62,319 nucleotides of DNA. It comes from an uncultured Fidelibacterota bacterium (GTDB taxonomy: Bacteria > Fidelibacterota > Marinisomatia > Marinisomatales > Marinisomataceae). Below, one piece after another: positions 1 to 62,319 of the stretch. Every line of letters begins with the position of its first letter. Within the stretch, counting starts at the first letter, position 1. The DNA is taken from NCBI GenBank assembly GCA_902578385.1, contig CACHCR010000001.1, positions 1-62,319 on the forward strand, in the 5' to 3' direction. The notes under the pieces are model-generated. The model saw only the letters and a list, made by a program, of their open reading frames with translations. It did no database searches and had not been told where the DNA came from. A program made the translations under genes and the position numbers.

Positions 1-335
1 ACAAACTTTTAAAAATTCAAGAGATCTTAAAAGATGGTAGTACATGTATAGCTAATTATAAACCAGGATCATTTAATAATAAAATTACTCAAGATGGTAA
101 AATTGGATTTAGAATACCTAATCATCATTTTTTAAAATCTGTATTAAATATATATAGTAAACCAATCACAACTACCAGTATAAATGAATCTGGATTTGAG
201 CCCCTTTATCAGCCAGATGCAATTGAAGAGAAGTTTAGAGATAAAATTGATTTACTTCTAGATGATGGAATAATTAAAAATAATCCATCAAAAATTTATA
301 TGTTTACACAAAACGAAATAAAGCAATTACGTTAA
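1..335 (+). CDS. tsaC: Sua5/YciO/YrdC-type threonylcarbamoyl-AMP synthase, C-terminal part (5' truncated)
   Basis: An open frame enters from the left edge (first whole codon at base 3) and stops with TAA at 333-335. About 110 residues are visible. They carry the C-terminal half of the Sua5/YrdC fold: an RIPNHHFL segment, then PITTTSINESG (the family's 'P..tTSAN.SG' nucleotide-binding segment), then a DLLLDDG...NNPSKIY stretch matching the usual 'D.ilD.G....pSTvv'. The family makes threonylcarbamoyl-AMP from threonine, bicarbonate and ATP for the t6A modification of ANN-decoding tRNAs, in the cytoplasm. The stop overlaps the next start (TAATG), so the two genes are probably co-translated. The N-terminus lies outside the window, so TsaC and longer Sua5 forms cannot be told apart. 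Confidence 0.8.
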   Translation, partial: KLLKIQEILKDGSTCIANYKPGSFNNKITQDGKIGFRIPNHHFLKSVLNIYSKPITTTSINESGFEPLYQPDAIEEKFRDKIDLLLDDGIIKNNPSKIYMFTQNEIKQLR

Positions 336-1048
336 TGAAGTATTTTATAATAGTACTTCTTAGCTCATTATCTTTAGCATCAAACCCAGAAGGAAGATTT
401 GATTCAAAAGTTAAATATGAATATAATGTATTTCTTGAAGTCTTAAATCTGAAATTAGGTGAAGCTTCTCTATCAATAAATAATCCAGACACTATTAATG
501 ATGTTAATGTATACCATTTAAGTTTTAATGTCAGAACAACAAGATTGGGTGATACAATTTATAAAATTAGGAATAAAATTGATGTCTGGATTGATCAAAA
601 GAGTTTAAATGTAGTAAAGCAGGATAAAAATATAAGGGAACTTCGTAAAAAGAAATCATCAAAAACAATTATTAAAGATCAAAAGGGTGTAACGAACGGA
701 CAAGAATTTATTGTAGTACCTAATGCTTTTGATCCGTACTCATTAATACTCATTCTATCAGAATTTGATATTAAAGAAAATGAATCAAAACAATTCAATA
801 TTGTAGATGCAGGTAAAAATAGAATAATCGAAGTTAAAAACTTAGGAATAAAAAAAATAAAAACACCATATGGGAAGCATGATGGGTATACATTATCTCC
901 AGTCAAAAATGGTCAGCCTGTTCTTAAAAATAAGGGTGATATGGAAGTGACATATGCATTAATAGATAACACTCTAGTACCTGCAGAAATATTGATTAAA
1001 CTAAGTAGCGGTGTAATTAAACTTAAGCTTAAAAAAATACGCGAATAA
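335..1048 (+). CDS. DUF3108 family exported protein
   Basis: A 237-residue protein with a short hydrophobic N-terminal signal (residues 1-16, ending around SLAS). The rest is beta-rich and resembles DUF3108: an early 'F.VLNLKLGEASLSI' strand pair, a central segment with 'DPYSLILILSEF', and an 'IKTPYGKHDGY' segment near the end. DUF3108 proteins are periplasmic or envelope proteins of unknown function in Gram-negative bacteria. The start codon overlaps the stop of the Sua5-like gene. The 3' end overlaps the convergent rseP gene by 20 bases. The family call rests on pattern similarity only. Confidence 0.65.
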   Translation: MKYFIIVLLSSLSLASNPEGRFDSKVKYEYNVFLEVLNLKLGEASLSINNPDTINDVNVYHLSFNVRTTRLGDTIYKIRNKIDVWIDQKSLNVVKQDKNIRELRKKKSSKTIIKDQKGVTNGQEFIVVPNAFDPYSLILILSEFDIKENESKQFNIVDAGKNRIIEVKNLGIKKIKTPYGKHDGYTLSPVKNGQPVLKNKGDMEVTYALIDNTLVPAEILIKLSSGVIKLKLKKIRE

Positions 1049-2201
1049 TATCGTTTAGAATTAAAAACACCATTAAAGTCAAAAGAATAAACATACCAAA
1101 TGACTGAATTCTGATACGTGCTTTTACAGAAAGTTTTCTTCCCATTAATACTTCAATCAATATTAAAGCTATATGACCTCCATCTAAGCCTGGGATTGGT
1201 AAAATATTTATATATGCCAGATTAACACTTATCAAAGCCATCAAAAAGAGAAATGGGACAAGGCCTGCTTGAGCAGCTTGGCCTGCCATATCGCCAATCA
1301 TAATAACACTACCTACTTCATCACGTGATACATTTCCTTGAAAAATCATTTTCAATGATGATGTCATTAATGTCATAGCCCATTTTGTTTGATTATATCC
1401 ATAAACAATTGATTCTTGAAAATTTAATTCTACAGGTATCTGCTTTTTTGAAACTCCCAATGTCCCCACTTCTTGATCAACTCTTCCTGTTGATAAATTG
1501 GGTCTGGAACCAAGTTTAGCTGTTAAGCTAATTAACTTCCCATTTCTGTCAATTGTAATTAAAACGGAATTGTTAGGATTGTTTTCAATATTTTCTACAG
1601 CAGTTTCCCATGAATCAACTTCTATATTATTAATAGATAGAATTTTATCCCCTGCTAACACCCCTGAAGTCTCTGCTGCTTGTTCTGGAACAACATAATC
1701 AATAACTGTATTGTTATTTTCAAGCTCTGTATCTCCTTGGATGTTCCCTATCAATATAAAAACAAAAAAGGTTAAAATTAGGTTCATAATCACACCTGCG
1801 CTCATAACCCAAATTTTTTGTAAAGGTGTTTTTGACTCTAATTCATCATCAGCGCCTTTAAATTCACTGTCCATACTTTCATCCAAAATACCTTTCATTT
1901 TTACATATCCGCCAAGAGGTAATAGCCCAATAGTATAAACCGTTTCTGAAGGGTTTTTAAAAGATGATAAAGTTTTAGAATAAACTTTACCCCAACTCAA
2001 CTTCTTATTTTTAAATGAAAAGAAAAATATATCTATAATTAAACCATTTTTTGTTTTGGTAAAATCAATAAAGTTTGGTGGCATACCAACTGAAAAACGT
2101 TCTACACCTACTCCAACACTTCTGGCTGCCCAAAAATGCCCTAGCTCATGAACAAAAACAATTACTCCAATTAGTACTATAAATGCTAAGATATAAATCA
2201 T
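1029..2201 (-). CDS. rseP: RseP-type site-2 zinc metalloprotease (M50)
   Basis: A 390-residue membrane protein of normal family length. HELGH at residues 18-22 in the first transmembrane helix is the HExxH zinc site. A PDZ domain lies near residues 170-245. The second catalytic motif, PGLDGGH, lies near residue 340 in a later helix. RseP-type proteases cut transmembrane anti-sigma factors and leftover signal peptides inside the inner membrane. This is the last gene of the envelope operon, 6 bases after dxr, the same neighbourhood as in Proteobacteria (dxr-cdsA-rseP-bamA-skp-lpx), though no cdsA is present here. It converges on the DUF3108 gene with a 20-base overlap. Confidence 0.93.
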   Translation of the reverse strand: MIYILAFIVLIGVIVFVHELGHFWAARSVGVGVERFSVGMPPNFIDFTKTKNGLIIDIFFFSFKNKKLSWGKVYSKTLSSFKNPSETVYTIGLLPLGGYVKMKGILDESMDSEFKGADDELESKTPLQKIWVMSAGVIMNLILTFFVFILIGNIQGDTELENNNTVIDYVVPEQAAETSGVLAGDKILSINNIEVDSWETAVENIENNPNNSVLITIDRNGKLISLTAKLGSRPNLSTGRVDQEVGTLGVSKKQIPVELNFQESIVYGYNQTKWAMTLMTSSLKMIFQGNVSRDEVGSVIMIGDMAGQAAQAGLVPFLFLMALISVNLAYINILPIPGLDGGHIALILIEVLMGRKLSVKARIRIQSFGMFILLTLMVFLILNDIIRVFF

Positions 2202-2207
2202 GTCGTT

Positions 2208-3344
2208 TTAATTTGGTTCTAAATATAGCTTAATATTTTCATCTAAAATAAGTAAATCTTCTAAAGAAGGTAGATCATCAGATCCAAATTCGCTTACAAC
2301 CTCTTTAGTAAGAATGAATATTTGATTAAAGGAAATTTTTTCATCTAGAAATTTTTGTACTATGTAATCATTCGCAATACTCATAACAGCTACCCTATTG
2401 CCACCTAACTTTATAAGCTCATGTACAAGACCTAGAATGGGATATCTTTTATAATCAGGAGATTGAAATGCAAGACTTAAATCACTTAAATCTAAACTAT
2501 CGATAGCCAATGTTTTTCTTGCTGGATAGGTTAACGCATATTGTATAGGGACTTTCATATCGGGTGTGCCTAAATGTGCTTTGTAGGAACCATCAATAAA
2601 TTCAACCATTGAATGAATAATTGATTGTGGATGTATTGTAATTTCAATTTGTTCAATATCTATATCAAAGAGCCATATCGCCTCTACTAACTCTAAAGCT
2701 TTATTCATCATTGTAGCTGAGTCAATTGATATTTTTTTACCCATGTTCCAATTAGGGTGTTTAAGAGCCTGAGCTGGTGAAATTAAATCAAATTCGCTAA
2801 GTGGTTTTTCTAGAAATGGACCTCCACTCCCCGTGAGAATTATTTTTTTTAAATCTGAATGATTTTCACCATGTAGACATTGAAAAATTGCAGAATGTTC
2901 ACTATCAACGGGTATAATTTTAACATTATTTTTTTTTGCAAGAGGCATTATAAAATGCCCTCCTAATACTAAAGACTCTTTGTTACTTAATGCAATATCT
3001 ATCCCATTTTTAATAAGTTCTACTGTAGGTTTTAAACCTGAAGTTCCAACAATTGCATTAATTGCTAAATCGATATTTTGAAAAGGAATTTTAGATGAAG
3101 AATTTTCTCCATTATAAACTTTAATATTATTGTGATGACAATAGTCAAATAATTCATGGGATGAGTCAATCTTATCAATTGCAACTATCTGTGGTTGGTG
3201 TTCTTTTATTTGATCTAATAATAATTCTGAATTTGAATAACAACTAAGCCCAATAACTTTATGTGAATTACTTTTTGATATTACATCTAATGATTGAACC
3301 CCAATTGATCCTGTTGAACCCATAACAAAAACATTTTTTTTCAT
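2208..3344 (-). CDS. dxr: 1-deoxy-D-xylulose 5-phosphate reductoisomerase
   Basis: A 378-residue protein. It has the N-terminal NADPH motif GSTGSIG (about residues 9-15), the NKES motif with the following glycines, PVDSEHSA (metal ligands), TGSGGPF, and HPNWNMGKKISIDSATMMNK, all diagnostic of DXR. It converts DXP to MEP with NADPH and a divalent metal, the first committed step of the non-mevalonate isoprenoid pathway. The gene sits between lpxA (8 bases upstream) and rseP (6 bases downstream), so it is likely co-transcribed with lipid A genes. Other pathway genes (ispE, ispDF) lie at 22-24 kb, and uppS is in this same operon. Confidence 0.96.
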   Translation of the reverse strand: MKKNVFVMGSTGSIGVQSLDVISKSNSHKVIGLSCYSNSELLLDQIKEHQPQIVAIDKIDSSHELFDYCHHNNIKVYNGENSSSKIPFQNIDLAINAIVGTSGLKPTVELIKNGIDIALSNKESLVLGGHFIMPLAKKNNVKIIPVDSEHSAIFQCLHGENHSDLKKIILTGSGGPFLEKPLSEFDLISPAQALKHPNWNMGKKISIDSATMMNKALELVEAIWLFDIDIEQIEITIHPQSIIHSMVEFIDGSYKAHLGTPDMKVPIQYALTYPARKTLAIDSLDLSDLSLAFQSPDYKRYPILGLVHELIKLGGNRVAVMSIANDYIVQKFLDEKISFNQIFILTKEVVSEFGSDDLPSLEDLLILDENIKLYLEPN

Positions 3345-3352
3345 TTGAAATA

Positions 3353-4123
3353 TTAGATAATTCCTCTATTGCTAGATTCATAAAAACTAATGATATCATT
3401 GATATGACTGTTATGGTGAAGCTCTTTTTTAACTTTATCTAGAGCATTTGATTGATTTAATTCTGACCTAAAAAGATATCTATATGCTTTTTTAATATCA
3501 GCCTTTTCATCATCAGAAAATCCTCTTCTAGTCAACCCAATTGAGTTAATCCCAGAGTATTTAACAGGATGTTTACCAGCAAGAATAAATGGAGGAATGT
3601 CTTGTACTATTTTTGAATTGGCAGCTACCATTGCATGTTTTCCTACTTTACAAAACTGGTGTACATTACTTGCTCCGCCAAGTATTGCCCAATCATCTAT
3701 TTCAACATGTCCTCCTAAAGCAACAAGATTGACAAGTATAACGTTATTCCCAATAATACAATCATGTGCAACGTGAACACCTGTCATTATTAGCACATCT
3801 TCACCAATTCTAGTTTCACCAGTTTCTTTAGTACCCCTATTTAAAGTAACAAACTCTCTTATTATGGTTCTATCGCCAATAATTAATTTGCTTTGTTCTC
3901 CTTCAAACTTTTTATCTTGAGGGATAGCTCCAATACTGCTATTATGAACTAACTGACAATCGTTTCCAATCTCAGTGAACTCAGATATTGTATTAAAATT
4001 ACCTATTTTTACATTGTCACCAATTATGACGTTATCTTCGATAACATTATAGGCGCCTATCTGAACATTTTTACCAATCTTTGCAGATGTGGATATAATA
4101 CTTGTCTGATGTATGTTACTAAT
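3353..4123 (-). CDS. lpxA: UDP-N-acetylglucosamine acyltransferase, apparent ATT start
   Basis: First acyltransferase of lipid A synthesis, moving a 3-hydroxyacyl chain from ACP to UDP-GlcNAc. The frame gives 256 residues (E. coli LpxA has 262) with left-handed beta-helix hexapeptides and the HVAHDC catalytic-His segment. No ATG, GTG or TTG occurs in frame until a GTG at 3796, which would remove about 110 conserved residues. The residues before it are clearly LpxA: the frame reads SNIHQTSIISTSAKIG just after the ATT codon at 4123-4121, matching the family's usual 'MS.IHPTAII' opening. AGGAG lies 6 bases upstream of that ATT and overlaps the fabZ stop. I therefore place the start at ATT; a sequencing error of an ATG is the alternative. 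The frame is also continuous with fabZ apart from its single UAG stop. Confidence 0.88.
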   Translation of the reverse strand: MSNIHQTSIISTSAKIGKNVQIGAYNVIEDNVIIGDNVKIGNFNTISEFTEIGNDCQLVHNSSIGAIPQDKKFEGEQSKLIIGDRTIIREFVTLNRGTKETGETRIGEDVLIMTGVHVAHDCIIGNNVILVNLVALGGHVEIDDWAILGGASNVHQFCKVGKHAMVAANSKIVQDIPPFILAGKHPVKYSGINSIGLTRRGFSDDEKADIKKAYRYLFRSELNQSNALDKVKKELHHNSHINDIISFYESSNRGII

Positions 4124-4132
4124 TTTCTTCTC

Positions 4133-4564
4133 CTATTTATCTACCACCGAAGCTAAGAACTCAGCTTTAGCAATCAGTTCTTTGTCAACATGACATGTTG
4201 CTTCAAATTTAAAAGAATTTAACTTTTCATTTAATACTTTAGCATTAATAATAATTTGATCTCCTGGTATTACATTTTTCAATATTCTAAAATTGGATAC
4301 TTTTGATAAGTAAACTAAATGTTCATCAGGATTATCAATATAGTCTAAAATAATTAAACAGGCAGATTGAGCCATAGATTCTAAAAGCAACACTCCTGGC
4401 ATAACAGGTTTTTCTGGAAAGTGCCCTTGAAAAAAATGTTCATTAAAAGTGACATTTTTAAGAGTTGTAATTTCTTTTTTTTCTTTTTTATCTTCAATCC
4501 TATCTATTAATAAAAAAGGATATCTATGTGGAATTACTTTTAATATGTAGTTAATATTTTTCAT
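4133..4564 (-). CDS. fabZ: 3-hydroxyacyl-ACP dehydratase FabZ
   Basis: A 143-residue hotdog-fold protein. It carries HRYPFLLIDRI near residue 12 and GHFPEKPVMPGVLLLESMAQ near residues 47-66, which includes the catalytic His and Glu. It dehydrates 3-hydroxyacyl-ACP in fatty-acid elongation and competes with LpxA/LpxD for the same hydroxyacyl-ACP pool, hence its regular place in lpx operons. Its ATG overlaps the lpxC stop (ATGA). Its TAG stop forms part of the AGGAG that precedes lpxA. In many Bacteroidetes LpxC and FabZ are one fused protein; here they are separate but overlapping. Confidence 0.95.
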   Translation of the reverse strand: MKNINYILKVIPHRYPFLLIDRIEDKKEKKEITTLKNVTFNEHFFQGHFPEKPVMPGVLLLESMAQSACLIILDYIDNPDEHLVYLSKVSNFRILKNVIPGDQIIINAKVLNEKLNSFKFEATCHVDKELIAKAEFLASVVDK

Positions 4565-5481
4565 TTGAATTGATCTTTAAATTCTTTTCTTAATAATCTG
4601 GCAAATTCTACATTACCTTTATGGCCACTCTTAATTGCAGTAACATGACCTTTAATAGGCATACCAAGCAAAGCTAAATCTCCAATTAAATCTAATGTCT
4701 TATGTCTAACAGGTTCATTTTTAAATCTTAATTGTTGTGATTTATACAATCCACGAGACCCGCGATGAAACTTAATTCCAAACTTTTCTTTGAATAAATT
4801 TACTTCATCTCCATCAATATCAGTATCAACAATTATCACTGCATTACCTACATTACCCCCCTTGATAAGCCCTTGTTTTGCCAGCTCTGTAACTTCACTT
4901 AATAAACAAAATGTTCTAGCTGGTGCAATTTGTTTTTCATAATTAGTATATGCATTTTGAATAGAACTATATTGTACATCCAGATCATCAAGATCATATT
5001 GAATAGTAAAGGTTGTTTTAAAGCCGTCGTAAGGGACAGCTAATACTTCTACATCTTTGTCTTCATCATTATATACTACAGGTTTTGTAATTTCCAAAAA
5101 GTTTACAGGTGCATTTTGTTCAACAATTTGACCTTCTTTTAAAGAAGAAACAAAATCCTTAGAACTGCCGTCCATAACTGGTGGTTCTTTGCTATTAAGC
5201 TCAATTAATAGATTATTAATTCGCATTCCAGCACATGCTGACATAACATGTTCAGTAGTATGTACTCTCACTCCATTCTCCTCAATAGTAGTTCCTCTGG
5301 TTAAATCAACTACATTATCAATATCTGGAGTAACAACTTTATCTCCTTTATCATTTCGGATAAACTTTATTCCAGTATTTTCATCGGCTGGATGAAATGT
5401 GACAGTGCTTTGCACTCCTGTGTGTAAACCCACACCAGTACATGAAACTGAATATTTAATTGTTTTCTGTTTAGATCCCAT
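4561..5481 (-). CDS. lpxC: UDP-3-O-acyl-N-acetylglucosamine deacetylase
   Basis: A 306-residue LpxC, full length for the family. Visible motifs are TGVGLHTG at the N-terminus, HTTEHVMSA near residue 78 (zinc His), MDGSSKDF, KHKTLDLIGDLALLG near residue 260 (zinc His and Asp) and GHVTAIKSGHKGN near the C-terminus (catalytic His). It removes the acetyl group from UDP-3-O-acyl-GlcNAc, the committed step of lipid A synthesis, in the cytoplasm. It overlaps lpxD by 11 bases upstream and fabZ by 4 bases downstream, consistent with translational coupling. Confidence 0.96.
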   Translation of the reverse strand: MGSKQKTIKYSVSCTGVGLHTGVQSTVTFHPADENTGIKFIRNDKGDKVVTPDIDNVVDLTRGTTIEENGVRVHTTEHVMSACAGMRINNLLIELNSKEPPVMDGSSKDFVSSLKEGQIVEQNAPVNFLEITKPVVYNDEDKDVEVLAVPYDGFKTTFTIQYDLDDLDVQYSSIQNAYTNYEKQIAPARTFCLLSEVTELAKQGLIKGGNVGNAVIIVDTDIDGDEVNLFKEKFGIKFHRGSRGLYKSQQLRFKNEPVRHKTLDLIGDLALLGMPIKGHVTAIKSGHKGNVEFARLLRKEFKDQFK

Positions 5482-6466
5482 CTTTTTTTAACTTTTTTTC
5501 AAGCAACTCAAATCTTGTATAGATAGCATCTCTTTTTTGTTTTTCTTTTAGTGGTCTTGCTGGGTTTCCTGCATACATTTCTGAACCTGGAAGAGATTTT
5601 AAAACACAAGATCTTGCTGCTATAACAGATTTTGCCCCTATGGTAATATGTGGACCTATATCACTTTTCCCGGCAACAGTAACATAATCTTCAATTGTTG
5701 TGCTTCCTCCAATAAAAACTCCTCCAGCAAACAAGCAACCCATTCCAATAGTTACGTTATGAGCTATATGAACCTGATTATCTAATTTAGTATAATCCGA
5801 TATTGTTGTATTTTTTACAGAACCTCGATCAATTGTACAAGCTGCTCCAATTTCTACATCGTCGCCAATCACTACTGATTTAATGTGTGGAATTTTGTGA
5901 TGTGAATTTTCAATTGTGTGATAACCAAAACCATCACTACCTATCACAGTTCCAGCGTTAATTATGGAATTTTTACCAATTATTGTATTATCATATAAAA
6001 CAACATTATCATGCAGCACTGTATTGTCACCAATGACAGTTCCAGCGTTAATCTTAACACCATTCCCAATAAAGACATTATTCCCCAAAACTACATCATG
6101 CTCTACAACTGAAAAAGAACCAATATGAAAATTTGTAGGTTTCTTTACAGAGCTATCAATTACAGAATGTTCCGATACATTATAAATTGGTACTGGTCTA
6201 TTATCAAACAAGTCTAGTATTTGAATCATAGATATATATGGACTGTCTACTAAAATTCCAGATTGATTTTTAAGATCATCTTCTGATAAAACAACAAAAG
6301 CAGAAGCTTTTGAAGATTCAATTTCTTTTTTATACTTAGGCAAAAAAGCGAAAGCAATGGACTCTTTTGATGCTAATTTAATATCATCAACTGTGGAAAT
6401 GTTGATTGACCCATCACCAATCAATTTACCGCCTACTTTTTTGGCTAACTCTTTAAGAGTAATCAA
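5471..6466 (-). CDS. lpxD: UDP-3-O-acylglucosamine N-acyltransferase
   Basis: A 331-residue protein with the two-part LpxD layout. An N-terminal uridine-binding domain (about residues 1-100) precedes a long run of hexapeptide repeats (V-I-G-x-x type, about 105-305). HIAHNVTIG contains the catalytic His, and GAACTIDRGS precedes it as in the family. A short helical tail ends the protein. It adds the N-linked hydroxyacyl chain to UDP-3-O-acyl-glucosamine, the third lipid A step. It sits between the Skp-like gene (13 bases upstream) and lpxC (overlapping), the classical skp-lpxD order. Confidence 0.95.
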   Translation of the reverse strand: MITLKELAKKVGGKLIGDGSINISTVDDIKLASKESIAFAFLPKYKKEIESSKASAFVVLSEDDLKNQSGILVDSPYISMIQILDLFDNRPVPIYNVSEHSVIDSSVKKPTNFHIGSFSVVEHDVVLGNNVFIGNGVKINAGTVIGDNTVLHDNVVLYDNTIIGKNSIINAGTVIGSDGFGYHTIENSHHKIPHIKSVVIGDDVEIGAACTIDRGSVKNTTISDYTKLDNQVHIAHNVTIGMGCLFAGGVFIGGSTTIEDYVTVAGKSDIGPHITIGAKSVIAARSCVLKSLPGSEMYAGNPARPLKEKQKRDAIYTRFELLEKKLKKDGI

Positions 6467-6479
6467 AAGTGTTGCCCTA

Positions 6480-6995
6480 TTATTCTGCTGACTGATTAGT
6501 CTTTCTAAGCTCGTAAAGTACGTCGTCTGTTAAATCAATCGTTGGCTTTGTATACAATGAAGCCTGGGAACCATCAATGATTAAATCAAACCCTTTAGAA
6601 ATTGCAACAGCATTTACAGCAGACTTAAATTTTTCTACCAACTCAAACTCTAGCTGAGCCTGTTTTCTTGTTAGTTCACCATTAGGGCCAACTTTTGATA
6701 ATTGATAGCTCTGCATAGAATTATTCATATCAACTATGTCCTGCTCTTTTGCTTTCTTTAATTCTTCTGACATCATTAGGCTTTGTTGCTCATATTCTTT
6801 AACCATACTATCTAGTTCAGTCGCCATAGATTGATACTCTTTTTGAATTACCTCTAACTCAAGCTGTAATTGTTGCTCAACATCCTTAAACTCTTCAAAA
6901 TCGAGTCTTATCTTTTCAGAAAATACTATACCTATCTTTTGCTGTGAAAAAGCAATTCCTGTTAATAGCAATATTGTTAATATTTTTTTATACAC
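6480..6995 (-). CDS. OmpH/Skp-like periplasmic chaperone
   Basis: I start the gene at the GTG at 6995-6993 because AAGGAG lies 6 bases upstream and a clean signal peptide follows (lysines, a hydrophobic stretch, then a likely cleavage near AFS-QQ). This gives 171 residues; a longer in-frame start at 7046 would overlap bamA. The mature part starts with 'KIGIVFSEKI', then a long charged helical hairpin (about residues 40-120, coiled-coil-like), and ends with the 'AVNAVAISKGFDLIIDGS' segment typical of OmpH/Skp. Skp chaperones hold unfolded outer-membrane proteins in the periplasm and pass them to BAM. The position directly after bamA and before lpxD supports this. Confidence 0.88.
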   Translation of the reverse strand: MYKKILTILLLTGIAFSQQKIGIVFSEKIRLDFEEFKDVEQQLQLELEVIQKEYQSMATELDSMVKEYEQQSLMMSEELKKAKEQDIVDMNNSMQSYQLSKVGPNGELTRKQAQLEFELVEKFKSAVNAVAISKGFDLIIDGSQASLYTKPTIDLTDDVLYELRKTNQSAE

Positions 6996-7009
6996 TTTAT
7001 TCTCCTTAT

Positions 7010-9385
7010 TTAAAAAGTTTGTCCAAATGTAATAGTATACTCCCAACCTTGGGCATTTCCATCACCATTTATATCATCAAAACCATACCCCATATCAAAG
7101 CCTAATTTACCAATACCTGGCATAAAAAACCTAACACCAACTCCGGCAGACTTTTTCATAGAAATTGGGCTAAATCTATCAATGTAAAATGGCTCTGTCA
7201 ATGAGGATGTATTCCATACATTACCCATCTCTCCAAAAGCCATAATATAGATTACCGGATTTTCAGATAACGGGAATCTTAATTCTGTAACAAATCTACC
7301 CATTGAATTACCTCCAACAGCTTGACCTGTAACAGTTTGAGGGCCAATTGCATTGTCAGGGTATCCCCTTAAAGCATTACCATAAGGTATTCCATTACCA
7401 CCCATAATAAATCTTTCATCAAACGGAACAAAGGATTGAATATCATCAACATCAATAGTTTTTATTACTCCAAGCTTTACTGAGTTATAAAGAATAACTT
7501 TTGAAAAAGTTGGTGTAAACCAATCTAATGTCAACATATGTTTTTGAAAATTCTCATTTCCTCCAAGAAATCCGCCTGAATAGGTGTTTTCTAAAATAAA
7601 AGTGGAGCCATTTGTTGGGAATTCAGCTCTGTTTCTGCTATCTCTAGAAAGAACTTGAGAAAGGCTTATACCCCTGGTTTTTTGGAGACCGCCAATATAA
7701 TTATCTATATCGTCCTGCGATCCTTCATACTCTTTTTGCATCACTTTTGCTGACCACATTACCCTAAAAAAATCATCTGGCCATTCTAGTCTTCTTCCAA
7801 AGCTTGCTACTGCACCAGCAACTGTAAAGTCTAGAGGGAAATAATAATTAGTAGATGAACCTCTGAAAGAGTAAAAAAGAGATGCACCAACTAAATAAGG
7901 GCTATCATTTATCATTGGATCTTGAAAACTTACATTCATTGATCTATACTTTGATGGTTCTTGAGTCGTATAAACTGAAAAATTAGTACCTGTACTTAAA
8001 CCAACATTTAGCTTTTGCCCTTTACCTCTAAAATTATCGAACTCAACACCAGCTCCTCCTGTGATACCATACTCACCTGTAAACCCAAGGTTGGCATTAA
8101 TTCTTTGAGTAGATTTTTTTTCTTCTACGACAAAATCAAGATTTACCTTATCATCTGAAATAGGTGTTACATCTGGTATGACATTATCAAAATAATTTAA
8201 AATCCAAATATCTCTTTGACTGCGCATTAATTTTGATCTACTAAACACATCGCCTGGATAAAGTTTTAATTCTCTTCTGATTACATTTTCTCTTGTTTTT
8301 TCATTCCCTGAGACAAATATATTTTCGACATATACTTTATTCCCTTCATTAAAAACAAACTTAACATCTAACGAGTCCTGACCTGCAGGTACAATTTCTG
8401 GAGTAACACTGCTAAAAATATATCCTTTATCTTGATAAGTGCTCATCATATTTTCATAAACAGACTTATCAAATTGCTCTTTAGAATACATATCTCCACT
8501 TTGCATTCCTAGCAATCTATTAAGCTCTTCTTTTTCAGCAATCTGGTTTCCTTCAAAGATAAAATTTCTATAGTAATACTTAGGGCCTTCTTCAATCTCA
8601 ATCTGTAGAGTAAGAGAGGAGTCTTCTTCGTTAACTATCAAAGAATCACTTAAAACTCTGAAATCTCTATGCCCTTCGTTTTGATAGAATGAAGTTAAGG
8701 TTGCTTTATCTTCATTGAAGGTCTTAGGATCATAATTTTTAACCCAAAATGTCCACCATTTTTTTTGCTTTGTATTAGATAATTCTTTTCTAAGCTTACG
8801 ATTTGAAAAGCTATTGTTGCCTTCAAAAACAATGTTTTTCAGCTGATATTTTTTGTTTTCCTTTATTGTAAATAAAATATCTCTAGCGTAATCAACTCTT
8901 ACTATAGTATCTTGGGGAACTACAACAGAAGATGAAACCTCAACATTAAAATATCCATCTTCTTTATAAATTTCTGTTATTTTTCTTGAAGCTTTATCAA
9001 GCGAATTCGGTTTAATTCTTTGACCAGATTTAATTTCAAGTTTTTCCCTAAACCTTGCCTCTCTTACAGTCATGCCTTCAAATAATACCTGATTTAAAAT
9101 AGGACTTTCAGCAACCTTGATTGTTATTTCTACGCCATATTGAGATTCATTATTTAAAACAATGTTTACATCCTCAAATAGGCCTAAATCCCACAATCTC
9201 GTAATTGCTGTTGAAATATCTGATCTTTGAATTTGGGTGCCATCTCTAAGCCCCGCAGAATATTTAATCATCTTGTCAGACGTTGTGGTGTTACCTTCCA
9301 CATTAACACGAGACAGAGTAACCTGTTGTGAAAATAAGCTTGTTATAAAACACGCCAATAAAATAAGTATTTTAAACATCCTCAT
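7010..9385 (-). CDS. bamA: BamA outer-membrane assembly protein (Omp85)
   Basis: A 791-residue precursor with a signal peptide ending near FSQQ (residue 21). It has about five POTRA-type repeats to roughly residue 410, each with 'V...GN......I' strands, and a C-terminal surface-antigen barrel (about 430-791) ending in Phe, the usual outer-membrane signature. BamA is the core insertase of the BAM complex. A second in-frame ATG lies two codons into the gene. The gene starts 3 bases after the uppS stop, and the Skp-like partner follows, so the two work together in outer-membrane protein biogenesis. Confidence 0.95.
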   Translation of the reverse strand: MRMFKILILLACFITSLFSQQVTLSRVNVEGNTTTSDKMIKYSAGLRDGTQIQRSDISTAITRLWDLGLFEDVNIVLNNESQYGVEITIKVAESPILNQVLFEGMTVREARFREKLEIKSGQRIKPNSLDKASRKITEIYKEDGYFNVEVSSSVVVPQDTIVRVDYARDILFTIKENKKYQLKNIVFEGNNSFSNRKLRKELSNTKQKKWWTFWVKNYDPKTFNEDKATLTSFYQNEGHRDFRVLSDSLIVNEEDSSLTLQIEIEEGPKYYYRNFIFEGNQIAEKEELNRLLGMQSGDMYSKEQFDKSVYENMMSTYQDKGYIFSSVTPEIVPAGQDSLDVKFVFNEGNKVYVENIFVSGNEKTRENVIRRELKLYPGDVFSRSKLMRSQRDIWILNYFDNVIPDVTPISDDKVNLDFVVEEKKSTQRINANLGFTGEYGITGGAGVEFDNFRGKGQKLNVGLSTGTNFSVYTTQEPSKYRSMNVSFQDPMINDSPYLVGASLFYSFRGSSTNYYFPLDFTVAGAVASFGRRLEWPDDFFRVMWSAKVMQKEYEGSQDDIDNYIGGLQKTRGISLSQVLSRDSRNRAEFPTNGSTFILENTYSGGFLGGNENFQKHMLTLDWFTPTFSKVILYNSVKLGVIKTIDVDDIQSFVPFDERFIMGGNGIPYGNALRGYPDNAIGPQTVTGQAVGGNSMGRFVTELRFPLSENPVIYIMAFGEMGNVWNTSSLTEPFYIDRFSPISMKKSAGVGVRFFMPGIGKLGFDMGYGFDDINGDGNAQGWEYTITFGQTF

Positions 9386-9388
9386 TAT

Positions 9389-10075
9389 TTACACTTTTCC
9401 ATAAGTTCTGTTTCTGTTTTCATATTCATTAAATGCTTTTTTTAAATCTTCGCTATCAAATTCTGGCCAATTTTTAGCACTTGTATAAATTTCCGTATAT
9501 GCCGATTGCCATAATAAAAAATTACTCAATCTATATTCTCCTCCTGTTCTAATAATTAGGTCAGGATCTGGCAATTCAGGGCAATATAAGTGATTTTTAA
9601 GAATATCTTCATTAATTATTTTCTCTCCACTTTCTATAATTGAATTTATGGCATCAATTATTTCTTGTCTTCCTCCATAACTAAGCGCCAAAGTCAAAAC
9701 TAAACCTGTATTATTTTTAGTTTTCTCAATTGTATATAAAGTAAATTCCCTTGTTTTTTTAGGTAAATCTTCTATCTTTCCAACTACATTAAACCTAATA
9801 TTGTTCCTAAGCATATTTTCTAATTCACCTTCAAGCATCATTGATAATAAGTCCATCAAAGTTTCTACTTCGTCCTTTGGTCTAGACCAATTTTCTTTTG
9901 AAAAAGTATATAAGGTTAAATAAGGTATTTTTTTCTGAACACAAGCATCAATGATTTTTTTGGCAGTTTGAGCACCAACTTGATGACCAAAAACTCTTGG
10001 TTTTTCTTGATTTATTGCCCATCTCCCGTTCCCGTCCATTATAATTGCAAGATGATTCATTAGGGGTGTGCTCAT
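9389..10075 (-). CDS. uppS: isoprenyl (undecaprenyl) diphosphate synthase
   Basis: A cis-prenyltransferase of about 228 residues. IIMDGNGRWA near the N-terminus holds the catalytic Asp, TLYTFSKENWSRP follows, and the C-terminal 'PDPDLIIRTGGEYRLSNFLLWQ' region (split here only for description) is conserved in the family. It extends farnesyl diphosphate to the C55 carrier lipid used for peptidoglycan and LPS. I start at the ATG at 10075, one base after the mrp stop. A TTG four codons earlier (10087) is possible but would overlap mrp. It links the MEP genes of the window to envelope synthesis. Confidence 0.94.
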   Translation of the reverse strand: MSTPLMNHLAIIMDGNGRWAINQEKPRVFGHQVGAQTAKKIIDACVQKKIPYLTLYTFSKENWSRPKDEVETLMDLLSMMLEGELENMLRNNIRFNVVGKIEDLPKKTREFTLYTIEKTKNNTGLVLTLALSYGGRQEIIDAINSIIESGEKIINEDILKNHLYCPELPDPDLIIRTGGEYRLSNFLLWQSAYTEIYTSAKNWPEFDSEDLKKAFNEYENRNRTYGKV

Positions 10076-10076
10076 A

Positions 10077-11183
10077 TTAATGCTCAAGGCTTTTAGCTAT
10101 TTTAATAAAAATATCTGATACGGGGTGTACACTATCAGAAAAAACTAGCGGTTCCCCTTTATCGATTGATTTCATTAAATCTTCTGAATATGGAATTTCT
10201 CCAAGCAAGGGGATTTCAAGTCTTTTACTCTCATTCAACCCACCACCTTTTTTAAATAAATGAAATTTATGACTAAACGACATATCATCATTTAGAGATA
10301 TTTTTTTATTATTAAGATATAATTCAACATCTGGAATTTTTTGATCAGAAATATTTACTTTACCATTTATTTCCATAAATGACATATTTTCAATAACACC
10401 CAATAAAGGTGTTTTTACTTTATTGAACATATCTGCACCTTTTCGAACATCAGTTAAAGCAATGTCATTTGGTGTAGTAACAATTATTGCTCCATCTAGT
10501 GGAATTTTTTGTGAAAGAGTCAATTGCACATCTCCTGTTCCAGGAGGAAGGTCAAGTATCAAGTAATCTAGATCGCCCCAAACAACATCTTTAAAAAATT
10601 GTTCAGTCATTTTAGCGACTAATGGGCCTCTCCAAACTACAGGGGCTTGGTTGCCACTTATAAATCCAAAACTCATTAACTTCAAATTATCTTTTTGAAT
10701 AGGAATTATTTTTTGCTGGTCATTTACTGCTGGGTTTTCATTTACACCCATTGTAATTGGCAGAGAAGGGCCATAAATATCTAAATCTAATAATCCAGTT
10801 TTATGACCTGCTGCTGATAATGCAGCAGCTAAATTTAAAGCAATAGTTGATTTTCCTACACCACCTTTTCCACTAGCAACTGCAATTATATTTTTAATGT
10901 TCCCTTCAACATTTGCATCCTTGTTTGACGTATCTACTGTTTTGCGAGTTGGTTGATCTAAAACCTTAATTTTGAGCTTGTAATTTTCAGTTTTAAGTTT
11001 GTCGGAAATCTCTTGAACTAATTGATTTTTCTTTTCTTCGTTTGAAGAAGAGATAGCAAGAATAATAGTAACAATATTTTTATCAATGACAACTTCTTTA
11101 ACCATACCAAAAGAAACAACATCTCTGTTAAATCCAGGATAATTAATTTGTTTTAATTGTTCTAATATTTGATTTTTATCCAT
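10077..11183 (-). CDS. mrp: Mrp/ApbC-family P-loop ATPase lacking cysteines
   Basis: A 368-residue protein with an N-terminal MIP18-like (DUF59) domain (about 1-85). The Mrp ATPase domain follows, with the deviant Walker A GKGGVGKST near residue 108, DLDIYGPS, DLPPGTGD and the 'IENMSFM' switch. Mrp/ApbC/Nbp35 proteins act as Fe-S cluster carriers, using a C-terminal CxxC pair per subunit to bridge a cluster. Here the region after IENMSF has a stretch of about 35 residues without CxxC, and I find no Cys in the whole protein. Either it has another role or it binds clusters differently. First gene of the envelope operon; 56 bases separate it from the ferredoxin gene. Confidence 0.9.
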   Translation of the reverse strand: MDKNQILEQLKQINYPGFNRDVVSFGMVKEVVIDKNIVTIILAISSSNEEKKNQLVQEISDKLKTENYKLKIKVLDQPTRKTVDTSNKDANVEGNIKNIIAVASGKGGVGKSTIALNLAAALSAAGHKTGLLDLDIYGPSLPITMGVNENPAVNDQQKIIPIQKDNLKLMSFGFISGNQAPVVWRGPLVAKMTEQFFKDVVWGDLDYLILDLPPGTGDVQLTLSQKIPLDGAIIVTTPNDIALTDVRKGADMFNKVKTPLLGVIENMSFMEINGKVNISDQKIPDVELYLNNKKISLNDDMSFSHKFHLFKKGGGLNESKRLEIPLLGEIPYSEDLMKSIDKGEPLVFSDSVHPVSDIFIKIAKSLEH

Positions 11184-11239
11184 TTAATAATATTAGTTGA
11201 TTGTAAAAATAGACAACGAATGTGAAAAATGTTATAAAA

Positions 11240-11536
11240 TTATCTTTCTTGACCGAAGAATGTGTAGTTTTTGTCAATTGATGTTTCATATTCATCGGGG
11301 ACTTCGTCTTCATCATAGATTGCATCTACAGGACATTCCGGTTCACATGCCCCACAATCAATACATTCTTCTGGATTTATATATAATTGCTTGTTTGTTG
11401 CATCATAACCATCTTCCTTGGCTTCTTCGCCTGAACCTTCAGGGTCATCGGGACCATGAATGCAGTCAACAGGGCAGACTTCAACACATGCTGTGTCACA
11501 TGTTCCAACGCAAGGATCTGTTATAATGTATGTCAT
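11240..11536 (-). CDS. two-cluster ferredoxin (7Fe/8Fe type)
   Basis: A 98-residue ferredoxin when started at the ATG at 11536 (MTYIITDP, the typical opening). A TTG at 11575 would add 13 residues unlike the family. The first cysteine group is C-x3-C-x3-C-x3-C-P (residues 9-21) with a further Cys in PVDCIHG. The second, C-x2-C-x2-C-x3-C-P, lies near residues 59-69. An acidic tail follows. Such proteins carry electrons for cytoplasmic redox enzymes; the partner is not evident here. The gene is transcribed away from the MFS gene across only 31 bases. I see no Shine-Dalgarno sequence. Confidence 0.9.
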
Positions 11537-11567
11537 AATTAGGTTAATTATACGTAGTTTCAATCCG
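11537..11567. promoter_or_regulatory. short divergent intergenic region between ferredoxin and MFS genes
   Basis: Only 31 bases separate the two outward-facing start codons. The stretch is AT-rich and has no ribosome-binding site on either side. Promoter elements for one or both genes must therefore lie partly inside the opposite gene, or transcripts start very near the start codons. No clear -35/-10 pair could be assigned. Confidence 0.3.
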
Positions 11568-12764
11568 ATGTTCAAACAAAAAAACTTAAATTTATTTCTA
11601 CTATCAGTCCCCTTAATGAATTCGATAGCCAGGGCTATTTATGATGTAGCATTTATATGGCTTGTTTTAGAATTAACCAACTCAGAAAGAATAACTGGTT
11701 TAGTTGCAATGACATCATACTTGCCAGCTATACTTTGCGGACTATTTATTGGAGCAATTGTTGATCTTTTTTCAAAAACCAGAATGATATCATTTGCAAC
11801 AATAATGCAGGGATTGATTTTGACGCTAATTCCAATACTATTTTTTTTCGATATAAAATCTGTTTGGGTTATTGTTTTAATTGCATTTTTTCATAATGCT
11901 TTTGGTCTACCGATGGTACCTGCATTTAATGCCTATCTACCAACACAAATTGAAAAAGATGGACTTTTAAAAGCGAACTCAATTGTAAACATCTCTTGGC
12001 AAACAGCTGTATTAATAGGCCCAATTATTGCTGCACAACTATTGACGGTTTATGATGTGGAAAATTTATTTCTTTTCTGTCTTGTTTTCTATTTCATAGC
12101 TGCTTTTATTACATCCCTTGCTCCTAAAGACAAGGTTGAAAAAGAAGAAATCAATTTTAAAAAGATTTTCAACAAAACAAAGGAAGGTATACTATATCTT
12201 AAAAAACATACAACCTTTGCTTTTATTATTTTGTTAACACTGCTAAGCAACCTATTTGTCATGGGACCTGCTATTGTAGGTATACCAATTTTGGTTAAAC
12301 TTTATTTAGGAGGAACAGCTTCTGATTTTGCACTTGTTGAAGCGTTTGTTGGTCTTGGTATGCTCATTGGAACTGCTACTGTTTATAAAATTGGTCACAA
12401 ATTCAATCATGGGACTTTATTTCTATTAGGACTTTTTATCGATGGCGCAAGTTTTTGCTTTTATTACTTTATTGAAACTATGACACAATTAAACTTTTGG
12501 TCATGTGTTCATGGTATAGGAATTCCTTTTTTAATTATTTCAAGGGTATCTATAATGCAAAAGAATATCCCAGAAAAATTGTTGGGTAGAATATTTGCAA
12601 TCATTTCTGTTTCCATCTTAAGTATGACAGCAGTTTCAAGCGGGATTATAGGTTTTTTGGCTGAGTTCATGAGTATTCATGAAATATTTTTATTGTTCGG
12701 TATTCTCGCTGGATTATGCGGTATTGCAGGGGTATTACATCCTAAGGTTAGATATTTAAACTAA
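11568..12764 (+). CDS. MFS transporter (EntS/MFS_3-like)
   Basis: A 398-residue membrane protein, about 12 hydrophobic segments, started at the ATG at 11568 ([10 protein letters not shown]). The open frame runs back to 11460 inside the ferredoxin gene, but that extension is an antisense shadow. The N-terminus has '[11 protein letters not shown]' and '[12 protein letters not shown]', the motif-A-like loop between helices 2 and 3 seen in the EntS/MFS_3 group of proton-driven exporters. The substrate cannot be told. It converges on the acyltransferase gene with a 9-base overlap. Confidence 0.82.
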
Positions 12765-13469
12765 AAGTTCTGATACTCTTTTTTTAGTCAAATCTCTTAA
12801 CTCTTCAACTGTAAGATCTTTATAATCGTCTGGAGTAATTGGTTCTCCGAAAACTGTTATTAGTTTACCTGGATTAACAACCCAACTAGTTCTCACATTT
12901 GCTCGATAAGCTCCAATTAATCCAACAGGTACAATTGATGCTACATTTGTACTCTTTACAAAATGAAATCCACCCTTTTTAAATTCACCCATTTCGCCAG
13001 TAAGAGTTCTTTGCCCCTCTGGTGAAAAAACCATTGAATCACCATCTTTAACTAATATTTTTTCTGCAGCTTTTAATGTTGCTTTTGCCTGATCTGTATT
13101 GTCATGAGTGATAGGATATGCTCCATATCTTTTAACAAAAAATCCAAAAAGTGGCCATTTAAAAATCCCCTCCCAGCCTATAGCATTTACATAATAAGGA
13201 ATTGCACCTCCAAGCATAAAAACATCAAACATAGATTCATGATTAAACATAAAAATATATGGTCCATTTTCTTGTTTAGGAACTTGCCCTTTTACACTAA
13301 AAGATTGAAAAGATACTAACATTAAAAGTTTAGCAGATAAGGGTATTAAAGGATAATATGCATTCCTCATGTGCGTAAAATATGAGCAGACAATACCTAC
13401 GATTAAAAACAAAACAAATATAGGTAAAAATAGAGCAAATACAATTGCAGATATAACTGTTTTTATCAT
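12756..13469 (-). CDS. plsC: PlsC-type 1-acylglycerol-3-phosphate acyltransferase
   Basis: A 237-residue protein with an N-terminal hydrophobic segment (about residues 5-30). The acyltransferase motifs are NHESMFD near residue 75 (HX4D catalytic pair) and FSPEGQRT near 150. The family transfers an acyl chain to lysophosphatidic acid at the inner membrane in phospholipid synthesis. Related acyltransferases share these motifs, so the exact acceptor is inference. It begins 11 bases after the mutY stop, so the two may be co-transcribed. Confidence 0.85.
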   Translation of the reverse strand: MIKTVISAIVFALFLPIFVLFLIVGIVCSYFTHMRNAYYPLIPLSAKLLMLVSFQSFSVKGQVPKQENGPYIFMFNHESMFDVFMLGGAIPYYVNAIGWEGIFKWPLFGFFVKRYGAYPITHDNTDQAKATLKAAEKILVKDGDSMVFSPEGQRTLTGEMGEFKKGGFHFVKSTNVASIVPVGLIGAYRANVRTSWVVNPGKLITVFGEPITPDDYKDLTVEELRDLTKKRVSELLV

Positions 13470-13480
13470 CTCGAGCTATT

Positions 13481-14515
13481 TTAATCTAACTTTTTAAGAA
13501 TATCTAACATTTTGTGGTTTGCTTTTGGCAAAGGGTAATTTTCAATTTCTTGAATATTTATCCATTTATACTGTTGTTTGATTAATAATTTTTTTATTGA
13601 TCTTGGTTTTGAAATAAATAATGATATATCAACACCAAAATGGGAATATTTATGCTTAACATTTCCCAAATATATTGGATTAGATATTGTTAGGTTTGTT
13701 TCTTCTTTTATTTCACGAATGACTGCTTCATATGCATTTTCATTTCTTTCAATTTTCCCCCCAGGAAATTCCCATAAACCTGATAAAAGTTTTGAATTTT
13801 CTCTTCTGGATATTAAAATTTTATTCTGATATTCAATAACTGATACAGCAATATTATATGTAGGAATTTTTTTGGAAATCTTAGGGAGTGGATATAACGT
13901 AGGATTGGATGAAGAGTGAGCCTTACAATCCTTTTTTAACGGGCATTTATTACAGAAAGTTACATTTGATGTACATAACGAACTGCCCAAATCCATCAAA
14001 GCTTCATTATAGTCTCCCGGCCTATCAATACTCTGATTTTTTTCTAAAAATGTAGTGACTCTTTTTTGATTTCGCTTTGTCTTAGATTTAAGTCCTAAAA
14101 TTCTATATCCAATTCTTTCTAAATTTGTATCAATACCAACAAAGGGCTTATGAAAAGCAATGGATAAAATAGTTTTTGCAGTATAGTCACCAACGCCTGG
14201 CAGTTTTCTCAAATCTTCATAATTATTTGGAAACGAAGACTCAATTAATTGAGACGCTTTATGTATATTTTTACATCGGGAATAGTACCCCAAACCTTCC
14301 CACATTTTTAAAACTTTATCATATTCAGCATTTCTTAATGACTTAAGTGTAGGGTATTTTTTCATCCATTTTTTAAAATAAGGGATTACTGTTTTGACCT
14401 GGGTTTGCTGTAACATTATTTCAGCCACCCAAACGCGATAAGGGTTTCTCCCATGTCTCCATGGGAGGTTCCTTTTATTTAAATCAAACCATTTTAGTAG
14501 CTTATTTTGAATCAT
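13481..14515 (-). CDS. mutY: A/G-specific adenine DNA glycosylase MutY
   Basis: A 344-residue protein with both MutY halves. The glycosylase part has WVAEIMLQQTQV (catalytic Glu, about residue 32), the helix-hairpin-helix LPGVGDYTA and GIDTN (catalytic Asp). Cys residues spaced C-x6-C-x2-C-x5-C (near residues 190-206) bind a [4Fe-4S] cluster. The C-terminal NUDIX-like part (about 220-340) includes the 'GLWEFPGGK...' segment and recognises 8-oxoguanine. MutY removes adenine opposite 8-oxoG. It lies between glutamine synthetase (19 bases upstream) and plsC. Confidence 0.95.
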   Translation of the reverse strand: MIQNKLLKWFDLNKRNLPWRHGRNPYRVWVAEIMLQQTQVKTVIPYFKKWMKKYPTLKSLRNAEYDKVLKMWEGLGYYSRCKNIHKASQLIESSFPNNYEDLRKLPGVGDYTAKTILSIAFHKPFVGIDTNLERIGYRILGLKSKTKRNQKRVTTFLEKNQSIDRPGDYNEALMDLGSSLCTSNVTFCNKCPLKKDCKAHSSSNPTLYPLPKISKKIPTYNIAVSVIEYQNKILISRRENSKLLSGLWEFPGGKIERNENAYEAVIREIKEETNLTISNPIYLGNVKHKYSHFGVDISLFISKPRSIKKLLIKQQYKWINIQEIENYPLPKANHKMLDILKKLD

Positions 14516-14534
14516 TAAGCTACAATTTAATAAT

Positions 14535-15545
14535 TTAACTACAAGTTGTATCGATTAAAGCTGCGCAAGCTTTATAAGGGTCTACATTAGAGGCGGGTCT
14601 TCTATCTTCTAAATATCCCTTACCATCATTTGCTACCCCCATAGGGATTCTTATAGATGCACCCCTGTCGCTAACTCCATATTTAAATTCATTGATACTG
14701 CATGTTTCATGGTCGCCTGTTAGTCGCTCTGCATTAGCATCTCCATAAACAGCTATATGTTTATCTATATTTTCACCAAGTTTTTCACATGCATCTTCAA
14801 TAACCTTTAAACCTCCGTCTGCTCTCATTGATTCTGTGCTATAGTTAATGTGAGCCCCAGAACCATTCCAATCACCCTTTATCGGCTTTGGATGAAGTTC
14901 AACTCTCAGACCATATTCTTCTCCTACTCTTTCAAGTAACCACCTTGCAACCCATAATTGATCGCCGACTTCTAGAGCAGGTAGGGGTCCAACTTGATAC
15001 TCCCATTGTCCTAACATTACTTCTGCGTTTATTCCTGATACTTCTAATCCTGCTTCTAAACATAAGTCTAGGTGTTCTTCAATCATAGAGCGAGCAGCTA
15101 CATCTTCAGAGCCAACACTGCAATAGTAAGGTCCTTGAGGTCTTTCAGGAAATCCTTCTTCAGGCCACCCAGCAGGCTGTTTTCCATCCATGAGTGTATA
15201 CTCTTGCTCAATACCAAACCAAGGCTTGTGCTCTTTGAATTTTTCAGCGATTTCTACTAAAGCTGCTCTGGAATTAGATCTATGAGGTGTTCCATCAGGA
15301 TTACAAACCTCATTCATTACTAAAATATTTTCTCCACCACGAATTGGATCAGGACACATCCATACTGGTTTCAACAAACAATCACTATCTCCTCCATCTG
15401 CCTGCAATGTGCTAGACCCATCAAAACCCCATGTTGGAAGCTCTGAAACAGAAGAAACTGCTCCATCTAATACTTTGGTTTTTGATCTTAAGTTTGCAGT
15501 AGGTTCATATCCATCAATCCAGATATATTCTGCTTTTACCTTCAT
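14535..15545 (-). CDS. type II glutamine synthetase
   Basis: A 336-residue glutamine synthetase, far shorter than the bacterial GSI (about 470) and close to eukaryotic-type GSII. It has YIWIDGYEP at the N-terminus, WGFDGSST, the 'EQEYTL' metal-binding segment, GSGAHINYST and GASIRIP. It makes glutamine from glutamate, ammonia and ATP. A purine-rich AAGGGG lies about 5 bases before the ATG. The gene following upstream on the same strand is an Lrp/AsnC regulator, 91 bases away, a plausible controller of nitrogen assimilation. No GSI gene is in the window. Confidence 0.93.
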   Translation of the reverse strand: MKVKAEYIWIDGYEPTANLRSKTKVLDGAVSSVSELPTWGFDGSSTLQADGGDSDCLLKPVWMCPDPIRGGENILVMNEVCNPDGTPHRSNSRAALVEIAEKFKEHKPWFGIEQEYTLMDGKQPAGWPEEGFPERPQGPYYCSVGSEDVAARSMIEEHLDLCLEAGLEVSGINAEVMLGQWEYQVGPLPALEVGDQLWVARWLLERVGEEYGLRVELHPKPIKGDWNGSGAHINYSTESMRADGGLKVIEDACEKLGENIDKHIAVYGDANAERLTGDHETCSINEFKYGVSDRGASIRIPMGVANDGKGYLEDRRPASNVDPYKACAALIDTTCS

Positions 15546-15636
15546 TTTTACCCCTTTTTTTAAAAATTGAAATGGTTAATACTAATAAAATATATTTATA
15601 AAAACAGATAAAAAGAATTAATAATTTATTTAATTA

Positions 15637-16101
15637 CTATTTTTTACCTAATATATTAAGGTCAATTGTGGTTTCTTCCTTATAAGTAGAAAGAACTAGA
15701 TTAGACTGTGTTCTCGAAACACCAGGCCAGTTTTGGATTTCGTACAATAAATCTTCGAGAGCTTGAGAATTTTCCACTCTTACTTTAAGAATATGAGAAC
15801 CTCCTCCTGTAATAGAATGACATTCCATTACAGCTTTACAATTATTTGCTTCTTCTACAAATTTTTCATAGTGGTCAGAGTGTTCACTGACAATGAAAAC
15901 AAAAGCTGTTAGATCTAAACCAGCTTTTTTATGATCTAATATTGCTACAAACTTATTTATAAATCCTTTTTCAGTAAGTTTTTTTATTCTCTCACCTACA
16001 GCAGGAATTGAAAGCTTCACGCTTTTGGCTATATCGCTAGCAGATGCTTTACCATCTTTTTGAACTATCTCAAGTATTGATATATCAATTTTATCTATCA
16101 T
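15637..16101 (-). CDS. Lrp/AsnC family transcriptional regulator
   Basis: A 154-residue protein with an N-terminal winged helix-turn-helix (about residues 3-55, 'DISILEIVQKDGKASASDIA') and a C-terminal RAM ligand-binding domain (about 65-140). These regulators sense amino acids and act as multimers. It lies 91 bases upstream of the glutamine synthetase gene on the same strand. It faces the uncharacterised gene at 16199 across a 97-base AT-rich spacer. Autoregulation and control of the glutamine synthetase are inferences from position. Confidence 0.92.
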   Translation of the reverse strand: MIDKIDISILEIVQKDGKASASDIAKSVKLSIPAVGERIKKLTEKGFINKFVAILDHKKAGLDLTAFVFIVSEHSDHYEKFVEEANNCKAVMECHSITGGGSHILKVRVENSQALEDLLYEIQNWPGVSRTQSNLVLSTYKEETTIDLNILGKK

Positions 16102-16198
16102 AATTAAAATTATTAGCTGAAATTAAAAATAAATTAATAAATTATTGTTACTTCTAATAATATAGTTAATGAATTAATGTTTTACAAAATAAGTAGTT
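16102..16198. promoter_or_regulatory. AT-rich divergent promoter region (Lrp-like gene / 16.2-kb gene)
   Basis: A 97-base spacer between two divergent start codons. It consists almost wholly of A and T with repeated ATTAATAA-like words. These are compatible with a bent, Lrp-bound region, but I see no unambiguous -35/-10 pair or perfect inverted repeat. Confidence 0.35.
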
Positions 16199-16630
16199 AT
16201 GAACAAAAAAATAGATTTAAATACTCTTTTAGATAGAATAGACGCTCTTGAGTCAAGAATAGAAAAGCTTGATCCTACTAGCAAAAGAAAACTCCCTAGT
16301 AAAAAAGAACAGATTGAAAACATAAAATCTAATTTAGAAGAATGGTCTCAAAAATTTCCAACACTAGATATAGAGTTTGAGTTATTAAAAATGCTTGATT
16401 GGTTGAAAGCAAATCAAAAGCGTAAAAAAGATTATAGGGCTTTTTTTAGAAATTGGCTTCGGAAGTCTTCAAATTCAATTGAAAAAAATGTCCAAGATGT
16501 TTATCGATATATTTATGGGTGTAAAAATAATAAAGACTGTAAACATCAAGAGTCGGAATACAAAGATATGGTTATTTTCTGCAAACAATGCGATTCGCAA
16601 AAAAAGATTATTAAATCGATAAGAGCCTAA
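16199..16630 (+). CDS. uncharacterised Cys-tailed protein; middle resembles phage-type replication/helicase-loader helices
   Basis: A 143-residue protein I do not recognise as a named family. Residues 1-55 are strongly charged with a heptad-like helix (LLDRIDALESRIEKL). Residues 60-95 read '...MLDWLKANQKRKKDYRAFFRNWLRK', which resembles the tryptophan-bearing helices at the C-terminus of some phage replication proteins and DnaT-like helicase loaders (resemblance only). The C-terminal 35 residues contain C-x5-C-x-H and later C-x2-C, a possible zinc site. It stands alone on + and its stop overlaps the rplI stop by 4 bases. Codon use looks like its neighbours, so there is no sign of recent transfer. 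Confidence 0.6.
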   Translation: MNKKIDLNTLLDRIDALESRIEKLDPTSKRKLPSKKEQIENIKSNLEEWSQKFPTLDIEFELLKMLDWLKANQKRKKDYRAFFRNWLRKSSNSIEKNVQDVYRYIYGCKNNKDCKHQESEYKDMVIFCKQCDSQKKIIKSIRA

Positions 16631-17073
16631 TCTTCTTTTTCAATTAATAAATTAAAACTTCCAGAAAGTTCACTTGTAAAAACAATATCAATTTTATGTT
16701 CTCCTAATGTTTTTATTGGAGAAGATAGAATAATGTATTTTTTATCAATTGTGATTCCGTTCTCATCTAAAAGTTTTGCGATATCAATTTTTGTAACAGA
16801 TCCAAATAACTTGTCACCTTCTTCTGATTTCATTTTTAAAGAAAGGTCAAGTTTTTCTAATTCTTTTAAAACTGAATTAAGACTATCTTTTTGTCTTTCA
16901 AGCTTTCTTTCTTCTACTCTATTGGCCTCTTCGAAGCTTTTCTGTTGTTGTTCTGTAAAAAGGATAGCAAGCTTTTGTGGCATCAAATAATTTCGAGCGA
17001 ATCCAGGTTTAACCTCAACAACATCACCTTTTTGGCCCAACTTATGAACGTCTTCTTTTAAAATAATTTTCAT
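16627..17073 (-). CDS. rplI: 50S ribosomal protein L9
   Basis: Started at the ATG at 17073 (MKIILKEDVHKLGQKGDVV), giving 148 residues, the family's normal length. A further in-frame start at 17112 lies inside rpsR and adds non-conserved residues. The conserved N-terminal RNA-binding domain with 'VKPGFARNYLMP' is followed by a long connecting helix and a C-terminal domain. L9 binds 23S rRNA near the L1 stalk. The start is 1 base after the rpsR stop, with GGGA as a weak ribosome-binding site inside rpsR. Confidence 0.96.
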   Translation of the reverse strand: MKIILKEDVHKLGQKGDVVEVKPGFARNYLMPQKLAILFTEQQQKSFEEANRVEERKLERQKDSLNSVLKELEKLDLSLKMKSEEGDKLFGSVTKIDIAKLLDENGITIDKKYIILSSPIKTLGEHKIDIVFTSELSGSFNLLIEKED

Positions 17074-17074
17074 T

Positions 17075-17299
17075 TTAATCCCTATCAACTGCAGCAAATG
17101 GAAGTAATGCAATATTCCTTGCTCGTTTAATTGCTACTACAAGCTTTCTATGCATTTTACTGCTCGTACCAGTTACTCTTCTTGGAGTTATCTTGCCTTG
17201 ATCATTTATAAATTTTGTTAAAAGCTTAACATCTTTATAGTCAATTTCTTGAATGTTATTTCTTTTGAAATAACAGGATTTTTTTCTACTAGACAACAT
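17075..17299 (-). CDS. rpsR: 30S ribosomal protein S18
   Basis: A 74-residue protein with the S18 core: a 'CYFKRNN' start, '[18 protein letters not shown]', and 'RRVTG...[19 protein letters not shown]'. S18 pairs with S6 on the small-subunit platform. The start codon shares its last base with the S6 stop. In many bacteria ssb lies between rpsF and rpsR; here there is none, so the genes are directly joined. Confidence 0.96.
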
Positions 17300-17655
17300 T
17301 AGTTTTCCTCCTGAGTTTTGTCTTCATCTTTTGAGCCTTCTTCTTGTGATGGCTCATTGGAAGGCTTTTCATCCAACTTAACAATCATATACTTCATAAC
17401 TTCCTTATTCAAATTTAAAAACACTTTAAACTCATTTACAAAATCAGCATTATTAAATTCTGTATTAAGTAGTACAAAGTTTCCATACTTATGTTTTTTA
17501 ACATTATATGCTAATTGCTTTTTGCCCCAAAAGTCATGATTAACAATACCATGCTTCTTCTCTTCTACAAAGCCTGAAACTTCACTCATAACTTCAGCAA
17601 TTTGTTCCTTATTGGAATTTGGATTTAAAATATATAATACTTCATAATAATTCAT
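17299..17655 (-). CDS. rpsF: 30S ribosomal protein S6
   Basis: Started at the ATG at 17655 ([13 protein letters not shown]) because GGAG lies 6 bases upstream and the residues match the family start. An ATG at 17667 contains that GGAG and would add only MEKI. The result is 118 residues: the S6 fold with '[21 protein letters not shown]', then an acidic tail (about 98-118) rich in Glu and Asp. S6 binds S18 and 16S rRNA. First of the rpsF-rpsR-rplI set, directly after hppA. Confidence 0.95.
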
Positions 17656-17666
17656 AATCTTCTCCA

Positions 17667-19706
17667 TTATATTAGTGGCGCTATTACAAGCGATACCACT
17701 GATATCAATTTGATTAAAATATTTAATGATGGTCCTGCTGTGTCTTTAAAAGGATCACCTACGGTATCACCAACAACTGCTGCTTTATGAGCTGTGCTAC
17801 CTTTTCCGCCATGGTGGCCGGATTCAATATATTTTTTTGCATTATCCCATGATCCACCAGCATTGGACATAAATATAGCTAACAATACTCCTGTTACTGT
17901 AACTCCAGCCAAGATACCTCCAAGCATTTCTTTCTGGCCTAGAACCAATCCAAAAACAATAGGAGTAAAGACTGCTAATGCGCCAGGAAGAACCATTTTA
18001 TTGATAGCTGCTGATGTAGCAATATCAACACATTTAGCATAATCAGCTTTAGCTTTTCCATCTAATAAGCCTTTAATTTCTCTAAACTGCCTTCTTACCT
18101 CTTCAATCATTTCAAAAGCAGCATCTCCCACAGCCTGCATAGCAAGTGCAGAAAATACAAATGGTAAAGCTGAGCCAATTAATAATCCTGCCATAACATA
18201 TGGGTTGTTGATATCTAAAGTAAGCCCTCCAACTGTTTCTCTAAATGCTGCAAAAAGTGCTAGAGAAGTCAATGCTGCAGAACCAATGGCAAAGCCTTTC
18301 CCAATTGCGGCTGTTGTATTTCCAACTGCATCAAGTTTATCAGTTCTTTCACGGACTTCTTTTGGTAGTTCCGCCATTTCTGCAATACCACCTGCATTAT
18401 CAGCAATTGGTCCATATGCGTCAACGGCTAATTGAATCCCAATTGTTGACAACATACCAAGCGCAGCTAACGCAATTCCATATAGATGGGCAAAATGATA
18501 TGCTCCTAATATAGACATTGCAATTACTAACACCGGTAAAGCAGTAGAAAACATTCCATTAGCTAAACCAGAAATAATGTTAGTGGCTGAGCCAGTTTCA
18601 CTAGCAGCTGCTACGTTCTGAGAAGGTTTTTGGTGATCAGAGGTATAATATTCAGTTAAAACTCCAATCAAAATACCAGATACTAAACCAACAACAGTTG
18701 CAAGAAAAAGGTCTAAAGCTTGAACATTTTGATACCCATCAGCTAGCGCTACTGGATTTTCAATCAGCTTACTAATTAAAAAATAACTCACAATCGTCAT
18801 GACAGCGCCTGAACCAAACACTCCAATATTAAGCGCAGTCTGAGGATTACCGCCCTCTTTAGTTTTTACAAAAAAAGTACCAAATATTGAAACTAAAATT
18901 CCTGACGCAGCTAAAAATAATGGTAAAAATACTAGACTTTTCTCTCCTGCGGTTGCGGCTAAAACCATAGCTCCAATCATTGAACCAACATATGACTCAA
19001 AAAGATCTGCTCCCATTCCTGCAACATCACCAACATTATCACCAACATTATCTGCAATAGTTGCTGGATTTCTTGGATCGTCCTCTGGGATTCCTGCTTC
19101 CACCTTTCCAACTAGATCCGCACCAACGTCGGCCGCTTTTGTATAAATACCTCCACCTACACGAGCAAATAATGCTATAGATGAAGCACCCATTGCAAAA
19201 CCTGAAACTTTAGTCATAACTAAAGAAAAGTTTGCAGACTCTCCTAAACCGCCGTATAAGAAAAACAGAAGAGATAGACCTAAAATACCTAAACCTACAA
19301 CGTTCATCCCCATTACTGCTCCACCGTTAAATGCAACAGATAGCGCTTTACTTAAACTGCTCCTTGCAGCTTCAGTTGTTCTATGGTTTGCTAATGTTGC
19401 AACTCTCATACCAAGAGCACCAGCTAAACCACTACAAATTGCACCAACTATAAAAGAAAGTGCTACTTCAGTTGTGTTAGATGACATATTAACCCAGTAC
19501 AACAATGCTGCAACTGTTAAAACAAAAATTGTCAAAACTTTGTACTCTCTAACAAGAAATGCTGTTGCACCTTCGCGAATTGCTAAGCCAATTTCCTGCA
19601 TTTTTTCATTACCTGGATTCTGATCAGATATCCATTTACTTCTTATTAACGCAAATACAACTGCCATTAATCCTGACAGTGGTATTAAATAGAATAGATT
19701 TTCCAC
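17667..19706 (-). CDS. hppA: K+-type membrane-bound ion-pumping pyrophosphatase
   Basis: A 679-residue integral membrane protein with about 16 hydrophobic helices. The PPi-binding motifs are present: [20 protein letters not shown] near residue 195, then [20 protein letters not shown], and a C-terminal '[16 protein letters not shown]'. It hydrolyses PPi in the cytoplasm and pumps H+ or Na+ outward. At the cation-site motif near residue 463 it reads [10 protein letters not shown]; Ala (not Lys) at the fifth position is the mark of the potassium-dependent subfamily. Whether it pumps H+ or Na+ cannot be read with confidence. The stop overlaps an ATG upstream of rpsF. It pairs logically with PPDK at 43 kb. 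Confidence 0.95.
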
Positions 19707-20275
19707 TACGCTACTCCTATAGTTTGATTATTATAATTGTTCATTGTGAATTCTTGGCCATTATCTAAAAATGACTTCATTGCTTCATTTGCAAATATTA
19801 TTACATCTTGAACAAGTGGTTGATAACGCTTATTAAAAGGTTTTAAAACGTATTTTTCTGATGGTCTTTTATAATCATCTGCAGCAATACCTACTTTTAA
19901 CCTGTTTATTTTTTCACTTGAAACATATTTTAAAACTGACTTCATTCCGTTATGGCATCCATCTCCGCCATCAGTTCGAAACCTTATTTCGCCTAATGGA
20001 AGATCTACATCATCAAAAATGATGACAAGGTCTTCTTTTTTTGCCTTATAAAAGCTCAAAACTTCATTTATAATAGCGCCACTATTATTCATGCCTGTTG
20101 TTGGTTTTATTAACATGAAACTTGAGCCTTTTTTAGCAACAAAATAATTACCTTTCCCAGGCTTGAACTCAAGTCCATATTTTTCAGCAAAGCTATCCAA
20201 AACCCAATAACCAACATTATGTTTGGTATCAAGATACTTTGGCTCATGGTTGCCCAATCCAACAAAAATAGTCAT
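19706..20275 (-). CDS. pth: peptidyl-tRNA hydrolase
   Basis: A 189-residue Pth. It has '[20 protein letters not shown]' with the catalytic His near residue 20, '[10 protein letters not shown]', and [14 protein letters not shown] (Asp near 94), followed by [11 protein letters not shown]. It frees tRNA from stalled peptidyl-tRNA. The family usually reads GNPG where this one has GNHE, a mild departure. The start overlaps the rplY stop by one base; the rplY-pth pairing is common in bacteria. The stop codon overlaps the hppA start. Confidence 0.94.
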
Positions 20276-20997
20276 TATGAATTATCTCCGGATTCGTCTT
20301 TAGCTTCATCTGAAGGCTGTTCTTCAGATTTGTTTTCTGCATCTCCCGAAGGCTTTTCTGAATCAGATGAATCTTCGCCATCAGGTGCATCATCAGATGT
20401 GTCATCAGATGTGTCATCTTCTGCAACTTCAACAGTTTCTTCTTTTTCTTCTTTTGGCTCTTGAACAGATACTACTGCAATATCATCTGCTGTTAACATT
20501 TCAATATCCGCTGGCAATGTTATATCTTTCACAAAAAGATTTGTATTCATTTCCATGTCAGTAACATCAATTTCTAAAAACTCTGGAATTTCAGAAGGTT
20601 TACATTTCACAGAGACAGAGTTTAACATTTGAACTAAAATTCCACCAAGCTTCACCCCTTGCGAGTCTCCTACGCTTCTTACAGCTACATCTAGTGTGAT
20701 CTTTTCATCTTCTTTCACTTTCTGAAAATCAATATGCATTATTTCATCTGTAACAGGGTGATATTGAATTTCTTTAACTAGTACAAATTGATTTTTGTCT
20801 TCTACGTTAATTTCAAAAATCATTTGTCCAGTTCTTAGTGCTTTATTTAAACTAATCTTATCTATTGATAAGGAAATTCCTTCAGCCCCAGAGTGATATA
20901 CTACCCCTGGTACCTTGTTCTGCAATCTAGTTCTCCTAGCTGCTGATGTTCCGTGACCTGTTCTAATATCTACATTTAATTTTTCAAATTTGCTCAT
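20275..20997 (-). CDS. rplY: 50S ribosomal protein L25 (CTC form) with acidic tail
   Basis: A 240-residue bL25 of the longer CTC type. An N-terminal 5S rRNA-binding domain (about 1-92, with 'GTSAARRTRLQNKVPGVVY' near the start) and a TL5-like C-terminal domain (about 95-185) are followed by a tail of about 55 residues made almost only of Glu, Asp, Ser, Thr and Pro. The tail contains DDTS repeats encoded by a perfect 12-base tandem repeat. Long acidic tails are common in this type. It lies between prs (overlap of 4 bases) and pth. Confidence 0.93.
   Translation of the reverse strand: MSKFEKLNVDIRTGHGTSAARRTRLQNKVPGVVYHSGAEGISLSIDKISLNKALRTGQMIFEINVEDKNQFVLVKEIQYHPVTDEIMHIDFQKVKEDEKITLDVAVRSVGDSQGVKLGGILVQMLNSVSVKCKPSEIPEFLEIDVTDMEMNTNLFVKDITLPADIEMLTADDIAVVSVQEPKEEKEETVEVAEDDTSDDTSDDAPDGEDSSDSEKPSGDAENKSEEQPSDEAKDESGDNS
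20392..20415. repeat. 12-base tandem repeat inside rplY
   Basis: ATCAGATGTGTC occurs twice in tandem, with a partial third copy. Read on the minus strand it encodes Asp-Asp-Thr-Ser units of the disordered acidic tail. Such a repeat can expand or shrink by slippage without a frameshift. Confidence 0.8.
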
Positions 20998-21956
20998 GTT
21001 ACTTTCCTAAATAGTTGACTTACTGACTCACCGTTATGAATCCTGTTAATTGTTTCTGCAAAAATTTTTGCAGATGAAATCTTTTTTAATTTTTTGCAAC
21101 CTTCTTTATTTGATATGTCTATAGTGTCGGTTATAAAAATTGTGTCTACAATATCATCAGAAAGCTTATCAAGTGCATTAGAAGAGAATATTCCGTGTGT
21201 TGCAGCAACAGTAACTGATAAAGCTCCTTTTTCTTTAGCTATTTTAGCAGCATTAGAAATTGTACCAGCAGTATCGATCATATCATCTATAATTAATATA
21301 TGTTGATTTTTTAAATCGCCAACAACTGAAACCACCTCTGATTGATTGTGTGCGTTTCTTCTTTTATCTACAAGAGCAAAACTCATTTCAAGTCTTTTCG
21401 CATAAGATTGGCCTAGTTTACTTGATCCCATATCAGGAATTAAAACTGTACAGTTATTCTTGTCTGATAAGTTATGAAAGTGTTTTTCAAGCTCTGGCAT
21501 TAAAACTAAACTACCATAAATGTTATCAACAGGTTTTGATGAGAAACCCTGAATTTGTGTAGAATGTAAGTCCATTGTTACAATTCTATTTGCACCAGCT
21601 TTAATAAATATATCCATCATAACTTTGGCAGAAATAGGAACTCTAGGCTCATCTTTTCTATCTTGTCTAGAATAACCAAAATAAGGCATTATAACATTTA
21701 TTCTCTTTGCGCTTGCCCTTTTTGCAGCATCAATCATAAGTGCTAATTCAACAATATTATCTGCTGGGGGATTTGTTGATTGAACTAGATAAATATCATT
21801 TCCTCTAAGATTTTCTTCAAACTTTATCCAAATTTCTCCATCACTAAATCGTTTTATAGATAAATCTCCTAAAGACGTACCACACTCATTAGCAATTTGC
21901 ATTGCAAGTTGAGGATTGCTTGATCCTGCAAATATTTTTTTTACGTATTTACCCAT
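20994..21956 (-). CDS. prs: ribose-phosphate pyrophosphokinase
   Basis: A 320-residue PRPP synthetase with the family's full set: 'RFSDGEIWIKFEENLRG', the 'PYFGYSRQDRK' loop, 'MDLHSTQIQGF' (metal-binding region), and the PRPP-binding loop IIDDMIDTAGT near residue 220. It makes PRPP from ribose 5-phosphate and ATP for nucleotides, His and Trp. The start lies 7 bases from the tRNA-Gln gene on the same strand, so the tRNA and prs are probably on one transcript, as in several bacteria. Confidence 0.96.
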   Translation of the reverse strand: MGKYVKKIFAGSSNPQLAMQIANECGTSLGDLSIKRFSDGEIWIKFEENLRGNDIYLVQSTNPPADNIVELALMIDAAKRASAKRINVIMPYFGYSRQDRKDEPRVPISAKVMMDIFIKAGANRIVTMDLHSTQIQGFSSKPVDNIYGSLVLMPELEKHFHNLSDKNNCTVLIPDMGSSKLGQSYAKRLEMSFALVDKRRNAHNQSEVVSVVGDLKNQHILIIDDMIDTAGTISNAAKIAKEKGALSVTVAATHGIFSSNALDKLSDDIVDTIFITDTIDISNKEGCKKLKKISSAKIFAETINRIHNGESVSQLFRKVT

Positions 21957-21963
21957 AACTTTG

Positions 21964-22035
21964 TTGGGGAGCAGGGACTCGAACCCCGACTGCCTGGACC
22001 AAAACCAGGTGTCCTGCCAATTAGACGACTCCCCA
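21964..22035 (-). tRNA. tRNA-Gln (anticodon UUG)
   Basis: A cloverleaf folds on the minus strand. The acceptor stem is TGGGGAG with CTCCCCA, and the anticodon arm is CCTGG-TTTTGGT-CCAGG with anticodon TTG. The T arm is CGGGG-TTCGAGT-CCCTG. A leading U (pairing with A72) is typical for Gln tRNAs. After discriminator A the genome reads CAA, so the CCA end is not encoded and must be added by enzyme. It sits between ispE and prs. Confidence 0.95.
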
Positions 22036-22038
22036 AAA

Positions 22039-22875
22039 TTATATTGGATTTACATAGTAAGTTGAGTATTGGGGGCCGAAGAAAGATTGTGCTTTCAGCA
22101 CATCTTTTTTTGAAGAAAATATTCCAAACACAGTCGAACCCGTACCCGACAAACTGGCATATTTTGCACCTAAATCCAAAATTCTTAATTTTATTGCGCC
22201 AATTTCTGGATGTGTTTCAAAAACATACATCTCAAAATCATTTTTAAATAGCTTAGAATCAAAATTATTATTTTTTAATTCTTTTAATAAGTTGGACAAG
22301 TTAATGTCCATATTTTCATTTAACAAATAGTTTTTTAATTGATTAAAAGCGCCTTTTGTATTGATTTTTATATTAGGATAAACCAATAAAATATGGTGAG
22401 GTATGTCAGTTTTTAGTATTGGGCTTAACTCTTCGCCTTTCTTGGTACCTAATTGTAATCCACCGTTTACAAAAAAAGCTGAATCAGAGCTTACTTTACT
22501 AGCAAGCTGTGTAAGCAGATCGCTACTTAATGATAAATCAAAAAGATTATTTAAGCCTTTTAAAATAGCCGTGCCATTACTGGATCCACCTCCAAGCCCA
22601 GCATTTATTGGAATATTTTTTTGAATATCAATATTTACATTTGGAATATCTGGAAAAACTTGTTTTATTAAATGAAAAGCCTTTGTCCCAAAGTTTTCTT
22701 CTTGTTTTATTTGGCCAATGTTTGTTTTACATGAAAAATTTTGAGCTTCACTTATTTTAATAATATCAAAGAAATTAATTTCTTGAAAAACTGTAGCAAT
22801 ATTATGAAAACCGTCTTTTCTTTTATTTAAGACGTGAAGTCCAATATTGATTTTTGCATTAGATTTTAATTCCAT
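22039..22875 (-). CDS. ispE: 4-diphosphocytidyl-2-C-methyl-D-erythritol kinase
   Basis: A 278-residue GHMP kinase. 'AKINIGLHVLNKRKDGFHNI' opens it, the ATP loop PINAGLGGGSSNGTA lies near residue 90, and SLSGTGSTVFG lies near the C-terminus. It phosphorylates CDP-ME in the MEP pathway. It overlaps ispDF by 10 bases, so four MEP steps are covered in this window (dxr, ispD, ispE, ispF). The stop is 3 bases before the tRNA. Confidence 0.95.
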   Translation of the reverse strand: MELKSNAKINIGLHVLNKRKDGFHNIATVFQEINFFDIIKISEAQNFSCKTNIGQIKQEENFGTKAFHLIKQVFPDIPNVNIDIQKNIPINAGLGGGSSNGTAILKGLNNLFDLSLSSDLLTQLASKVSSDSAFFVNGGLQLGTKKGEELSPILKTDIPHHILLVYPNIKINTKGAFNQLKNYLLNENMDINLSNLLKELKNNNFDSKLFKNDFEMYVFETHPEIGAIKLRILDLGAKYASLSGTGSTVFGIFSSKKDVLKAQSFFGPQYSTYYVNPI

Positions 22876-24005
22876 CTTTTAAGTGAAATAATTACTTCCG
22901 CTCCCCAACCGTCTTTCATTTCTAAAAAATTTAATCCGTTCCTGGTAATGCTTTTAATAGAAATTTGTTCACTTTTGATATTTAAAATTCCTGCTAATTT
23001 GGAAGAAATTTTACCTTTAACGCTAGAAAGCTTTGGATTATCTAAGACTATTGTTGCATCTAAATGAACTATGCTAATTTCTTCAGGAATTAATAAAACT
23101 ATTTTTTTAAGTAGCTCTAAACTAGAGACATTTTTGAATTCTGGTGTATTTGGAAAGTGTGAGCCTATGTCACCCAGGTTAAGAGCTCCACATATAGCAT
23201 CAATAATTGCGTGGGTCAAAACATCTCCATCTGAATGTGCAACTGTTCCAAAATTGCATGGTACTTTAACTCCTCCAATAATTATGCCATTACCACTTTC
23301 AAGCGAATGAAAATCCAAACCTATGCCATAAAACACATCTTTAGTTAACATAGATTTAACAATTTTTAAATCTTCTTTTGTTGTAATTTTTGTATTAATA
23401 CTGGTGTTTTCATAAATATTTACACCAATTCCACAGTCTTCAACAATAGCTGCTTCGTCTGTATATTCATGAATTACTGAAAGCTTCTTTCTATACGCTT
23501 CATCTAAAACGCTATTATCAAAAACTTGGGGTGTTTCAGCTATCCATAATTTTGATCTATCTACGGTAAATTCTGACTTTTCTTCTTTCACTGATCTAAC
23601 TGTTTCATTAATTTTTTTTGCCAACACCGTTGCTTTTTTATTTTTAGAAAATTTTGCAAGGTCAATAATTAGTTTCTTATTAATAAGTGGCCGAGCAGCA
23701 TCGTGGATAAATATTTTTTTATTTTTTGTGGTAATTTTGCTAAAAGCATTATGAACTGATTGTGCTCTTGAATCGCCGCCCTCACAAATTATTACATCTT
23801 TATATTTCGGTTCGTTTAATTGATTTTTTATCAGATTAATTAATTTTTTTGGTACAACTAAAAATATTGTGGAAAAAAGATTTGTATCAACAAACACATC
23901 TAACGAATAAGAATAAACAGGTTTATTGTTTATCATTTCTACCTGTTTATAGGAACCAAACCTTTCGCCTGATCCAGCCCCCAATATAATAGCAACGTTT
24001 TTCAT
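22866..24005 (-). CDS. ispDF: bifunctional IspD-IspF fusion (MEP cytidylyltransferase / MECDP synthase)
   Basis: A 379-residue fusion. Residues 1 to about 220 are IspD: GAGSGERFG at the N-terminus, HDAARPLI near 100 and 'TDEAAIVE' near 180. Residues from about 225 are IspF: 'GIGLDFHSLESG' (zinc Asp and His), 'HSDGDVLTHAIIDAICGALN' and 'DIGSHFP'. It carries out the third and fifth MEP steps, flanking the ispE step of the adjoining gene. Fusions of ispD and ispF are known in alpha- and epsilon-Proteobacteria and scattered elsewhere. It follows queA with a gap of 1 base. Confidence 0.95.
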   Translation of the reverse strand: MKNVAIILGAGSGERFGSYKQVEMINNKPVYSYSLDVFVDTNLFSTIFLVVPKKLINLIKNQLNEPKYKDVIICEGGDSRAQSVHNAFSKITTKNKKIFIHDAARPLINKKLIIDLAKFSKNKKATVLAKKINETVRSVKEEKSEFTVDRSKLWIAETPQVFDNSVLDEAYRKKLSVIHEYTDEAAIVEDCGIGVNIYENTSINTKITTKEDLKIVKSMLTKDVFYGIGLDFHSLESGNGIIIGGVKVPCNFGTVAHSDGDVLTHAIIDAICGALNLGDIGSHFPNTPEFKNVSSLELLKKIVLLIPEEISIVHLDATIVLDNPKLSSVKGKISSKLAGILNIKSEQISIKSITRNGLNFLEMKDGWGAEVIISLKRWN

Positions 24006-24006
24006 T

Positions 24007-25059
24007 TTAAGTAATCAGCATTGAGTCGCCATAGCTTAAAAACCTATAATTTTTCTTTTTCGCTACTTTGTAGGCATCTTTAATAAATTTATACCCACCG
24101 AATGCAGAGGTAAGCATTAATAATGTACTTTCAGGTTGGTGAAAATTTGTTATCAATCCATCAACTATTTTAAAATCATGGGGAGGATGAATGAATTTGT
24201 TTGTCCATCCCTTTTTAGGTGAAATTTGAAAACCTGAAACGTTTACTGTTTCTAGGGCTCTTACAGTAGACGTTCCTACGGCAAAGATTCTTCTTCTTTT
24301 CCTTTTTGCTTCATTTATTGCAACTGCAGTGCTTGGTGAAACTTCAAAATATTCAGAATCCATGTGGTGTCTATTAAGGTCTTCAACCTGTACAGGTTTA
24401 AATGTTCCTAAACCTATATGTAAGGTTATATAGTAAATATTAACTCCCTTTTTTTCTAGTTTTTTAAGTATTTGCGGAGTGAAATGTAGACCAGCAATTG
24501 GTGCTGCTACTGCACCTCTTTTTTCCGCGTATACTGTCTGATATCTCTCTTTATCAGCTGGAGTTGTTGGACGCTCAATATATGGTGGCAAGGGCGGATG
24601 ACCAAGTTTATCTAAAATATTATCAAAATTTCCTTTATCAAATTCAAATCGAACAACCCTCCCCCCTGAAACTGTATTATCAATTACATCACAAAAAAGA
24701 CTATCTGATAAAATTAGCTTATTACCTATTCTAACTTTTCTTGCGGGTTTAACCAAAACCTCCCATAAACGATCACCAAGTTCTCTTAATAGAAAAATTT
24801 CAACTTTTGCATCTGTTCTATCTTTGGTTGCAAAAAGCTTTGCTGGAAACACTTTAGTGTTATTAAGAATTAGTAAATCATTTTTTTGAAAGTAGTCGGT
24901 TATGTTTGAAAATTTTTTATGCTTGATTGATTCATCTTTCCTATTTAAAACCATCATTTTTGCTCCGTCTCTTTTTTGCTTTGGTTTTTGAGCAATAAAT
25001 TTTTTAGGAAGCTGGTATCTAAAGTCGGTTAGCTTGTATTTTTTCTTTTTTTCTATCAT
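24007..25059 (-). CDS. queA: S-adenosylmethionine:tRNA ribosyltransferase-isomerase
   Basis: A 350-residue QueA. 'FRYQLPKKFIAQKPKQKRD' opens it; later come PLPPYI, 'RYQTVYAEKRGAVAAPIAGL', 'HIGLGTFKPV' and the C-terminal 'FHQPESTLLMLTSAF', all typical. It transfers and isomerises the ribosyl group of SAM onto preQ1 in tRNA during queuosine synthesis. AAGGAG lies about 8 bases before the ATG. ruvB lies 18 bases upstream; the ruvB-queA order is common in bacteria. Confidence 0.95.
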   Translation of the reverse strand: MIEKKKKYKLTDFRYQLPKKFIAQKPKQKRDGAKMMVLNRKDESIKHKKFSNITDYFQKNDLLILNNTKVFPAKLFATKDRTDAKVEIFLLRELGDRLWEVLVKPARKVRIGNKLILSDSLFCDVIDNTVSGGRVVRFEFDKGNFDNILDKLGHPPLPPYIERPTTPADKERYQTVYAEKRGAVAAPIAGLHFTPQILKKLEKKGVNIYYITLHIGLGTFKPVQVEDLNRHHMDSEYFEVSPSTAVAINEAKRKRRRIFAVGTSTVRALETVNVSGFQISPKKGWTNKFIHPPHDFKIVDGLITNFHQPESTLLMLTSAFGGYKFIKDAYKVAKKKNYRFLSYGDSMLIT

Positions 25060-25077
25060 ATACTTCTCCTTAATTCT

Positions 25078-26070
25078 TTATTTTTTTATACCAAATAGTG
25101 CGTATGCTTTTTTGGTTGCTATTCTACCCCTCGAAGTTCTTTCTATAAAGCCTTCTTTAATTAAATATGGTTCATACACATCTTCTATTGTTTGAAGATC
25201 TTCATTAATTGATATAGCCAATGATTTTCCTCCGGTTGGACCGCCGTTATAGTTAGTAATTAGGTTTTTTAAAATTTTTCTATCCATAGCCTCAAGTCCG
25301 TTTTGATCAATCCCAATATTATCTAGAGAACTTTGAGCGTCTTCAAGCCTAACTTCTTTTACTTTTTTTACTTGTGCAAAGTCACGAACTCTTTTAAGAA
25401 CTCTGTTAGCAATACGAGGGGTTCCACGAGACCTTCCGGCGATTTCTAATAATGCTTCATCGTTAATATTCATTTCTAAAATAGATGCTGTTCTTTTCAA
25501 AATCTCAAAAATTTCTTCTTCTTTGTAGAAGTCTAAGCGAAAAATTGCACCAAACCTGTCTCTCATAGGTGTTGAAATATTGCCCAATCTAGTTGTAGCA
25601 CCAACTAATGTAAATGGCTCTAAGTCTAATCTTACAGTTCTTGCATTAGGCCCCGAATCAATTAAAATATCGATTTTGAAGTCTTCCATTGCTGAGTATA
25701 AATATTCTTCTACTGTTGTATTGACTCTGTGGATTTCATCAATAAAAAAAACATCTCTATTTTGAAGATTAGTAAGCATTCCTGACAAATCTCCTGGAAT
25801 TGATATTACAGGACCAGATGTTGATAAAAATCCTTTTTCAAGCTCAGTTGCAACAATGTTAGAAAGTGTAGTTTTACCAAGGCCGGGTGGTCCATATAAG
25901 AGAATATGGTCTAGAGCTTCTTCTCTTTGTTTTGCAGCGGTGATATAAGTTTTTAAAGATTTTACTATCTCTTTTTGTCCAATGAAATCTTCAAAAAGAT
26001 TTGGCCTGATTTGTTTGTCAAAATTTCTTTCTTCGCTTGAAGATATTACTATTTTTTGTTCATCGGTCAC
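25078..26070 (-). CDS. ruvB: Holliday junction branch-migration ATPase RuvB
   Basis: A 330-residue AAA+ motor. 'RPNLFEDFIGQKEI' opens it, the Walker A LLYGPPGLGKTTL lies near residue 60, and Walker B VFFIDEIHR near 105. The sensor region has 'GATTRLG', and the arginine-rich 'RGTPRIANRVLKRVRDFA' near 215 is also present. A winged helix closes it. RuvB drives branch migration with RuvA, which is not in the window. It lies 41 bases downstream of uvrA and likely shares its transcript. Confidence 0.97.
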   Translation of the reverse strand: MTDEQKIVISSSEERNFDKQIRPNLFEDFIGQKEIVKSLKTYITAAKQREEALDHILLYGPPGLGKTTLSNIVATELEKGFLSTSGPVISIPGDLSGMLTNLQNRDVFFIDEIHRVNTTVEEYLYSAMEDFKIDILIDSGPNARTVRLDLEPFTLVGATTRLGNISTPMRDRFGAIFRLDFYKEEEIFEILKRTASILEMNINDEALLEIAGRSRGTPRIANRVLKRVRDFAQVKKVKEVRLEDAQSSLDNIGIDQNGLEAMDRKILKNLITNYNGGPTGGKSLAISINEDLQTIEDVYEPYLIKEGFIERTSRGRIATKKAYALFGIKK

Positions 26071-26111
26071 GATATACTAAGATAAATATGGAATGGGCGT
26101 TATCCAAAAAA

Positions 26112-28925
26112 TTATTTTAGAACTTTTTTAAGAAATTTTCCTGTAATTGAGTTTTTGTCTCGAGCAATCTCTTCAACCGTGCCCTGAGAAACAATTGTTC
26201 CTCCACCCTCTCCACCTTCAGGACCCAAGTCAATTACCCAGTCTGCACATTTTATGACATCAAGGTTGTGTTCAATTACAATTATTGTATTTCCTTGATC
26301 TGTAAGTTTCTGTAAAACAGATAATAACATTTTGATATCATCAACATGTAAACCTGTGGTTGGCTCATCTAGAAAATAAACTGTATTTTTTGTGCTAGTT
26401 TTGGAAAGCTCGGTGGAAAGCTTAACTCTTTGCGCTTCTCCCCCGGAAAGGGTTGTAGCTTGTTGCCCTAGTTTGATATAACCTAAGCCAACATCGTGAA
26501 GGGTATCTAATCTTTTTTTAATTGGATGGATATTTTTAAAGAAAATTCGAGCCTCTTCAACTGACATGTTTAATATGTCGTCAATGTTTTTATTTTTATA
26601 CTCAATTTGAAGGGTTTCTTTGTTGTATCTTTTACCATTACAATCATCACAGTTTACATATACGTCAGGAAGAAAGTTCATTTCTATTTTTATAATTCCT
26701 GCTCCTTGACAAGACTCACATCTTCCTCCTTTAACATTGAATGAAAATCTTCCAATTTTATAGCCTCTAAGTTTCGCTTCTCTGGTTTGTGCAAATAAAT
26801 CTCTGATATGTGTAAAAATTCCGGTATATGTCGCTGGATTAGATCTTGGTGTTTTACCTATTGGTTTTTGATCGACATTAATTACTCTCTCAATTTTGTC
26901 TGTTCGAACTAAATTTTTAAATGGGAGCATATCTTTAACGCCAAAATTGACCATATTCGACAACGCTGGGTATAGGGTTTGATTTATGAGAGAACTTTTA
27001 CCGCTTCCAGACACCCCTGTGATAGCTATTAGCCTTTCATATGGGAAGCTAACATCAATATTTTTCAAATTATTTCCAGAAGCTCCTATCAATGAAAAGT
27101 GGTCAAAAGTTGGGGTTCTAAATGAAGGTAGGGGGATAAATTTTTCACCGGAAAGATATTTACCAGTTAAACTCTTTTTATGTTTCATAATATCTTTTAA
27201 CTGGCCTGAAAATACTACTTCTCCTCCATGAAATCCTGCTTTTGGTCCCATATCGATAATTTGATCAGCTGATTCAATTGTATCTAAGTCATGTTCAACA
27301 ACTATAACTGTATTACCAATCTCTTTTAAGGATTGCAATGTAGCTAATAGTCTATCATTATCTCTAGGATGTAACCCAATTGAAGGCTCATCAAGCACAT
27401 AAAGTACGCCTGTAAGTTGAGATCCCACTTGGGAAGCTAATCTTATTCTCTGCGCTTCTCCCCCTGATAGAGTTCTTGATGCTCTATCTAGTGTTAAATA
27501 GTTCAATCCCACATTGATTAAAAAACTTAGCCTTTTTTTAATTTCATTAAGAATGCCTCCAGCAATTTCTTTCTGGCTTTGGTTAAGCTCTAGACTTTCA
27601 AAAAATTTTAATGTTTCGGAAATATTTTTTGAACAAAGATCTCCAATGTTAGTTTCGTTCACTTTAACGTTTAAAGATGATTCTTTAAGTCTTTTTCCAT
27701 TACAACAGTCACAAGTTCTGGTGCTCATAAATCCTTCAATCCACCTTCTGATACCATAGGACTGTGTTTGTTTATATCTACGCTGAAGTTCCGGAATAAT
27801 ACCTTCCCACCTACCTTTATAGGTCCCTGAAAAATTTGAGCTTTTGTAATCGACGTTAATTCTTTTACCACTCAAGCCGTATAATAAAATTGTTCTCACC
27901 TCTTTTGAAAGCTTGTTCCATGGTGTTGAAAAAGATAAGTCAAACTCTCTTGCAAGGGCTCTGAGCTTGCTTCCATGAAAACCTTTCGGTTGGCTGCCGA
28001 TTGGCTTAATAGCTTCTTGAATTAGAGATTTTTTGATATTTGGTACAACTAAATTTGGATCAATCTCTGTAATAAAACCCAAGCCATCACATTGTTGACA
28101 TGCTCCATATGGAGAATTAAATGAAAACATTCTAGGCGTCAGGTCTGTCATCATTACATATGGGTGATATGCACATGCAAAATGTTCACTAAACATAAAA
28201 TCTTCCTGATTGTTAATATTTATAATACAAATTCCATTGCCCATACTTAAGGCTAGCTCTACAGACTCTAGTAATCGAGATTTGATTTGTTTATCTACCA
28301 ACACCCTATCAATTAGCACATCAATATTGTGAGTTTTGTTTTTTTCTAGCACAGGTATTGTTCTTAAGGAAACTATTTTATCATCAATCCTAGCCCGCAA
28401 AAAACCTTTTTTCTTTATATCGTCAAAAACAGTTTTATGCTCACCTTTCCTTCCTTGAATTACTGGAGATAAAATGTATGCTTTTTCATTTTTGTGTAAT
28501 TTTAGAATTTGCTGGACTATTTGTTCTGGAGATTGTCTAGTAATAGGCCTAGAACATTCCCAGCAATGTGGTTGTCCTATGCTTGCATATAGCAGTCTTA
28601 AGTAGTCATGAATTTCTGTTATTGTTCCAACTGTAGATCTTGGATTTCTCGATCCTGTTTTCTGTTCAATTGAAATTGCTGGTGATAATCCTTCAATTGT
28701 ATCAACATCTGGTTTTTCCATCAAATCTAAAAACTGTCTAGCATAGGCTGACAAAGACTCAACATACCTTCTTTGGCCTTCGGCATAAATTGTATCAAAA
28801 GCTAAAGAAGACTTGCCTGAACCAGATGGTCCTGTAATAACAACAAGCTTGTTTTTATCAATATCAACCGTAATGTCTTTTAGGTTGTGTTGTCTTGCTC
28901 CGCGTATTTGTAGCTTATTTTTCAT
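26112..28925 (-). CDS. uvrA: UvrABC excinuclease subunit A
   Basis: A 937-residue UvrA with two ABC ATPase modules: Walker [11 protein letters not shown] near residue 32 and [10 protein letters not shown] near 637, with signature LSGGEAQR in each. UvrA dimers find bulky DNA lesions and load UvrB. The C-terminal zinc finger (CESC ... CDDC, near residue 740-765) is intact. The first zinc-finger module (near residues 253-280) reads C-A-Y-H in place of the usual CxxC for its first pair, followed by CQQC. The start faces algH across 81 bases. Confidence 0.97.
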
Positions 28926-28940
28926 TTTTTCTTAAAAAAA

Positions 28941-28969
28941 TTGACTAATAAGTTACTTAACTCTAGTAT
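28941..28969 (+). promoter_or_regulatory. sigma70-like promoter ahead of algH
   Basis: TTGACT at 28941-28946 and TAGTAT at 28964-28969 are separated by 17 bases, one mismatch and two mismatches from the housekeeping consensus. They lie 38 bases before the algH ATG on the proper strand. The spacer between uvrA and algH is only 81 bases, so the uvrA promoter probably overlaps it on the other strand. FCB lineages can use a different consensus, which limits confidence. Confidence 0.45.
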
Positions 28970-29006
28970 TGATTCAAAAAAGGATTTATGTTTTATTAAA
29001 TAAAAA

Positions 29007-29552
29007 ATGAAAAGCCTAAAAAATAAACTATTAATCTCAATGCCAAACATGGTTGATCCCTACTTTTCTAAGAGTGTTATTTTTATTTGTGAAGACGACA
29101 AAAATGGCACTATGGGGATTATTGTAAATAAACCAATTAGCAAAATGAAGGTGGTTAGCTCTGGAATTAAAAATAAAATATTTGAAGACATTCTCAATGA
29201 ATCCGATAAAATTTATTTTGGGGGCCCTGTTAACCTAAATGAAGCTTGCATTGTACAAAAAAATACTGGTAAAGCAGACGATTTTTCAGAAAAAATTGAA
29301 TTATCTACAAATCTAGACCTAATCCAAGAAATACTTTTTAATGAAAAAACACCAAAAGATACTAAGTTAATTTTTGGACATGCCGGTTGGGATAGACATC
29401 AACTTGAAGATGAAATAAAAAGAGGTGACTGGTTAATTCAGGACTATAGTGATTCAATTTTTAATTCATCTCCAAATGATTTGTGGAACGAATTAATTCA
29501 TGTTTATGGTTTAGATAGCTACGGTTTTGTAGGCGCCGGAGGAATTTCGTGA
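29007..29552 (+). CDS. YqgE/AlgH family protein (DUF179)
   Basis: A 181-residue protein. 'LLISMPNMVDPYFSKSVIFI' near the start, NGTMGIIVNKP near residue 36, and 'GHAGWDRHQLEDEIKRGDWL' near residue 125 match the YqgE/AlgH fold. The biochemical function is unknown; the family was named from alginate regulation in Pseudomonas. I see no ribosome-binding site close to the ATG. It ends in an ATG-like overlap with a tiny ORF (next entry). Confidence 0.88.
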   Translation: MKSLKNKLLISMPNMVDPYFSKSVIFICEDDKNGTMGIIVNKPISKMKVVSSGIKNKIFEDILNESDKIYFGGPVNLNEACIVQKNTGKADDFSEKIELSTNLDLIQEILFNEKTPKDTKLIFGHAGWDRHQLEDEIKRGDWLIQDYSDSIFNSSPNDLWNELIHVYGLDSYGFVGAGGIS

Positions 29553-29698
29553 TTAAAAATATTAAAAAAATTCAGCAAGATGTAAAAAAGAAGAGGGCTA
29601 CAAACGCTACAAACGGAATGCAATTAATAGTAAATGGAATGTCTTTGTTTAAAAGGGGTATGATCTTGTTGATTGGTGAGGTTTTTACAAAAAAATAA
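29549..29698 (+). CDS. possible small protein, 49 codons
   Basis: A GTG overlaps the algH stop (tcGTGAtt) and opens a 49-codon frame ending TAA at 29696-29698, just before the convergent enoyl-reductase stop at 29702. The product would be basic at the N-terminus (IKNIKKIQQDVKKKR), then 'ATNATNGMQLIVNGMSLFKRG', ending in a short hydrophobic part. I recognise no family. The case rests on the stop-start overlap, the filling of the gap and the Lys-rich codons. It could instead be a chance frame in a 3' untranslated region. Confidence 0.35.
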   Translation: MIKNIKKIQQDVKKKRATNATNGMQLIVNGMSLFKRGMILLIGEVFTKK

Positions 29699-29701
29699 TA
29701 C

Positions 29702-30481
29702 CTACAAAGAGCGGTGTTCTCCGCCATCACAAAAAATCGTTGAACAATTAACAAAATTCGCCTTATTGCTCATCAATAGCGAAACAAGCCCCGCCACATC
29801 TTCAGGTTTTGTGACTCTTTTCATAGGATTTCTTTCTTTCGTTTTTTCTACCCACTCTTCCCAATCATTAGAAATTTTTGTTAAGGCTCGTGTTGGGGTA
29901 ATTCCTGCCTGAATTGTGTTTGCTGTAATCCCTTTACTTCCAAGCTCCCAACCAATCTGTCTTACAATGGCCTCCAAGGATGCCTTAGCAACACCAACCG
30001 GTCCATAGCCCTCCATTGCTTTATAGCTGCCCTCGCTAGTTAGGCCAATAATTCTAGATCCTGACTTTAACAGGCTGTTGTCTAATAGAGTTTGGGTCCA
30101 ATAAATTATGCAATGTGCCATAACATGTTGAGTCATATCCATTTGCCTTTGCAGAACAGGGGTAGGTTCAAAAAAATTTGTGGTGCTTCCAAAGGCAATT
30201 GAGTGCATTAAAAGCTTAATTTCACCGTCCTGAACCAAATCTTTGATATCCTCTATTCTAGAAAGCATCACCTCTTTATCAGCGGCATTTTCATTCCAAA
30301 ACTTTACCCTAGACCCGTTGAGAGTCCCGATTTCTTTTTCAAATTTTAAAGCATCTTTTTTAATAGGGCCTCTATCAAGATGAAAACCAATAATGCCAAA
30401 CCCTTCTGACGCTAATTGTTTGGCTGTTGCAGCTCCATGGCCAGTTGAACACCCCAAGATTATTGCCCATTTATTTTCCAT
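29702..30481 (-). CDS. SDR-type enoyl-ACP reductase-like (FabL/FabI-like)
   Basis: A 259-residue short-chain dehydrogenase. The nucleotide loop is of the classical SDR type (GCSTGHGAA near residue 10). The active-site pair is Y-x6-K (YGPVGVAK near residue 158), which is the spacing of enoyl-ACP reductases FabI and FabL rather than the Y-x3-K of ordinary SDRs. Later come 'GITANTIQAGITPTRAL' and 'FCDGGEH'. The combination resembles the FabL class of Bacillus. If so it reduces trans-2-enoyl-ACP in the last step of fatty-acid elongation. The start faces ychF across 50 bases. Confidence 0.72.
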   Translation of the reverse strand: MENKWAIILGCSTGHGAATAKQLASEGFGIIGFHLDRGPIKKDALKFEKEIGTLNGSRVKFWNENAADKEVMLSRIEDIKDLVQDGEIKLLMHSIAFGSTTNFFEPTPVLQRQMDMTQHVMAHCIIYWTQTLLDNSLLKSGSRIIGLTSEGSYKAMEGYGPVGVAKASLEAIVRQIGWELGSKGITANTIQAGITPTRALTKISNDWEEWVEKTKERNPMKRVTKPEDVAGLVSLLMSNKANFVNCSTIFCDGGEHRSL

Positions 30482-30531
30482 AAGATTTCAATTTAATAAA
30501 TACTCATTCAATTAAGTATTATATTCTCACA

Positions 30532-31623
30532 ATGAATTTAAACTGTGGATTTGTAGGACTACCAAATGTGGGGAAATCAACTCTCTTCAACGCTCTAAGT
30601 AAAAATAATATTGCTGCAGAAAATTACCCTTTTTGTACTATAGAACCAAACACAGGGATTGTTGAGGTCCCAGATGAAAGGCTAAAGGAACTTGCTAAGC
30701 TATTCAGCCCTGAAAAAACTATTCACAACACCGTGGAATTTATTGATATCGCGGGCTTGGTAAAAAATGCACACCAAGGAGAGGGTTTAGGTAATCAATT
30801 TCTTTCGCAAATAAGATCTGTAAATGTAATTATTCAGGTTGTTCGTTTTTTTAATGATAACAATATTACACATGTAGAAAACAGGGTTGATCCGCTTGAC
30901 GACATGGAAATTATTAATACGGAGCTAATATTAGCTGATATAAAAACTGTAGAAAAAAGTTTAGAAAAAAATGTAAAACTAATAAAAGCAAATAAACCAG
31001 AGGGTAGGTTGGCTGAAGAGGTGTTAACAGGTCTTTTAGATCATATGAACAACGGTTTTGCTGCTCGCTCCTTTGAAAGAAACTCAAAAGAAAATCCTGT
31101 TATAAAAAACCTTTTTCTTTTGACTGATAAGCCGATGATATATGTAGCCAATATTGATGGGGACTTTGAAAACGATGAGCTGTACGCACAAGCAAAAACA
31201 ATTGCTGATAAAAACAAATCCTCTTTAATAAAAATTAATGGGAAGCTTGAATCAGAAATGGCCGACTTTGATGAAGATGAAAAGAGATTAATTCTTAATG
31301 ATTATGGAATTAAAGAAAGTGGGCTCGATACACTTATTAAAGAGGCTTATAACACCTTGGGTTTAGAGACCTTTTTTACTTGCGGAGATAAAGAGGTACG
31401 AGCTTGGACGATGAAAAGAGGTTCTCAGGCAGTAGAGGCGGCTGGAGAAATTCATACTGACTTTTCAACAAAATTTATTAAAGCAGAAATTTATACCTAT
31501 GAAGATGCAATGAACAATAAAGAAAAAATTAATGAATTAAAAACAATGGGCTTGGTGAAAATGGTTGGAAGAGACTATATTATGCAAGAAGGAGATATTG
31601 CATACTTCATTAAAGGACAATGA
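30532..31623 (+). CDS. ychF: ribosome-associated OBG-family ATPase YchF
   Basis: A 363-residue protein. P-loop GLPNVGKSTL near residue 9, 'FIDIAGLVKNAHQGEGLGNQFL' in the switch II region, 'VANIDGD' at the NKxD position (NxxE-like change that favours ATP over GTP), and a C-terminal TGS domain with 'FFTCGDKEVRAWTM'. YchF binds the ribosome and is conserved in almost all bacteria. It opens a + strand run that continues with lipid A genes; its stop overlaps the next start (ATGA). Confidence 0.95.
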   Translation: MNLNCGFVGLPNVGKSTLFNALSKNNIAAENYPFCTIEPNTGIVEVPDERLKELAKLFSPEKTIHNTVEFIDIAGLVKNAHQGEGLGNQFLSQIRSVNVIIQVVRFFNDNNITHVENRVDPLDDMEIINTELILADIKTVEKSLEKNVKLIKANKPEGRLAEEVLTGLLDHMNNGFAARSFERNSKENPVIKNLFLLTDKPMIYVANIDGDFENDELYAQAKTIADKNKSSLIKINGKLESEMADFDEDEKRLILNDYGIKESGLDTLIKEAYNTLGLETFFTCGDKEVRAWTMKRGSQAVEAAGEIHTDFSTKFIKAEIYTYEDAMNNKEKINELKTMGLVKMVGRDYIMQEGDIAYFIKGQ

Positions 31624-32603
31624 GTAATAAAAAACCTAAAATTGGCGTTGTTGGCGCAGGACACCTGGGCAAACATCACATAAAACATTTATCAAAACAC
31701 AACAAGATAGAGTTTGTTGGAGTTTTTGATATTAATTCTGAAGCTCTCAACAATGTATGTAATGAGTTTTCAGTGCGAGCCTTAAAAAGCACCGATGAGT
31801 TGATTGCTCTTTGTGACGCTGTACACATTGTAACCCCAACAAATACACACTTTGAGATTGCAAAAACCTTTTTAAGCAACAACAAGGATGTTTTAATTGA
31901 GAAGCCCATTACAAACACTGTGCAAGAAGCTTCATTGCTAATTGACTTGGCTAAAAAAAACAAGCGCATAATCCAGGTTGGTCATATTGAAAGATTTAAT
32001 CCATCAATCAATAAGTTAAAATCTTTGATTGAAAAGCCGCATTATATAGAAATTGAAAGGCTTGCCCCTTTTCAAGCAAGGGGGACGGAGGTGCCTGTGG
32101 TGCTAGATTTAATGGTACACGACATAGACTTAATTTTAGAAATGGTTGATAGCCCAATCAGAAAAATAAGCGCAAGTGGAGCAAAAATGATGAGCAACAC
32201 AATTGATCTTGCGCATGCACACATTAAATTTGAAAGTGGTGTAGTTGCTAATCTGAAATCTAGCAGAATAGCTCAAAGCTATGTTCGCAAAATAAGGACA
32301 TATCAAAAAGATTTGTATAGCATTACAGATTTAATGATTCCTCAAATTGAACTATATGGAATTGAGAACGATGCTAAATTTTCATCTAATTCAAAATCTC
32401 AAAAGGTTGATACAAATGATGGAAAAAAAGATTTATTTTATGAAAAATTTATACCTGAAAACAAGGACGCGCTCCTTGAAGAAATCAACCACTTCATTTA
32501 CTGTGTGAACACAAGGTCTAGGCCAAACGTCGATGGTGAAGCGGGCTCCAACGCCCTAGATATAGCGCTTCAAATTGAAAACAAAATTTTTTTAAATGAA
32601 TAA
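31620..32603 (+). CDS. Gfo/Idh/MocA-family NAD(P)-dependent oxidoreductase of a lipid A cluster
   Basis: A 327-residue protein. The N-terminal Rossmann motif is GVVGAGHLGKHH near residue 8, EKP lies near 97, and 'GHIERFNPS' plus 'VVLDLMVHDIDLI' with a conserved His near residue 182 follow. This subgroup is often found beside lpxA, lpxI or lpxB. A related enzyme, GnnA, oxidises UDP-GlcNAc at C3 to start the 2,3-diamino sugar of some lipid A. Whether this one does so is unproven, because no GnnB-type aminotransferase is in the window. It overlaps ychF by 4 bases and lpxB by 8. Confidence 0.8.
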   Translation: MSNKKPKIGVVGAGHLGKHHIKHLSKHNKIEFVGVFDINSEALNNVCNEFSVRALKSTDELIALCDAVHIVTPTNTHFEIAKTFLSNNKDVLIEKPITNTVQEASLLIDLAKKNKRIIQVGHIERFNPSINKLKSLIEKPHYIEIERLAPFQARGTEVPVVLDLMVHDIDLILEMVDSPIRKISASGAKMMSNTIDLAHAHIKFESGVVANLKSSRIAQSYVRKIRTYQKDLYSITDLMIPQIELYGIENDAKFSSNSKSQKVDTNDGKKDLFYEKFIPENKDALLEEINHFIYCVNTRSRPNVDGEAGSNALDIALQIENKIFLNE

Positions 32604-33699
32604 AGAAAAAATATTCATTATTGCCGGAGAAGATTCAGGAGATTTGCACGGTGCAAAACTAGTTGAATCTATTAAAAACATAAATCCTTCTGCTGAATTT
32701 CTTGGAATTGGTGGAAGCAAAATGCAATCTGCTGGTTTGGTGCTTACAGAACATATTAAAAATTTGAATGTGATTGGAATTTTTGAGGTTATTAAACACT
32801 ATTCAAGGATTAAAACAATTTTTAATAAAACTCTAGCTGAAATCAAAAAATACAAGCCCGACAAAATAATATTAATAGATTATCCTGGATTTAACCTGCG
32901 ATTAGCAAAAAAACTAAAGGCCTTAGGTTTTGATGTAACATATTTTATTTTACCCCAAGTTTGGGCGTGGAAAGAATCTAGGGTTAAGATTCTTAAAGAG
33001 TGTTGTAATAAACTAGTCAGTATAATTCCTTTTGAAAAGTCATGGTTTGCCCAAAGGGGATTGAATGTTCACTATGCGGGTCATCCGCTTGTAAAGCTTA
33101 GCAATAAAAACTATGATCGAAAAAAATTTTGTTTTCGATATAATATTCCTAAAGAAAATAAAATCATTATTCTTATGCCTGGTAGTAGGCAGGTTGAAAT
33201 CAAAAGGCATTGGCAAGTTTTTGAACAAACAGTAAAAATCCTTCAGACAAAACACGAAAACCTAACGTTTGTTTTGATTGAGGGAGAGAATGTAAATATC
33301 AATTCAAATTTAGACCTAATTAAAGTCAAGGAGAGCCAATATGAAGCAATTGGAGTTGCTGATGCCGCCATCGTTTGTTCAGGAACAGCTACATTAGAGG
33401 CTTCCATGTTGAGGTGTCCGATGGTAGTGTGCTATAAGCTTTCGTGGGCAACATGGTTTTTTGCGAAGGCAATGTCAAAAGTTAAATACTTGTCACTAAC
33501 AAACCTCATTGCGGAAGATGAGATAGTTGAAGAACTCCTTCAGGACAAAATGAACGCAAAGAAATTGTCACAAAGCATCACCTCTCTTTTAAACCCAAAA
33601 AATAAATATGAACTTTTGAAGAAATACGACAAATTAATAATGAAACTAAAAAACAGCGAAAACGTCTACGATTCAGCGGCAAAATATATATATGATTAA
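32596..33699 (+). CDS. lpxB: lipid-A-disaccharide synthase
   Basis: A 367-residue GT19-family protein. 'IFIIAGEDSGDLHGAKLV' begins it, then 'GIGGSKMQSAGL', 'IDYPGFNLRLAKK', 'PQVWAWKESRVK', 'AGHPLV', 'LPGSRQVEIKRH' and 'VCSGTATLEASML' follow in the expected order. It joins UDP-2,3-diacyl-GlcN with lipid X to form the lipid A disaccharide at the cytoplasmic face. LpxH/LpxI, the preceding step, is not in this window. It overlaps its neighbours on both sides by 8 bases. Confidence 0.95.
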   Translation: MNKEKIFIIAGEDSGDLHGAKLVESIKNINPSAEFLGIGGSKMQSAGLVLTEHIKNLNVIGIFEVIKHYSRIKTIFNKTLAEIKKYKPDKIILIDYPGFNLRLAKKLKALGFDVTYFILPQVWAWKESRVKILKECCNKLVSIIPFEKSWFAQRGLNVHYAGHPLVKLSNKNYDRKKFCFRYNIPKENKIIILMPGSRQVEIKRHWQVFEQTVKILQTKHENLTFVLIEGENVNINSNLDLIKVKESQYEAIGVADAAIVCSGTATLEASMLRCPMVVCYKLSWATWFFAKAMSKVKYLSLTNLIAEDEIVEELLQDKMNAKKLSQSITSLLNPKNKYELLKKYDKLIMKLKNSENVYDSAAKYIYD

Positions 33700-34312
33700 A
33701 TCTTTCATAAAAACCAAACTGCTGCATTTTTTAATATTTATTGCATATCGATTTAATAAGACTAAGATCGTAGGTGAAGAAAATATCAATAATATTAATT
33801 CGTTTATTTTAGTTACTTGGCACGGTAAGTGTCTTGGTGTTATGGAACATTTTCGTCAAAGAAATTATCATGTTCTTATAAGCCAGAGTAGAGATGGGGA
33901 TATTATATCCAATATTTCAAAAAAATATGGCTATAGTCTTTTCAGAGGATCTAGCAACCGAGGAGGAAAAGAAGCTATGGGGAAAATGTATGAATTCTTT
34001 TCACTAAATCCGTCCGGAAAACTTATAATAACACCCGATGGACCTACTGGGCCAGAGCATAAGGTAAAACCGGGGGCTTTTTTGCTTGCAAAAAAATCTT
34101 TACGCCCAATTGTTCCAGTAATAGTAGACGTAAAAAATAGTTGGAAATTTAAAAACTGGCACACCTTTTACTTTAGTAAACCATTTTCAAAGATGCGCGT
34201 TGTTTATGGAAAGCCTTTATATTTTGATAAAAACGAAAGCTTAGAAGCTGGAACAGAAAAAATAGAAAAAGCTTTACATAAAATAGATAAAATTGCAAGC
34301 AAGCATGAATAA
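33692..34312 (+). CDS. DUF374 lysophospholipid-acyltransferase-like protein
   Basis: A 206-residue protein with an N-terminal hydrophobic segment. TWHGK near residue 48, 'SQSRDGDIISNI' near 68, 'RGSSNRGGKEAM' near 90 and 'ITPDGPTGP' near 115 are the DUF374 landmarks. The family is related to LpxL-type acyltransferases and is often found among LPS genes, next to waaA or lpxK. An acyl transfer to lipid A is likely but unproven. It overlaps lpxB and lpxK by 8 bases each. Confidence 0.83.
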   Translation: MIKSFIKTKLLHFLIFIAYRFNKTKIVGEENINNINSFILVTWHGKCLGVMEHFRQRNYHVLISQSRDGDIISNISKKYGYSLFRGSSNRGGKEAMGKMYEFFSLNPSGKLIITPDGPTGPEHKVKPGAFLLAKKSLRPIVPVIVDVKNSWKFKNWHTFYFSKPFSKMRVVYGKPLYFDKNESLEAGTEKIEKALHKIDKIASKHE

Positions 34313-35333
34313 TATACACACAACAATGAACAGTAAGTTTGTAACATTTTTGCTTTCAACCATTCTGTTCTTTTTTCCAATACATCTATTGTATGTTTTT
34401 ATAAAAAATATATTATACGACTTCAAAATTTTAAAACCCGTTAAAACAGACGCTATGGTTATAAGCGTTGGGAACGTTGCGCTTGGCGGAACAGGAAAGA
34501 CACCAACAACAATTTCTATCGCCAATTTTTTACAAAAAAGAGGGTTTTCGGTTGGAATAGTTTCCCGTGGACATGGAAGAAAAAACGAATCAAATAGTTT
34601 TTTAGTTAAAGACCAACATTGGAGTGAATGTGGAGATGAGGTTGTTTTATTAAAAAATAATTTAAATCCAAAAATTCCTGTTTATGTTTCTCAAAATAAG
34701 GTTTTTGCTACGAAACAGCTAATAGACATTGGCTGTAGTGTGGTTTTGTTGGATGATGGATTTCAGCATAGAAAAATTCATAGGGACATCGATATTGTTC
34801 TTATTGGGCCAGAAAATCATATAAGAAAGAATCAGCTTGTTTATCCTTATGGTATTTTAAGGGAGCCTTTTAGATCAATCAAAAGAGCGGATATTACAAT
34901 AATGACTAAAAATAACCTGGTTGATAATAAGCCTGGTATAGTTGCAGACCATAAATTGAATCTTAAAATTAAAAATGAAATATTATCTACTGGAGAAAAC
35001 CAAACATTACAAGATTTGTTGAAAAGCCCTGGCAATCTTTCGGTTTGCTCAATAGGCGATCCTACTTCATTTGCAAAAACGCTTCAAGGTTTAAATATAA
35101 ATATTGTTAGGAGGCTAGATTATCCAGACCATTGGCCCTTTTCTTCAAATGATGTGATGAAAATTAACAGGATTGTTCTTGAGGGGGGCTTAAAAAATAT
35201 TATATGTACTGAAAAAGATTATGTTAAGCTTTTAGAGTTTAAAAGCATGTTAAACGTTGATCTTAATGCGATTGTATTAAAACATGATTTATCTAAGGGT
35301 CTTGAGGATGATATTTTAAGTCGAATGTCATAA
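34305..35333 (+). CDS. lpxK: tetraacyldisaccharide 4'-kinase
   Basis: Started at the ATG at 34305 (MNNIHTTMNSK), overlapping the previous gene by 8 bases as its neighbours do, giving 342 residues. A TTG four codons earlier is also open. A hydrophobic N-terminal helix is followed by the P-loop GNVALGGTGKTPT near residue 50, 'GIVSRGHGR' and 'LDDGFQHRKIHRDIDIVLI'. LpxK phosphorylates the lipid A disaccharide at the 4' position at the inner membrane. It ends the late lipid A block lpxB-DUF374-lpxK. Confidence 0.94.
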   Translation: MNNIHTTMNSKFVTFLLSTILFFFPIHLLYVFIKNILYDFKILKPVKTDAMVISVGNVALGGTGKTPTTISIANFLQKRGFSVGIVSRGHGRKNESNSFLVKDQHWSECGDEVVLLKNNLNPKIPVYVSQNKVFATKQLIDIGCSVVLLDDGFQHRKIHRDIDIVLIGPENHIRKNQLVYPYGILREPFRSIKRADITIMTKNNLVDNKPGIVADHKLNLKIKNEILSTGENQTLQDLLKSPGNLSVCSIGDPTSFAKTLQGLNINIVRRLDYPDHWPFSSNDVMKINRIVLEGGLKNIICTEKDYVKLLEFKSMLNVDLNAIVLKHDLSKGLEDDILSRMS

Positions 35334-35405
35334 AATTTTACACCATTGACATTGGATATGTAATAAGCTAAGTTTTTGAACATTTAACACATTAGGAGGA
35401 TTTAA
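35334..35405 (+). promoter_or_regulatory. promoter and strong ribosome-binding site of the exbB-exbD-exbD-tonB operon
   Basis: The 72-base spacer carries TTGACA at 35346-35351, a full match to the -35 consensus. With a 17-base spacer the -10 would be TAAGTT (35369-35374), a weaker match. AGGAGG at 35394-35399 lies 6 bases before the ATG at 35406, one of the strongest ribosome-binding sites in the window. The operon thus seems to start here, separate from lpxK. Confidence 0.45.
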
Positions 35406-36011
35406 ATGGTAGAATTATTTTTAGAGGGTGGACCATTCATGTGGCCTATTTTACTCTTGCTACTAGCAGGTCTTGGTCTTGTTGGTGAAAGGTTTTATTC
35501 CCTCAATCAATCTCAAGTAGATTCTGACGGTTTTATGGACTCTTTAAGAAGTGCTTTAAAATCAGGTGGGTCTAAAAAAGCTATGGGTGTTTGTGCAGGA
35601 CATGACGGTCCAGTATCAAATATTTGTAAAGCTGGTTTATCAAAAGTTGGAAAAGGTTCTGACCAAGTTGAAAAAGCAATCGAAAACGCCGGTTCACTTG
35701 AAATGGCTTTCCTTGAAAAAAATATGGGTTGGTTAACAGCTATTATTGCTATTGCTCCTATGATGGGTTTCACCGGGACTGTTGCTGGTATGATTTTTGC
35801 ATTTGACGCGATTGCTGCGGCAAATGATATTTCTCCTGCTGTTGTTGCTGTTGGTATATCTCAAGCGCTTTTGACTACTGCTTTTGGACTTATTGTAGCT
35901 ATGATCATTCAAATTGCTCAAAACTTTTTCTCATCAATGATTGATGGAATGGTTTTGGATATGGAAGAAAGATCTATTGAAATTACAGACCTATTAAGAG
36001 ACTCAAAGTAA
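35406..36011 (+). CDS. exbB: ExbB/TolQ/MotA-family proton-channel protein
   Basis: A 201-residue protein. A transmembrane helix (about residues 12-30) is followed by a cytoplasmic domain. Two later helices (about 112-135 and 145-170) hold the conserved 'APMMGFTGTVAGMIFAFDAI' and 'SQALLTTAFGLIVAM' segments. With ExbD it uses the proton gradient to drive TonB. The four-gene order and the TonB at the end favour ExbB over TolQ. A strong AGGAGG precedes it. Confidence 0.92.
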   Translation: MVELFLEGGPFMWPILLLLLAGLGLVGERFYSLNQSQVDSDGFMDSLRSALKSGGSKKAMGVCAGHDGPVSNICKAGLSKVGKGSDQVEKAIENAGSLEMAFLEKNMGWLTAIIAIAPMMGFTGTVAGMIFAFDAIAAANDISPAVVAVGISQALLTTAFGLIVAMIIQIAQNFFSSMIDGMVLDMEERSIEITDLLRDSK

Positions 36012-36015
36012 AATA

Positions 36016-36414
36016 ATGGCTCTTAGAGAAAGAAAGGCCCGTGTTGGTGCTATTCCTGAAGGTGGAATGGCAGACATTGCATTCCTATTGCTTGTCTTCT
36101 TTTTGGTTACTACAACTATTGATATGGACAAAGGTTTGGGAATTATTCTTCCAGCTGAAGGTCAAGAGCTTGAAATAAACAAAAAAAACATTCTTAATTG
36201 TTTAATTAGTGCTTCAGGAGCTGTTTTGCTTGGTGGAGAGCCAGTCGAAATGCGAGACCTAAGTAGGCGCGTAAAAGAAGAAATTCGCGCCAATGATAAG
36301 TTGATTGTTTCAGTTAAGGCCCATGAAAAAGCACAATATGATGTGTATGTTGAGGTATTAGATCAGTTAAAGCTGGCCAACGCTACAAGGATATCGATTG
36401 CGGAGACTGAATAG
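36016..36414 (+). CDS. exbD: ExbD/TolR-family biopolymer transporter (first copy)
   Basis: A 132-residue protein. One transmembrane helix near residues 17-37 follows 'GGMADIAFLLLVFFLVTTTI', in which the Asp is the proton-accepting residue of the family. A periplasmic domain follows. It lies 4 bases after exbB and shares one base with the next gene. It is one of two ExbD-like proteins here, similar only in layout, so they may form a heteromeric stator. Confidence 0.9.
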   Translation: MALRERKARVGAIPEGGMADIAFLLLVFFLVTTTIDMDKGLGIILPAEGQELEINKKNILNCLISASGAVLLGGEPVEMRDLSRRVKEEIRANDKLIVSVKAHEKAQYDVYVEVLDQLKLANATRISIAETE

Positions 36415-36827
36415 TGAAGTTTAAAAGAAAATCAGGAATAGAATCAAAAATATCAACATCCTCCATGCCTGATATTATTTTTATGCTTTTAATATTCTTT
36501 ATGGTTACAACTGTTCTTAGAGAATTCTCTGGTCTACCCGTTTCATTGCCTCGTGCTGAAAGAATTGAAAAACTAGAATCAAAAAGACACACTTCTGATA
36601 TTTGGGTTTCCAAAGATGGTTTAATTTCTATTGAAGACAAACTTTATAACAACGAAGATGTACGTCATGTTATGTATGAAAAAAGAGCTTCTGACCCACA
36701 GCTTACTGTCTCTTTAAAGGCAGATGAAGCTGCGCGTATGGAAATTATCTCAGACATACATAATGAGCTTAGAAAAGCCGATGCTTTAAAACTGAACTAT
36801 TCTACTAAAGTAAAGGCGCCAAACTAA
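36414..36827 (+). CDS. ExbD/TolR-family biopolymer transporter (second copy), GTG start
   Basis: A 137-residue protein started at GTG, which shares its first base with the TAG stop of the first exbD. 'SSMPDIIFMLLIFFMVTTVL' near residues 17-37 is the membrane helix with the conserved Asp, followed by a periplasmic domain. Divergence between the two copies is considerable, so it is an old duplication. Its stop overlaps the tonB start (TAATG). Confidence 0.9.
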   Translation: MKFKRKSGIESKISTSSMPDIIFMLLIFFMVTTVLREFSGLPVSLPRAERIEKLESKRHTSDIWVSKDGLISIEDKLYNNEDVRHVMYEKRASDPQLTVSLKADEAARMEIISDIHNELRKADALKLNYSTKVKAPN

Positions 36828-37519
36828 TGGATGAGTTAAAAAAATTGCTTTCGAGAATTAATTTTTTTTCTGCCCTTGTTGATTTTTTTCTCAAAAGAGC
36901 AAAACTACTTGAACAGTCCCTAAAAGAAAAATATTCAACAGTATTAAGGGTTGGTTTGTTGTTTGCTTCTTTTTTGCTTTTGTTGGGCTTTTATTCTTTG
37001 CAACGCTTTGAAAACAACATTGACATTGAAACAGAAGGTCAAATTATTATTGAAAACATTGAAATTCCGGAGACTCAACAATTTGAAACTCCGCCGCCTC
37101 CTGCTAGACCGTCAGTCCCTGTTGAGTCAGAAGACGATGACCTTGCAGATGATCTTACTATTGAGGAAACAGATTTAGATAATTTTGATGCGTGGGATGC
37201 ACCGCCTCCTCCGCCATCTGGACCTCAGGTAAAGTTTATACCTTATGATGATCCGCCTAGACCTTTATTTCCTATCAAGCCAGTATATCCTGACATTGCA
37301 CAGGAGGCAGGTATCGAGGGGCAGGTTTTAGTTCAGTGCTTTATTGATAAGACTGGTAGAGTTAAGGAAACAATTGTTTTGAAGGGTATTCCAAACACTG
37401 GTCTTAATGAAGCTGCGGTTGAGGCTCTTAGAAAAACTAGATTTAGACCAGCAAAACAACGTGAAACAAAAGTTGGTGTATGGATTACCATTCCAATCAA
37501 CTTTAAGCTTCAAAACTAA
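36827..37519 (+). CDS. tonB: TonB-like energy transducer
   Basis: A 230-residue protein. About 38 cytoplasmic residues precede a membrane helix (about 40-60). Then comes an acidic, proline-rich linker with PPPPARP and APPPPPSGP, and a C-terminal TonB domain (about 145-230) with 'YPDIAQEAGIEGQVLV', 'NTGLNEAAVEALRKTRF' and 'VWITIPINF'. The cytoplasmic stretch is longer than in E. coli TonB. It transfers ExbB-ExbD energy to outer-membrane receptors; none is in the window. It ends exactly at the base before the convergent FAH stop. Confidence 0.9.
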   Translation: MDELKKLLSRINFFSALVDFFLKRAKLLEQSLKEKYSTVLRVGLLFASFLLLLGFYSLQRFENNIDIETEGQIIIENIEIPETQQFETPPPPARPSVPVESEDDDLADDLTIEETDLDNFDAWDAPPPPPSGPQVKFIPYDDPPRPLFPIKPVYPDIAQEAGIEGQVLVQCFIDKTGRVKETIVLKGIPNTGLNEAAVEALRKTRFRPAKQRETKVGVWITIPINFKLQN

Positions 37520-38131
37520 TTAAATAACTACGAGGTTTTTAGGTGCGTGGCTTACAAAGCCCATTTCAACTTGATCCCCATTTACTAATGGTCCAACCCC
37601 CTCTGGTGTTCCAGTAAATATTATATCGCCACTTTTGAAATCAACAATCTTTGCAAGATGTAAAACAATTTGTTCAAAAGAAAAAATCATATCTTTCAAG
37701 TTGCCCTTTTGTCTAAGCTTTTTATTAACCTTTAAGTAAAACTCTTTGGGACACTCTGGCTTGAAGTTTGTGTCAACAACGGCAGACCCTTTAAACGATT
37801 TTGAGGCGAACCACGGCAAACCTTTTGCCTTGAGATCTGTTTGTAATTTTCGATCAGTTAGATCAAGCCCTAAAGAAAAACCAGAAATAAAGGCGGTAGC
37901 GTCTTTAAGGGTTTTTGGGGCACCGTCCTTGCCTATTAAAACAACTATTTCAAGTTCGTGCTCTATTGTTTGATTTTTTGGAATTTCAATTTTTTCTTTG
38001 GTGTTTATAGTAGAGTTTGATTTTTGAAAAATTAGGGGTGATGTTGGAACCTTGTTACCAAGCTCTTTTGCATGCCCCTCGAAGTTTCTTCCAACACAAT
38101 AAATGTTTTCAATTTTTATGTTTTTGATCAT
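37520..38131 (-). CDS. fumarylacetoacetate hydrolase (FAH) domain protein
   Basis: A 203-residue FAH-fold protein. 'IYCVGRNFEGHAKELGN' begins it, a metal-binding EHELEIVVLIG lies near residue 58, then 'GFSLGLDLTDR' and 'GDIIFTGTPEGVG' near the C-terminus. Enzymes of this size (YcgM/FAHD1-like) hydrolyse acylpyruvates or decarboxylate oxaloacetate. The location beside succinate dehydrogenase genes, with a 4-base overlap with sdhB, fits a role around the TCA cycle, such as oxaloacetate housekeeping; that is inference. Confidence 0.87.
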   Translation of the reverse strand: MIKNIKIENIYCVGRNFEGHAKELGNKVPTSPLIFQKSNSTINTKEKIEIPKNQTIEHELEIVVLIGKDGAPKTLKDATAFISGFSLGLDLTDRKLQTDLKAKGLPWFASKSFKGSAVVDTNFKPECPKEFYLKVNKKLRQKGNLKDMIFSFEQIVLHLAKIVDFKSGDIIFTGTPEGVGPLVNGDQVEMGFVSHAPKNLVVI

Positions 38132-38889
38132 TGCTTTTTCTTCAACAGGCTATATAGTGAGCTTGATATATATTCCTGGTTTAGTCTTGCTATGTTTACC
38201 TGCCCTATTTCTTTTGGACACTCTGCTGAGCATGCTCCTGTGTTGGTACATGAGCCAAAGCCCTCTTCATCCATAGTGGCCACCATTTCAGCAACCCGTT
38301 CTTTCCCCTCTTCTTGGCCTTGTGGCAATAAAGAAAGATGTGAAACCTTTGCTGAGGTGAACAACATTGCTGAAGAATTTTTACAGGCTGCTACACAAGC
38401 ACCACAACCTATACACGCAGATGCAAGAAATGCTTCGTCGGCATATTCTTTTTCAATGGTTATAGAGTTTGCCTCTGGTGCCTCTCCTGTGTTCGTTGAA
38501 ACATACCCGCCGGAAGAGATAATTCTGTCGAACGCCTTTCTATCAACTGAAAGGTCTTTTATAACCGGAAAAGATTCTGCCCTGAATGGCTCTAATAAAA
38601 TATTGTCTTCATTGTTAAATGCTCTCATATGAAGCTGGCATACTGTTGTTGCTTTTTGGGGACCGTGTGGCCTCCCGTTAATCATAAAGCCACAGGATCC
38701 ACATATTCCCTCCCTACAATCGTGGTCAAAAGCAACTGGATCTTTTTTTTCTTTTACAAGCTTAATATTTAAAATGTCTAGCATTTCTAAAAAAGAAATG
38801 TTTGGGTCAATATTTTCAAGCCTATAGGCCCTTAACCCTCCCTTTGTTGCGCCGGAGCCTTGTCGCCATATTTTTAGGTTAATATTCAT
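38128..38889 (-). CDS. sdhB: succinate dehydrogenase / fumarate reductase iron-sulfur subunit
   Basis: A 253-residue protein. The [2Fe-2S] cysteines lie in 'CREGICGSCGFMING' and a later Cys (about residues 58-82). The other two clusters use CIGCGACVAACK (about 162-173) and CTNTGACSAECP (about 212-223). It carries electrons from FAD to the quinone. It follows sdhA directly, with no gap, and the order sdhC-sdhA-sdhB is that of Bacteroidetes-type enzymes with a single membrane anchor. Confidence 0.94.
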   Translation of the reverse strand: MNINLKIWRQGSGATKGGLRAYRLENIDPNISFLEMLDILNIKLVKEKKDPVAFDHDCREGICGSCGFMINGRPHGPQKATTVCQLHMRAFNNEDNILLEPFRAESFPVIKDLSVDRKAFDRIISSGGYVSTNTGEAPEANSITIEKEYADEAFLASACIGCGACVAACKNSSAMLFTSAKVSHLSLLPQGQEEGKERVAEMVATMDEEGFGSCTNTGACSAECPKEIGQVNIARLNQEYISSSLYSLLKKKQ

Positions 38890-40812
38890 TTACTTATAGC
38901 TTCTCGTCTTTAGTTTAACGTTGTTGTATTTTAACTCTTCTTTAAAAAGTTTTGGGTTTTCGTTTTCGGAGTAGTCCCATGCAGCAACATATTTATAGTC
39001 CTGGTCGTTTCTTTGTGCTTCATTTTCTTCCGTTTGGTACTCTTCTCTAAAATGAGCACCACATGACTCTTTTCTATCAAGCGCATCAAAGGCCATTAGT
39101 TCAGCAAGCTCAATAAAGTCTTTTATTCTTAAGGCTTTTTCTAGCTCCTGATTAACGTCTTTTTCGCTTCCGGGTATTGAAATATTTCCCCAGAACTTTT
39201 CTTTAATTTTTGGAATTTCTGACAGAGCTTCTTTTAAGCCTGCCTCATTTCTTGCCATGCCTATTTTATCCCAAACAACTTTTCCTAACTCCCTGTGAAC
39301 CTCATCAACCGCCATTTTACCGTTAACGCCCATTAGTTTATTAATTTCATTTTTTGTTTTTTCTTCTGCCTCTTTAAACTCTGGTCTGTCTGTAATGTCT
39401 TTCAAAAGGGGCGCTTCTTTGGCCAAAAAATCCATGGCTGTGTGTGGAACCACAAAATATCCATCTGCTAGACCTTGCATCAGCGCGCTGGCTCCCAACC
39501 TATTAGCTCCATGGTCTGAAAAGTTGCTTTCACCTATTGAAAATAGCCCTTTAACTGTAGTCATTAAATTATAATCAACCCAAAGCCCACCCATTGTATA
39601 GTGAACTGCTGGATAAATTTTCATTGGTGTTTTGTATGGGTTTTCATCTGTAATATTTTGGTACATATCAAAAAGGTTTCCGTATTTTTCTCTAATAAAG
39701 TCTTCCCCTTTTTCATCTATTGCCTTTTGAAAATCAAGGTAAACCGCAAAACCAGTTGGGCCAATTCCTCTCCCCTCGTCACAAACCTCTTTTGCTCTTC
39801 TGCTAGCGACGTCTCTTGGAACTAGGTTCCCAAAGGCGGGGTAAATTCTTTCTAGATAATAATCTCTTTCTTCTTCAGGTATTTCCGTTGGCTTTCTTTG
39901 GTCGTTTTTCTTTTTTGGAACCCACACCCTTCCATCATTTCTTAGGCTTTCGCTCATTAGGGTCAACTTAGATTGAAAGTCGTTTTTTACGGGGATACAT
40001 GTTGGGTGAATTTGTGTAAAGCTTGGGTTTGCAAACAAGGCCCCTTTCCTGTGAGCCCTCCAGTTTGCAGTAACGTTGCTTGCCATTGCGTTGGTAGACA
40101 AATAATAAACGTTAGAATAACCCCCTGTTGCCAAAATAACAATGTCAGCACTGTGTGTTTCAATTTTACCGTCAACAAGATTTCTTGTTACGATTCCTTT
40201 GGCTTTTCCGTCCACCAAAACAACATCTAACATATCGTGCCTTGGATAAAAAACCACTTTCTTTTTTTCCATTTGCCTACTAAGCGCTGAATATGCTCCA
40301 AGCAATAACTGCTGTCCGGTTTGTCCTCTTGCATAAAAGGTTCTTGAAACCTGCACGCCCCCAAATGATCTGTTGTCTAGAAGCCCACCATATTCTCTTG
40401 CAAAGGGAACCCCTTGCGCAACGCACTGGTCAATAATGTTTTTACTGATTTCTGCTAATCTATAAACATTGTCTTCTCTTGACCTAAAATCGCCACCCTT
40501 AATTGTGTCATAAAACAGCCTCATTACGCTGTCGCCATCGCTTTTATAATTTTTTGCAGCATTTATTCCACCCTGCGCTGCAATGCTGTGTGCCCTTCTT
40601 GGTGATTCGTGAAAAGAAAAAGCATGAACGTTAAAGCCGCTTTCTGCTAGGGTTGCGGAAGCAGAGGCTCCTGCAAGCCCTGTTCCTATTACAATAATCT
40701 TATATTTATTGGCTTCTTCTGGTGTAAGTTTTTTAAGGCTATTTTTGTATTCTTCCCACTTTGTATAAAGCTCTCCCTCTGGTGCTTTAGAAAATAAATT
40801 AAAATCTGTCAT
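38890..40812 (-). CDS. sdhA: succinate dehydrogenase / fumarate reductase flavoprotein subunit
   Basis: Started at the ATG at 40812 ([11 protein letters not shown]), overlapping the sdhC stop as ATGA, for 640 residues. An in-frame start at 40878 would lie in sdhC. It has the FAD motif '[19 protein letters not shown]' (near residue 45), [11 protein letters not shown] (His for covalent FAD), and the catalytic region with the 'HPTC' and '[17 protein letters not shown]' segments. It oxidises succinate or reduces fumarate. Confidence 0.94.
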
Positions 40813-41468
40813 AAGATCCTCACCAAAAAACCAAACCACACAGGAATTGAGATGAAACCAAGTGGAATCCAAAACCAAAAAATAGCTGCAAGGTTATTAT
40901 ATATCTTTTCATATTTAGTTCCAACGACTCCAAGCGTTTGCCCCGCTGACGCAATTCCGTGTTTAAGGTGATATCCTAAAAGTGCAATTGCAACAATATA
41001 AAACACCGACACGGCAGGACTTCCAAAACCCACGGAGCTTTCTGTAACAACATAGTAATAGCTCATTCCCTGAAGATCAAAATTAAATTTATACCAGAAA
41101 GTTGACCAGTGTGTTACAAGAAAAATAAAAACGATGCTACCTGTAAAAGCTGCAGATTTTGCTGCGCTTGAAGTATTTTCTTTACTATACGATGAAATAA
41201 CTTTTTTTGCTTTCCTGTTTTTTATCCACAACAATATTCCGCTATATGCATGGCTAGCAACAAAAAGCACTAGAAAAAACTCTGCTATTCTAATTAAAAA
41301 ACCTAACTGGTGTAGTTTTTCAACATAAGAGTTAAAAGCCTTTTCGCCCACAAAAAGAAAGAGGTTTCCAAAAAGATGAAAAGCCATAAAGAAGGCTAAT
41401 AAAAGCCCGGTAATGGCCATTAGAATTTTTCTTCCAACAGACGAGGTTAATAGTTTTATTATAGACAT
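40809..41468 (-). CDS. sdhC: succinate dehydrogenase cytochrome b subunit (b558 type, single anchor)
   Basis: A 219-residue membrane protein with five hydrophobic helices (about 10-35, 55-80, 100-120, 150-175, 190-215). Conserved histidines occur in 'AFHLFGNL', 'ASHAYSGI', 'VTHWSTFW' and 'GYHLKHGI', the set that ligates two b hemes in single-subunit anchors. No sdhD is present. It anchors SdhAB and passes electrons to menaquinone or a related quinone. First gene of sdhCAB. Confidence 0.92.
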
Positions 41469-41511
41469 ATTTAGGTGATATTAATTTTAAAACTCATTTA
41501 CATAAATATAA

Positions 41512-41534
41512 AGATAAATTGGTTTTATTTATCT
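41512..41534 (-). terminator. weak AT-only hairpin after the TMEM220-like gene
   Basis: AGATAAAT and ATTTATCT form an 8-base stem around a 7-base loop, overlapping the stop of the gene at 41529. It is followed on the minus strand by TTATATTT. The stem is AT-rich and thus weak as an intrinsic terminator; it may be an mRNA 3' end or chance. Confidence 0.25.
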
Positions 41535-41846
41535 GTTAGATGTCCAGAAAACCCAAGCCATGGCTATTAACGCACCAACCGCTTCGCGGTTTGGCTCTTT
41601 CATGTTAAGCATCGTGTCAGAGCTTTGATCTAAAATTTCAACAAAACCAAAAAAAGAAACTACAAAAACAAAAAACAAATAAAACAGTAGTGCTTTCAAG
41701 GCTTTTTTGTTGATTAGGTTTTGTCGATATGCTGCTGTTGCTGCTGGAACCGCTAGGTAGGTGGGAATCCATAAAAACCAGTCTGGGTCGTTATAGTTTA
41801 AAAAAGCAAATAATACAAAAACGCTGTTAACAGCCCAAAAAAACAT
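41529..41846 (-). CDS. TMEM220-like small membrane protein
   Basis: A 105-residue protein with about four hydrophobic helices. 'AFLNYNDPDWFLWIPTYLA' in the N-terminal half and 'EPNREAVGALIAM' near the end are the TMEM220 family landmarks (QYNDPDP..W and NEEREALG). The function is unknown. It starts at the last base of the preceding lipoprotein gene's stop and lies 60 bases upstream of sdhC, so all may be on one transcript. Confidence 0.72.
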   Translation of the reverse strand: MFFWAVNSVFVLFAFLNYNDPDWFLWIPTYLAVPAATAAYRQNLINKKALKALLFYLFFVFVVSFFGFVEILDQSSDTMLNMKEPNREAVGALIAMAWVFWTSNR

Positions 41847-42973
41847 TAAAAAGAAAACTCATTTAACTTTGGAACTTGTTTTTTAAGCTCCTCCAAACTT
41901 CCTTTGTATGTCTTTTTATTATAAACAACCTTCCATTCACCAGAAGGGTTGCCGTTTTCAAAAAACCCTTCAACTGTTGGATTTTGCCTTGGGGCAACAT
42001 AGCTCCAACCCCCACTTTTCTCGTTGTTTGAATAAGTTCCTCTTCCAAAAAACCTTGATCCAAAATCTATGTCTGGACCCTCTGTCCACTCTCCCTCTTT
42101 TATATTATCCTTGTATGTCCCCTCTGCAACCCTTCTTCCGTTTTTTGCATACAAAGACCAGATACCAACCTTTTTTCCAAGCTGGTATGCTCCTGTTTGC
42201 GATCGCTCTAGAGAGCCTTCTTGACTGCTGTAATATTCTTCCCAGTCTCCAGTTTTTACACCATCATTAAAAGAGCCAACCCCTCTTATTTCTGCGTACG
42301 GAGACAGGTTGTTAAACTTTCCATCCAAAACTCCGTTATTATAATTTTCTTCCCAGCCTTTATCTTCTCCGTCTTTGTACCAGGTCCACTTATTAACTTT
42401 TTTTCCACCAATATATTCTCCCTCACTAACTAAAACCTCTTGTGCGTCCCAGCTTTTCCAAAGACCGTTTCTTTGCCAGTCTTCATAGTCTCCTGCTCTT
42501 ATCACAACGAGTGTGTTGGGGTCCCACTCCCTCCACCTTCCTGCTCCTTCTTCAAAAACAATTTCACCGGTTTTTCTAAGCCTGTTCTCGCTATCTCTGC
42601 TCCACTGTGTCCAGGTTCCTACCGGTTTACCTTCTTCATAGTTTATATATTCCAACCTTTTGTTGTTGTCCATCGGCCCCGGAAATACATATGTTATTTG
42701 CTCTCCCTCTGGAACACCTTTAATGTAGTTAGCCTTTCTTCTTGTGCCGTTTTTGTAGTCAATTTCTGTCCATGATCCATCTTTAATCCCTTTTTTGTAT
42801 GTTCCCAGCTTTTCTCCATACTTGTCAAGAACATCTCCAGAGTACAGCTTGTCTGTATCACCAACATAAGCAAGGTTGTCTTCTCCAACTCTTAGTTCGT
42901 CTTCATATATTTCTCCTGAACACGAGATCATAAATAACGTTATAAATAATATAAATGTTTTTTTCACGGCCAC
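41846..42973 (-). CDS. MORN/YwqK-like repeat lipoprotein
   Basis: A 375-residue protein. The N-terminus is a lipoprotein signal: a basic start, a hydrophobic stretch, then ISC at residues 17-19, after which CSGEIYEDE begins the mature chain. The rest is about ten degenerate repeats of 20-25 residues of the form 'G.Y..G...G.W..y..nG', as in MORN_2 / YwqK proteins. The family is annotated as an antitoxin component in places, but that evidence is weak and no toxin is beside it. An outer-membrane or periplasmic anchor role is inferred from the lipobox only. Confidence 0.8.
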   Translation of the reverse strand: MAVKKTFILFITLFMISCSGEIYEDELRVGEDNLAYVGDTDKLYSGDVLDKYGEKLGTYKKGIKDGSWTEIDYKNGTRRKANYIKGVPEGEQITYVFPGPMDNNKRLEYINYEEGKPVGTWTQWSRDSENRLRKTGEIVFEEGAGRWREWDPNTLVVIRAGDYEDWQRNGLWKSWDAQEVLVSEGEYIGGKKVNKWTWYKDGEDKGWEENYNNGVLDGKFNNLSPYAEIRGVGSFNDGVKTGDWEEYYSSQEGSLERSQTGAYQLGKKVGIWSLYAKNGRRVAEGTYKDNIKEGEWTEGPDIDFGSRFFGRGTYSNNEKSGGWSYVAPRQNPTVEGFFENGNPSGEWKVVYNKKTYKGSLEELKKQVPKLNEFSF

Positions 42974-43033
42974 TCCTTAAATTGTTTTGTCCGAAAAGGT
43001 TGTTTTTTTTAAATCAATTAAAATGTATTCATA

Positions 43034-45712
43034 ATGAACAATAAACAAAAAATATATTTTTTTTCCCAACTTCAAACGGATGGGGATCAGAATATGGTTG
43101 ATATCTTGGGTGGCAAGGGGGCTAACATTGCAGAAATGTGTAAACTTGGTCTACCTGTTCCTCCGGGTTTTACATTGGCAACTAGCCTTTGCTCTGATTA
43201 TTTAAAAAACAAAACGCTGTCCACCAACCTAAAAAACAATATCAAAAAAAATATAGCAAAAACAGAGGGTGTGATCAAAAAAGAGTTTGGGGGTTCAAAC
43301 CCGCTACTTCTTTCGGTTAGGTCTGGAGCGCCGGTGTCTATGCCTGGGATGATGGAAACAATATTAAACATAGGGCTTACATCTAAAACAATTCCCTTTA
43401 TGATAAAGGCAAGCAAGAATGAAGGTTTTGTTTATGACAGTTATCGCAGGCTTATTATGATGTATGCTGATGTGGTGATGGAAAAAGCGCTAGGGCTAAA
43501 TAGTTCTTCTGTGCCAATAAGAGAGTTAATGGAAAAAGAGCTGGCGTCAGTCAAAAAAAATAAGGGGTATAAAAGCGACTCTAATATGAAGGCTAAAGAC
43601 TGGAAGGCTTTATCAGAAAAGTATTTAAAAATGACAAAAAAAGAGTTTGGGGTTCCTTTTCCAGACAACCACTACGAACAGCTCTACGGCGCTGTTGCTG
43701 CAGTGTTTGAAAGTTGGAATGGAAAAAGAGCAAGGGAATATAGGACTTTTGAAAAAATCTCTCCTTCAATGGGAACTGCTGTAAATGTACAAGCAATGGT
43801 TTTTGGAAACCTTGGAAAAAACTGTGGTACGGGTGTTGCTTTTACGCGAAACCCTTCAACCGGTGAAAATGTTTTTTTTGGAGAGTGGTTGCCAAACGCC
43901 CAGGGTGAAGATGTGGTTGCGGGAATCAGAACCCCACACCCAATAATTGACAACAAAAAAAGTAAAACATCTCTGTCTGTTTCAATGCCAAAAGCTTTTG
44001 AAGAGCTAAACGATGTAAGAAAGAAGCTAGAAAACCATTTTGATGATATGCAGGACATTGAGTTTACGATCCAAGAAAATAAGCTGTGGATGCTTCAAAC
44101 AAGAAGGGGTAAAAGAACTGGTATTGCAGCTATAAAAATTGCTACCGATATGGTAAAAGAACAGCTTATAACCAAAAAGGTTGCTGTTAGTAGGGTTCGC
44201 CCTCTTCAAATTTACGAAAGCCTTTTAAAAAATATCGAGCCCGAAGACCTAGAGAGCAGCTCTCCAATTTCAGCTGGCTTGCCGGCCGGTCCTGGCGCAT
44301 CTTGTGGCGCTGCTGTTTTTAGCGCAGAAAAAGCTGAGGCCCTTGGAAAAAAAGGTAAAAAAATTATACTTGTACGCGAAGAAACGTCTCCCGAAGACAT
44401 TCACGGAATGCATTATTCTGAAGGAATTCTAACCTCAAGGGGTGGTTTGACCAGCCACGCTGCTCTGGTTGCAAGAGGTTGGGGCAAAAGCTGTATTGTT
44501 GGATGTCAAGATTTAGCTATTGATAAAAAACACCGCTTTGCCAAAATTGGTGATAAAAAAATAAGAGAGGGCGATCTAATAACGCTTAATGGGTCCTCTG
44601 GAGATATTTATAGCGGAGAGCTGAGGCTGTTTCAAAGCCATATCGACAATGCCGGCCCACTGAGCCTGCTGTTGTCTTGGGCAGACAAAATAAGAAAGCT
44701 AAAAATAAGAACAAATGCTGATACGCCTGAAGACTGTAAAAAAGCGCTTAGTTTTGGCGCTGAGGGCGTTGGTCTTTGCAGAACCGAACACATGTTTTTT
44801 GATGAAAAAAGAGTTCATGAGTTCAGAAAAATGATTCTAGCTGAAGACAAAAAAAGTCGCACCACATACTTAAAAAACCTTCTTCCTTTTCAAACAAAGG
44901 ATTTTTACAAAATATTTAAAAAAATGGATGGTTTGCCCGTAACGGTAAGGCTTTTAGATCCGCCGCTTCACGAGTTTATTAATATTCACAACAAGGAAAT
45001 GAAAAGCTTGGCAGATGACATGGGGTTGTCTTTAAAGGCTGTTGAAGAAAGGGTTGACTTGTTAAAAGAGGCAAACCCCATGTTGGGTCATCGTGGTTGT
45101 CGTCTTGGTGTTTCTTATCCAGAAATAACCTCTATGCAAGCTCATGCTGTCATTGGCGCCGCTGTAAAGCTTAAAAAGGAAGGCATGAATCCAAAGGTGG
45201 AGTTGATGATACCTCTTGTTTCAAGCTTAAATGAATTTTTAAACCAGAAAAATATTGTTCTTGAAGCAAAAAAAGAAATTCTTGGCAAAAGTGGTTTAAA
45301 AATTAACCTAAAAATTGGAACAATGATTGAAGTTCCCCGCGCCTGCCTCGTTGCTGAAGAAATTGCAAAGGAAGCAGACTTTTTCAGCTTTGGGACAAAC
45401 GACCTCACACAGACTACTTTTGGCTTTAGTAGAGATGATACGGGAACTTTTTTCCCCAACTATTTTAATGATGAAATTTTGCTGGTGGACCCTTTCGAGC
45501 AAATTGATCGTAAGGGGGTTGGTAGGCTTATGGGCATGGCTGTAAAAGACGCAAGAGCTATTAAAAATAAAATTTCTATTGGCATATGTGGAGAGCACGG
45601 CGGAGAACCCAACAGCATAGAGTTTTGTAAAATTTTGGGTCTTGATTATGTCAGCTGTTCTCCTTATCGTGTACCTATTGCTCGGCTTGCTGCGGCACAG
45701 GTTGAATTATGA
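43034..45712 (+). CDS. ppdK: pyruvate, phosphate dikinase
   Basis: An 892-residue enzyme of full length. The N-terminal nucleotide domain has 'GGKGANIAEMCKLGLPVPPG'. The central phosphohistidine domain has LTSRGGLTSHAALVARGWGK near residue 470 with the catalytic His. The C-terminal TIM barrel has 'GLCRTEHMFF' and CGEHGGEP near 852 with the catalytic Cys. It interconverts pyruvate + ATP + Pi with PEP + AMP + PPi. This suggests gluconeogenesis or PPi-driven glycolysis, fitting the pyrophosphatase at 17.7 kb. The stop overlaps the next start (ATGA). Confidence 0.97.
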   Translation: MNNKQKIYFFSQLQTDGDQNMVDILGGKGANIAEMCKLGLPVPPGFTLATSLCSDYLKNKTLSTNLKNNIKKNIAKTEGVIKKEFGGSNPLLLSVRSGAPVSMPGMMETILNIGLTSKTIPFMIKASKNEGFVYDSYRRLIMMYADVVMEKALGLNSSSVPIRELMEKELASVKKNKGYKSDSNMKAKDWKALSEKYLKMTKKEFGVPFPDNHYEQLYGAVAAVFESWNGKRAREYRTFEKISPSMGTAVNVQAMVFGNLGKNCGTGVAFTRNPSTGENVFFGEWLPNAQGEDVVAGIRTPHPIIDNKKSKTSLSVSMPKAFEELNDVRKKLENHFDDMQDIEFTIQENKLWMLQTRRGKRTGIAAIKIATDMVKEQLITKKVAVSRVRPLQIYESLLKNIEPEDLESSSPISAGLPAGPGASCGAAVFSAEKAEALGKKGKKIILVREETSPEDIHGMHYSEGILTSRGGLTSHAALVARGWGKSCIVGCQDLAIDKKHRFAKIGDKKIREGDLITLNGSSGDIYSGELRLFQSHIDNAGPLSLLLSWADKIRKLKIRTNADTPEDCKKALSFGAEGVGLCRTEHMFFDEKRVHEFRKMILAEDKKSRTTYLKNLLPFQTKDFYKIFKKMDGLPVTVRLLDPPLHEFINIHNKEMKSLADDMGLSLKAVEERVDLLKEANPMLGHRGCRLGVSYPEITSMQAHAVIGAAVKLKKEGMNPKVELMIPLVSSLNEFLNQKNIVLEAKKEILGKSGLKINLKIGTMIEVPRACLVAEEIAKEADFFSFGTNDLTQTTFGFSRDDTGTFFPNYFNDEILLVDPFEQIDRKGVGRLMGMAVKDARAIKNKISIGICGEHGGEPNSIEFCKILGLDYVSCSPYRVPIARLAAAQVEL

Positions 45713-46905
45713 ACAGAAAATATAAAATAGTGATTTTTGGTGCAACCGGATTTACCGGCGAACTTTGTGCAAAATTTATGTCCGAAAAATATTCTGATGT
45801 TCCTATAGCAATTGCTGGAAGAAACTTAGAAAAGCTAGAAAAAATCAAAAACAAACACGGCCTTCCTTTCCCTATAATTGTTGCAGACGCCTTTGATGTT
45901 AATGCTTTAGAAAAAATGTGTAAAGATACAGAGGTTGTTCTTTCAACGGCAGGGCCTTACCACAAATATGGGTCTGATCTTTTAGGTGCGTGTGTTAAAA
46001 ACGGGTGTCACTATGTTGATATTACTGGAGAGAGTTTTTGGATTAAAGACATGATTGAAAAACACCACAAGGAAGCCAGCAATAAGGGTGTCAGAATTAT
46101 AAATGCTTGTGGTTTTGACTCCGCTCCATCAGACCTTGGCGTTTTTTATGCGGTTAATCAGGTTGCTGGGAGCGTTAAAAGTGTTCAGTGTTTTCAGGCC
46201 TGGAAGGGTGAGGCCTCAGGTGGCACAATGGAAACAATGTTTTCATCAATGGATGCAAAGCTAGCTAGGGGTGGGCTCGGAAAATTTTCTTTAAACCCAA
46301 AGAACTCTATATCAGAAAATCAAAAGAAAAAAACTAGTGATAAAATCAAGGTACAAAAAATACCACATCTTGGTGGGTGGACCGGGCCTTTCGTTATGGC
46401 GCTTCCAAACACCAGGATTGTAAGAAGATCAGCAGCGCTATCAAGGTTTACGGGAAAATATTATGGTGATGATTTTGTTTATTCTGAGGGAGCATATTAT
46501 TCTAAAAAAGGTGCAGCCAGAAAAGTTACGTTTATGACGCTGGCCCTGGGGCTTATTATTGTTTCTCCCTTGCGCAAACTTTTAAGGGGGTTTTTCAGGA
46601 AACCAGGCGAAGGGCCCTCACAAGAAGCAATGGATTCTGGGTTTTTTAAAAGTAGGTTTTTAATAGAAACACAGGATGGCTTTCGCGCATTTTCTATGTC
46701 CTCAAGCGGAGATCCTGGCTATAAAATGACATCAAGAATGGCGTGCGAAAGCGCTTTATGTTTGGCTGTTGAAAATCCTGCCAGCCTTCCTGGCGGTGAG
46801 GGTTTCGGCGGTCTTTTAACCCCATCCGTTGGCCTCGGGAATGTTCTTATTAATAGGTTAAAAAACATCGGTGTTTCTTTTAAAGAAATTTCACTTAACA
46901 ACTAA
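45709..46905 (+). CDS. saccharopine dehydrogenase-like oxidoreductase
   Basis: A 398-residue protein. 'IVIFGATGFTGEL' at the N-terminus is the Rossmann loop. 'AIAGRNLEKLE' near residue 35, 'VLSTAGPYHKYG' near 80, 'DITGES' and 'ACGFDSAPSDLG' near 130 match the SCCPDH / trans-acting enoyl-reductase group. In mycobacteria relatives reduce double bonds in lipids; here the substrate is unknown. It is coupled to ppdK by a 4-base overlap, and its stop overlaps that of the Smr-like gene. Confidence 0.82.
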   Translation: MNRKYKIVIFGATGFTGELCAKFMSEKYSDVPIAIAGRNLEKLEKIKNKHGLPFPIIVADAFDVNALEKMCKDTEVVLSTAGPYHKYGSDLLGACVKNGCHYVDITGESFWIKDMIEKHHKEASNKGVRIINACGFDSAPSDLGVFYAVNQVAGSVKSVQCFQAWKGEASGGTMETMFSSMDAKLARGGLGKFSLNPKNSISENQKKKTSDKIKVQKIPHLGGWTGPFVMALPNTRIVRRSAALSRFTGKYYGDDFVYSEGAYYSKKGAARKVTFMTLALGLIIVSPLRKLLRGFFRKPGEGPSQEAMDSGFFKSRFLIETQDGFRAFSMSSSGDPGYKMTSRMACESALCLAVENPASLPGGEGFGGLLTPSVGLGNVLINRLKNIGVSFKEISLNN

Positions 46906-47222
46906 AGCCAAAAAATTGTGATTCCCGGATTTCTATTATTAAAGTCTCTATCTTTCTTGTTGGAAAGCTCTGATCTCATGCTCACCGCGTCTCTATTAAA
47001 CGCACTATAGTCTTCTCCGGGAATAACCGCCCTAAACCTTCCCTCTTGTTCGCTTGCCCACAACCTTACTTTGTCTGCTATGCTCCCAGAGCCTAAGCCA
47101 TGAATTATTTTAACAGCTGTGGCGCCCTCCTCTTTTGCGCTGCTTATTGCAACTTCCAAGAGAATAAGTGCCTCTGATGAAGATTGTCCTGCGTGTGCTA
47201 TGTCAACAGTTTTTAACATCAT
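46902..47222 (-). CDS. Smr-domain-like small protein
   Basis: Started at the ATG at 47222 (MMLKTVDIAHAG) because the residues before it do not belong to a domain and extend past the start of the gene on the other strand; 106 residues. The core reads 'SSSEALILLEVAISSAKEEG', then 'VKIIHGLGSGSIADKV', which matches the HGxGxG of Smr domains (nucleic-acid nicking or MutS2-related). The usual LDLHG opening is replaced by DIAHAG, so it is divergent. A ribosome-binding site is not clear, and the exact start is uncertain. Confidence 0.62.
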   Translation of the reverse strand: MMLKTVDIAHAGQSSSEALILLEVAISSAKEEGATAVKIIHGLGSGSIADKVRLWASEQEGRFRAVIPGEDYSAFNRDAVSMRSELSNKKDRDFNNRNPGITIFWL

Positions 47223-47285
47223 TAAAATTAAGCAAAAATTTATTCTCCATAACATGGTATAATAAAATTTCATATATTTCTTGTT

Positions 47286-48683
47286 ATGCAAAGCATTGAT
47301 ATAACATTTAAATCGCAGCAAGAAAAAAGCATTACTTTAAGAAGCAGCTCTTTTAAAGAAAGAAGATCTAAGCTAAAGCTTCTTCTTAAAAACTTTTTAG
47401 AAATGGAGGAGGAGGTTCTTGCGGCGCTTTCAAAAGACCTGGGAAAGTCTAAAACCGAGGCGCTTTTGGCAGAAATTTATGGTGTTAAAGCAGAGGCAAA
47501 CTTTGCAATAAAAAATATTAAAAGCTGGATGAAGATAAAAAGGGTTGCAAGTCCACTTGCAATATCTTTTACCAAAAGCTGGGTTAAGCCAGAACCAAAG
47601 GGAAACATTTTAATAATTTCACCCTGGAACTATCCAGTTATGCTCTGCCTTAACCCTCTCATTGCCGCAATAGCGTCGGGCAACACCGCTATAATCAAAC
47701 CCTCAGAGCTTACTCCCGCCTCTGGAGAGCTTGTAAAAGCCTTAATAGAAAAAACCTTTTCATCTGATGAGGTTGCTGTTTTTTTGGGCGAGAAAGATGT
47801 AGCACAAAAACTTTTAAACCTTCCCTTCAACCATATAATGTTTACTGGTAGCCCAAAGGTTGGAAAGGTTGTTATGGAGGCGGCTTCGCGACATCTTGCG
47901 GGCGTAACCCTTGAGCTGGGTGGCAAGTCTCCTGTTATTGTTGACAAGCACGCAAACATAAAAGATGCTGCGTGGAAAATTTCTTTTTTTAAGTTTGCAA
48001 ACGCGGGTCAAACATGCACTGCCCCAGATTATATTTTGTGCGACGAGGCTGTACATGAAGAACTAGTTGCTGCTTTACAAAAAAACATGTCTGAATTCTT
48101 TCCTGGCGGGATAGATGAAGCCGCCAAAGACTATTGTTCTATTGCTAATGAACACCACTTTAACAGACTAAAAAATGCGCTTGCAGAAGCTGTTAGCGGT
48201 GGAGCAAGAGTTGCTTGCGGCGGTGAAACCAGTCAAGGCGGTTTATATTTTTCTCCGGCTGTTTTAACCAACGTTGGCTATGATAACCCAATTATGGAGG
48301 AAGAGATTTTTGGACCAATTCTTCCGGTTGTTAAGGTCAAAAGCCTTGGTGAGTCAATTAATTATGTAAACAGCAACGAAAAACCTTTGGCCCTATATCT
48401 CTTTAGTTCCAAACCTTCTTCCCACAATAGGGTTTTAAAAAATACTTCAAGCGGTGGAATGGTTATAAACGACTGTGTTTTACACCACATGAACCCAAAC
48501 CTTCCTTTTGGAGGAATAAACAACAGCGGGGTTGGTAGCTATCATGGGAAATTTGGTTTTGATGCATTTTCGCACCACAAGGCCGTTTTAAAGAGCAGCT
48601 CGCTTTCTCCTTTTAAGATAATGCTTCCCCCTTATACAAAAACCAAGGAAACCTTGGCTAATCTAATAAAAAAATATTTTTAG
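47286..48683 (+). CDS. NAD(P)-dependent aldehyde dehydrogenase (fatty-aldehyde / class 3 type)
   Basis: A 465-residue ALDH, short as in class 3 enzymes. It has 'SPWNYPVMLCLNPLIAAIAS' near residue 118, FTGSPKVGK near 187, LELGGKSP near 215, AGQTCTAPDY with the catalytic Cys near 243 and 'EEIFGPILPV' near 340. The C-terminus has a 26-base overlap with the convergent lytic transglycosylase gene. Substrates are probably medium or long aldehydes. The start lies 63 bases from the Smr-like gene on the other strand. Confidence 0.9.
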   Translation: MQSIDITFKSQQEKSITLRSSSFKERRSKLKLLLKNFLEMEEEVLAALSKDLGKSKTEALLAEIYGVKAEANFAIKNIKSWMKIKRVASPLAISFTKSWVKPEPKGNILIISPWNYPVMLCLNPLIAAIASGNTAIIKPSELTPASGELVKALIEKTFSSDEVAVFLGEKDVAQKLLNLPFNHIMFTGSPKVGKVVMEAASRHLAGVTLELGGKSPVIVDKHANIKDAAWKISFFKFANAGQTCTAPDYILCDEAVHEELVAALQKNMSEFFPGGIDEAAKDYCSIANEHHFNRLKNALAEAVSGGARVACGGETSQGGLYFSPAVLTNVGYDNPIMEEEIFGPILPVVKVKSLGESINYVNSNEKPLALYLFSSKPSSHNRVLKNTSSGGMVINDCVLHHMNPNLPFGGINNSGVGSYHGKFGFDAFSHHKAVLKSSSLSPFKIMLPPYTKTKETLANLIKKYF

Positions 48684-49470
48684 CTATTTCGTTTCTTAAG
48701 TCAATTATGATGTTTGCATACTTGTCTGACCTGTTATATGTTCTTACTGCTCTCCAAGCCTTTGACTTATAAGAGAAATTAAAGTCGTTTTTTGGGTAGC
48801 CGTTTTCGGTTAGATAAAACGCAATGCTTCCCAAAACATCTTCCCAGTCATATGGGTCTTTTTTACCATCCCCATTATAATCAACTGACAGCTTGTTAAA
48901 GCTCGAGGGTATAAACTGACCATACCCAAAGGCACCAGCATATGACCCTTCAAGCTCAAAAGGGTCTATGTTGTTTTCTGAACAAAAGATTAAGAGCTCT
49001 GCTATTTCTTTTGTTGCCCAACTAGACCTTTTTGGCATTTTAATTGCTTGTGTGTATAAAGAGTTAAACACTGAGAATTCTGTCGTTTTTAATCCATAGT
49101 TTGTTTCAACACCAGCGATAGCCACCAAAACTATGGGGTCTATTTCAAACTCTTTTGCCACGCGCGCTATTAAGGTTTTGTGGTTTTTATAAAAGCTCAC
49201 CCCTCCATCTACTCTTTGTTTGTTAAAAAATATTTTCTTATACTCTTCATATGTTTTGATTTTTTCTGGCTTGTTTTTAAACCTTTCGATCACACCGGGG
49301 TCTATTTGTAGCCTCTTGTCTTCTAGTGCGTTAAGAATATATTCTGTTGATGGCGTTTTTTGATCTTTGGTATAAGAAACCACCTTTTTAATTATTTGCT
49401 CTTTGTCTGTTCCAAACAAAGCTGTGGCATAAAATATAATGCTTAGTTTTATTATAAGGTTTATTTTCAT
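48658..49470 (-). CDS. MltB-type lytic murein transglycosylase
   Basis: A 270-residue exported protein. An N-terminal hydrophobic signal (about residues 1-20) precedes a lytic transglycosylase domain with AIAGVETNYG near residue 118 (catalytic Glu) and 'YAGAFGYGQFIPSSF' near 185. 'DYNGDGKKDPYDWEDVLGSI' is a conserved calcium-like loop of the family. It cleaves peptidoglycan, forming anhydro-muropeptides. The length fits a short MltB form. The start codon lies just 4 bases from the start of the divergent EamA gene; AAGG is 10 bases ahead. Confidence 0.87.
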   Translation of the reverse strand: MKINLIIKLSIIFYATALFGTDKEQIIKKVVSYTKDQKTPSTEYILNALEDKRLQIDPGVIERFKNKPEKIKTYEEYKKIFFNKQRVDGGVSFYKNHKTLIARVAKEFEIDPIVLVAIAGVETNYGLKTTEFSVFNSLYTQAIKMPKRSSWATKEIAELLIFCSENNIDPFELEGSYAGAFGYGQFIPSSFNKLSVDYNGDGKKDPYDWEDVLGSIAFYLTENGYPKNDFNFSYKSKAWRAVRTYNRSDKYANIIIDLRNEIAKNIFLLD

Positions 49471-49474
49471 TTAT

Positions 49475-50326
49475 ATGGGCCTTCTTTCAAAAAATAAATA
49501 TGTGCTTCTTTTTATTGCGCTTCTTGCTGTTAGCTCTTCAGCCTGGGTTGTAAGAATTCTTCCAGAGCTTTCTGCAACTACAATTGCTTTTTGGAGAATG
49601 TTTCTCGCAAGCCTTATGGCTTTTGTTATATCTTACAAAACTATCTTTGTTTTTGTTCCAAATAAAAAAATTTTGCTGGCTGGCTTTTTTTTAGGTTTCC
49701 ACTTTGCTCTTTTTTTTAGAAGCGTTCAGCTAACTTCAATTGCCGAAGCTGCGCTCTTGGGCACTATTGCTCCTGTTTTTACAGAGTTTTATTCGATTTT
49801 TTTTCAGAAAAAGGTGTTTTCTTTTAAGGTTTTCTTTGGTTTGTTTTTAGCTATTTTAGGAGCTTTCATCCTTATAAGCCAAAGCAGCTTCAGTGACACA
49901 AGCACTCTTGGAAACCTGCTTGCCGTTCTTTGCTCTGTTGCTATGGCCGTGGTTCTTCTTGTTGGTAAGGATGTTAGAAAAAGCGTGGGGCTTTTTGAAT
50001 ATTCTCGTTGGGTATTTTTATATGCTGCTGTTTGTCTTTTTTTAATATCCCTTTATCAAGGAATTAGTGTTTTTGATTTTTCTACATCAAATTTCGGGTG
50101 GTTTGTTTTTCTTGCTGCTGTACCCACAATGATTGGTCATAATATTTTTTATTTTTTGGTTAAAACTCTTAGCGCCACAACAATTGCCTCAGTTCCGTTG
50201 GGCGAGCCTGTTATTTCTTCTGTTGGGGCTTTCTTTTTGTTCGCCGAGCCTGTTGGTTTTTTTGTTTTTTTGGGTGGACTTATTACCCTTTTGGGGGTTT
50301 ATATAATTATAAAAAACGATAGCTAA
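49475..50326 (+). CDS. EamA/DMT-family transporter
   Basis: Started at the ATG at 49475 (MGLLSKNKYVLL), 283 residues. An earlier open stretch (from 49439) lies inside the divergent gene. It has ten hydrophobic helices in two EamA halves, with 'AFWRMFLASLMAF' near residue 45 and 'GEPVISSVGAFFLF' near 245. The family exports or imports metabolites; the substrate is unknown. No ribosome-binding site is visible ahead of the ATG, which lies 4 bases from the mltB-like start. The stop overlaps the thyA stop by 4 bases. Confidence 0.85.
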   Translation: MGLLSKNKYVLLFIALLAVSSSAWVVRILPELSATTIAFWRMFLASLMAFVISYKTIFVFVPNKKILLAGFFLGFHFALFFRSVQLTSIAEAALLGTIAPVFTEFYSIFFQKKVFSFKVFFGLFLAILGAFILISQSSFSDTSTLGNLLAVLCSVAMAVVLLVGKDVRKSVGLFEYSRWVFLYAAVCLFLISLYQGISVFDFSTSNFGWFVFLAAVPTMIGHNIFYFLVKTLSATTIASVPLGEPVISSVGAFFLFAEPVGFFVFLGGLITLLGVYIIIKNDS

Positions 50327-51189
50327 ACAGCCATCGGCGCCTTAATGCTTTCCATTGGGTTATAATCAACCAAAATATACTCTTTCGGCTTGGATTTTAA
50401 AACATCGTCAATGGATTTAAGTTTTGGAATTCTTAATTTTGGTGCCTTCATTGGCTTGCGCTTAATCTGTTTTTTTACTTGTTCAAAATGATTGTTGTAT
50501 ATGTGGCAATCTCCTCCTGTCCATATAAACTCACCCGGCACAAGATTAAGTATTTCAGAAAAAATACACACCAAAAGACTGTATGATGCAATATTAAAAG
50601 GAACCCCCAAAAACATGTCTGCGCTTCTTTGATAAAGCTGACAGCTAAGTTCTTTGTCCTGTATGTGAAACTGAAACATTGTGTGGCATGGCGGCAGAGC
50701 CATTTTTTCAATTTTGTCTACATTCCAGGCGCTTACTATATGTCTTCTGCTGTTGGGGTTGTTTTTAAGATCTTCAATTATTTTTTTTATTTGGTCTTCT
50801 CCTCCAACGTCTTTACCCCAAGACCTCCACTGTTTTCCATAAACGGGGCCCAACTCTTTTTGTGTTTGGTTGTTAATGTATCCAAGCTCAACGCCCTGCT
50901 TGTTTGCGTTTGCTGTCCATATGGTTTTTTTATCAAAAATCTCTTCTCTTTTTTTCCCAAAATGTATTTCTGCGAGCCTTCTTTCATCTGTGCTTCCTTC
51001 TAAAAACCAAAGCAGTTCACTCACAACGCTTTTCCAGGCCAACCTTTTTGTTGTTACGGCCGGAAAACTGTTTCTAAGATCAAAGCGCATTTGGTACCCA
51101 AAAACACCCCTGGTTCCGACCCCGGTTCTGTCATCCCTCTGTTTGCCTTTTTCTAAAATGTGTTCAAGTGCTTGAATGTATTGTTTCAT
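50323..51189 (-). CDS. thyA: thymidylate synthase
   Basis: A 288-residue ThyA. It has 'DDRTGVGTRGVFGYQMRFDL' near the N-terminus, RRHIVSAWNV, LPPCHTMFQFH with the catalytic Cys near residue 166, and 'CQLYQRSADMFLGVPFNIAS'. It methylates dUMP with methylene-tetrahydrofolate and leaves dihydrofolate. The folA product next door regenerates it. The start codon directly follows the folA stop (TAA-ATG, no gap). Confidence 0.96.
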   Translation of the reverse strand: MKQYIQALEHILEKGKQRDDRTGVGTRGVFGYQMRFDLRNSFPAVTTKRLAWKSVVSELLWFLEGSTDERRLAEIHFGKKREEIFDKKTIWTANANKQGVELGYINNQTQKELGPVYGKQWRSWGKDVGGEDQIKKIIEDLKNNPNSRRHIVSAWNVDKIEKMALPPCHTMFQFHIQDKELSCQLYQRSADMFLGVPFNIASYSLLVCIFSEILNLVPGEFIWTGGDCHIYNNHFEQVKKQIKRKPMKAPKLRIPKLKSIDDVLKSKPKEYILVDYNPMESIKAPMAV

Positions 51190-51675
51190 TTATTTTTTTG
51201 TCCATATTTGGAACTCTACAGTTTCGTGTTTTTCGGTCCAGGTTTTTCTAAAAAGGGCTTCGATTTTACTTAAAGATAAAAATCCGTCACAATTGAATTT
51301 TCCCGGTATTCTGCTTAAATAAAATTCTTCAATCACATTTAGGGTTTGCTCTATTACGTTTGGTCCGCCTATTATCCATACTGTTTTTTCGGGATTTTCT
51401 TTTTTTAGAGTTTCAACCTCTTTGCACAGGTTTCCCTTAATATATTTATCGGCGCCCGGGAAGTTGTTTTTTTTTGTCGTAGCTAAAACGTTCACCCTGT
51501 TAGGTAGCGGCCAGGGCATAAGTGGGTCAACCCACGTTTTTGATCCCATAACCACAACATTGTTTGTTGTGTTTTTTTTAAACCAACCTAAGTCTTTTGT
51601 GTTTTTTGGCCAAGGTATTGTTCCTTTTTTGCTTACTCCGCCCTCTTCATCACAAGCCAAGATTGCCTTAATCAT
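51190..51675 (-). CDS. folA: dihydrofolate reductase
   Basis: A 161-residue DHFR. 'MIKAILACDEEGGVSKKGTI' begins it, with the PWPKNTKDLGWFKK region, 'VVVMGSKTWVDPLM' near residue 42 and 'VWIIGGPNVIEQ' near 94. It reduces dihydrofolate to tetrahydrofolate with NADPH. The pair folA-thyA forms a coherent module; ThyA-type synthesis needs a DHFR. Confidence 0.94.
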   Translation of the reverse strand: MIKAILACDEEGGVSKKGTIPWPKNTKDLGWFKKNTTNNVVVMGSKTWVDPLMPWPLPNRVNVLATTKKNNFPGADKYIKGNLCKEVETLKKENPEKTVWIIGGPNVIEQTLNVIEEFYLSRIPGKFNCDGFLSLSKIEALFRKTWTEKHETVEFQIWTKK

Positions 51676-51681
51676 CCTCTT

Positions 51682-54378
51682 TTACTCTTTTTCTATTGGG
51701 TTTCCGTCTTCGTCTATTGTGCCTGCCGCAACCTGATAAAGGTCGTCAAAGAAAATATATTTTGATATTGCAGTGTTTGCTTCATCAAGTGTAATGGCTT
51801 TAATTCTTTCTGGATAGTTGTCTAGGTATGTTAGGTCTCCATGAACTATAATGGCGTCTAAAATTCCCCCAGCTAAACCGCCAGTAGAATCAAACCCAAC
51901 CTGAAATCCCCCCGTTAGTGTTGATTTGGTAATGTCTAGCTCTTTTTGTGTAATTCCCTCTTCGGCCCATTTTTTTATTTCTCTTAGGGTTGAACTTTCT
52001 CCTTTTGACAACAGTTTTGGCGAAAAGGTACCTCCAACCATCCAATACCCATCATTGCCATTTCCAAAGCCCCTCATCGAAGAATTAATTCCGTATGTCA
52101 GGCCCTCTTTAACTCTAACTGTTTGCATTAGCCTTGCAGAAAAGTTTCCACCAAGCGTGTGTGTTGCAACATAGAGAGGTAGGTAATCTGGGTGATATCT
52201 GTCTATTCCTAGCGCTGTTCCAACAAGAAAATCTGTGCTTGTTTTGTCTTGCATGGTAACATAAACCTTATCAGACGCTTTGTTCGCCGTGCCGGTTTCT
52301 TTCTTTTCTTTTAGCGGCGACTTTTTCCAACCCCCAAAACCTTCTTTGATTAGGCTTTCAAGGCTGTTGTGTTCAACATCCCCTACGGCAACAATTACCA
52401 TTGTCCCTACTCCATAGTTTTTTAGGTGGAAGTCCTTAAGGTTTTTTGGTGTTATATTTTTTATTTCTTCTATTGCTTTATCCGGGTCTGTTGGAGAGTT
52501 TTGGTGGCCAGTCCCGTAAAAGGCTTTTAACATGTTGTTTGTTGCATTACCCCTTGTGCTTTCTTTTGATCTTTTGTAGTTCGCAACTTGCCTTTTTTTA
52601 ACCTTGTTTAAATCCTCTTCAGCAAAAAGGGGATTTTTTAGCTGGTCTGCTAACAGATCAAAAACCATTTTTGTGTCTTCTGATAAAAACTTTCCACTAA
52701 AACCAACTCTTGCCTGTCCGTTAAAGAAACCAAGCCTTGCTCCGGCCGACTCTAGCTTTGCACTTATCTCAAACTTTGTCATGTTTGTTGTGCCCTGGTC
52801 AAGCATTGCTGCCACCATATCTGCTGTCCTTGCATTTCCTGAAGCATAAATATCGCCGCCCAACATGCTTCCTGTAAGCGTCACTACGCCGCTTCCTCTT
52901 TTTAAGGTTAAAAGCCTAATGCCCTCTACTGGCTCTGAGTCAATAACCTTAGAAGATAGTAGCTCTTCCTCTTCCGAATAATGTTTTAGTTTCATCTTCT
53001 CAAGATCTTTTGCGCTTGTGGCAAGCTTTTTGTTTTGTCCTCCTGCGCCGAGCGGTATAAAGTAGCCTATGGTGCTTAAGTCTTCTTTGAAATACTCTTT
53101 AACTATCCTTTGTACATCCTCTTTTGTGACCGTGCCTATTTTTTCATCATAGGTTGTATAAAGGGTCCAGTCGCCGCTTGCAATGGCCTCGTTTAACCCG
53201 CTTGCAATGGCGTAACTACCATCTTGCCTAAATTTCATAGAAGCAATAAGCTGTGTTTGGGCATTTTTTACCTCCTCATCGGACACTCCGTCTTTTTTAA
53301 TTTTCTCATATTCATCAACAACAGCCTTTTCAACAGCTTTATGGTCAACATCCGGTGAAAGGTTTGCATAAACAGTAAACAAGCCGGGGTCTCTAAAAAG
53401 CGAATCCCATATATAAACGCTTGTTGTTAGCCCTTTGTCGGTGATGTTTTTATAAAACCTGCTGTTCTTACCTGAAGATAAAATTGATGACAAAACCATG
53501 AATGCGGGTGCATCTGGGTGTGTTGCTGCTGGTGTTTTGTGTGCAACCCCAACAATGCCCTGCTGTCCAGCCCTCTTAAGAGTTATTGTTCTTATACCCT
53601 CTTGTTTTGGCTCTGCGGTATAAACCTCGGGTATTGGTTTCGTGCTTTTTCTTATTTTTCCAAAATGTTTTTTTATCATAGAAAGAGCTTCCTTTTCGGT
53701 AAAATCTCCGATTGCTATGGCCGTAGCATTGTTTGGCCAATAAAAGGTGTCATAAAATTCTCTCAGTCTTTCAATTGAAACGTTTTCAATGTCTTCTTTC
53801 CAACCAATTGTTGAGTGGTGGTATGGGTGGGCCTGATAAGCTGTTGCCCATATATTTTCATCCAAAACCCCAGAAGGACTGTTTTGCCCCCTTTCAAACT
53901 CATTTCTTACAACTGTCATTTCTGACTGCCTATCTTCCTCTTTGATGTAGGCATTTCTCATTCTGTCTGCTTCTATCTCAATGAGCGTTTCTAGGTGTTC
54001 ACTTGGCAAAACGGCAAAATAGTTTGTTCTATCAAGCCATGTTGTTGCATTCATGCGCGCACCAAGAGACTGGAGTGTTTGAAAAACAGAGTTTCCTTTT
54101 TTTGTGTTAAACTTTCTTGAACCCTTAAACATAAGGTGCTCTAAAAGGTGTGTTGATCCCGTATACCCTATAGCCTCGTTTCGTGACCCAACCTCATATG
54201 TTACCATAAAAGTTGCAACGGGAGCTGTGTTGTCTTGTTTTAGTAAAACCCTAAGACCGTTGGATGTCATTGTGTATTCTTTTATACCTCCAGACTCTTT
54301 AACAAACTCAAATCCATAAAATTTTTCTTGTGACATTGTGGCCCCCATAAATAATAGCGTTAAAATTAGTTTTTTCAT
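51682..54378 (-). CDS. M16-family zinc metallopeptidase, exported
   Basis: An 898-residue protein. A signal peptide covers about residues 1-16. HLLEH near residue 83 is the inverted zinc motif HxxEH, with a downstream Glu in 'LIEIEADRMRNAYI' near 133. The second half (about 480-898) has the M16 fold without HxxEH, as in two-domain pitrilysin/PqqL-like members. It probably degrades peptides in the periplasm. AAGGAG precedes the start. It lies 6 bases upstream of folA on the same strand. Confidence 0.92.
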   Translation of the reverse strand: MKKLILTLLFMGATMSQEKFYGFEFVKESGGIKEYTMTSNGLRVLLKQDNTAPVATFMVTYEVGSRNEAIGYTGSTHLLEHLMFKGSRKFNTKKGNSVFQTLQSLGARMNATTWLDRTNYFAVLPSEHLETLIEIEADRMRNAYIKEEDRQSEMTVVRNEFERGQNSPSGVLDENIWATAYQAHPYHHSTIGWKEDIENVSIERLREFYDTFYWPNNATAIAIGDFTEKEALSMIKKHFGKIRKSTKPIPEVYTAEPKQEGIRTITLKRAGQQGIVGVAHKTPAATHPDAPAFMVLSSILSSGKNSRFYKNITDKGLTTSVYIWDSLFRDPGLFTVYANLSPDVDHKAVEKAVVDEYEKIKKDGVSDEEVKNAQTQLIASMKFRQDGSYAIASGLNEAIASGDWTLYTTYDEKIGTVTKEDVQRIVKEYFKEDLSTIGYFIPLGAGGQNKKLATSAKDLEKMKLKHYSEEEELLSSKVIDSEPVEGIRLLTLKRGSGVVTLTGSMLGGDIYASGNARTADMVAAMLDQGTTNMTKFEISAKLESAGARLGFFNGQARVGFSGKFLSEDTKMVFDLLADQLKNPLFAEEDLNKVKKRQVANYKRSKESTRGNATNNMLKAFYGTGHQNSPTDPDKAIEEIKNITPKNLKDFHLKNYGVGTMVIVAVGDVEHNSLESLIKEGFGGWKKSPLKEKKETGTANKASDKVYVTMQDKTSTDFLVGTALGIDRYHPDYLPLYVATHTLGGNFSARLMQTVRVKEGLTYGINSSMRGFGNGNDGYWMVGGTFSPKLLSKGESSTLREIKKWAEEGITQKELDITKSTLTGGFQVGFDSTGGLAGGILDAIIVHGDLTYLDNYPERIKAITLDEANTAISKYIFFDDLYQVAAGTIDEDGNPIEKE

Positions 54379-54399
54379 TGTTTCTCCTTTAAGGTTTAA

Positions 54400-54888
54400 C
54401 TATTTCCAGGGAACAAACCGGGAAACGTTGGACATATAATCTATGTATTCTTCCCCAAAAATGCCAACAAGGTATTCCTCTTCTCTTATAATTATTTTTG
54501 ACCAAAATAAATATTGTATTGGAATTAAAAAAATGATCAAAAAAGACCCCCACCACAAAGAAAACAAAACATTTAGATGAAAAATTATTGTGGTATATAT
54601 GGGGTGGCGCATAAAGGCATAAACGCCTTGCCTAGAAAGACTCTTTCCTCTTTTTGTTGGCGGTAGGCTGAATAACACCCAAATCAAAATAAGGACTGCC
54701 TCAGCTAAAACCAAAAAAAACAGGGTATAAAACCACGGCGGGCCCAATTCATATTTTTTCATACTAAAAGACATCTCAATCCAGTGAGTTATATAAATTA
54801 AACAAAGGGAAAACATGAGGCCGGGAGGCCCAACATTCCACAGCCTGTTATAATGTTTTGGGTTAAGCCAGTTTTTTAGGTCTAACAC
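54400..54888 (-). CDS. ICMT/PEMT-like membrane methyltransferase family protein
   Basis: A 162-residue membrane protein with about four hydrophobic segments. 'GVYAFMRHPIYTTIIFHL' near residue 90 is the 'RHPxY' signature of isoprenylcysteine carboxyl methyltransferase and PEMT-like proteins. 'EEEYLVGIFGEEYIDYM' near 140 is the paired Glu region. Bacterial members are of unknown substrate; the SAM-binding core is inferred. The gene begins next to the yggS stop with no gap. Confidence 0.78.
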   Translation of the reverse strand: MLDLKNWLNPKHYNRLWNVGPPGLMFSLCLIYITHWIEMSFSMKKYELGPPWFYTLFFLVLAEAVLILIWVLFSLPPTKRGKSLSRQGVYAFMRHPIYTTIIFHLNVLFSLWWGSFLIIFLIPIQYLFWSKIIIREEEYLVGIFGEEYIDYMSNVSRFVPWK

Positions 54889-55557
54889 CTAGCTCCTTGG
54901 TCCAAAAATTGCAGTTCCTACTCTTATTGAGGTTGATCCGCTTTTTATTGCTACTTTAAAATCTCCGCTCATTCCCATTGAAAGGGTTGTCATTTTTGTT
55001 TTTATTTCATTGTTTATTTCATCAAACAGGTTTTTTGTGTTTATAAAAGCTCTTTCTACTTTTTTTATTTGCTGCGTGTTGGGGCCCATGGTCATCAAAC
55101 CCTCAACCAATATTCCCTCATTTTTAATACATTCTATTATTGATTTTTTATCTTTAAGGTTAAAACCTGCTTTTGTTGTTTCGCCGCTACTGTTTACCTG
55201 GACAAGAACTCTTTGTTTTTTATGTTGTCTTTGAGCTGCTTTTGATATTTTGCTTGCAAGCCTTGGTGAATCGACAGAGTCTATAACGTCAAAAAGCTTA
55301 ATTGCTTTGTTAACCTTGTTTGTTTGAAGCCTTCCTATAAGCCTTTTTTCTACAAGGTCTAAGTTTTTTATTTTAGAAAATTTGTTTTCTGCTTCTTGAA
55401 CTCTGTTTTCGCCTATAAAACGAGCACCCGCAGCGATTGCTTCTTCTATTTCTTTTGGGGTTCTTGTTTTGGTTACAACAACAATCTTGATGTTTTGTTG
55501 TTTTGGGAGGCTATTCTGAACTGCCTTCAGGTTCTGCGCTATTGTTTTCATCTCCAT
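54889..55557 (-). CDS. YggS/PLPBP-family pyridoxal phosphate homeostasis protein
   Basis: A 222-residue protein. '[20 protein letters not shown]' near residue 25 holds the lysine that binds [14 protein letters not shown] near 50, '[15 protein letters not shown]' near 75 and 'LSMGMSGDF' near 195 follow the family. It keeps PLP levels in balance and has no known enzymatic activity. The 5' end overlaps the gyrA 3' end by 47 bases. A second ATG lies two codons into the frame. Confidence 0.92.
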
Positions 55558-57991
55558 CTTCTTCTTCGGACATAATTCTGGTAATCGAAGAAACCAGCGT
55601 TCCTTCTCCCAGCTTAATTAATTTAACTCCTTGGGTTGCTCTTCCAATTGCTCTTATTTGGGATACCGGCTGTCTAATTAGTACGCCCTGGTTTGTAATA
55701 ATCATTAGGTCGTCTTTATCAACAACCTCTTTAATTGTAACCATTTTTCCAACCTTCTCTGTGGTTTTCATGGTTAAAACGCCTTTTCCGCCTCTTTTTT
55801 GTGCGCGGTATTGTGATATTTCAGTTCTCTTTCCAAAACCCTTTTCTGTTGCGACCAACACCGTAGTTCCCTCTCTCTTAATTAACAACATCCCAACAAG
55901 CCTGTCATCTTTTGAGCTCAAAGTTATTCCTTTTACTCCCATTGTTTTTCTTCCGCTTGGCCTAATTTGTTCTTCAGAAAATCTTATAGATTTTCCATTT
56001 CTAGTTCCGAGCAATATGTCATTATCTCCGGTAGAAACTCGAGCCTCTATAAGCTTGTCGCCATCTCTTATTTCAACAGCATAAATTCCCTTCTTTCTCG
56101 GGTTTGAGTATGCAGAAAGTTTTGTTTTTTTGACTATTCCCTTTTCAGTTGCCATTACCACAAAGTGATCGTCATTAAATTCTTTAACGCTTATAAATGC
56201 ACTAACCTTTTCGTCCGGCTCACAACCAATAAGATTTACAATGGCCCTACCCTTTGCTGCTCTTCCGCCCTCTGGTATATCATACACTTTTACCCAATAA
56301 CACTTTCCTTTGTCTGTAAAAAATAAAATGTAGCTGTGCGTGTTTGCTACAAACAGGTGTTCAACAAAGTCTTCGTCTCTAGATGTTGCTCCCTGAACCC
56401 CTCTGCCGCCTCTTCGCTGGCTTCTGTAGGTGTTAAGGTTTGTTCTTTTTATGTATCCATTGTGAGTTATTGTTAAAACCATTTCCTCTTCAGCAATCAT
56501 ATCTTCAATGCTAAGGGTTGTAAAGTCTTTTATTATTTCTGTTCTTCTTTCTTCTCCATATTTTTCTTTAACCTCAAGAAGTTCTTCTTTAATAATTTCT
56601 ACTCTTTTTGATTTGCTTTCTAAAACTCCTTTTAATTCAGATATGTGTTGTATTATGTCTTTGTATTCACTCATAATTTTATCTGTTTCAAGTCCGGTTA
56701 GTCTTTGTAGCCTCATGTCAAGAATAGCCTGTGATTGTTTTTCAGATAACCCAAAGCCCTCCATTAGGGCTTCTTTAGCAGAAACTGGATCCTTGCTTTT
56801 TTTAATTGTTTCAACAATTTTGTCTATATTTTTAAGGGCAATTTTTAAGCCCTCTAATATGTGTGCCCTAGCTTCGGCTTTTGCTAAATCAAACTTTGTT
56901 CTTTTTACTACTACATCTAGCCTAAAGGATATAAAAACCTCAAGGATCTCTTTTAGGTTCATAACCTTTGGTGTTCCATCGACTAGAGCTAATAAAATTA
57001 TTCCAAAGGTGTCTTGTAGTTGGGTTTGTTTGTATAGTTGATTTAATACAACTTCGGGGACTGCATCTCTTTTTATTTCAATAACAATTCGCATTCCGTC
57101 TTTGTCAGATTCATCTCTTAGTTCTGCTATGCCTTCAATTTTTTTATCTCTAGCTAAATAGGCTATTTTTTCAATTAAGTTTGCTTTATTAACTTGGTAT
57201 GGTAGCTCTGTAACAATTAAAGAATCTCTTCCTTTAGAGGCTGGTTCGACATGTGCCCTTCCCTGCATAATAACCTTTCCTCTGCCAGTTTCATAGGCAT
57301 CAACAATGCCTTGAATGCCAAGGGCTTTTCCGGAGGTTGGAAAGTCTGGCCCTTTTATATGTTTCATTAGGTCTTTTACTTCTGCTTCGGGATTAGCTAA
57401 AAGCTCTACCAGCCCATCTACCAGCTCTGATAGATTGTGCGGTGGAATTTTAGTTGCCATTCCAACAGCAATTCCTTCTGAACCATTAACAAGTAAGTTT
57501 GGATATACTGCAGGAAGAACAGCTGGCTCTTTCAGGGTTTCATCAAAATTGTTTGTCCAAGGAATAGTTTCTTTGTCTATGTCTCTTAAAAGTTCGCTGC
57601 CAATTTTTGACATTCTGGATTCGGTATATCTCATTGCAGCTGCTCTGTCTCCATCTACAGATCCAAAGTTTCCTTGGCCCTGAACAAGCTCGTGTCTCAT
57701 TGAAAATTCTTGGGCCATTCTAACCATTGCGTCATATATAGAGCTATCTCCGTGTGGGTGGTATTTACCTAAAACCTCACCAACCACCCTGGCAGACTTT
57801 TTATATGGCCTGTTCCACATTGCAGACATTTCGCTCATACTGAAAAGAATTCTTCTGTGAACCGGTTTTAAACCATCTCTTGCGTCTGGAAGAGCTCTCG
57901 ACATGATAACCGACATTGAATAGTTTAAATAGCTTTCTTCAAGCTCCTTAACTAACTGTTTATCTAATATATTGTCTCTGCCTAGGTCCAT
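55511..57991 (-). CDS. gyrA: DNA gyrase subunit A
   Basis: An 826-residue protein. The catalytic Tyr lies in [12 protein letters not shown] near residue 122. The GyrA-box QRRGGRG near residue 525 separates it from ParC. '[15 protein letters not shown]' near residue 79 is the quinolone-determining region, with Ser and Asp at the two positions usually changed in resistant strains, so it looks like the wild type. The C-terminal beta-pinwheel is followed by an acidic tail ([10 protein letters not shown]). It follows gyrB by 1 base. Confidence 0.97.
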
Positions 57992-57992
57992 A

Positions 57993-59933
57993 TTATATGT
58001 CTATATTTGTTGCGAATTTTGCTCTTTCTGTTATAAAAGACCTTCTGTGTTCCACTTCTGTTCCCATTAATTCTCTAAATCTTACGTTTGTTTCTTCTTC
58101 CATAATATGATCAACTGTAACCTGCATAAGTGTTCTGGTTTCCGCATTCATTGTTGTTTCCCAAAGCTGTTCTGCATTCATTTCTCCCAAACCCTTATAC
58201 CTTTGTATATCAATTTTTGCCTTATTTTCGGACTCCATTCGTTGTAAAACCTGATCTCTTTCTTCGTCTGTATATGCATATCTTTCTTTTTTACCCTGCT
58301 TCATTTTATATAATGGTGGCATTGCCATATATAAAAAACCTCCCTGTACCAAGCTTTTCATTTTTCTCCAAAAGAATGTTAATAAAAGCGTTCTAATATG
58401 GCTACCATCAACATCAGCGTCTGTCATAATAACTATTTTATGATATCTTAATTTTTCGGGGTTAAAGCTGTTTGGGTCGTCTTCATCTTCACCAAAACCA
58501 CATCCAAGCGCCGTTATAATAGACTGAATTTCGTTGTTTGCTAAAAGCTTATCTTCTCTTGCTTTTTCTGAGTTAATTACCTTCCCTCTAAGGGGCAATA
58601 TGGCTTGTGTTCTTCTGTCTCTGCCTTGCTTTGCTGTACCTCCAGCAGAATCCCCCTCAACAAGAAAAAGTTCGCACTGTAGGGGGTCTTTATTTGAACA
58701 ATCTGCTAATTTTCCTGGCAGGGTTGTTGAGCCTAATCCAGATTTTTTTCTAACTAATTCTCTCGCTTTTTTAGCAGCAATTCTTGCTCTTGCAGCCTCT
58801 GCTGCCTTTTCAATTATTCTTTTTCCAACTTTTGGATTTTGTTCAAGAAATGCCTGTATTCCATCATATACAACATTATCTACCATTCCCTTAACTTCAC
58901 CATTTCCGAGCTTGGTTTTTGTTTGTCCTTCAAATTGAGGTTCTTGAACTTTTACAGAAATAACAACGGTTAATCCTTCTCTGAAATCGTCTCCAGAAAG
59001 AGAAAACTTTTCATTCTTTTTTGTTTTAATTAGGTCATTTTTATTGGCATAATTGTTTAATGCTCTTGTAAGGGCAGATCTAAAACCAGAAAGGTGTGTT
59101 CCCCCTTCAATTGTATTAATATTATTTACAAAAGAAAAAATATTGCTATTATAGTTTGTGCTATATCTTAAAGCTAAATCTACTGGAACCTCTATGTCTT
59201 CTTTTGTAACAGAAATAACTTCGTCATGAATAAGATCTTCGTTTCCGTCTAAATATTTAACAAAATCAGATAATCCTCCAGGAAAACAATATTCCGTTTC
59301 TGTTTCTTCGGGTTCATTTATTAATTTAATTGAAAGATTTTTATTTAAATAAGCCAGCTCTTTAAGTCTTCCTTTTATTATTTCTTCTTCAAAACCTTTA
59401 TGAGAAAAAACAGATTGGTCGGGTTTAAATGAAATAATTGTTCCTGTTTTGTCGCTTTTTCCAATTTTTTCTACCTCTGTCGTAGGTTCTCCTATTTTAT
59501 ATTCTTGCTTATAATAAAACCCATCCCTATGAACTTCGGCTATTAAGGTTTCTGAAAGAGCATTTACAACAGAAACACCAACACCATGTAAACCCCCAGA
59601 TACTTTATATGTATTTTTATCAAATTTACCTCCGGCATGTAATACTGTCATGACCACTTCCAGCGCTGGTTTTCCTTCTGTTTTATGAATTTCAACAGGA
59701 ATTCCTCTTCCGTTATCTTCAATAGATATAAAACCATCATTTTTTATAGTAACTATTATAGATGTACAAAAGCCTGCCAGAGCTTCATCAATACTATTAT
59801 CAACAACCTCACTGACCAAATGGTGATATCCTCTTTTTCCTACGTCACCAATATACATGGCTGGTCTTTTTCTAACAGCTTCTAGACCTTTTAATACAGA
59901 AATTTTATCTGCACCGTAGTTATTTTTACTCAT
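57993..59933 (-). CDS. gyrB: DNA gyrase subunit B
   Basis: A 646-residue GyrB, the usual short form without the E. coli insertion. It has the GHKL ATPase region ('[13 protein letters not shown]', '[11 protein letters not shown]', '[15 protein letters not shown]'), the TOPRIM segment with [15 protein letters not shown] near 425 and '[19 protein letters not shown]'. It supplies ATP hydrolysis for negative supercoiling. Its start overlaps the dnaN stop by 8 bases. No recF lies between them. Confidence 0.97.
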
Positions 59934-61032
59934 TGATCCTCACAGGCATTAATAATATTATTGTTTTTTGATCATTTACATTAGGTAAAAATAATGTAGC
60001 AGACAAAGAGTCTTTAAACGTAAATAAAATTTCTTCGTTTGGATATTTTGAAACAGCTTCTTTCAAATATGTTGCATTAAACCCTATAGATATATCTTCA
60101 CCTGAATATTTGGCTGATTTTAGGGGTGCGTGCACTGTTTTGCTTTCTGGTTGATTAACGCTTTTAAAATGAACTTTCCCCTCGGTTAAATGTAATGAAA
60201 TTTGATTAGTGTTTTTGTTTGTTGCAATTAAAGCTGCTCTAATATTATTTAACATTTCAGATTTATTAGCAGTAAGTGTTAAAGGATTTTCTTCAGGTAT
60301 AACAGCATTATAATTTGGATATTTTTCATCAATAATTTTAGAATAAAAAACATCATTATTATTATTTGTAAAAATATAATTTCCACTTAATACTAAATTT
60401 GTTTCAGATTGACCCTCTAAAAATGTGCCTAAAATTGATAAAAACTTTTTAGGAATAATAAATGATCCATTTATGTTGGTAGTATTTTGTCTAGATATTT
60501 TAACAAGTCTATGTCCATCAGTAGCAACAAAATCTACACTGCTCTCTAAAAAATTAAAACATGCTCCATTTAAAGCTGGCTTGGTTGGTTCGCTGTTTAT
60601 TGCATATAATAGAGATGAAATAATTTCCTTTAGATTAGAAGTTTCAATACAAAACAAATTATCATGTTTATTTTCTGGAATTTCAGGATATTCTTGAAAA
60701 GGTACAGTTGATATATCAAATGAAACTCCTTTTTCTGATTTAATATTAATATGGGGACCAGAAACTTCAATATCAACCCTCCCCTCCTCTAAAACGTTAA
60801 TTATATCATTCATTTCAGATGTAGGAAAAAGACATTCTCCATCACTATTTACCGATGCATTAATATTTGTTTTTACACCAACCTCCATATCTGTAGAATG
60901 CAAAACAACACCAGCAGGTGATGAAGATATATATGTATAATTGACTAAAGGGTTTTGAGATTTTATTTGTGTAGTCTTTGAAAGTTTTGAAAAAGCCTGG
61001 TGTAATTCTTTTTTTGTGGTTGAGATATTCAT
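59926..61032 (-). CDS. dnaN: DNA polymerase III beta sliding clamp
   Basis: A 368-residue clamp. Three repeated domains are expected; visible are 'YTYISSSPAGVVLHSTDMEV' in the first, 'FVATDGHRLVKISR' in the second, and the C-terminal 'LLMPVRINE' (family MPMRL) at the end. It keeps the polymerase on DNA. It starts next to the AT-rich region at 61033, a common location of the origin. dnaA is not seen in this window. Confidence 0.96.
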   Translation of the reverse strand: MNISTTKKELHQAFSKLSKTTQIKSQNPLVNYTYISSSPAGVVLHSTDMEVGVKTNINASVNSDGECLFPTSEMNDIINVLEEGRVDIEVSGPHINIKSEKGVSFDISTVPFQEYPEIPENKHDNLFCIETSNLKEIISSLLYAINSEPTKPALNGACFNFLESSVDFVATDGHRLVKISRQNTTNINGSFIIPKKFLSILGTFLEGQSETNLVLSGNYIFTNNNNDVFYSKIIDEKYPNYNAVIPEENPLTLTANKSEMLNNIRAALIATNKNTNQISLHLTEGKVHFKSVNQPESKTVHAPLKSAKYSGEDISIGFNATYLKEAVSKYPNEEILFTFKDSLSATLFLPNVNDQKTIILLMPVRINE

Positions 61033-61171
61033 AATTAACCTTCAATATTATAATAATAATGCTTTGAGTACAAGGTTAAATTGGTATATATATTTATTAA
61101 ATATTTATATATAAAAAATTAATAACAATATTATAAATGTTAACTTGTGGAAAACTATTATAAAAAAGAAA

Positions 61172-61186
61172 TTTATCGTCGATAAA
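61172..61186. repeat. 15-base palindrome near the candidate origin
   Basis: TTTATCG and CGATAAA flank a single T, so the arms match perfectly. It lies about 140 bases upstream of the dnaN start. Possible roles are a regulator operator or part of the origin. It is one of few non-AT runs in this stretch. Confidence 0.55.
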
Positions 61187-61212
61187 ATATAATTTAATAT
61201 TATTTTTTTAGT

Positions 61213-61230
61213 AGTGTAGAAAGTGTAGAA
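61213..61230. repeat. 9-base perfect tandem repeat near the candidate origin
   Basis: AGTGTAGAA occurs twice in direct succession, followed by more A. Each copy overlaps a degenerate DnaA-box-like word. Iterons or low-affinity DnaA sites are possible readings. Confidence 0.55.
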
Positions 61231-61267
61231 AAAATGTTAATAAGTTGATCAAAAATGTATTTTAAAA

Positions 61268-62319
61268 TTATCCGTTAATTTGTGGATAAGTCAGTGGATT
61301 TCTTTTTATATAAAATTGAGATTTAATTTTTGCAATCCATTCATTATACCAATCTGATTTTTTCTTATTTAAAGCCATTTCTTCTAGTTCTAACCAGTTT
61401 GATTCTAAACTTGGTGGACCGCCCTCTTTTATTTCATCTACCCAAATTAAATGATAACCAAAATCTGTTGATATTGGGTTGCTTACAGTTTTTGTTTTTA
61501 TATTTTTTATTTCTTGTTTTAATTCAGGAACTTGATAATAATCTAGGTCAATCATTCCTAAAAAACCTTTATTTGTATTACTTGTTTTATCGTCTGAGAA
61601 ATTAAGAGCAGCGTTACTAAAATCTTCAAAATTATTTATATCATTTTTAATATTATTTATAATATCATAAGTTTTTTTCTTATCTAAATCCGTTGTTTCT
61701 GTTCTTATTAAAATATGTCTAGATAAAACCTTTTCTCCGGTCCTTTCAAGAACTTCAATTAAATGATATCCATATTGTGTTTTTATAGGTTCAGTTAATA
61801 TATTTTTTTCAACAGTAAATACTACCCTGTCAAATTCTTTCACAAATGTTCCTCTAGGCACATAACCTAAATTACCACCCTGGTCTTTTGATCCGGGATC
61901 AGCAGAATATTTTTTTGCAGCTTCCTCAAAACTTAAACCACCTAATATTTCATTTTTTACTTTCATTGCTTTTTTAAAAGATTCTTTTTCTGATTCTTCA
62001 GAAGGTTTTATTTCAATTAAAATGTGATGCGTTTTATATAGTGTAGGAAAAGATGGTATACTATCTTTATAAACACTAAAAAAATCTATAACATCTCCTC
62101 TTGAAACACTTATTGATGTAGTTAATGATGAAGTATATTTTTCTGCCAAAAGTTTACCCTTCATGTCATCACGATAAGATCTTTTAAAATCAGATATTTT
62201 TTTACCAAGAGCTTCCTCTGCAAGCTCTTTACTACCAGTTTGAGCTATAATATTGTTAATCTGTTGATTTAGGGCTTTGTCTATATCTTTTTCTAAAATT
62301 TCAACAGAATCCTGTTCTG
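61268..62319 (-). CDS. SurA/PpiC-like periplasmic peptidyl-prolyl isomerase (5' truncated at the window edge)
   Basis: The frame is open from the right edge (first whole codon at 62317) and ends at 61268, about 349 residues; the signal peptide and N-terminus lie outside. An internal ATG at 62164 is not the start, since the frame continues upstream with 'EILEKDIDKALNQQ' and SurA-like helices. Two parvulin domains follow: the first (about residues 95-200) has HHILIEI and 'GGNLGYVPRGTFVKEF' with 'YGYHLIEVLER', the second has 'SRHILIRTET' and 'DFGYHLIWVDE'. SurA helps outer-membrane proteins fold on the way to BamA. Confidence 0.88.
   Translation of the reverse strand, partial: EQDSVEILEKDIDKALNQQINNIIAQTGSKELAEEALGKKISDFKRSYRDDMKGKLLAEKYTSSLTTSISVSRGDVIDFFSVYKDSIPSFPTLYKTHHILIEIKPSEESEKESFKKAMKVKNEILGGLSFEEAAKKYSADPGSKDQGGNLGYVPRGTFVKEFDRVVFTVEKNILTEPIKTQYGYHLIEVLERTGEKVLSRHILIRTETTDLDKKKTYDIINNIKNDINNFEDFSNAALNFSDDKTSNTNKGFLGMIDLDYYQVPELKQEIKNIKTKTVSNPISTDFGYHLIWVDEIKEGGPPSLESNWLELEEMALNKKKSDWYNEWIAKIKSQFYIKRNPLTYPQING

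Follow-up and report, generated by a model that had tools for sequence, protein, structure and literature searches.

A putative ATT start codon of lpxA and the conservation of weak codons at this site in one class of Fidelibacterota

The gene for LpxA, which catalyzes the opening step of lipid A synthesis for the outer membrane, almost certainly starts at an ATT codon (4123-4121, minus strand) in the window, the whole stretch of 62,319 nucleotides that was analysed. To judge from the start codons of related genomes, a weak start of this kind, be it ATT, ATC or ATA, is conserved between species across a class of uncultured marine and related bacteria. We favor the reading that it serves as a translational brake that keeps the synthesis of LpxA low, and would place the probability of this role at roughly 60%.

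The start site of lpxA and its reading frame

We read the minus strand anew and confirmed both the ATT and the AGGAG that the earlier note had placed 6 bases upstream of it; the spacer occupies positions 4129-4124, and the ATT is followed by AGT AAC ATA CAT CAG, which encodes SNIHQ. The claim that the frame is devoid of ATG, GTG and TTG upstream of 3796 stood as well, as none of the three occurs between the fabZ stop and the GTG at 3796-3794, a codon that lies 109 codons inside full-length LpxA. Because an in-frame stop is located only three codons before the ATT, no canonical start fits the gene. The coordinates of the features are collected in Table 1.

Table 1. Features around the lpxA start, with their positions in the window
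Feature	Position	Strand	Evidence
ATT start codon of lpxA, presumably read by the initiator tRNA	4121..4123	-	
Shine-Dalgarno sequence AGGAG, shared in part with the fabZ stop, 6-base spacer to the ATT	4130..4134	-	
TAG stop codon of fabZ, 9 nt upstream of the lpxA start	4133..4135	-	
lpxA coding sequence, 256 codons from the ATT plus stop	3353..4123	-	
GTG, first in-frame canonical codon, internal, not the start	3794..3796	-	coding constraint upstream
fabZ, upstream gene, ATG start	4133..4564	-	
lpxC, ATG start, stop overlapping the fabZ start	4561..5481	-	
dxr (presumed from sequence and operon context), downstream gene, ATG start	2208..3344	-	tblastn matches in relatives

Translation from the ATT yields a full-length LpxA (acyl-ACP--UDP-GlcNAc O-acyltransferase) that scores above the curated cut-offs, with 325.6 bits against the NF003657 equivalog (cut-off 226), covering residues 2-256, and 312.6 bits against TIGR01852 (cut-off 231). 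The codons ahead of the GTG are translated, as the relatives differ there mainly at third positions: of the codons that differ from locus L006 within codons 2-109, 36 are synonymous and 11 nonsynonymous, and codon positions 1, 2 and 3 show 8, 3 and 41 differences, respectively. These comparisons made use of L006, L007 and L012, while L011 and L015 were left out, their loci being reversed. In view of this coding constraint upstream of it, the internal GTG was rejected as the start of lpxA. As far as the reading frame indicates, lpxA is thus a gene with a non-canonical start, in which no canonical codon is available and the conserved protein begins at ATT. The N-terminal peptide predicted for LpxA is SNIHQTSIISTSAK with the methionine removed (or kept), and such a peptide is impossible from the GTG at 3796.

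Note that in the region 4133-5481 of the window LpxC and FabZ are encoded by separate genes that overlap by ATGA. Among the families, LpxC nevertheless matches the bifunctional LpxC/FabZ family best, with a score below the cut-off of that family.

Start codons of lpxA in the genus, the class and the phylum

A close match to lpxA was found in 19 of the 24 genomes in the genus set, and the start was read in all 19. It is ATT, ATC or ATA in 15 cases and ATG in 4, and the four ATG genomes form one nested clade in the tree. Several of the weak-start genomes are single-cell genomes, and in one of the 15 (G022) an in-frame GTG is also present one codon upstream of the ATC. Outside the genus we used pattern scans anchored at the conserved Ile-His of LpxA, which gave the 42 bases ahead of it, and the term readable here refers only to genomes whose site fits this pattern, not to all genomes with lpxA. 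Defined in this way, 62 of the 70 readable genomes from the rest of the class have ATT (36), ATC (23) or ATA (3) at the start of lpxA, two have TTG, two have GTG and one has ATG; the remaining three were called as none, one of them with GTC and two with TTG directly before the Ile-His. The comparison of this codon in related genomes that the earlier note had proposed as a check thus came out in favor of the weak start. With the genus included, ATG is found in 5 of the 89 class genomes that were read. Four loci outside the genus, at 51-55% identity (L044, L045, L046 and L091), are likewise without a canonical lpxA start. The GTC case (G041:C55, about 8348-8409) has this codon after AAGGAGTAACC at the start position of lpxA, and the same rare codon is found in sigR of Streptomyces.

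In the other classes of the phylum the start is ATG in 31 out of 31 readable genomes, and each of some 60 lpxA loci from other phyla has a canonical start available. Since ATT, ATC or ATA prevails in the class and only ATG was read in the other classes, the weak start probably has its origin close to the root of the class and was then kept. On the tree of 24 rows, 8 changes of the lpxA start codon are needed, only 2 of which are between ATG and ATH, and about six exchanges among ATT, ATC and ATA are set against a single return to ATG within the genus. A search of one literature library retrieved no paper on the start codons of lpxA or of Marinimicrobia.

The initiation context and other genes with weak starts

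The Shine-Dalgarno sequence is AGGAG at a spacing of about 6 in 11 of the 15 weak-start genomes of the genus, and in none of the four with ATG. In this genome (G000), a Shine-Dalgarno sequence of 4 bases is present at only 160 of the 496 confident ATG starts, against a background of 8%, and all five weak-start genes found here combine one of at least 4 bases with a start no more than 16 nt from an upstream stop. This upstream-stop geometry is not special to weak starts, as it occurs at 60% of the canonical-start genes in the genome. Tight coupling is not required either and can be of help at most, because the start is still weak (ATC/ATT) in L022 and L023, where a gap of about 60 nt separates lpxA from lpxC.

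The five genes, lpxA, infC, uvrC, ddl and a histidine-phosphatase-like gene, emerged from a survey of 848 genes of G000 that were compared with G022 and partly also with G012, and their number is a lower bound, as the survey misses weak starts that have a canonical codon nearby. Start calling by the boundary of conservation proved too noisy, since neighboring coding sequence is conserved as well. The confident canonical starts in the same genome comprise 496 ATG, 38 GTG and 34 TTG, and with weak-start genes as few as 5 among 848, initiation is not generally loose. Apparent ATT starts are located at G000:C7:7135, G000:C5:70651 and G000:C8:17812 in what we take, by recognition of the sequence rather than by a family search, to be uvrC, ddl and the histidine-phosphatase-like gene, respectively. 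For uvrC, the codon is ATT, ATA or ATC in all 24 pattern-fitting loci from 23 genomes of the genus, including those where lpxA has returned to ATG; outside the genus it is ATG in most readable genomes. For ddl, ATT was found in 12 genomes of the genus. The parallel to infC that the earlier note had drawn extends to this very genome, where infC starts at ATT and overlaps the stop of the preceding gene (G000:C3, about 73572; L136:13572). An upstream ATG precedes the Shine-Dalgarno sequence of infC in G000, and in G012 this ATG is replaced by ACG. A further frame without a start, prfB (G000:C9, about 37996), shows what appears to be the ordinary programmed frameshift known for this gene and was set aside as not being a weak-start case.

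IF3 of this genome is 50% identical to E. coli IF3 over its length, and its fidelity domain is present. Residues R99, R131, R133, R147 and R168 are kept and R112 and R116 are lysines. IF3 is intact in 16 of the 17 genus genomes in which it was found. The exception is G022, where infC is frameshifted by several insertions (G022:C2, about 29186-29669); we do not regard this as a loss of IF3, but probably as assembly noise, with 34 of the 848 compared genes split in that genome. The initiator tRNA is a standard one, with a CAU anticodon and the stem GGG-CTCATAA-CCC, and a search of this incomplete and in some stretches masked genome for a special initiator tRNA, whose anticodon would differ from CAU, did not reveal one. 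With a standard initiator tRNA and an intact IF3, initiation at AUU should be weak and opposed by IF3, as is known from other bacteria (PMC5472188).

Possible roles of the weak start and comparison with known systems

In the mechanism that we propose, LpxA would be made from the AUU by the ordinary initiator fMet-tRNA, through near-cognate, mismatched pairing of its CAU anticodon. The strong Shine-Dalgarno sequence at the right spacing would help initiation, as would, in most cases, ribosomes arriving from termination at the preceding gene. Output from such a start should be low, and the weak codon would act as a fixed translational brake by which the entry enzyme of lipid A synthesis is held scarce relative to its co-transcribed neighbors; this low output may itself be what is selected. 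Across the class AUU, AUC and AUA are interchangeable and AUG is rare. This suggests that a weak start of lpxA is under selection, an argument that is built on codon counts in related genomes rather than on formal testing along a tree of the whole class. Among the points against a brake are the return of one clade of the genus to ATG without obvious harm and the use of GTG or TTG by a few members of the class.

A serious rival, albeit one that we hold to be rather improbable, is tolerated drift, where a strong Shine-Dalgarno sequence and coupling would render the exact codon unimportant, such that AUU, AUC and AUA are near-neutral and kept by inertia. The freedom of the third base among T, C and A, the good Shine-Dalgarno sequence and upstream stop at every weak-start gene of G000 and the existence of the ATG clade are in line with this. 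However, a neutral third base should often give G, and ATG should then be favored, yet ATG is confined to the five class genomes mentioned above. The persistence of ATT, ATA or ATC at every uvrC locus read in the genus, even where lpxA has ATG again, and the intact IF3 likewise argue against drift.

A different role, for which the case is doubtful, would be that lipid A is checked at the lpxA start throughout the class, with the level or activity of IF3 setting the output of LpxA, and that uvrC and ddl joined this control later, in one genus. That IF3 actively sets LpxA synthesis and thereby makes lipid A depend on the state of translation, in the manner of infC and sigR, we regard as unlikely. 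In its favor, infC starts at ATT in the same genomes, IF3 represses such rare starts in E. coli and Streptomyces, as in infC autocontrol and at the GTC start of sigR (PMC5472188), and overexpression of IF3 lowers re-initiation (PMC2268962). However, there is no sign of a variable IF3 in these streamlined bacteria, a brake that is fixed would work without any sensing, and some members of the class have GTG or TTG instead.

Less probable still is a balance of LpxA specifically against FabZ, which draws on the same acyl-ACP pool. This throttling had been suggested in the earlier note, and it fits the arrangement in most members, where fabZ lies directly upstream and ends a few bases short of the start of lpxA. 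The suggestion is weakened by four members of the genus, L017, L018, L022 and L023, in which the lpxC-fabZ-lpxA operon lacks fabZ and lpxC is followed by lpxA, yet the start is still ATT or ATC. Conversely, L050, from another class, has fabZ directly before lpxA and yet starts with ATG, and the use of weak starts by the unrelated uvrC, ddl and histidine-phosphatase-like gene also counts against a balance specific to FabZ.

Two further explanations are hardly conceivable: an ATG misread in sequencing or assembly, for which the incomplete assembly might speak, is refuted by the same type of codon in dozens of independent genomes, several single-cell genomes among them, and a FabZ-LpxA fusion by read-through or frameshift, suggested by the location of both genes in one frame with a single TAG between them in G000, is refuted by relatives in which frame and stop vary (gaps of 8 vs 9 nt in close relatives; TAG, TAA and TGA) or fabZ is absent.

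For the brake, lpxA offers an envelope enzyme with a weak start that a whole class has kept and with a sharp transition at the border to the sister classes, and selection for it is therefore directly testable by comparison and with simple reporters. The starts also carry an annotation risk, in that gene callers limited to ATG, GTG and TTG lose the first 109 codons of LpxA and would mis-start or lose uvrC, ddl and infC.

With its start, lpxA joins a small group of genes with conserved non-canonical start codons, in which it stands out for the depth of conservation, an entire class, and for encoding an envelope enzyme. It shares with E. coli infC the AUU, the strong Shine-Dalgarno sequence and the placement at the stop of an upstream neighbor, features that are also those of infC in this genome. 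In contrast to infC, where IF3 controls its own synthesis, lpxA encodes an envelope enzyme without known IF3 feedback, and AUC and AUA are used in addition to AUU. E. coli pcnB is another gene with an AUU start whose product is not an initiation factor, as is the case for lpxA. The LpxA proteins of other bacteria belong to the same enzyme family, and several share the gene order lpxD-lpxC-fabZ-lpxA, but every locus from another phylum and every readable genome from another class that we examined offers a canonical start. The GTC start of Streptomyces sigR (PMC5472188) resembles the situation in lpxA in that a rare start is conserved over many species and one product of an operon is, or in lpxA would be, kept scarce; sigR, however, encodes a regulator, and its control by IF3 was demonstrated by experiment.
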